A stretch of DNA of 25,874 nucleotides from positions 1 through 25,874 of the IMG/VR virus record IMGVR_UViG_3300001419_000041. One strand, 5' to 3'. Source of the DNA: a virus. Below, in pieces: positions 1 through 25,874 of the stretch. The notes under the pieces are model-generated. The model was not told the DNA's origin. It did no database searches and saw only the letters and a program-made list of their open reading frames with translations. The position numbers were made by a program, and so were the translations under genes. Every line of letters begins with the position of its first letter. The first letter of the stretch is position 1.

Positions 1-3000
1 CTTCACGCAGATCGAAGCCCTGATAGCCCTTATCCCACGCACGCTGCATAGTGTGCGCCGCTTGGTATGGGCTGCGGTTGAACATGCGGTTCTTACGCAC
101 AGCTGCGTTGCCACCCTGCACATGCAGAGCCGCGTCGTAGATCAGGCGGTCGAGCATCACATCAGATTCAGACGCCAGACCCATACGAGCCATAGCGTTG
201 CGGAACATCATCTTCACTTTGTTCCAGAATTGACGGACGCCGCTATCAGTAAGCAGCGACTTCTTGCTCTCGGCGATATGCGCCAAGATTTCACGAGCCT
301 CTTGCTCTTCGCTCAGGTTGTACTCGCCTTGATGGTTTGTATATTCCTTGCGTATATCCTCAAGCACCCTCTGGATGCGTGGATTGCTGCGAAGCTGCTT
401 AACTTGCTTAATCAGGCTGTTGAAGCCAGAGCGGCCCAGCACGCTTTCAAGACCGGCGTGACCGATAACTTCGTGCGCCAGAATAGTTTCAGCGACAAAC
501 ACAGAAGTAGCATCGGCTACGATGTAAACCTTACCCTTGTGGAACACACCCTGTACGTTATTTGGTACATCAACGGGCAGTTCGCTCCGTGACTGGACGA
601 TCTCAACGCCGACATCTTTCAAGCGTCTGATGATCGGGTTCAGAACCTGCTTCAGCTGCTCAACAGTAGACTGGCGAGATGGGTTGTACGGGCCGCGCTT
701 CAGTTCGGTATCGAAGTCAACGTCGTCATCGACATCAAATTCAATGCCTTCTTCTTCAATCTGACGGATTTCTTCAGCGATCGCCTTGGCTTCAGCATCT
801 GCCTTTTCCTTAGCGGTAGGCATCTTCTGGTGCATCTGCTTAGAGAGCTCCAGTGCCTGATCAACATTCGCAGTGAAGTAGGCGTCGTTGAGAACGCGAG
901 TGGTTATAGAACGGGTGGCTTGCGCACGCGACTTTTCGTTGTCGATGCGGTCCATATATTTGTTGGCTTGCTCATCGTTGATGTAGCCTTCACTTACAGC
1001 AGTATCCAAGAGCGTAGCGAAATTCGCTTCATTCGGATTGTCCATGACCCGCTGGAGGTCAATGGCGGTCTGCGGCAGTTCTAGTGCAGCTGGCTCTCCG
1101 ACTGTTCCTCCAACGTCTCCCACAGCACCTGCGCCACCGCGTGCCATTGTTCCTTCGTCAGGTGTCGTAGTCCCCGTGGGGGCTGTGGATTCGGGCTGCA
1201 CTCCAGCCACCTCCACGCTTTCGTCAACTGCTGGGCCGACATCGGCAGTCTCTTCGACCCGTTGATCAGCACTAGATACGGTATCTGCCCTTTCGGCAGC
1301 TTGTTCTGCTTCATTCGCAGCTTTTTGGGCGTCTGCGACTGCATCATCAGCCTCCTGTTTAGCTCTGGCGGCTTCTTCCGCCATACGCTGTACTTGCTCG
1401 CCGAGGTCTTTGATAGCTCTGTCCTGCCGCTCTAACTGAGCAAACATGTCAAGCTGAGCAGGTTGAGCACCTCTGCCTGTAATCTGAGCTGCCAGATCAC
1501 GGCGTTGTTCACGACGACCGTCGAGTACAGATTTTCTAACTTCAGCCCATTGCTCTCCTAAAAGCTCTCTACCGCGAGCGTTAACATCACGGACGCCTTT
1601 AGCATCATTTGAAGCTGTAGCTCTGGTGTACTCATCTACCAGAGTCTTAGCTGTCTCTTTGGTAGCACGTGGTCTATTTGGGATTACGTCTTCGACATAC
1701 TGCATATCGAGTTCAAACTCGATCGCACTTAAATCCTGCTCACGGCGAGCTTGATCTGCATACGCCTCGTCCAGAGTAACGGTAGTCAGCGCTTCTGGCG
1801 CTCCACGACCTGCGTAAGCAGCGTCTTCTTCAGCCGCTCTACGTTCCGCATCAGCCTTACGGCGAGCTTCTTGTTGGGCATCGAGGCGAGCGCCTATTTC
1901 TTCACGAGCACGAGCTTCAAACGGCTCCTGACGTGCGCGAAACGCTTCATACTTAGCCGCTTGTTCAGCTTTTAATTTCTCGCGAGCTGCTTGAGCAGCT
2001 TGCGGATCGGTAGCCGCCAGACCCTCAGTCACCTGAAGGCGGTTATCCAGATATTGAGCCAGATTGCCAGCCCATTTCTGAGGCATATTCGCCAACTCAG
2101 CGGACACCTCTGCGATCTTAGCGCGATCTTCTGGGCGAGATAGGTACAGCCCAGACAGCTTTTCTTCAACCTGACTGTAGACTTTTGTGTCTTTAGCTGG
2201 CATGCCGCCAAGATTCAGGTCAGCACGGTTGAGCGCTGGTGGGCCAAATTCCAACTCAAGCTGATTCTCATCAAACACAGAGTCAGTTGGCACCACTTCA
2301 GCTTCAGCAGTCATCGGCTCACGCTGAGGGCGAACTTCACCAAACAAGTCTGGTTGTGCCTGTTCAAAAGTCTGCGCGCTTTCTGCTGCGCGTTCTTCGC
2401 CTTGGCGTTGTTGCAGCGTTCCAGAGTCAGTAATCAACTGACGACCCTTAGCAGCCTCAAGGTCCTGCTTCAACTTGTCGCGAATCTCTTTGCGCTCTTT
2501 GTTGTTGAATACAGTCTTGGGGAAAGTCTCATCAAACGTATCAAGCAAACCCTGAGTCTGGGTGATGATCTCTGCGTCGGTGCGAACTTCACGAGAAGGC
2601 AGCGGTAAATTCATCTGCCCCGGTGCAACAGGAGTAGCAGCAGGTGTCGGTTGCCCGAAATCCATCTCAATTTGCTGCGGAGCGTTCATGTCTTGCTGCT
2701 CTAACGTAAAGTCAGAAACAGCCGCTTGTGCTGCCGCTTGCTCAGCAGTAGGAACTGGAGGGCCAGCAACCTCTGGGATGCCCGGTAGAGGCATCTGGGT
2801 TCCGCTCAGACGGGCAGCTCTTTCAGCCTCCTGCGCCTGCTTGAGGATAGTCGCTTCTCGGTCAGCCTTAATCTCACGATTGGCGCTAACAACGCCAGCT
2901 GGCAGACCAAATACACCACCGAGAGCGGCACCAAGAGCCGCCTGCGTACCAACGCCAGCCATCGGGTCGACGCTTGGATCGTATTTTTGAGCGGTCAGAC

Positions 3001-3934
3001 CGGAAATGTAGGCACCCAGTCCTTCTTCCGCACCTTCCTGACCAGCTTCACCGAGGAAGCCTTTAGCGGCAGCACGAGTTCTCGGCATACGCTTAGCCAC
3101 ACCGGTGCCAGTTCTAGCAAGTGTAGTAACGCCCGGTAGAGCCGCTTCAACAGCCGTAGCGCCCGGTAAGAGGGCACCAGTGCCCAACGTGACACCTGCC
3201 GCCTGAATAGCGTCTTTCTGAGCCTCTACGAGGGCCTTCTCAGCAGCCATCTCCTCAGAGTAGCCCTGACCGATCATGGTGTCGTACACCTTGTCGTACG
3301 TCTGCATGCCGATGTCAGAGCCCTGCATAGCGCCTGCGGCACCGAGAGCACCGGTAATACCAGCACGGTTTAGAGTTTGTTTGGTAGCTTCAGGGAGAGC
3401 ACGGGCTGCTAGAGCACGAGCGCCAGCACCAGCCTTAGCGATTGGGAGAAGCTGCGGAATCTGCTCAACAGCTAGGTCGAGCAAGTACATTGGGTTACGA
3501 GCGATGTACGACAGAGCCGCGCCAGCCTCCTCAGTGAAGCCAGCCTCATCCCCAACCTGAGCCATCTCCTGTTGAAACAGCTGCTCCTGAGCTTTGACCT
3601 TTTCTGACTTCTGCTCAGACAGCCAGTCTTGAGCACTTTGAAGCGCCTCAGACGCGACATTATCAGGTTCGTAGGCGCCAGTTAGCGCACCGATGTCGAG
3701 CGCAGTTTCACCCAGACCGACGACACCTTTACCGAGGCCGATCGCCGTATCTAGAGCAAATTCAAGTGGGTTACGCCAGCCTGATGCTTGTTGTTCTAGC
3801 TTAGCTTGCTGTTGATCCTGCTGATACAAATGGTAAGCGGCCAACTCCTGAGCTTCGCGCTCAGTGACCTGATACGGCATCTCGAAATCGACGATGCGAC
3901 CATCAGGAGATTGCAGTGAATACTTGTATGCCAT
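1..3934 (-). CDS. Giant internal virion (ejection) protein with HEVIGH metallopeptidase-like motif, 3' end outside window
   Basis: The frame is open from ATG at 3934, after AGGAGGA (3941-3947), to base 1: at least 1311 codons, with the C-terminus outside the window. The N-terminal third is rich in Ala/Gly and hydrophobic stretches, with an acidic GEAGQEGAEEGLGAY segment (about residue 290), a style I associate with large phage ejection proteins. Residues 380-831 are low-complexity and charged, with repeated Q-x-[DE]-[LM]-F-like motifs. Residues near 840-920 look coiled-coil. Near the visible end is HEVIGH (H1154, E1155, H1159), followed by EEQEAREILAHIAE (E1215 in AREIL), an arrangement seen in zincin-like domains of phage polyvalent proteins. 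It is the last gene of an internal-protein run and is probably ejected into the host with the DNA. Ejection is inferred from position and composition; peptidase activity is unproven because the spacing is HExxxH, not HExxH. Confidence 0.85.
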   Translation of the reverse strand, partial: MAYKYSLQSPDGRIVDFEMPYQVTEREAQELAAYHLYQQDQQQAKLEQQASGWRNPLEFALDTAIGLGKGVVGLGETALDIGALTGAYEPDNVASEALQSAQDWLSEQKSEKVKAQEQLFQQEMAQVGDEAGFTEEAGAALSYIARNPMYLLDLAVEQIPQLLPIAKAGAGARALAARALPEATKQTLNRAGITGALGAAGAMQGSDIGMQTYDKVYDTMIGQGYSEEMAAEKALVEAQKDAIQAAGVTLGTGALLPGATAVEAALPGVTTLARTGTGVAKRMPRTRAAAKGFLGEAGQEGAEEGLGAYISGLTAQKYDPSVDPMAGVGTQAALGAALGGVFGLPAGVVSANREIKADREATILKQAQEAERAARLSGTQMPLPGIPEVAGPPVPTAEQAAAQAAVSDFTLEQQDMNAPQQIEMDFGQPTPAATPVAPGQMNLPLPSREVRTDAEIITQTQGLLDTFDETFPKTVFNNKERKEIRDKLKQDLEAAKGRQLITDSGTLQQRQGEERAAESAQTFEQAQPDLFGEVRPQREPMTAEAEVVPTDSVFDENQLELEFGPPALNRADLNLGGMPAKDTKVYSQVEEKLSGLYLSRPEDRAKIAEVSAELANMPQKWAGNLAQYLDNRLQVTEGLAATDPQAAQAAREKLKAEQAAKYEAFRARQEPFEARAREEIGARLDAQQEARRKADAERRAAEEDAAYAGRGAPEALTTVTLDEAYADQARREQDLSAIEFELDMQYVEDVIPNRPRATKETAKTLVDEYTRATASNDAKGVRDVNARGRELLGEQWAEVRKSVLDGRREQRRDLAAQITGRGAQPAQLDMFAQLERQDRAIKDLGEQVQRMAEEAARAKQEADDAVADAQKAANEAEQAAERADTVSSADQRVEETADVGPAVDESVEVAGVQPESTAPTGTTTPDEGTMARGGAGAVGDVGGTVGEPAALELPQTAIDLQRVMDNPNEANFATLLDTAVSEGYINDEQANKYMDRIDNEKSRAQATRSITTRVLNDAYFTANVDQALELSKQMHQKMPTAKEKADAEAKAIAEEIRQIEEEGIEFDVDDDVDFDTELKRGPYNPSRQSTVEQLKQVLNPIIRRLKDVGVEIVQSRSELPVDVPNNVQGVFHKGKVYIVADATSVFVAETILAHEVIGHAGLESVLGRSGFNSLIKQVKQLRSNPRIQRVLEDIRKEYTNHQGEYNLSEEQEAREILAHIAESKKSLLTDSGVRQFWNKVKMMFRNAMARMGLASESDVMLDRLIYDAALHVQGGNAAVRKNRMFNRSPYQAAHTMQRAWDKGYQGFDLRE

Positions 3935-3961
3935 TAGGCATCCTCCTCCCGATGGAGCTTA

Positions 3962-5734
3962 TTACTGTGCTGGTCTAGTTACAAACCTGCTTGGATCATA
4001 CCCTTGCGGCATTACGCCATAGCCTACGCCACCACCGCCGAGCTGCATCAGAGTATCGTACTCTTTTTGGAGCATCGCGATGCGAGAATCACGCATTTTT
4101 AGATCATCGTCGTTCATAATCGGCATGTCTTTCAACAGATCAATAGCCTTACGGATGCTCTCTGCTTTTGCAGTTTGAGAGGTAATAGCTTTAGCTGCTG
4201 AAAGTTCACGTGCAGCCAGCAGGTCGCCGATTTCACCCAAGTAGAGCTTTTCAGCCGCAGCTTGTGCTTCACGAGATTCTTTAGCGCCTTTGAGCCCCTC
4301 GATGCCCGCTTCGCCAAGAGCGCCGAAGAAGTCTGGGTTCTTACTAGCCATCATAGCCAGCCCCATACGCATCAGTGCCTCATTGGTAGAACGACCCTTC
4401 GCGTCTTCTTTTGCCGTTTTACGCTCAGACTGAATCTCACGGTACAACTTAGTTAAGTCATCAACTGGGCCTTCAGTAGCCGTAGTGCGTTCAGATAAGT
4501 ACTGGTTGATGCGCTCATCCGCAGCACTCTGAGCATCTATCTGCTTCTGCTTGCTAGGCGGCTCTACTTTGCCCTGACGAATGTCGCGAATCTGCTCTTC
4601 GTCGGTTACGCCACCAATCAACGCTGGGTATTTTTTCTCAAGGCGGTCAGCTTCAAGCTGCGCGTCCTTGTTATCGGTCATAGCACGCAGTTGGGAATGC
4701 AGCTCACGAGCACGGTTGGCGTGCCACTGACGCTGTTCAGTTCCCGGCGGCTCACCAAATAGGTAGAGGCGTCCGCCAGTTGCGTCTTTAATCCGCTCTT
4801 CGATTTGACCAGTAATCTCACCTACGTCTGGCTGTGGGCCTTGACGGGTTTCAGCCGCTTGCTCTTCAAGAGCCTGCGCTTTACCAATAGCACCAACTTC
4901 ACGCTGGCGTTTAGCGCGGGCTTCCAAATCAGCAGCTTCCTGTTCTGGGTCTGGCATGCCAAACTCATCAATCATCGGAACATAAGGCTGCGCTTTTGGA
5001 GCAGGCTCAGGCTTAGCTTCTGGAGCAGGCTCAGGCTTAGCTTCAGCTGCTTCAGCTGATGGGGTAATGGCGTTTGCCAAAGCACCCAAACCCTTCTCAA
5101 AGAAATTAGGCTCAGCTTTAGGGGCGGGCTCTGACGGAGTTGCCGGAGCAATTTGCAGATTCTCAACTGTAGCATTCTGGTTAGGCGCAACCATAGGCTC
5201 AGCCACATCTATGTTCGGCAACGGAACATCAGTATTAACAGCCGCCACGCCCATAACTTCTTCATCAGACATGCCAGTGGTATCTACACCACGTGCAGCC
5301 AGCATCGCACGAGCTTCAGACGGTGTGCCGCCAGCCTGCAATGCAACAATGCCACCTTCCGCCTTTTTTACCGGCTCAAGCATCGTAGTTTTAGACGGAG
5401 GGCACTTTTCTTCCCCAGTATTAGGGTCAGTCCAGCATGCTTCCTTCAAACCTTTTGCATAGCCAGAAGTTTCACCACCCTTCGCAAAGCTCACCAGACC
5501 ACCTGAAGCCATCTGCTCCATGCTTTGAGCAGGTAACTGGGCGATACCGCCCATAATTTCTTCCGCTACGCTGCCTTGTGGCTGTTGCTCCTGCTGCACG
5601 TTGTCGCGCATCTTCTTGCGACGCTGCATTTCAGCAAGCACCAGATACTGCGGTGCGGACCCCATCTGCATGGAATCTAGAAGTTGACGGTCAGATAAAT
5701 CTTTCAGGTCATTCTGTAGCTTTACGATGTTCAT
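3962..5734 (-). CDS. Putative internal virion protein, 590 aa
   Basis: I do not recognise a named family. The N-terminus (residues 1-45) is a charged helical segment containing LSDRQLLDSMQMGSAPQYLV. Two short glycine motifs follow, ASGGLVSFAKGG (76-87) and AEGGIVALQAGG (125-136). A Pro/Glu/Ala/Lys linker around 225-250 contains a perfect tandem duplication (4997-5044). The C-terminal half is largely charged helix and probable coiled coil, ending in a Gly-rich tail (GGGGVGYG). The start follows the 389-residue gene by three bases. It lies between two other large Ala/Gln-rich proteins in the same operon, so a role as an internal or ejection protein is likely. No catalytic motif is visible. Two cysteines sit in the CWTDPNTGEEKC segment near residue 100. 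Confidence 0.8.
   Translation of the reverse strand: MNIVKLQNDLKDLSDRQLLDSMQMGSAPQYLVLAEMQRRKKMRDNVQQEQQPQGSVAEEIMGGIAQLPAQSMEQMASGGLVSFAKGGETSGYAKGLKEACWTDPNTGEEKCPPSKTTMLEPVKKAEGGIVALQAGGTPSEARAMLAARGVDTTGMSDEEVMGVAAVNTDVPLPNIDVAEPMVAPNQNATVENLQIAPATPSEPAPKAEPNFFEKGLGALANAITPSAEAAEAKPEPAPEAKPEPAPKAQPYVPMIDEFGMPDPEQEAADLEARAKRQREVGAIGKAQALEEQAAETRQGPQPDVGEITGQIEERIKDATGGRLYLFGEPPGTEQRQWHANRARELHSQLRAMTDNKDAQLEADRLEKKYPALIGGVTDEEQIRDIRQGKVEPPSKQKQIDAQSAADERINQYLSERTTATEGPVDDLTKLYREIQSERKTAKEDAKGRSTNEALMRMGLAMMASKNPDFFGALGEAGIEGLKGAKESREAQAAAEKLYLGEIGDLLAARELSAAKAITSQTAKAESIRKAIDLLKDMPIMNDDDLKMRDSRIAMLQKEYDTLMQLGGGGVGYGVMPQGYDPSRFVTRPAQ
4997..5044 (-). repeat. Perfect 24-bp tandem duplication in the 590-aa gene
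   Basis: Two identical 24-base units, 4997-5020 and 5021-5044, sit end to end and encode EAKPEPAP twice on the minus strand. The repeat keeps the reading frame and lengthens a flexible Pro-rich linker. Exact identity suggests a recent duplication or slippage event. Confidence 0.9.
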
Positions 5735-5737
5735 TTC

Positions 5738-6907
5738 TTAACCACCCATCGCGTTGTATGCGCCGAGACCGGCGATACCAAGACCGGCAATTTGAGTTCC
5801 AAGCCCAGCCGTAGGCTGATACGCGATAGTTTCCTGCTGCACAGGAACTGGAATACCACGGAGCAGGGCGTTGTAGAACGCCAGCTGCTGACGCTCGTAG
5901 TCGCGAGCATTGACGAAGTCTTGGTAGGCTTGGTCTAGTACCTTCTGAGCTTGCGCCTGTTCTTCCGCACCTGTCGCTTTCTGGAGAGTGAGGCGAGCAG
6001 TGTCCAGATTCTGCTGAGCTTCTGCCTGCTGCTGTTGAGCCTGCGCCACCTGCATAGACAACTGAACGCCCTGCTGGCCGTACTGAGCCGCAAACTGATT
6101 CGCCGCTTCCTGACTGGTAGCCACCTGCTGCGCCATGTTCGCTGCAAACTGCTGTTGACCCTCTGTCATCTGAGCTGCGGACTGAGCAAACTGCTCTTCT
6201 TGCTGACGCGCCGCCTCGGTCTGTTGCTGCGCGGTGAGGCCCATCTGAGCTGCCTGCTGCTGCATGCCTTGTTCTGCACCGAACTGAGCACGAGCCTGCT
6301 CATACGCCTGCTGCATACCGGTTGCTTCGATGTTGGCGAGGCGATCCAACATTTCAGATTCAGCCACTGCTTCTTCAGCACCAAACCGACCACCACCGAA
6401 CGCGCCAGCCTGCACGGCCTGAGCCGCACGGCCAGCCTTGCCGCGCTGAAATTCTTTCATCGCTTCTTTTTTCTGGGTATCCAGCACATTACGCATGTAC
6501 GGGTCCATCATCGCCTGAGCGGTAGCAGTATCAAATGTGCCCGCTTGGTAGCCCGGAGTAATCTGCTGGGCCTGATAGCCTGAAGTTACGCCAGTCGGAG
6601 AATACTGAGTGCCAAAAGTAGTCGGGGCATAAGATTGAACACCTTGCGCGGCTTGCGCTGCATTAGCTAGCCCTGTTTCAGCAGCAGCCATTCCACTCGG
6701 AGCTTGCAAACCATAGATGCCCTGCATCGCCGTAGTTTGTTCTGGGGTGAAGCCCTCGATGCGGTCGCCAGTGTATGGGGTATAAGGCTTAATAGACTCT
6801 GCTTGAGTCCGTGCCATCATCTCCTCGTAATACGGCTTTGCGTATTCGGGAAGGTTCGTTTGATATGAGGTACTGGTTTGAGTACCGCCGCCGCCACCGC
6901 CGCTCAT
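5738..6907 (-). CDS. Gln/Ala-rich internal virion protein, 389 aa
   Basis: The protein opens with MSGGGGGGTQTSTSYQTNLP and then a segment with repeated PYTPYTG/GYQ-type turns (residues 15-130). From about residue 130 to 335 it is a long Gln/Ala/Glu-rich helical stretch, likely coiled coil. It ends in an Ala/Gly-rich hydrophobic tail (AGLGIAGLGAYNAMGG) that could touch a membrane. Composition and position match the internal head or ejection proteins of short-tailed phages, although the sequence is not T7 gp14/15/16 as I know them. The start overlaps the stop of the acetyltransferase-like gene in an ATGA junction. The exact function (core, ejection channel) is inferred from context only. Confidence 0.8.
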   Translation of the reverse strand: MSGGGGGGTQTSTSYQTNLPEYAKPYYEEMMARTQAESIKPYTPYTGDRIEGFTPEQTTAMQGIYGLQAPSGMAAAETGLANAAQAAQGVQSYAPTTFGTQYSPTGVTSGYQAQQITPGYQAGTFDTATAQAMMDPYMRNVLDTQKKEAMKEFQRGKAGRAAQAVQAGAFGGGRFGAEEAVAESEMLDRLANIEATGMQQAYEQARAQFGAEQGMQQQAAQMGLTAQQQTEAARQQEEQFAQSAAQMTEGQQQFAANMAQQVATSQEAANQFAAQYGQQGVQLSMQVAQAQQQQAEAQQNLDTARLTLQKATGAEEQAQAQKVLDQAYQDFVNARDYERQQLAFYNALLRGIPVPVQQETIAYQPTAGLGTQIAGLGIAGLGAYNAMGG

Positions 6908-7314
6908 AGGGCTGCCTCCACAATAGAGTATTTTTCTGCCATACCAAACTTGGATTCGTACAACCGCTTGGTTGACTCCCTAGCAGCACCTTCAAGTTTT
7001 GTAGCGCCGTATGATTTCAGCAGCTGCTTGAAGTTCTGGATAGTGTCAGGGTCGCTTATCATGCGGCCCCCCATAGCAGTAACAAACGCCACCCGGTCGT
7101 TTGGTCTGTTCTCAAAATTTACTGTGCAGGCTCCGCGTACGTCGCCAGAATCGTCAACGGCGACAAATAATTGCCACATGCCGTTAGCTAGGTAGACTTT
7201 AGCATGTTCTGCGTTGTAGTCACCTTTTGAAAATTCTAACGCTTTTTCAAGCCATTTTTCCACCAAATTCCACGTCTGGTGGATATTCTCGCGGAGCACT
7301 GGCTGCACAATCAT
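6904..7314 (-). CDS. GNAT-like N-acetyltransferase, 136 aa
   Basis: Length and layout fit a compact GNAT domain: an N-terminal helix pair (residues 1-35), a central strand region MWQLFVAVDDSGDVRGACTV (46-65), and a C-terminal part with SYGATKLEGAARESTKRLYE (101-120), the kind of helix-turn-strand seen where GNAT proteins end. The classic acetyl-CoA loop Q/RxxGxG/A is not clear, so activity is uncertain. It overlaps both neighbours by four bases (ATGA), sitting between two internal virion genes. From memory, such GNAT-like genes recur inside structural operons of marine phages. The substrate is unknown; modification of a virion or host protein is a guess. Confidence 0.65.
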   Translation of the reverse strand: MIVQPVLRENIHQTWNLVEKWLEKALEFSKGDYNAEHAKVYLANGMWQLFVAVDDSGDVRGACTVNFENRPNDRVAFVTAMGGRMISDPDTIQNFKQLLKSYGATKLEGAARESTKRLYESKFGMAEKYSIVEAAL

Positions 7315-8729
7315 GCTGGCATCATCTTGCGTGGGTTAATTTCTTTACCCTGCTCTTTGTTGCCGGTTCTGGCCTGACGGATTCGACCCATCATTCCATA
7401 AAGTTGTTGAGCACCTGCATCAGACGAGCCGTTACCCAAGTGACTTACAACGTCAGCAGGGACTACAAACTCACCGTCAGACAGGGCAGCGGGTTGATTG
7501 CCGTCGATCATCGCGGGGATGTCGTCGCTCATACCGTCACCAAGCATGCCCCCAGTTTCTAAATATCTGGGGGCTTGGTTAAAATTTCCGACGGCACCAC
7601 CAGCCGCTTTTTTCTCAGTGCCTCTGGACTGCTCGTACATCTTATTCAGCACGTGCGGGTCCTTGATGCCAAAAATAGCTTCAACCACGTCAGCAGGCAG
7701 GCTGCGCATCCACGACTCTTTAGCCATAGCAGCGTCATAATCGCTCTCAAACTGGTCTTTTGTGTATGGGCTAGTTGAGCCGCCGTCCATCAAACCCACG
7801 ATGCCGCCTTCTGCAAATACCGGGCGGCCTGTATATGGGTTCATCGGCAGTGCTCGCCCAACATTCGCGTAATTCTGGCGGATAGTCTGACGAGTCTTTT
7901 CAAGCTGAGCCGCTTTCTCAGCGTCCATCGCTTCCTTTTTGCCCTGCATTTCTTCTGCGGCAGCGTATTGGGCCTGACCCATCATGCCAGCACCGGCGGT
8001 AGCCAGAGGAATCTTCTGCGAAGAAACAAACTCACCCAAACTTTTACCAGACGAGTCAGACAAGAGGCTCTTACCGCCTTCATACATCTGCCCATACTTG
8101 CTTGGGGTTAGCTTTGATAAGTTAGCTGGTTGGATTTCAGGCTGGAAGCCGCCCGGAGGAGCCATGCCGCCCGGTTGAATCTGGCTAGCAATAGTCGGAC
8201 CTTCAGTGACATAAGGAATTGACCCGCTAGTGCGAGTGAAAAAGTCAGTAGGCTGCATGCCTGCGGCAGTTATTTCAGAGCCAAACTCCTGACCTAATTG
8301 AGTCGCCATTTGGTCTGCGCCAATTCCTTGAGTCGCACCAGATTGAACAGACTCTTGGATCATTTGTTTCGTCGTTTCGTCCAAAGCGGTCTGACCAGCA
8401 GCTTCTGCGCCCACGTTAGCCAGTTCGTTTCCGATGCCGCTCATCGCCCCGGCGGTAGCACCTGCCAGTAAACCTTGCTCCAGAGAGCCGGTCGTTGCTG
8501 TGGTAGTAGCACCAGAAGCCAGAGCCGCGCCCCATGGGCCAGCAAGAGCACCGCCAGCGATACCTGCTAAGGTAGGCAGTAGATTAAATGCCTCTGGGTA
8601 TCCGGTAGTCGGATTGATCGTCAGATTCGTACCGTTTGCTCGGGCTAGGGCTTCGAGTCCAGCAACCTCACGGTTATTCATGTGGACCATTGTGTTGTCG
8701 CCATTGCGACCGTATTGTGCTGGATTCAT
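7311..8729 (-). CDS. Putative internal virion protein with conserved-looking C-terminal motif, 472 aa
   Basis: A hydrophobic Ala/Gly-rich stretch at residues 50-105 (AGIAGGALAGPWGAALASGA) could insert into or cross a membrane. A Pro/Gly-rich middle and a helical Glu/Lys/Ala segment (255-295) follow. AEGGIVGLMDGG (306-317) is the same short motif found twice in the 590-residue protein. The end contains GDGMSDDIPAMIDG and LSDGEFVVPADVVSHLGNGS (about 407-445), which I recall as a recurring tail-end signature in uncultivated marine phage proteins. The order (after the nozzle, before other internal proteins) supports an ejection or internal role. The start is ATG at 8729, twelve bases after the upstream stop, with AAGG upstream. 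No enzyme motif is visible. Confidence 0.75.
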   Translation of the reverse strand: MNPAQYGRNGDNTMVHMNNREVAGLEALARANGTNLTINPTTGYPEAFNLLPTLAGIAGGALAGPWGAALASGATTTATTGSLEQGLLAGATAGAMSGIGNELANVGAEAAGQTALDETTKQMIQESVQSGATQGIGADQMATQLGQEFGSEITAAGMQPTDFFTRTSGSIPYVTEGPTIASQIQPGGMAPPGGFQPEIQPANLSKLTPSKYGQMYEGGKSLLSDSSGKSLGEFVSSQKIPLATAGAGMMGQAQYAAAEEMQGKKEAMDAEKAAQLEKTRQTIRQNYANVGRALPMNPYTGRPVFAEGGIVGLMDGGSTSPYTKDQFESDYDAAMAKESWMRSLPADVVEAIFGIKDPHVLNKMYEQSRGTEKKAAGGAVGNFNQAPRYLETGGMLGDGMSDDIPAMIDGNQPAALSDGEFVVPADVVSHLGNGSSDAGAQQLYGMMGRIRQARTGNKEQGKEINPRKMMPA

Positions 8730-8740
8730 AGCAATAACCT

Positions 8741-9070
8741 TTAGTTTCGGTCAAACTCTAAGTACGATAGATAGAAATGTACCGTAGATTGGCTTGATTC
8801 TACAGTGATTTTGTCCCCAGCTTCCAGTACGCATGGTACTCCGTTAAACACGTCAATCGTGCTATTCGAGGATAGCGCGTAATCTTTCAACAAAAATACC
8901 TCGGTCCCCCCGCTGTCATACTGAGAGACTGTGATATTTGAGCTAGACGCGTTTCCGTTGGTCACGCGGAGCGAGCGGAGGATTGAAGTATTGGCGTCTG
9001 GCACCGTATAAAGGTCGGTTTCAGTAGCCGCCGACGGTATCAAATGCTCGCGAAAATACTTATTAGCCAT
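8741..9070 (-). CDS. Small beta-rich virion-associated protein, 109 aa
   Basis: The sequence is short alternating hydrophobic/polar strands (NITVSQYDSGGTEVFLLKDY, KITVESSQSTVHFYLSYLEF) with an Ala/Thr/Ser-rich start, typical of a small beta-sandwich. No signal peptide or membrane segment is visible. It sits just downstream of the nozzle candidate within the structural operon, after AAGGTG at a normal distance from its ATG. A minor structural or decoration role is likely, but the family is not recognised. Confidence 0.75.
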   Translation of the reverse strand: MANKYFREHLIPSAATETDLYTVPDANTSILRSLRVTNGNASSSNITVSQYDSGGTEVFLLKDYALSSNSTIDVFNGVPCVLEAGDKITVESSQSTVHFYLSYLEFDRN

Positions 9071-9081
9071 GTCTACACCTT

Positions 9082-9261
9082 TTAGGAGCCACTAAACCAA
9101 TCCAACCGCGACTGGCTATCCTCAGTCGCTTGCGGGGTATACGTGGTGTTCAGCTGACGAACAATCTGCTGCAACGCCTCAAGCGCTTGGTTAAACGCAA
9201 CAGGATTGTAGTTCGGGTTAGTTCCCGAGCTAGGTAGGCGGATGTTGGTGATTTTGCTCAT
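9082..9261 (-). CDS. Small conserved-type protein, 59 aa
   Basis: This short frame was read directly from the minus strand. It begins MSKITNIRLPSSGTNPNYNP, continues with a helix (AFNQALEALQQIVRQLN) and ends SRLDWFSGS. Its ATG overlaps the stop of the 677-residue gene in an ATGA junction and its TAA lies eleven bases before the next gene, so it fills the gap exactly. Such a layout, together with a well-formed amphipathic helix, supports a real gene. It could be a small tail or assembly factor; the function is unknown. Confidence 0.75.
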   Translation of the reverse strand: MSKITNIRLPSSGTNPNYNPVAFNQALEALQQIVRQLNTTYTPQATEDSQSRLDWFSGS

Positions 9262-11291
9262 CGACGCCCGTCCGTACGCTGGTCAATTCGCGTAGAGCCG
9301 TATTTCCACCAGTCACCAAGGTTTTTGCTCGTAATAGACAGCGCAAGCTGACGGCCACGAATACGGGTGTCAATCTTGGTTGTGCTAGAAGTTACCGTGC
9401 CGATGGTCTCTCGCACCTGATCGCTCAACGGGTAATACCGAGACTGGAATTTAAGGTCCACGCTGCCACCGTCAATAGTAAAGTCGGGAATAACACGGTT
9501 AATAAACATTAAGCTATCGCCTTCACCGATGTCGAAATCACCGGAAACGATCTGCGCGAACATCGGCTCACCGTCCGCATCGTAGCCCTTCTCGTGCTCA
9601 AACAAGTAACCGTTCGGACCCGTTGCGATCGGATATGTAAATGCCCCACGATCAACCCACGACGTGCGTTCTAACTTACCAAGCCACCACAGCTGGTCAA
9701 TTAAACCAAAGCTGACGTAGTGGTACGGCTCGTACGACCAGTTATTAGTGTCGGGATTAGATACCGTCGATTCGTCGTCATGCGCAGCGGCCACCGTGCC
9801 ACGAACGCCTCGCGTGCAGCCTGTGAAACTGGAGTCTGTCTTGCCGGTGTAGTCGATGGTTTCGTTGTCGATTTGAATAGAGCCAGTCAGCGCATACCCA
9901 GCGGTTGAGCTAACGGTAATTGTCGTGTCTGACGCGGAGATCGCACCGTTTAGGGTACGAGTACCAACAGAAGTAGCAGGGTAGAACCACGTGATTTCGT
10001 GATTTTCACGGTCGAGGGAGGCGTGAACCTTAGCTTTCTGCTGGTCATCCAGCCCGTTAAATACGTAACGCTGAACAGTACACGGGTGAACCGCAGTACC
10101 ACCTTGGTAGACGTAGAACGCGTTATCGCCCATCCAATACACGACGTTGTTGTACGCCGCCCACGCATTTGAGCTTACGATGCCGGAGGATGTACCCGCC
10201 TGACTGAACCCAAAAGTGTAGGGAGGGCCGATGTACTGCATAGCGTGAACGGTGTCGTCCGTCCAGATCAGAACCTGAGATTCAGTATTCGCAGCGGCCA
10301 TAATCTCTGTGCCACCGGTCAAAAGCTGATCACCTGCGGTATTAACTGAAGTCACCGTCCAGTCGGTGTAATCCTCTTGCTGGCACCAGCGAATCTGCAT
10401 GGAATCAAGGTCGGTAGCAGCACTCGCCGTTCCCGGCACGTTACAGCCAAAACACACCAGATGGCGGTCGCTCGTGACTACAAAATGGTTCACCTTATGC
10501 GGCGCCTGCGTGATCTGCGTGGCTCGGACTAGCGGGTTTGTAGCGTCCCACAGATACAGCGAGCCACCGATGTACCCCATAATCATGTCCTCGCCCCAGC
10601 TTTCAAAGTGCCAGACACGAGGGTCGAGGGACACACCCGCCGCTACCGCAGGGCGGTTCCAGCCAGCGCCTGAAGCACGAGCACGATTCCACTGTCCTGC
10701 ACCCCAGCCGTACTGGTAAATGCCGTTAACCTCACCCGGATTGATCTGGTATGCGGCTGATACGGACGCCCCGCCACCGCCGGAGCCACCGGCTGACGCC
10801 GTAGTGGTTACAGTAATTGTGTAGCTGTCTGCGTCGACATAAGTGATCTTGTGCTCGGTGTTGATCTCCGCAGCGGGGATACCGTCCACGTCAGTGGAGC
10901 CAGAAATAGTTACCCACGCACCGTCGTCAGCGCCGTGAGCGGTGTCGTTTACCGTAATAACCGCAGAACCTGCGGTAGTATCGAAGGGGCCAGATAACGC
11001 CTGCGTTTCACGAATCGGGGTGATGTCTGTCAGGGTGCCACCACCCTCGATATAAACCTTCTCGTTCGTGCCAATGGCGAGGTAAATCGTACCGTCCAGC
11101 GTACGCTGGATATGCAGGGCGCGGGCAATACCGATAAGTTGGTCTGGGATGTACTTGTCCCAGCCGCCGATTTTCTCAGGCTTGCCGGAGCGGAAGCGAA
11201 TCTTGTCAGACTGAATCCACCCACCCTCGTTGGTGTACGGGGTATTCTCTTTGTTAACCCCCGGCAGGAAGTCGAGTTTCATCAGCGCCAT
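9258..11291 (-). CDS. Tail nozzle / tail tubular B-like protein, 677 aa
   Basis: The start is ATG at 11291 with GGAGG six bases upstream. The N-terminus contains KLDFLPGVNKENTPYTNEGG and DKIRFRSGKPEKIGGWDKY, a beta-propeller-like opening I associate with the large nozzle proteins of short-tailed phages (the role of T7 gp12 or the phiSU10 nozzle). Later propeller-like strands include NNVVYWMGDNAFYVYQGG (about 380) and HASLDRENHEITWFYP. Two beta insertions are visible: residues ~100-180 (Ig-like, with a Gly-rich linker) and ~448-518 (TTITVSSTAGYALTGSIQID with GCTRGVRGT), a module I recall in many phage proteins. The product is expected at the tail tip below the adaptor ring. Family assignment is by motif memory, not search. 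Confidence 0.75.
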   Translation of the reverse strand: MALMKLDFLPGVNKENTPYTNEGGWIQSDKIRFRSGKPEKIGGWDKYIPDQLIGIARALHIQRTLDGTIYLAIGTNEKVYIEGGGTLTDITPIRETQALSGPFDTTAGSAVITVNDTAHGADDGAWVTISGSTDVDGIPAAEINTEHKITYVDADSYTITVTTTASAGGSGGGGASVSAAYQINPGEVNGIYQYGWGAGQWNRARASGAGWNRPAVAAGVSLDPRVWHFESWGEDMIMGYIGGSLYLWDATNPLVRATQITQAPHKVNHFVVTSDRHLVCFGCNVPGTASAATDLDSMQIRWCQQEDYTDWTVTSVNTAGDQLLTGGTEIMAAANTESQVLIWTDDTVHAMQYIGPPYTFGFSQAGTSSGIVSSNAWAAYNNVVYWMGDNAFYVYQGGTAVHPCTVQRYVFNGLDDQQKAKVHASLDRENHEITWFYPATSVGTRTLNGAISASDTTITVSSTAGYALTGSIQIDNETIDYTGKTDSSFTGCTRGVRGTVAAAHDDESTVSNPDTNNWSYEPYHYVSFGLIDQLWWLGKLERTSWVDRGAFTYPIATGPNGYLFEHEKGYDADGEPMFAQIVSGDFDIGEGDSLMFINRVIPDFTIDGGSVDLKFQSRYYPLSDQVRETIGTVTSSTTKIDTRIRGRQLALSITSKNLGDWWKYGSTRIDQRTDGRR

Positions 11292-11318
11292 GAGCAGCCT
11301 CCATCGTATGCCGAAATT

Positions 11319-11501
11319 TTAGTCAGCATCGCGCTCTACCTCAACTTCTTCTTGCTGGTCAAGGTGAAGATTCGCGTTAATTTGCAAACTGACAGCTACA
11401 ACATACCGAGAGCCGTTGTTTTGCACCACTTCAAATTGGGCGTTTCGGAACCAGAAACGGTCTCCCGGATTCAAGCTGCCGACTTCTACCCTGATTTTCA
11501 T
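11319..11501 (-). CDS. Small beta-barrel-like protein, 60 aa
   Basis: The ATG overlaps the stop of the preceding gene (ATGA, 11498-11501). The sequence MKIRVEVGSLNPGDRFWFRN, then AQFEVVQNNGSRYVVAVSLQ, looks like a compact five-stranded SH3- or intein-like barrel with a 'PGD.F' turn, followed by an acidic tail (DQQEEVEVERDAD). No transmembrane segment. Function unknown; it lies just before the nozzle gene and may be an assembly factor. Confidence 0.7.
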   Translation of the reverse strand: MKIRVEVGSLNPGDRFWFRNAQFEVVQNNGSRYVVAVSLQINANLHLDQQEEVEVERDAD

Positions 11502-11776
11502 TTTTTCTTGCGCTTTAAGGGGGCTACCCGCTTAGGCTTGCCCGCTGGCTGCCCAAGTCTTTTCTTCTGAGCTATGCGGCTTTTCTTTTCCGCAGAGGTC
11601 ATCTCTCCAGCAGTTTTAGGAGTCTTCGCAGAAATCCGCTTAGTTGGACGGCAATACGGAGTGCCACGTTTTTCGCCGTCTTGGCGACCGCATTCTTTAC
11701 CTGTGCGAACATCTTTCCAGTCCTCCTTAAACCAGCGCTTCAGCGCCGCGCCCTTTTTAGTCTTTCTTACCGCCAC
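11498..11776 (-). CDS. Lysine-rich small protein (DUF5872-like), 92 aa
   Basis: The frame starts at GTG (11776), preceded by AGGA at a good distance; there is no better ATG. The product is strongly basic throughout. It contains KRWFKEDWKDVRTGKECGRQ and TPYCRPTKRISAKTPKTAGE, with two Cys, a pattern I recall from short DUF5872-type proteins of marine phages and algal viruses. It overlaps the preceding 47-residue gene by 20 bases and the next gene by four. The charge suggests nucleic-acid or capsid-interior binding, which is inference. Confidence 0.75.
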   Translation of the reverse strand: MAVRKTKKGAALKRWFKEDWKDVRTGKECGRQDGEKRGTPYCRPTKRISAKTPKTAGEMTSAEKKSRIAQKKRLGQPAGKPKRVAPLKRKKK

Positions 11777-11900
11777 GGGCTTTCCTGCATTTAGCTATGG
11801 CACCCGACGCATAAGCGGACGGGAACACCTTGTATTGGGATTTGACCTTGCGGTAGCAGGCGTCCTTTACGGTACCGCCTTTCTTGTAGTAACACCTCAC
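11757..11900 (-). CDS. Basic cysteine-containing miniprotein, 47 aa
   Basis: Read directly from the minus strand: GTG at 11900 overlaps the TGA of the coiled-coil gene (GTGA), and the frame ends at TAA 11757-11759. The sequence starts MRCYYKKGGTVKDACYRKVK and continues SQYKVFPSAYASGAIAKCRK; three Cys and about a quarter Lys/Arg. The 'VKS.YKV.PSAYASGA..KCRK' pattern recalls short proteins of marine phages and giant algal viruses. It forms one set with the adjacent basic proteins. Function unknown. Confidence 0.75.
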   Translation of the reverse strand: MRCYYKKGGTVKDACYRKVKSQYKVFPSAYASGAIAKCRKARGGKKD

Positions 11901-12133
11901 GAGTGGCGCTCCATCAGTCGGTCGAGTTTGGCATCCAGTACTTCCAGCCGGTTCATAATCCGGTTGATGTCGGCGTGAACTTCAGCTTTCGTCACGTACT
12001 CTTTCGCCATTTCCTCGCGGGTACGATTCAACAAAATCTGCAAACGATCTACTTCTTCCGCTTGGCGTTTAATCAAAAAGCCAGCCGTCGCAAACGCAAA
12101 AGTCAGCACACCGTTCCAAAAAATCATTTCCAT
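11897..12133 (-). CDS. Single-pass membrane protein with coiled coil, 78 aa
   Basis: An N-terminal hydrophobic segment (residues 4-22, FWNGVLTFAFATAGFLIK) is followed by a charged heptad-like helix to the end (EEVDRLQILLNRTREEMAKE ... LEVLDAKLDRLMERH). This layout is typical of inner-membrane spanin subunits and of haemolysin-XhlA-like phage proteins. It sits next to other membrane proteins and would be a candidate lysis accessory, but no overlapping lipoprotein (Rz1-like) frame with a lipobox was found, so the lysis role is only a possibility. Confidence 0.75.
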   Translation of the reverse strand: MEMIFWNGVLTFAFATAGFLIKRQAEEVDRLQILLNRTREEMAKEYVTKAEVHADINRIMNRLEVLDAKLDRLMERHS

Positions 12134-12136
12134 GGG

Positions 12137-12430
12137 TCACCACTTCACTTTGTCCGCCCAGTAGGCTGCGGACATTTTACCCTTGGCGATATTCTTGCCG
12201 TGGCGGGCTTTGAACGATTTACGCTTAGCTTTCATGCGAGCTGACTCGCCCGCTTTGGGCTTACCAGCAGTGCTGGCACCTTGCTCACCGAATCGAATGA
12301 CCTTCTCCTTGCCGCCCTCGCACGCCTTGACGACGTGACTCTTCTTCGGGTGGCTTGGAGTGCGGCGCGGCTTGTTGCAAGCCATTGCGCCTTTATCAAC
12401 CCGACCACCTTTAGCGTAATACCGTCTCAT
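12137..12430 (-). CDS. Very basic small protein, 97 aa
   Basis: The start ATG overlaps the upstream TGA (TGATG). The protein is Lys/Arg/Gly-rich with no acidic clusters: MRRYYAKGGRVDKGAMACNK, PSHPKKSHVVKACEGGKEKV, and KRKSFKARHGKNIAKGKMSA, ending AAYWADKVKW. I recall the same sequence style in many uncultivated marine phage structural operons. There is no known domain that I can assign; a nucleic-acid-binding or capsid-interior role would fit the charge. Confidence in the gene is high, in the function low. Confidence 0.8.
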   Translation of the reverse strand: MRRYYAKGGRVDKGAMACNKPRRTPSHPKKSHVVKACEGGKEKVIRFGEQGASTAGKPKAGESARMKAKRKSFKARHGKNIAKGKMSAAYWADKVKW

Positions 12431-12888
12431 CAGCTTTTCCCAAGATAGAACGAACCGGCAGCCAAAATACTAATCTTCAGCCACTCAAAGGCAACAATAG
12501 CATTTTCTAGGCGAACAAACTCGGTCTGCGTCTTGGTAGTGTCGATCAAACCAAGCAAGTTGAAACCTGTGGTGCGCTCTACCGGAACCAGAATATCCAG
12601 ACCAGTCAGGCCGCCCATCATCGCCCAAGCTCCCAGACCGATCATCGACAGCACGAAAATGCGGCGGGTCATCTTGGCGAACGGGTCGTTACCCACTCGT
12701 GCGGCGGCAGCATCAGCGGCGGCAGTGGCTCTCGCAGACGCGGCATCGGCCTCTTCGGTCTTCGCCTTCATCATCTGCATCATCATCTCATTCTGCGCTT
12801 TCTTCGCTTCCTGAGCTTTGTCAATCATCTTAAAGACGCCGCCGAGAGTCGCACCCCCAGCCATTGTCAGCAGTTCAACTGGGATCAT
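12430..12888 (-). CDS. Membrane protein, holin candidate, 152 aa
   Basis: A short hydrophobic N-terminus (residues 5-20) leads into a Met/Gln/Lys/Ala-rich helix (25-65, KAQNEMMMQMMKAKTEEADA). Two transmembrane candidates follow: residues 75-97 (RIFVLSMIGLGAWAMMGGLT) and the C-terminal WLKISILAAGSFYLGKS. Size, two or three membrane segments and charged ends are compatible with a phage holin, but no holin family is identified. It lies in a run of small membrane proteins. A structural membrane-associated role is an alternative. Confidence 0.75.
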   Translation of the reverse strand: MIPVELLTMAGGATLGGVFKMIDKAQEAKKAQNEMMMQMMKAKTEEADAASARATAAADAAAARVGNDPFAKMTRRIFVLSMIGLGAWAMMGGLTGLDILVPVERTTGFNLLGLIDTTKTQTEFVRLENAIVAFEWLKISILAAGSFYLGKS

Positions 12889-12889
12889 G

Positions 12890-12976
12890 TCATTTACCTC
12901 CGAGGTAGACGTAGGTGGCAGTAGCGAAAAGAGCGCCGAGGGAAACTGAGATAAGAAAGTTTATGACCTCATTCAT
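12890..12976 (-). CDS. 28-aa single-pass membrane microprotein
   Basis: Too short for routine gene calling, but the frame fills the space between two genes exactly. It starts at ATG 12976, inside the end of the EF-hand gene, and its TGA is one base before the next ATG. The product, MNEVINFLISVSLGALFATA followed by TYVYLGGK, is almost entirely one hydrophobic helix. GGAGGT lies just before its stop and serves as the ribosome site of the next gene. It could be a holin partner or translational coupler. Confidence 0.6.
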   Translation of the reverse strand: MNEVINFLISVSLGALFATATYVYLGGK

Positions 12977-13304
12977 CCCCCTTCTCCTTTTTCTTTTCTT
13001 TGCCTTTTACATACGCATCAGCACCGAAGAAGGCACTGACTACTAATCCAACGGACATGAAGTACACGCCAGACATGTCCCCGATAATCTTGGACTCGTT
13101 GTCAAAACCGAGCGCGCCGCTGGCGAACACGAACAGCGGGTATCCAAGCATGCCGAACAGCGCAAACCAGACCATCTTACGTTGCTGATCTCGCTTGGCA
13201 TCTTCGTCTTCCATCTCTCTGCGCATGCGCTCGATATGGATTTTGTATTCCGCTTCATCAATTTTTCCGTCGCCGTTGATGTCGGCTGCTTGAAAGTCAG
13301 TCAT
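12969..13304 (-). CDS. EF-hand membrane protein, 111 aa (holin candidate)
   Basis: Start chosen at ATG 13304, with GGAG five bases upstream; an earlier in-frame ATG at 13325 lies inside the preceding gene and would add seven unlikely residues. Residues 8-19 (DINGDGKIDEAE) are a textbook EF-hand loop: D8, N10, D12, K14, then E19. A charged helix (20-43) leads to two membrane segments (about 44-65 and 78-99) and a Lys-rich tail. Two membrane helices with a charged end fit a holin; the EF-hand suggests calcium sensing or binding on one side of the membrane. A single EF-hand usually needs a partner, so dimerisation is plausible. The gene begins one base after the oxygenase stop. Confidence 0.8.
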   Translation of the reverse strand: MTDFQAADINGDGKIDEAEYKIHIERMRREMEDEDAKRDQQRKMVWFALFGMLGYPLFVFASGALGFDNESKIIGDMSGVYFMSVGLVVSAFFGADAYVKGKEKKKEKGDE

Positions 13305-13305
13305 A

Positions 13306-13854
13306 TTATCTCCAGTGCGGGCCATACGCCCAAGAAACCATACTCCGCCTGATCCCGGAAGTTACGGGCGCAACCCTATGCTGTAAGAAACTCGGGAACA
13401 CTATAACTGACCCTTGTTCTAGTGTAATTTTTTCTATATCGGTGCCGTTTCCTATGTAAAGCTCGCCGCCTTCAAACTCAGACGTATCAGTTAGTAAAAT
13501 AATACAGGACAACTTTCTGTCATACGCCTGCGGCGTCGCGTGCAAAAAAGAGTCAATGTGAAAATCGTAAAATGCGTTATTTTCCCCGTTGTACTTAGTG
13601 TACTGGCACTCTATTGAGTCTGTTACATCAATACCAAAAGCCTCTCGGTTCGCGTGCCACGTGTACATACGGACCATAGACACTAAATCTTGATCAGACG
13701 CAAAAAAAGTTTCGCTTATGCGCTGTTCAGGATCATTTCGACCTTCAGCATCAACGGTGGCGGAAGTCACCTTAGAGTCATACCGCTGTACCCATTGATC
13801 GCAGACTTCTGCTGCTACCGTTCCTTTAGGCCAAACCCAGTACTTATATCTCAT
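13306..13854 (-). CDS. 2OG-Fe(II) oxygenase, PKHD-type prolyl-hydroxylase-like, 182 aa
   Basis: The double-stranded beta-helix signature is complete: H99-I-D101 in FYDFHIDSF, a GGEL turn at 129-132, distal H159 in FPSFLQHRVAP and Arg169/170 in SGIRRSMVSW for 2-oxoglutarate. This is the pattern of P4H/PKHD-type Fe(II) dioxygenases (YbiX/PiuC-like). The enzyme would hydroxylate a protein or small-molecule substrate using oxygen and 2-oxoglutarate. The gene overlaps the preceding oxygenase by 11 bases, so the two are co-translated and may act together. AGGA lies ahead of ATG 13854. The substrate is unknown; nearby secreted or structural proteins are possible targets. Confidence 0.88.
   Translation of the reverse strand: MRYKYWVWPKGTVAAEVCDQWVQRYDSKVTSATVDAEGRNDPEQRISETFFASDQDLVSMVRMYTWHANREAFGIDVTDSIECQYTKYNGENNAFYDFHIDSFLHATPQAYDRKLSCIILLTDTSEFEGGELYIGNGTDIEKITLEQGSVIVFPSFLQHRVAPVTSGIRRSMVSWAYGPHWR
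13310..13313 (-). promoter_or_regulatory. GGAG ribosome binding site that fixes the EF-hand gene start
   Basis: On the minus strand GGAG is followed by ATAAT and then the ATG at 13304, an ideal spacing. This favours the shorter EF-hand protein over the upstream in-frame ATG at 13325. Confidence 0.6.
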
Positions 13855-14419
13855 TTTTTCCTACTATAAAGTTAAACGCTGCGGAAACACGCAGTTCATC
13901 GCTTTCGTTTCGATCCACAAAATGATTCATGGTGGCTGGAAAAACGACTAGCCTACCTTCCGTCGGTGTTATTGAGTAGTTACTCCAGTTCAGAGCGTTC
14001 AATCTATCAAAGCCGGGGACTATTGGCGTTATGCCGGGCCGCTCAAAAAACAGATCACCGCAATTTTCTGGGGCCTTCAAAAACAAAACTGCTGATAGGC
14101 AAACACCCAAATGATTGTGCAGCCGGTTGTAGTCGTGCTTACCATTTATGTTCAGCCAATAGCTTTCCAGCTTTAAGGCAGAGTCGAAGCCATAAGCGTA
14201 CGCGGCTTGATTTGCGTGTTCTAGCACCAAATCAACTACGCCATCAAAAAAGGGATTATCTTTGTACTTGTAAGGGCAAGACTGCCAACCACCAGCGTTA
14301 CTTATTTTGCTGCCTTCAGATTCATGCTGTAATTTGAAAATTTCAGATAAGCATACGTCAGCTACTGGCAAACCTTCGCTTATAAAAATAGAAGTGGTAA
14401 AAGGCTGAAATTCGATCAT
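13844..14419 (-). CDS. 2OG-Fe(II) oxygenase, TIGR02466-like, 191 aa
   Basis: The fold signature includes SYWLNINGKHDYNRLHNHLG, where H101-N-H103 occupies the position of the first metal ligands. LVVFPATMNHFVD gives the distal His (H166), and ELRVSAAFNF gives R177 for 2-oxoglutarate. The 'H-x-H ... FP...H.V......R.S..FN' layout matches the putative 2OG-Fe(II) family called TIGR02466 / 2OG-FeII_Oxy_5. The usual Asp/Glu of HxD is not obvious, so the metal set may be atypical. Its ATG overlaps the stop of the coiled-coil membrane gene (TAATG), and its 3' end overlaps the second oxygenase. Substrate unknown. Confidence 0.82.
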   Translation of the reverse strand: MIEFQPFTTSIFISEGLPVADVCLSEIFKLQHESEGSKISNAGGWQSCPYKYKDNPFFDGVVDLVLEHANQAAYAYGFDSALKLESYWLNINGKHDYNRLHNHLGVCLSAVLFLKAPENCGDLFFERPGITPIVPGFDRLNALNWSNYSITPTEGRLVVFPATMNHFVDRNESDELRVSAAFNFIVGKNEI

Positions 14420-14865
14420 TAGTTCGCCAAAGGGTTGTCCAGAGCCTTCTGGAGTTTGTCCTCTAACTCGGCTTTGGTCTCCTCGACCTTAGCCTCGAAC
14501 TTGTCCATTTTATCCTCGAACCGCACGATCTTGTCGTTGACCCGCTTCTCGATGTCGTAAGTCAGCTGCTTTGCATCGCGTAAATTCTGCTCGATGGATT
14601 CCAGCAAGCGTTCCTGAGTTTCGATCTTGTTGCTAGTCTGCTCCATCTGGGCAGCGTAGGCTCCGAGGTCGAGACTAGCAATTTCCTCTACCTTTTGGTA
14701 CATCAGAAACCCTGCATATAAAGCACCAAGTGCGCTACTGCCCACACCGCCAGCAACCACCAGCCCAGTCCAATTAAAACTAAACCCCAAGACGGTGAAT
14801 TTCTTTTGCGCCAGTGCATCCTTCGCCTCCTCGAATTTGTCCAGTTTGTCGTCTAAATCCGCCAT
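14419..14865 (-). CDS. Membrane-anchored coiled-coil protein, 148 aa
   Basis: A charged start (MADLDDKLDKFEEAKDALAQ) precedes one or two hydrophobic stretches at residues 27-57 (FSFNWTGLVVAGGVGSSALG, then ALYAGFLMYQ). The rest is a long heptad-rich helix (75-145) with KVEETKAELEDKLQKALD near the end. The layout suggests a single-pass inner-membrane protein with a periplasmic or cytoplasmic coiled coil, compatible with a spanin or a membrane scaffold. The ATG at 14865 follows CGAGG and the AT-rich gap described separately. No enzyme motif. Confidence 0.8.
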   Translation of the reverse strand: MADLDDKLDKFEEAKDALAQKKFTVLGFSFNWTGLVVAGGVGSSALGALYAGFLMYQKVEEIASLDLGAYAAQMEQTSNKIETQERLLESIEQNLRDAKQLTYDIEKRVNDKIVRFEDKMDKFEAKVEETKAELEDKLQKALDNPLAN

Positions 14866-14876
14866 TTATACCTCGG

Positions 14877-14905
14877 CATATAATCGACTATAATTCAATT
14901 ATCAA
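14877..14905 (-). promoter_or_regulatory. Weak sigma70-like promoter candidate
   Basis: On the minus strand TTGATA (14900-14905) and TATATG (14877-14882) are separated by 17 bases in one of the largest and most AT-rich gaps of the window. The -10 box matches only four of six consensus bases, and the start of transcription would fall close to the ribosome site of the 148-residue gene. It could equally be chance in AT-rich spacer. Confidence 0.22.
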
Positions 14906-15305
14906 ACCCGCCTTGCAGCTTCTTCAGGTTCTCAAGTTCCTGTTGGAGTTTTTGCACCTCTAGCCGTCTAGCCTGAAGTTCCAGTTGATACAGCGTATTG
15001 CAGTTCACCCGCTCTCTAGGGGCATCTAGCGGGATCACGATGCGGGCATACAGGCCAATGTCTTTTGTGGTGGGATTGGCCGGGTCTTGACTGCTGAATG
15101 GGCTAGTCGCATTGTTCACGATGCCAGTCGCACCAATCTCAAAGTTGGTTGCCCCCCCGATACTGGCCGAGCATTCCATGTCACCCGCACGAATCTTGTC
15201 TGTGCCGTAGCTGCTGCCAGCGTTCGGCAGTTGCAGGTTGAGCGAGGAGTTATCAGCCATCGCTACACCGCAAAACATCAGTGCTATTGCTGGAATTTTG
15301 AGCAT
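14895..15305 (-). CDS. Secreted protein with C-terminal coiled coil, 136 aa
   Basis: Residues 1-17 form a Sec signal peptide ending AMA before DNSS. The mature part contains NLQLPNAGSSYGTDKIRAGD and MECSASIGGATNFEIGATGI, apparently beta-rich, with two Cys (44 and about 101) able to form a disulfide. DIGLYARIVIPLD follows, and the end is a heptad helix (LEVQKLQQELENLKKLQGG). It overlaps the preceding gene by 22 bases and closes the secreted-protein cluster. A trimeric or membrane-associated surface protein is plausible. The family is not named in my memory beyond similar marine phage proteins. Confidence 0.8.
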   Translation of the reverse strand: MLKIPAIALMFCGVAMADNSSLNLQLPNAGSSYGTDKIRAGDMECSASIGGATNFEIGATGIVNNATSPFSSQDPANPTTKDIGLYARIVIPLDAPRERVNCNTLYQLELQARRLEVQKLQQELENLKKLQGGFDN

Positions 15306-15664
15306 ATTCGGCTCGCCAGTAGAGTGCCTGTTCCATCACCACGCAGCTTGGATTGACTGCAAATGTATTGCGCTTTCTCTGCGTCTTTGCTGCGGATATA
15401 CACATCAAATTTGAGGTGTCCAAGATAGCGCACATGGGCCATGCGGTAGGCGCTCACGAATGGAATAGGCTGCCAGTCCTCAGTGAACACCCCGATCTCG
15501 TAGAACTCCACATCCTTCCGCTTGTTGAACAGTTCCATTTCCACCTTCGACACACCATCCACATGGGATGGCTTCAGCTTTGGGTAAGTCGGAACCATTT
15601 CATGCGCAAACGCTTGCCCACTAAGGAAAAGTAAGCATGTCGCCGAAATAGCTTTCGGGAACAT
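15284..15664 (-). CDS. Secreted protein resembling the N-terminal domain of a PapD-type chaperone, 126 aa
   Basis: The signal peptide (1-20) ends AFA before HEM. The mature protein reads as one immunoglobulin-like beta domain: KVEMELFNKRKDVEFYEIGV then FTEDWQPIPF, and LGHLKFDVYIRSKD. The pattern 'N...D..YEI.V....W.PIP' followed by a late strand with 'V.I' recalls the first domain of periplasmic pilus chaperones, but the PapD Arg/Lys anchors are not certain. Two Cys in the last third (YICSQSK, SRICSK) could pair. The start overlaps the preceding stop by one base (TGATG). A chaperone for the neighbouring secreted proteins is a hypothesis. The C-terminal chaperone domain is absent. Confidence 0.75.
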   Translation of the reverse strand: MFPKAISATCLLFLSGQAFAHEMVPTYPKLKPSHVDGVSKVEMELFNKRKDVEFYEIGVFTEDWQPIPFVSAYRMAHVRYLGHLKFDVYIRSKDAEKAQYICSQSKLRGDGTGTLLASRICSKFQQ

Positions 15665-15828
15665 CAGTCGTAAAGCCCCATTTCTTGGGCTTCCTTTGCC
15701 AGCTTATCAAGCGCATCTAGCCTCTGATACTCTGCCATGTCATGCTCGCCAATGGCTTGTCGCAGGGCATCCGCGGCTTTCTCTAGGGCATCCACAGCCT
15801 GTACCGCAGCTTTTCGCCAATCGCTCAT
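15664..15828 (-). CDS. Small helical protein, 54 aa
   Basis: Read directly from the minus strand: ATG at 15828 overlaps the preceding TGA (ATGA), and its TGA overlaps the next ATG. The product starts MSDWRKAAVQAVDALEKAAD and continues ALRQAIGEHDMAEYQRLDAL, ending EMGLYD. It is a single or paired amphipathic helix, acidic, with no signal peptide, unlike every neighbour in the cluster. It is probably cytoplasmic. Its exact fit between two genes supports it as real. Confidence 0.72.
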   Translation of the reverse strand: MSDWRKAAVQAVDALEKAADALRQAIGEHDMAEYQRLDALDKLAKEAQEMGLYD

Positions 15829-16328
15829 TGCGCGATACACTCCGCCACCACTACAGATCGGTAGGTTCCGCCCGGAAACGCCTTGTTGCCGCCACCACCG
15901 TACGTCGCGGTTGATGCGACCTTAAACCAAGTCGTGCCAGTGGCAACCAAGTCATATTCCTTGGTCTGGTCGAAAGTGACGGCATCCGTGTCGTAGTCCG
16001 CCATTGCCACGTCGGAAACCTCCTGCACCTCAACTGAACCCGTCCAAGTCACCATATCGCTCAGGCTTGGGCTGGCAGAAAACGCTGTTGGGTAAGTAAT
16101 CCGAGCCTTGTACGCATCCGCTAGGGAAACATCGTAGCGAACGATAGGCAGAACCCCGCCATCGGCAGGGGTGGTTGTCAGGGTATAGGCGTTTGGGTTG
16201 CCGTACACGCCAGCGGTATCCGTGTTAATCAGACAGCGACTCTGCACTGTGCCTTCGATTGGCACGTCCACTGCATACGCAGTTGCGCTACATAGACACA
16301 TTATCGCCACTATTTTGACATTTTTCAT
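15825..16328 (-). CDS. Secreted beta-rich protein, possibly pilin-like, 167 aa
   Basis: The signal peptide (1-19) ends AYA before VDVP. The mature protein begins VDVPIEGTVQSRCLINTDTA, with one Cys near the start and one four residues before the end (AECIAQ), a spacing that would tie the two edges together. The alternating hydrophobic pattern (ILPIV..., SVEVQEVSD, FKVASTATYGGGG, GTYRSVVVAECIAQ) suggests a beta-sandwich of about 150 residues. Size, the early 'V.G.V...C' and the closing strand are similar in outline to fimbrial or coat-type subunits, but I cannot confirm homology. It overlaps both neighbours by four bases. Confidence 0.78.
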   Translation of the reverse strand: MKNVKIVAIMCLCSATAYAVDVPIEGTVQSRCLINTDTAGVYGNPNAYTLTTTPADGGVLPIVRYDVSLADAYKARITYPTAFSASPSLSDMVTWTGSVEVQEVSDVAMADYDTDAVTFDQTKEYDLVATGTTWFKVASTATYGGGGNKAFPGGTYRSVVVAECIAQ

Positions 16329-17200
16329 TTGTATTGCTCCCCCACCATCTTGGTGTGCAATTTGTCGTTCGCCATACTGCGAAATGCCCGCTTATTGTCG
16401 GGCAGTTTGTTGTCTACCAGTACCACTGCTTCCTGATAGGTGCCGCCGGGTATTGTGGCTGCATAATATTGAGTCATTGTGACAGGATTCATCGCCCGAA
16501 GCATAGCGTTTTGCGTCATCTGGTTAGCGATGGTCAGGGCGTTGTCGTTGGCAGCCAGAGCCTTTTCCATATCAGGCTCTTCCTCCTCATCCTTGTCTTT
16601 CTTCTCGGCCTCGTCGTCCTCATACAGCTCTCTGTCAGTTTCAGCTGTGGCTATGCCAACAGCATCGTCCTCTAGGGCGTTGTAGGGGGTGATTACAGGT
16701 AAATCCGGCAGCGGAGCGACGTACGCCGGACAGGACGGGTCAGATTGAGGGTCAAAGCAGGGGTCTACCCTGTACGTGTAGATGACCGTTGGGTCTTCTA
16801 CGCTACCCACTCCCGTGGTTTCGATTGAGCCGTCGCCCCAGTATTTGACGGGGCTATATCCAATCGGTACGAGCTTGTTGATTGTCTGCCCAGACTTGCC
16901 CGACCAATCATCCGTGGACCTGAATATATATCCACCGTCAACGGCGTTTTCATTTTGGATGCTAACTGAGAAGTTGTCTGGTCGCTCTTTGACTGCGGTG
17001 TAGCGGTAGATGACGCCGGTAATATCGACCCCCGGAACTGGCGCCACTCCCAGTACAGGTTCAGACATAGCCCAATTAGTACCCCCAACAGCAGCATTAG
17101 CGCTATAGCCATACTGATAGTCAGAATAGGAGGGCTGCGCCAAAGACGCCACCAATAATGCTGAGAGCTTTATTCCGCTTATCTTCAGCTGTTGGCTCAT
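16325..17200 (-). CDS. Large secreted protein of the cluster, 291 aa
   Basis: The start at ATG 17200 lies inside the preceding gene, but GGAGAGG is close upstream and residues 1-26 form a signal peptide (ISGIKLSALLVASLAQ, cleavage after SYS), so this start is preferred. The mature part is aromatic and beta-rich (SDYQYGYSANAAVGGTNWAM; DITGVIYRYTAVKER). VDPCFDPQSDPSCPAYVAPL contains a close Cys pair. An acidic/lysine linker (about 190-212, EDDEAEKKDKDEEEEPD) precedes a C-terminal helical domain (EKALAANDNALTIANQMTQN). The highly acidic linker could be flexible or calcium binding. The product probably acts outside the cytoplasm. Family unknown. Confidence 0.78.
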   Translation of the reverse strand: MSQQLKISGIKLSALLVASLAQPSYSDYQYGYSANAAVGGTNWAMSEPVLGVAPVPGVDITGVIYRYTAVKERPDNFSVSIQNENAVDGGYIFRSTDDWSGKSGQTINKLVPIGYSPVKYWGDGSIETTGVGSVEDPTVIYTYRVDPCFDPQSDPSCPAYVAPLPDLPVITPYNALEDDAVGIATAETDRELYEDDEAEKKDKDEEEEPDMEKALAANDNALTIANQMTQNAMLRAMNPVTMTQYYAATIPGGTYQEAVVLVDNKLPDNKRAFRSMANDKLHTKMVGEQYK

Positions 17201-17693
17201 CGTCCTCTCCTTCTACAGGGGTTTTGTCCGTATGCACCTGCCAAGCAGCTTTTGCTGCGTCACCAATCAAACCGTCGTATGGGCAAGGTGTGCCTGCGTT
17301 CATCATGGCGTCAAACACCTTTTTGTCTTGGCACATTACCGAGACAGCGGCTACTTTCATGCCCATGTCGTAGAGGGTTTTGGCGTTCTTGAGCCTGATA
17401 CAGTTTTCTTCGGTAAAGGTTGAACCGACTGAGATACCGAGAATTTGAGTTTGAACTGCACCGGTAGCCCCGATTGTGCAGAGATCAGAATTATTCCCAG
17501 CTGAAAACTGCGGTGCGATAGCCGACGGTGGCGGGCTTTTGACAGTAGTAACCTGATTGCCGTTAGTTGTTACGGTGCTGGTGGATTCAGTGACGATCGG
17601 GTCAGCGGCAAAAGTGTTAGCCGAATAAGCAATGAGGCCGCCCAAGAGCAGCCCCACTACCAACCAACCTACTTGCTCGACTGGATGCTTCAT
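17121..17693 (-). CDS. Secreted or membrane-anchored protein, 190 aa
   Basis: Residues 8-30 (VGWLVVGLLLGGLIAYSANT) form a signal sequence or anchor, with a possible cleavage after TFA. The middle has four Cys: SDLCTIGATGAVQTQILGIS, ENCIRLKNAKTLYDMGMKVA, AAVSVMCQDKKVFDAMMNAG and TPCPYDGLIG. An acidic linker (VEGEDDEPTAEDKRNK) precedes a short C-terminal hydrophobic end (ALSIIGGVFGAALLF). The 'MCQD..VFDAMMNAGTPCPYDG' segment feels conserved in marine phage proteins, from memory. It is the first gene of the secreted cluster, three bases after the collar fibre gene. Its last 80 bases overlap the next gene in another frame. Confidence 0.78.
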   Translation of the reverse strand: MKHPVEQVGWLVVGLLLGGLIAYSANTFAADPIVTESTSTVTTNGNQVTTVKSPPPSAIAPQFSAGNNSDLCTIGATGAVQTQILGISVGSTFTEENCIRLKNAKTLYDMGMKVAAVSVMCQDKKVFDAMMNAGTPCPYDGLIGDAAKAAWQVHTDKTPVEGEDDEPTAEDKRNKALSIIGGVFGAALLF

Positions 17694-17696
17694 CTA

Positions 17697-18902
17697 TTAC
17701 GCCGTGCGCTTCCACATGTACACCGTGATGTACGGCTGGAGGTTAGCGTTAGTGCCGCTAGAACCTGAACTACCAGTAGTAAAGCTGTGGGTGTGTGCAG
17801 CTTCAGTGTCTGTGGTCAGTTCTGTCCCACCGTTATTATCAAAAACTGTAAGGTGGCTAATACCTGAAGGCCCGCCTCCGCCTTTTCTAGCGTTAGTAAT
17901 TACGTGTGAGTGAGAGCCGCCTGAGTCTGTAGTACCTGTGTGCGTGTGGCTTACAACAACCGCATCCTTGGAACCACCGGTTTCGCCAAGCGTATCAAAG
18001 CTGGAATCTCCTGCATCAAGCCCGACAAGAACACGACCTGCGCCAAAAGCAGTCCAAGTACCAAACCCAAGCAAGGTTGCAGGGTTAGTTGATACTGACG
18101 CGTTGATGTAAACAGAACCGACCGGATACACAGACGACAAATCAACAGCAGGTATTGCATCAATTTCTTGCTGAACAAACTCTGTCGTTGCTAGCTGTGT
18201 CGTGTCAGTACCAGTTAAAGCTGTTGGGGCTGTAGGTGTGCCGGTTAGCGCCGGACTTGCAAGCGGGGCTTTTGCATTAAGCTGCGTCTGAATATTGCTT
18301 GTTACGCCGTCAACGTAATTTAATTCAGCAGTGGTTGCAGTCACGCCGTCGAGAATATTGAGCTCAGCCGTAGTGGAAGTTACGCCGTCGAGAATGTTCA
18401 ATTCTGCGGTCGTTGAAGTGACGCCGTCCATAATATTAAGTTCGGCAGCGGTGGCTGTGATTCCCAGATCAGCGAGCGTAGTCGCGTCAAAACCATTGGA
18501 AATGTCAGCGACCTCAGCACCTGAACCTGCACCATCGCAATACACGACCTTAGTTTTACTGGCAGCCACACTTACATCGCCGCCTGAGCCCTGAGTCATC
18601 GTTACCGTCTGGTCAGAGTTGTTGACGATGAAGTACACTTTCTGCATATCGTTCGGGCTTACGGTCACGGTACAAGTACCGCCCGGAGAACCAGTAAACA
18701 CGATTACAGCATGGCGCCCATTAGAGGCCGCACCGTCGGTCGTAGTTAAGGTGTAGGTAGTTGAGCTGAGGGAGACCGACACGATGCCCGCGACCATCTC
18801 CTCCATCAACTCCCAGTTGGTGTTGGTGGTATCGCCCCATGTGGTCGACTGTTCGCCGTCAGCAATGAGTTCGATGCCCGCCGGTGTATATGTACTTGCC
18901 AT
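17697..18902 (-). CDS. Tail fibre with C-terminal collar domain, 401 aa
   Basis: The N-terminus (1-140) is a virion-attachment region with STTWGDTTNTNWELMEEMV. Residues 150-203 hold four AELNIxDGVT-type repeats with a 13-residue period. ASPALTGTPTAPTALTGTDT and QLATTEFVQQEID (215-248) form a fibre linker known from many phages. From 259 the tail-collar domain starts (YPVGSVYINAS, LLGFGTWTAFGAGRVLVGLD). His pairs H319/H321, H331/H333 and H370/H372 are the metal-coordinating HxH motifs of gp12-type fibre tips. The end is QPYITVYMWKRTA. The product is likely a trimeric receptor-binding fibre. It precedes the secreted cluster by three bases. Confidence 0.87.
   Translation of the reverse strand: MASTYTPAGIELIADGEQSTTWGDTTNTNWELMEEMVAGIVSVSLSSTTYTLTTTDGAASNGRHAVIVFTGSPGGTCTVTVSPNDMQKVYFIVNNSDQTVTMTQGSGGDVSVAASKTKVVYCDGAGSGAEVADISNGFDATTLADLGITATAAELNIMDGVTSTTAELNILDGVTSTTAELNILDGVTATTAELNYVDGVTSNIQTQLNAKAPLASPALTGTPTAPTALTGTDTTQLATTEFVQQEIDAIPAVDLSSVYPVGSVYINASVSTNPATLLGFGTWTAFGAGRVLVGLDAGDSSFDTLGETGGSKDAVVVSHTHTGTTDSGGSHSHVITNARKGGGGPSGISHLTVFDNNGGTELTTDTEAAHTHSFTTGSSGSSGTNANLQPYITVYMWKRTA
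18294..18455 (-). repeat. Four 39-bp repeats (13 aa, AELNIxDGVT) in the collar fibre
   Basis: The units begin at residues 153, 166, 179 and 192 and differ slightly at the DNA level. They encode a short coiled or beta-prism segment shared with the S74 fibre (one copy, near its residue 145). Confidence 0.85.
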
Positions 18903-18915
18903 TTTTTAAATCCTA

Positions 18916-19326
18916 CTAATCATTAGGTCCGCTCAAACACTCTCTAGCTAGAGGTGCGTCATACCAGCGTTGATTCTCCTCATCCCAGTATAGGGCGGAC
19001 CCCTCGTACTGGCTAGGATCAGGTTTTGGTATTGGTGCTTCGTAGCGATACGTTTCTTTATTGAGAACCCAGCTATCAAATGGCTTGTTCTCCATAAACG
19101 CGTCGTCTTCTGGGACGTACGGAAACCCAACAGCCGCATAATTTTTTCTGAAGTTGGCATTGTACGAAGTTTGCACCCATTTAGTGTTTTCGCCAAATAG
19201 TTCTTTGCATCTAGCGATACCTAACAATTCAGACTCCTGCCCGTTTTCGTCCCGAATTTCCTTGTTAGAAATGACGACAACGCGCAAAACAATGTTGTTC
19301 TCATCTAACTCAGCGAAATGTGCCAT
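18916..19326 (-). CDS. Fibre-linked conserved small protein (MAHFAELDENN family), 136 aa
   Basis: Start chosen at ATG 19326, which shares a base with the stop of the preceding gene (TGATG); an earlier in-frame TTG at 19332 would only add two residues. The opening MAHFAELDENNIVLRVVVIS is a form I recall from many marine and cyanophage genomes, beside fibre genes. Later sequence is aromatic (WVQTSYNANFRKNYAAVGF, YWDEENQRWYD). No signal peptide or membrane segment. The product may be a fibre-tip component or assembly chaperone; its exact role is not established. Confidence 0.8.
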   Translation of the reverse strand: MAHFAELDENNIVLRVVVISNKEIRDENGQESELLGIARCKELFGENTKWVQTSYNANFRKNYAAVGFPYVPEDDAFMENKPFDSWVLNKETYRYEAPIPKPDPSQYEGSALYWDEENQRWYDAPLARECLSGPND

Positions 19327-20339
19327 CACCAAGTCCCCATAATCACGACAAGCCCCGATCCACCCGGTCCGCCGGGGTACCCCGCATTTGAGAAAGACCC
19401 TCCGCCACCGCCGCCAGTATTAGCGTCCGCCGCTGTGTACGGCCCGCCAGACGCGTAGTTAGCACCTTGGCCCCCGCCATAATAGATTCCAGTCTGCGAG
19501 TATGAGCCGTAGGAACCGCCGGTGGATTTGCTCAAGTTTGGAGATTGGTTACAGTTTCCTCTGGAACCTTCACCGCCGCCACCTACCGTGTAAGTAGTCC
19601 CTGCCATTGTGTATGAGCTGCCTTTTCCACCCGGCCCCCATTGCGAAGTATTAACCCAAGAGCCGTAGCAGCCGCCATCGCCTGAGCCACCGCCACCAGA
19701 GCCACCGTTTGATCCACCGCATGCAGTGCTAGGGCCCCAACCGTTGCCCGGCCCACCTTGGTAGCCCTGACCTGATATGCCAGAGCCACCGCTCGCGTTA
19801 ACGTCTCGACCTACGCCCCCGCCAGACCCTCCAGAATTGGCACCGCCCCCCTGTCCGTTGCCGCCGTAGCCGCCCCCGCTGCAAGAGATGCCATTAAAAG
19901 ATGAGCTTGAACCGTTAGTGCGAGAGCCGCCACCACCGCCGACAGTTACTGTGTAACTAGAACCGGCAGAAACAGTACTGGATTGGTATTTAACTCCGCC
20001 TGCACCGCCGCCACCGCCGCCATTACCTGCGCCGCCTCCAGCACCGCCAGCCACTACAAGAACGGTTACAGAAGTCCCAACCAAAGTGCCGGGCGCTGTC
20101 CAAGTACCCGACGAGGTAAAGGCTTGCGCTCTAAGAATTGGGGTATAGTTTGCGGTGTTATAAAACTGGTTTGCAGCAATTTGACCGCTTGTTGGAACAC
20201 CGCTCACGTTAGTGTCGGTGTCGGTTACATAACCACCGCCGCCGTTACGATAGTATTCAGCTAGCCCAATAGGATCAGAACCACCAAATTCAGTTTGAAT
20301 TTGTGAAAAACTAATTTGACCCGATGCTGGCAACGTCAT
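19326..20339 (-). CDS. Glycine-rich tail tip/adhesin protein, 337 aa
   Basis: The start follows a strong AAAGGAGGG site (20346-20354). The N-terminus MTLPASGQISFSQIQTEFGG, then SDPIGLAEYYRNGG, is a virion-attachment motif I recall from other phages. Residues 80-110 form a short beta segment (AQAFTSSGTWTAPGTLVGTS). The remaining two thirds are Gly/Ser-rich with runs of Gly (for example GGAGGGAGNGGGGGG), which fold as polyglycine-II sandwiches in phage tip adhesins such as the T4-like gp38 group. The last residues (SGLVVIMGTW) end in a beta strand. Cys residues are interspersed. It likely contacts the receptor. Confidence 0.82.
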   Translation of the reverse strand: MTLPASGQISFSQIQTEFGGSDPIGLAEYYRNGGGGYVTDTDTNVSGVPTSGQIAANQFYNTANYTPILRAQAFTSSGTWTAPGTLVGTSVTVLVVAGGAGGGAGNGGGGGGAGGVKYQSSTVSAGSSYTVTVGGGGGSRTNGSSSSFNGISCSGGGYGGNGQGGGANSGGSGGGVGRDVNASGGSGISGQGYQGGPGNGWGPSTACGGSNGGSGGGGSGDGGCYGSWVNTSQWGPGGKGSSYTMAGTTYTVGGGGEGSRGNCNQSPNLSKSTGGSYGSYSQTGIYYGGGQGANYASGGPYTAADANTGGGGGGSFSNAGYPGGPGGSGLVVIMGTW

Positions 20340-20352
20340 TTCGCACCCTCCT

Positions 20353-21195
20353 TTAAGCCGCGATTTCGGTCCAAATATCTGTGTACGTCGGAGCTAAATT
20401 ACCCCAAAGCGTCGGACGAACAACTAATCCAGTGCAAGATACACCTAAAGGCAGTACAACGGCATCGCCTTCTTGGCTTTCATTACCAAGATACGCGGTA
20501 GCAAAAACGCCGGTTTCAACAACTACAGCGGCAGCGATGACTTCTTCGTCATCAAGCACAGCTGTGGCTGATACGCCAGTTACATCAATATAGTTGTTTG
20601 TTACAAGAGACTGTGTACCAAGCGCGGTAGTTCCAACCAAACCAGTCTCAACAACGACGGCATCAGCCTCTACTACTTCATCATCAAGTGTAAGAGTCGC
20701 AGATACGCCGCTAGGTAGTACGTTAGCTTCGGCTATAACCTGTCGAATGTTGGGGAACATCGACGATTCAAAGCCAGTCACTTCAGTGACAGCTTTAGCT
20801 ACAACCTCTACGTTGGCTAAAAACGTGGTTAAAACGTTTCCAGACAAATCAATATAGTTGTTGGTTTCTAGTGCTAGGGTTCCTTCACTGCCAGTAGCTT
20901 CTAGGCCACTAGGCGCAACAACTGCTTTAGCAATTACGTCTTCCGCGTTTTCAGATATGCCTGTAGCTTCTAAGCCCGCTGTTATAGCGAAGTTTGAATC
21001 AGCAGTTACAACTACAGAACCTAGCCCTGTTGTTCCAGCTAAACCAGTCTCAACAACTAGCGCTGGCGCTATGGCACTTACGTCGCCAACAGAAACCGTA
21101 GATTGAACGCCAGATATGCTTACCGTAGTGTTTACTACAACATCGCCTATACCAGCAAATGCCGCGCCTGCAATAGGGGCGTCACAAAATAACAT
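20353..21195 (-). CDS. Repeat-rich beta-helix-like fibre protein, 280 aa
   Basis: Start at ATG 21195, one base after the S74 stop. The sequence is built from about ten degenerate units of roughly 20-27 residues, such as GVSATLTLDDEVVEADAVVV, GVSATAVLDDEEVIAAAVVV and GVFATAYLGNESQEGDAVVL. Each has a G-[VL]-x-[AS]-T turn, a short strand, an acidic corner and an A-x-V strand. This periodicity suggests a beta-solenoid or stacked strands. The C-terminus (WGNLAPTYTDIWTEIAA) is a closing motif familiar from phage proteins. It lies between two receptor-binding genes, so a fibre shaft role is likely. No signal peptide. Confidence 0.75.
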   Translation of the reverse strand: MLFCDAPIAGAAFAGIGDVVVNTTVSISGVQSTVSVGDVSAIAPALVVETGLAGTTGLGSVVVTADSNFAITAGLEATGISENAEDVIAKAVVAPSGLEATGSEGTLALETNNYIDLSGNVLTTFLANVEVVAKAVTEVTGFESSMFPNIRQVIAEANVLPSGVSATLTLDDEVVEADAVVVETGLVGTTALGTQSLVTNNYIDVTGVSATAVLDDEEVIAAAVVVETGVFATAYLGNESQEGDAVVLPLGVSCTGLVVRPTLWGNLAPTYTDIWTEIAA

Positions 21196-21196
21196 C

Positions 21197-24007
21197 TCAG
21201 CCTACCTTGGCCTCAAGCTCTTTAACTTTTGCAGATAGCTCTTTGACCGCTTCGATTAAAATCGCATGAAGTTGATCATACTGAACTACATCATATTCAG
21301 TCGGATCGTCTTCACCGTTTGGTGATTTTAACGGAAGTGTAGTTGAGCGAACCGCAGAAGGCAGCACCTCTCTGACTTCCGTAGACAGGATACCCGCAGA
21401 TTCGCGACCATCAACCTTGTAAGTGAAGGTGTAGCCAGTCAGCTTTTCGACTTTCTCCAACGCGCCTTCGACCTTCTGGATGTTGTCCTTCAGGCGTGGG
21501 TCAGAGGTTGTGGTCGAGTACGCAACTACGTTGCCGTCAACATGCAGGTCGCCATCGTTTTCGAGGCGCATGTCGAGATTGCCATCGAGATACCAGTTGT
21601 GCGTGGTTGTTTCTACGCCGTAATAGTCATTGGTATCGCGACCCATGTAGAACAGGTCGCCACGAGCGTCTGATTCAAGGCTGAAAGTCGTGCCACTCAA
21701 ATCAAGCCCAGCACCAGCCGAATAAGTGGTGTTGGTGTCTGTAGGAGTTGCCCATGTGAATGTGCCATCTCCATCAGAACGTAGGAACTGCGAGGTAGTG
21801 CCGTTGCCAGAGACATTCAGTTCTGCTGCACCAACTGAATTATCAGTAATTGTGGCCGCATTGACTGTTGAAAGCGTGGCAAGAGAACCAAGACCCAAAT
21901 TGGTACGCGCTGTAGCAGCACTGTCAAAAGTGTTGTTACAAGTACGGCTGTCACTTAAACGTGAATCGTTACCCTGACAAGCAGTTCCTGCTGACGTGCC
22001 GTAGTTAACGCTAAATGTTGTAGTGCTTAGTGTTAAGCCTGTACCTGCGCTGTACGTAGTATTGGTATCGGTAGGGGTAGCCCAAGTGAATGTGCCGTCA
22101 CCATCAGAACGTAAGAACTGAGAAGTTGTGCCGTTACCTGAAACATTTAATTCGGCGGCGCCTACGCTGTTGTCGGTGATGGTTGAAGCGTCAACAGTTG
22201 AAAGTGTCGCCAACGCACCAAGACCGAGGCTTGTGCGTGCAGTTGCGCCAGATTCAGCCACCCAACCAGTTGCACTACCGACAATAAAATTGCCATCGGC
22301 AGAAGACAAACCTGCAATCGCAGTCAAGTCAGCATCCAGTGGCTGTTTGCCGTCCAACGCAGTCTGAAGACCGTCCACGTTAGCGATAGTGTGATTGTGC
22401 GAGTCATCAGCAACCGTAGCAGTGATGGAGGCGTTGGCCGAACCATCGAACGAAGCGGAACCAGTCACATCGCCAGTCAGGCTGATGGTGCGAGAAGTAG
22501 CCAGCTTGGTAGCAGTTGCCGCGTTGCCGCTGGTGCTCTGATTACCTGCGGCATTTACACCCGGCAGGTTGATGTTGGCAGTGCCGTCGAAGCTAACGCC
22601 ACCGATAGTACGAGCAGTTTGAAGCGCTGTTGCTGTTGAAGAATTGCCACTTAACGCCGCAGTAATCGTACCAGCAGAGAAATTACCAGAGCCGTCACGA
22701 GCAACGATTGCACTCGCCGTATTCGCGCTTGTAGCGTTAGATGTTACGGTAAACGTGACGTTGTCAGAATCGTTCGCAGTGAACGATGCGCTACCGGACA
22801 GACCGGTACCAGACACGCCCATCGACAGAGTGCCGTCGTTAATTACAGCAGTAGCCGAAGCCAATGCTGTAATGTGACCGAACCCGTCAAGAGTAATATC
22901 TTGGATGAACGTATTGCCTGAGTTGTTAACTGACGCCTGAGATGAGGTGTCAGTGTGGCTAAACTCTGTGCCAGTCAAGTCAAGACCGGTGCCAGCGGTG
23001 TAGGTGCCTGCACCAGAGAACTGAATAACCGTGATGTCGTCGGTACCAACTACGAAAGTTTCAGAATCCGCAACAGTCATTACCCAGCCGGTACCTGCGT
23101 TAGCAGTGCCACCCTGAATGAAAATGTAGCCGCCCGGAATCTCGTCTGCGGTGTCGCAATATCCGCAACGGGTGAAGACCCATGAAGTGCCGCCATCACC
23201 AACAGTAGACAGATAATAGCGGCCGTTTTCTTCGGCTGCGGTCTGATCCTTCAGCAACAAGCCTTGGCCTACCGTGTCAAAGGTAACGCCGTCAACAGTA
23301 AAGGACGCCGCCGCAGCGAAGGTCATGGTTGCGCCAACGCCAGCAGTGCCGTTGTTGTACGTGCCGCTGATGTTCGCAGTAGAAGCTGCGTCTGCCGCCG
23401 GTTTCAGTGCTACACCCTGAGCCACCTCATCCACATACGCCTTAGTCGCAGCATGGAGGTTGGATGTTGGGTCTGCATGCAGGGTCAGGAACCCCGTCAT
23501 GGTATCTCCAGCCTTTTCAACCATCGCATCAAGCTGGGTCTGAATCGCTGAAGTTACGCCATCGACGTAGTTCAGCTCAGTTGCCGTCGCCGTCAAGCCA
23601 AGGTTGATAAGAGCATTTGCTGCCGTAGAAGCACCCGTACCACCAGAGGCTACTGGAACTGTCGCGCTGTTTGGAATCGTGACGCTAGAGCCGTCGACGA
23701 TAACCGCCCGTTCAGACGGATAAACAACGTATACGTCTTTCGTGCCTGCGGAAAAGTTAACTGCCGACCCGCTATTTGACGAATCAAAAATAGTGTCGCG
23801 GCTAAGCGATGGACCAGCCGCACTATACGTACCAATACCAACCTCCCACTCTGAGCCCAGAGCAGAAGAGATGGTGTAATACGTAGTGTTGCCGTCGCCA
23901 ACAACTGAGAAATCTTGAAAACCAGTTGCCGCTGCGGCAAGACTAACGCTGCCAGTTCCCGTTGTGGTCGTCGTGGTTTTTACACGATCAGCAATTACCA
24001 GTGCCAT
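21197..24007 (-). CDS. Tail fibre/spike with C-terminal S74 intramolecular chaperone, 936 aa
   Basis: Residues 1-105 form a phage attachment domain (MALVIADRVKTTTTTTGTGS ... STVVFSAGTKDVYV-like strands). A TATELNYVDGV unit sits at 142-152. Residues 160-320 contain fibre hub segments (KAGDTMTGFLTLHADP, ATKAYVDEVAQG). Two near-identical ~65-residue modules occur between about 585 and 765. The last 102 residues are an S74 (endosialidase-type) chaperone: SDPRLK with Ser835 and Lys840 (the Ser/Lys spacing of known self-cleaving members), GILSTEVREVLPSAV, and a C-terminal coiled coil. The chaperone is expected to trim itself after trimer folding. No enzymatic depolymerase motif is seen in the body. 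It is the major receptor-binding candidate. Confidence 0.9.
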   Translation of the reverse strand: MALVIADRVKTTTTTTGTGSVSLAAAATGFQDFSVVGDGNTTYYTISSALGSEWEVGIGTYSAAGPSLSRDTIFDSSNSGSAVNFSAGTKDVYVVYPSERAVIVDGSSVTIPNSATVPVASGGTGASTAANALINLGLTATATELNYVDGVTSAIQTQLDAMVEKAGDTMTGFLTLHADPTSNLHAATKAYVDEVAQGVALKPAADAASTANISGTYNNGTAGVGATMTFAAAASFTVDGVTFDTVGQGLLLKDQTAAEENGRYYLSTVGDGGTSWVFTRCGYCDTADEIPGGYIFIQGGTANAGTGWVMTVADSETFVVGTDDITVIQFSGAGTYTAGTGLDLTGTEFSHTDTSSQASVNNSGNTFIQDITLDGFGHITALASATAVINDGTLSMGVSGTGLSGSASFTANDSDNVTFTVTSNATSANTASAIVARDGSGNFSAGTITAALSGNSSTATALQTARTIGGVSFDGTANINLPGVNAAGNQSTSGNAATATKLATSRTISLTGDVTGSASFDGSANASITATVADDSHNHTIANVDGLQTALDGKQPLDADLTAIAGLSSADGNFIVGSATGWVAESGATARTSLGLGALATLSTVDASTITDNSVGAAELNVSGNGTTSQFLRSDGDGTFTWATPTDTNTTYSAGTGLTLSTTTFSVNYGTSAGTACQGNDSRLSDSRTCNNTFDSAATARTNLGLGSLATLSTVNAATITDNSVGAAELNVSGNGTTSQFLRSDGDGTFTWATPTDTNTTYSAGAGLDLSGTTFSLESDARGDLFYMGRDTNDYYGVETTTHNWYLDGNLDMRLENDGDLHVDGNVVAYSTTTSDPRLKDNIQKVEGALEKVEKLTGYTFTYKVDGRESAGILSTEVREVLPSAVRSTTLPLKSPNGEDDPTEYDVVQYDQLHAILIEAVKELSAKVKELEAKVG
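21503..21505 (-). other. Predicted S74 autocleavage serine (Ser835)
   Basis: The TCT codon encodes Ser in TTSDPRLKDN. In known S74 chaperones cleavage occurs just before this Ser, helped by a Lys five residues on, which is present here (K840). Cleavage would release about 102 residues. Confidence 0.65.
21721..22249 (-). repeat. Two diverged-DNA, near-identical-protein modules in the S74 fibre
   Basis: The segments 21721-21919 and 22053-22249 both encode NSVGAAELNVSGNGTTSQFL and RSDGDGTFTWATPTDTNTTY. Amino acids are almost identical while many third codon positions differ. Confidence 0.85.
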
Positions 24008-24027
24008 AACGGCTTTCCCCTACAAAA

Positions 24028-24459
24028 TTAAGCGATACGAATAATCGCGTTAGACGCGTCAGCAGTTGGGAACTGAATCGTAAAATCGCCGTTGGTTGAG
24101 GTCTTATCACCACCAAATTCCAACACACATACAGCCGCATCAGAAGCGTGGTCGTCATTGTAGATTAACGCGCCGTTAGCAGTGATAGTGGCGGCAGACC
24201 AAGTCACGTCAGCAAAATCAGTGAAAGCGGTTGTGCCAGAGGTAGTCGGGGTCACATTAGTTAGAGCTTCCCCTGCTGTGGTGTAACCAGTACCGGATAC
24301 TTCGTTAGTTGCACTGTACGCGGTAGTGCCAGCGCCGAGAGTGGCTGAGCTGGTATACAGAGCGATGCGAAAAGTATCGCCGGTAGTGTTAGTGAAATTA
24401 TGTTCTGCGGTCAGCAGCTCCGATTTGAAGCTGGTGCACATTGCTTGAGAAATAGCCAT
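24028..24459 (-). CDS. Small beta-rich virion protein, 143 aa
   Basis: The Thr/Ala/Gly-rich sequence (FTNTTGDTFRIALYTSSATL, TSGTTAFTDFADVTWSAATI, FTIQFPTADASNAIIRIA) shows the alternating pattern of a beta-sandwich. No membrane or signal segment. It sits between the adaptor-linked genes and the fibre genes in the same operon and resembles a widespread marine phage structural protein I recall as hypothetical. A minor capsid or tail role is likely; family not named. Confidence 0.8.
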   Translation of the reverse strand: MAISQAMCTSFKSELLTAEHNFTNTTGDTFRIALYTSSATLGAGTTAYSATNEVSGTGYTTAGEALTNVTPTTSGTTAFTDFADVTWSAATITANGALIYNDDHASDAAVCVLEFGGDKTSTNGDFTIQFPTADASNAIIRIA

Positions 24460-24461
24460 TG

Positions 24462-24752
24462 TCAGAGTCTCCTGATCATTTCAGATAGCTTAGGTTGACC
24501 TGCCGCGTCTAACGCTGCGCAGACCGTGGTTCTGTCGCTTCGCGCTGCTTGCTTCAAATAATGAATCAATACATGACGAATGCGGTCTTGGAAGGCACGG
24601 GCTTGTTCCCGCACTATCGGGTCAGCGTTGTCAGACACTGACACAATTTTTTCCAGAGCATGCTCAGCAAGCTCTTCTGGAGTAAAACCACGATTGCTAG
24701 TGGTCTTCACCTTTACATCAAATGGCTGCACGTCAACCTGCACACCAAACAT
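24462..24752 (-). CDS. Small helical protein of the head-tail region, 96 aa
   Basis: Begins FGVQVDVQPFDVKVKTTSNR, then a helical part (FTPEELAEHALEKIVSVSDN ... REQARAFQDRIRHVLIHYLK). The start shares TAATG with the preceding stop. No signal peptide, membrane segment or known catalytic motif. Its position between adaptor and structural genes suggests an assembly or packaging-side role. Family not recognised. Confidence 0.78.
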   Translation of the reverse strand: MFGVQVDVQPFDVKVKTTSNRGFTPEELAEHALEKIVSVSDNADPIVREQARAFQDRIRHVLIHYLKQAARSDRTTVCAALDAAGQPKLSEMIRRL

Positions 24753-25390
24753 TAGTCCTTACTCCGTCTGTAGAAATCTAAACCTTCCGCCGCTTGCGCA
24801 AAAGCATTAATTCGGCTTAAAGCGCGCTGGAAGAAGTTTTCGTACTGCCCAATCATATCAGGCTCGCCTTTCATAAACGTGTACGCTTCCACCAAGGCAC
24901 CATATAAGAGGGCCGGACCTGCGTTTTCACTAAGCCACGTTTGCGTCGATCCTGACGTAGAAGTGAGTGAAGGCGGACGGTAGAAATAGTGGAGTTCAAC
25001 GTCATACGCAGCATTTGGAGTCGGACCGATAATAAAATTCTGTAGGTCGAAATCTGCGTAATAACGCGGCGAACTCGTATCGGTAGCATCAGGCCAAAAC
25101 TCCTGAATAAAATTTACGTCTTTGTTGAGCAAAAACTGCTTGTCGCCATTGCTGTCGGTAAAGCTGAGCGAAAAATTAAACAGCCAATCAGATGGCTTCG
25201 GCAAATACTTGTTGCCGCTCACAAAAGAGGCGCTGGCATTTTTACGAAACGCCTCAAGCGGTGCTTCCTTCAGCACACGCTCTTCCGCAGCTTCAATAAA
25301 GCTGTTCAGTTGGCTGACGAACACGGTTTCAGTGTTGTCCGTGTAGTCCTGTATCGCCTGCTTCAGCGTTGCTAAGGTATAACCAGCCAT
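24752..25390 (-). CDS. Head-tail adaptor protein candidate, 212 aa
   Basis: The N-terminal helices (TLATLKQAIQDYTDNTETVF, LNSFIEAAEERVLKEAPLEA) lead into a beta region (YLPKPSDWLFNFSLSFTDSN) and NFIIGPTPNAAYDVELHYFY. The C-terminus is helical (ALLYGALVEAYTFMKGEPDM). This order matches the adaptor or head-completion proteins of short-tailed phages such as T7 gp11 or the phiSU10 adaptor. It would join the portal to the nozzle. The gene starts within a TAATG overlap with the zinc-ribbon gene. Assignment is by motif memory. Confidence 0.75.
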   Translation of the reverse strand: MAGYTLATLKQAIQDYTDNTETVFVSQLNSFIEAAEERVLKEAPLEAFRKNASASFVSGNKYLPKPSDWLFNFSLSFTDSNGDKQFLLNKDVNFIQEFWPDATDTSSPRYYADFDLQNFIIGPTPNAAYDVELHYFYRPPSLTSTSGSTQTWLSENAGPALLYGALVEAYTFMKGEPDMIGQYENFFQRALSRINAFAQAAEGLDFYRRSKD

Positions 25391-25650
25391 TAGGGCAACC
25401 CGTTAATAAAATCATTCAAAGTCGTTACGTCAGATGCGCTCATCGGAGTTTCTGCCACATCTGGACGAGCGTCGCGTAGAGCCTCAGCATCAGCGCGAAC
25501 GATAGGAGGATCAAGCTGAGGATGCTTAGTTTCAAAGCACTCAGGGCAGACGCGTGAGCCATTCCATTCTTCCCGCATAGCGGAGTACTTGACTTGGAAC
25601 CCACACCGGTCGCAGATCGCTAACGCGTATTTGCCGGATGCGAATGCCAT
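25390..25650 (-). CDS. Zinc-ribbon protein, 86 aa
   Basis: Two CxxC knuckles, C13-x2-C16 (CDRCGF) and C35-x2-C38 (CPECFE), form a clear zinc ribbon, followed by a flexible acidic tail ending in DVTTLNDFINGLP. The size suits a small structural or assembly factor; similar zinc ribbons occur next to head-tail genes of marine phages, from memory. It lies between two adaptor candidates. A role in packaging or connector assembly is possible but unproven. Confidence 0.82.
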   Translation of the reverse strand: MAFASGKYALAICDRCGFQVKYSAMREEWNGSRVCPECFETKHPQLDPPIVRADAEALRDARPDVAETPMSASDVTTLNDFINGLP

Positions 25651-25652
25651 TG

Positions 25653-25874
25653 TCAGAACCCGTACGCCCGATAATCAGGGCGAATCCGTAACGACCCACG
25701 CTCGGTGTCCTCGTTCGCAGCACGAGCGAAGTCCTCTTCGTAAATCTGCTTAGCCATCGTGGCTCTTTCTGGAGCCATTTTCAGCGCCAAATAGTACGCC
25801 AACCCTGACACCATGCACGGGATAAACCGGCTCGGTACGTCAAGATCATTTGTCAGCGTGTCGGCATCCTCAAT
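25653..25874 (-). CDS. C-terminal fragment of a connector/adaptor-like protein
   Basis: The reading frame enters from base 25874 and ends at TGA 25653-25655, giving 73 residues; the start is outside the window. It contains DLDVPSRFIPCMVSGLAYYL, then ALKMAPERATMAKQIYEEDF and AREPDYRA-like aromatic ends (IRPDYRAYGF). The helix pattern 'P.r....l..gLAyyLA.k..Pera...k..Ye' is one I associate with C-termini of phage head-tail connector or adaptor proteins. It ends two bases before the zinc-ribbon gene. Confidence 0.7.
   Translation of the reverse strand: MEDADTLTNDLDVPSRFIPCMVSGLAYYLALKMAPERATMAKQIYEEDFARAANEDTERGSLRIRPDYRAYGF

Follow-up and report, generated by a model that had tools for sequence, protein, structure and literature searches.

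An apparently mobile phage gene cassette encoding exported proteins, including predicted pilin-like and PapD-like members, with a possible role at the infected-cell surface

The window, i.e., the whole 25,874-nucleotide stretch of DNA analyzed here, represents most of a 26,076-base IMG/VR contig that carries phage tail and ejection genes. Six overlapping open reading frames (g1 to g6, numbered by transcription order) lie on its minus strand, with the coordinates, sizes and overlaps that an initial annotation had given, and are flanked by a tail-fibre gene (18902-17697) on one side and two 2OG-Fe(II) oxygenase genes on the other. The g1 gene (17121..17693, 190 aa) encodes an N-terminal signal or anchor, a conserved four-cysteine domain and a hydrophobic C-terminal tail, and its end overlaps by 80 nt, in a different frame, with g2 (16325..17200, 291 aa), whose product displays a signal peptide and an acidic linker and has no family match. 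They are followed by g3 (15825..16328, 167 aa), an exported, pilin-like subunit predicted to form an incomplete beta-sandwich with a free N-terminal extension; g4 (15664..15828, 54 aa, or 58 from a GTG), a cytoplasmic helix; g5 (15284..15664, 126 aa), an exported single-domain PapD-like protein, predicted to correspond to a chaperone N-terminal domain; and g6 (14895..15305, 136 aa), exported, with two invariant cysteines and a charged, helical-looking C-terminus, which completes a core trio with g3 and g5. The next gene downstream, g7 (14419..14865, minus strand, 148 aa), encodes one N-terminal transmembrane segment followed by a coiled coil ending in NPLAN; g7 has the shape of an i-spanin. 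Database searches were of little help: none of g1-g6 reached the Pfam cut-off, searches of Pfam, PHROGs and NCBIfam with single proteins provided a function for none, and g1 (phrog_20531, 6.7e-17), g3 and g6 (phrog_37374) matched PHROG families that are all of unknown function. Note that the PDB searched by sequence profile gave no match, and that promoter and terminator scans remained at chance level.

The gene order proved to be strongly conserved. In 125 of 125 loci, g1-g2-g3-g5-g6-g7 follow each other unbroken on one strand, absent members being explained by contig ends. Relatives of g5 were found by profile scan in at least 488 IMG/VR stretches, 80 of which were retained, and the 55 loci of the IMG/VR scan with g5 showed the same order of neighbours as far as the contigs extend. 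An independent scan with g3 found relatives in at least 561 stretches, and g3 never occurred without g5 (0/79 loci), g6 being absent in two of these loci, at a contig end. In addition, g5 and g6 overlap or are separated within 17 nt in all 124 loci where this was measured. These counts include loci shared between the scans and some near-duplicate contigs, the distinct proteins amounting to 72 to 86 per family. The six-gene set initially proposed thus holds for five of its members, whereas the 54-residue g4, found by tblastn in one of 55 loci, is a local, lineage-specific insertion that we dropped from the cassette, and g7, which lies outside the coordinates first given, belongs to it. Among 18 phage records, each genome has one g3, and 17 have one g5. 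A profile scan of cellular genomes (84,980 species) yielded only three MAG contigs, so that the family looks essentially viral. Finally, one locus (L016) has a g3 90% identical to that of the window and a g5 only 55% identical, so that g5 can be replaced on its own.

Only 22% of locus pairs have a flanking gene in common, and depending on the contig (up to 328 kb), a major head gene, a portal, a tail spike, ssb, phoH or ferredoxin is found nearby; given so few common flanks and such diverse neighbours, the cassette appears to move between phage lineages as a block. A tie between the cassette and an adjoining receptor-binding protein was also considered and is weakened, the neighbours being ssb, phoH, capsid, portal or spike genes according to the contig. 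The initial annotation had raised the recurrence of the gene order in other phage genomes, and, g4 aside, it does recur, on hundreds of contigs and, for the core, in Vibrio phage isolates. The cassette is also found in halves: g1 alongside g2-like and g7-like genes in phages of Pelagibacter and Roseobacter (relatives of g1 itself occur in Pelagibacter, Roseobacter and Achromobacter phages), and the g3-g5-g6 trio in Vibrio phage isolates, where g1, g2 and g7 were not found beside it in the three loci examined. Searches by tblastn with Vibrio g3 and with Vibrio g5 matched 179 records each; the trio genes are annotated as hypothetical in the Vibrio phage records examined, and their families (PHROGs 25895, 25455 and 37374 for the relatives of g3, g5 and g6, respectively, in the same gene order) are on record as of unknown function. 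The marine and Vibrio g3 profiles match with 94% probability (hhalign). The g5 match is weaker (HMM E-value of 9e-5 in phage Bennett, hhalign probability of 9%), so the equivalence of the two g5 families leans on gene position too. A further search with Vibrio g5 returned chance matches only.

Export of five of the six proteins, as first read from the window, is borne out by the homologues. Using a simple hydrophobicity heuristic on the distinct homologues of each family, a strongly hydrophobic N-terminal stretch was detected in 97-100% of the g1, g2, g3, g5 and g6 proteins vs 30% for g7. Beyond residue 25, the number of cysteines is exactly two in all g3 (80/80), g5 (84/84) and g6 (86/86) homologues, four or six in 71 of 72 g1, and 0, 2 or 4 in g2; cysteine positions are fixed and their numbers even across the exported families, as is typical, judged from sequence, of periplasmic proteins with disulfide bonds. 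Four g3 proteins have a convincing lipobox (LTGC or VAGC), so that some g3 at least would be lipid-anchored, whereas most g2 have none.

The resemblance of the 126-residue protein to the N-terminal immunoglobulin domain of a pilus chaperone, initially noticed by eye, was recovered by structure prediction. The AlphaFold2 model of g5 (69 sequences, pLDDT 88) corresponds to a PapD-like N-terminal domain alone, and both Foldseek and VIA-align placed the N-terminal domains of FaeE, DraB, Caf1M and FimC as its best PDB matches (VIA Z of 9.2 over 95 residues with FimC/Caf1M, g5 residues 25-126 aligning with the first domain only), although eukaryotic MSP/VAP domains, members of this superfamily, come close behind (Z of about 8-9). 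The second Ig domain (D2) is absent from g5, which totals 126 aa, and the aligned homologues are also of single-domain length. In the model, two invariant cysteines, Cys102 and Cys121, fall on strands F and G, respectively, in positions that would suit an F1-G1 disulfide, and such a disulfide between the F1 and G1 strands is a mark of FGL chaperones (PMC4133393). As to the alternating hydrophobic residues of the G1 donor strand and the paired basic anchor of usher-pathway chaperones, the G strand of g5 displays V-x-S-x-I-x-S-x-F and a K/R, with no clear counterpart of Arg8. Sequence comparison does not reach these chaperones: g5 did not match Pfam PapD_N (PF00345), hhalign against the E. coli K-12 chaperones remained under 1% probability, and of the BFVD matches only two fell under 0.001, neither of them informative.

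For g3 the evidence is more divided. In its AlphaFold model (pLDDT 91), residues 1-31 stay outside the fold, and the best Foldseek matches are CfaB, the PapG pilin domain, FimF, FimG and CsuA/B, with E-values of about 0.007-0.02. VIA-align put other beta-sandwiches first (MSCRAMM, integrin and carbohydrate-binding domains, Z of 6-8), with no chaperone-usher pilin among the 50 matches listed. The initial description of the 167-residue protein as pilin-type is thus upheld by Foldseek and by the terminal cysteines (Cys32 and Cys164, invariant) in 80 homologues, but not by VIA-align, which shows no preference for pilins; on the models, g3 likely belongs to the fold class of pilin-like incomplete sandwiches. 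The conserved segment I-x-G-x-V-x3-C at residues 24-32 (16233..16259, minus strand), outside the predicted fold, is a putative donor strand. All 80 homologues display I-x-G-x-V/I-x3-C at the N-terminus, and all 80 display a glycine at -14 with hydrophobic residues at -8, -6, -4 and -2 at the C-terminus; among 18 E. coli K-12 pilins, 13 have the N-terminal and 17 the C-terminal pattern. Both patterns together were found in none of 2011 other open reading frames from the same loci and in 6 per 100,000 shuffles (6e-5), which is a consistency check rather than a blind test since the patterns were written after viewing the g3 and pilin sets. In Vibrio g3, the C-terminal pattern is found in two of three proteins and the glycine of the N-terminal motif is absent. 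Moreover, g3 did not match PF00419 or PF05229, and hhalign against E. coli K-12 chaperones and pilins gave non-significant probabilities of about 3% or less.

As initially stated, no usher-sized gene is present in the window, and the usher profile (PF00577), which detected the E. coli control, found none in 18 phage records of up to 328 kb, although a host may have one; the CsgG pore (PF03783) was likewise found in 0 of the 18 cassette-bearing records. Given no profile similarity, no second g5 domain and no usher in these records, the cassette falls outside the chaperone-usher pathway, although it may function like a portion of it.

We tentatively favour, at a little under an even chance, a mobile phage cassette that exports an usher-less pilin-chaperone pair together with envelope partners and alters the infected cell's surface. 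At a late stage of infection, the host Sec system would export g3, g5 and g6 (and g1 and g2), to be oxidised in the periplasm, where the G strand of the single-domain PapD-like g5 may fill the open groove of pilin-like g3. The latter would then be passed to a second donor, which may be a further g3 through its N-terminal extension or a partner (e.g., g6), and the end product could be a short complex, complemented by donor strands and retained in the envelope, rather than a long pilus. We infer that this complex would most likely serve to change the infected-cell surface, receptors being masked against superinfection or against the loss of progeny to debris; late remodelling of the envelope would thus be the most likely role of the cassette. 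This reading is supported by the unbroken order, the g3 that never occurs without g5 and the tight g5-g6 spacing, by the two predicted folds, the end motifs of g3 and the F-G cysteine pair of g5, by the lack of an usher in the 18 records and the single g3 and g5 copies, and by the known curli modules of marine phages (PMC9599517); the lipobox variants of g3 would also fit anchoring in the envelope. Against it stand the lack of a sequence-level relation to chaperones or pilins, the missing second domain of g5, the VIA-align ranking for g3, the weak g3-g5 co-variation, the Vibrio g3 without the motif glycine, and flanks too variable to associate the cassette with a receptor-binding protein. The fuller proposal of a phage-owned, usher-independent donor-strand system, in which a one-domain chaperone, a pilin-like subunit and a phage envelope acceptor build a surface structure and spread as a block through unrelated marine phages, is possible and rather doubtful.

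Other explanations were weighed. It is rather unlikely that g5 and g3 are generic Ig-like sandwiches, i.e., exported binding proteins involved neither in strand donation nor in a chaperone-client relation. Such proteins could well give the MSP/VAP scores of g5, the MSCRAMM, integrin and carbohydrate-binding domains listed for g3 and the null profile similarity to chaperones and pilins; what they leave unexplained is that g3 and g5 always sit side by side, ordered and located as a pilin and its chaperone would be, with pilin end motifs in every g3 and the F-G cysteine pair in every g5.

Co-variation between members bears on a second alternative. Residual co-variation is weak for g3-g5 (partial Mantel 0.10) and stronger for g1-g3 (0.44), g5-g6 (0.36), g3-g6 (0.31) and above all g2-g7 (0.48), the highest of the pairs though the genes are not adjacent; these values hint at partners, keeping in mind that linked genes share a history. 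The g2-g7 value, and the proximity of g1-g2-g7 relatives to genes for endolysins in HTVC023P, CRP-810 and ctXG6705, would suit an accessory of lysis in which g7, as an inner-membrane coiled coil, acts with g2 and g1 in the manner of a spanin-type complex that the trio modifies. We consider this quite improbable since g2 is mostly no lipoprotein, as an outer-membrane o-spanin would be, the Vibrio phages have the trio without g1, g2 and g7 beside it, and phage Bennett has separate spanin, holin and endolysin annotations.

It is very unlikely that the g3:g5 complex acts as a decoy or terminator entering the usher assembly of the host and stopping its pili, thereby ridding the cell of a receptor or of a rival surface structure: many phage lineages have the cassette, with no sign that their hosts have ushers, and one cassette-carrying Rhodobacteraceae bin, which may not be the host, has none, even though a pilin-like subunit and a chaperone domain are present while an usher is absent, and such terminators are known in FimI and PapH. 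The slimmest chance goes to virion proteins (e.g., fibre or head decorations) with signal-like N-termini, as its location might suggest: in the window the cassette has tail-fibre genes around it, and in Vibrio phage pVco-14 it lies between genes for the capsid and those for the tail. Against this stand signal peptides and even cysteine counts throughout and flanks that are often non-structural (e.g., ssb or phoH).

If the folds and the pairing hold, the usher-less pilin-chaperone cassette would be a widespread and apparently undescribed phage module, and our literature search on phage pilin-chaperone modules, and on Vibrio and Pelagibacter phages with these genes, found no description of it. 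At least several hundred marine viral contigs carry it, and with its core in cultivated Vibrio phages, its function is directly testable. Donor-strand chemistry would then extend beyond the chaperone-usher pathway, a second class of phage-encoded surface-assembly cassette would stand beside phage curli, and three PHROG families, so far blank, would gain a suggested function.

Altogether, the cassette resembles chaperone-usher pili (FimA/FimC/FimD, and Caf1M/DraB for the FGL type) in its predicted PapD-like N-terminal domain, in the incomplete pilin-like sandwich with an N-terminal extension predicted for g3, and in adjacent genes and Sec export, and g5 has the F-G cysteine pair in common with the FGL chaperones Caf1M and DraB; it differs in having no usher, no second chaperone domain and no profile match, in its one subunit gene and in being phage-encoded. 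T5 Llp, one small lipoprotein among the receptor-blocking phage proteins, is likewise exported, and the cassette could similarly mask a receptor, but would do so with several proteins, one of them chaperone-like. Curli (type VIII secretion) modules are encoded by pelagiphages (PMC9599517) and by the methylophage Melnitz (PMC9004378), showing that marine phages carry envelope-assembly cassettes whose purpose is still debated (PMC9599517, PMC9004378). Like them, the present cassette is a multi-gene envelope set of marine phages distributed across phage families; unlike them, it has no CsgG in the 18 records and combines predicted pilin and chaperone folds instead of amyloid export.

In all 96 of the 96 related loci, the gene of the four-cysteine domain protein (g1) and that of the signal-peptide protein (g2) overlap in different reading frames over 41-107 nt (17121-17200 in the window), and the DNA coding for the g2 signal peptide also serves as the code for the hydrophobic tail of g1. 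Among all gene pairs, the strongest co-variation was found between g2 and g7, the membrane coiled-coil gene (window 14419-14865). The residues NPL lie at or near the end of such short membrane coiled coils, both in g7 and in its Pelagibacter and Roseobacter phage relatives.

When the related loci L016-L019 were compared with the window, g3 (the predicted pilin-like subunit), g6 and g7 displayed ~90% identity, whereas g5, predicted to encode a single-domain PapD-like protein, reached only ~54%; this difference suggests recombination in which g5 alone is exchanged. As to Vibrio phages, the annotated starts leave out the signal peptides of g5 in Bennett (locus L063, 7597-8001) and g6 in 51E28.4 (locus L058, 5920-6327), and both are regained with longer ORFs.

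Downstream of the cassette, the window carries two adjacent 2OG-Fe(II) oxygenase genes that are unlike each other (13306-14419), as well as a 118-aa protein (12969-13325) in which an EF-hand-like loop (DINGDGKIDEAE) is followed by two hydrophobic segments. A g1-like cysteine domain ends a secreted Gly/Asn-rich protein of the N4-like Achromobacter phage JWAlpha (locus L059, 4470-5384).
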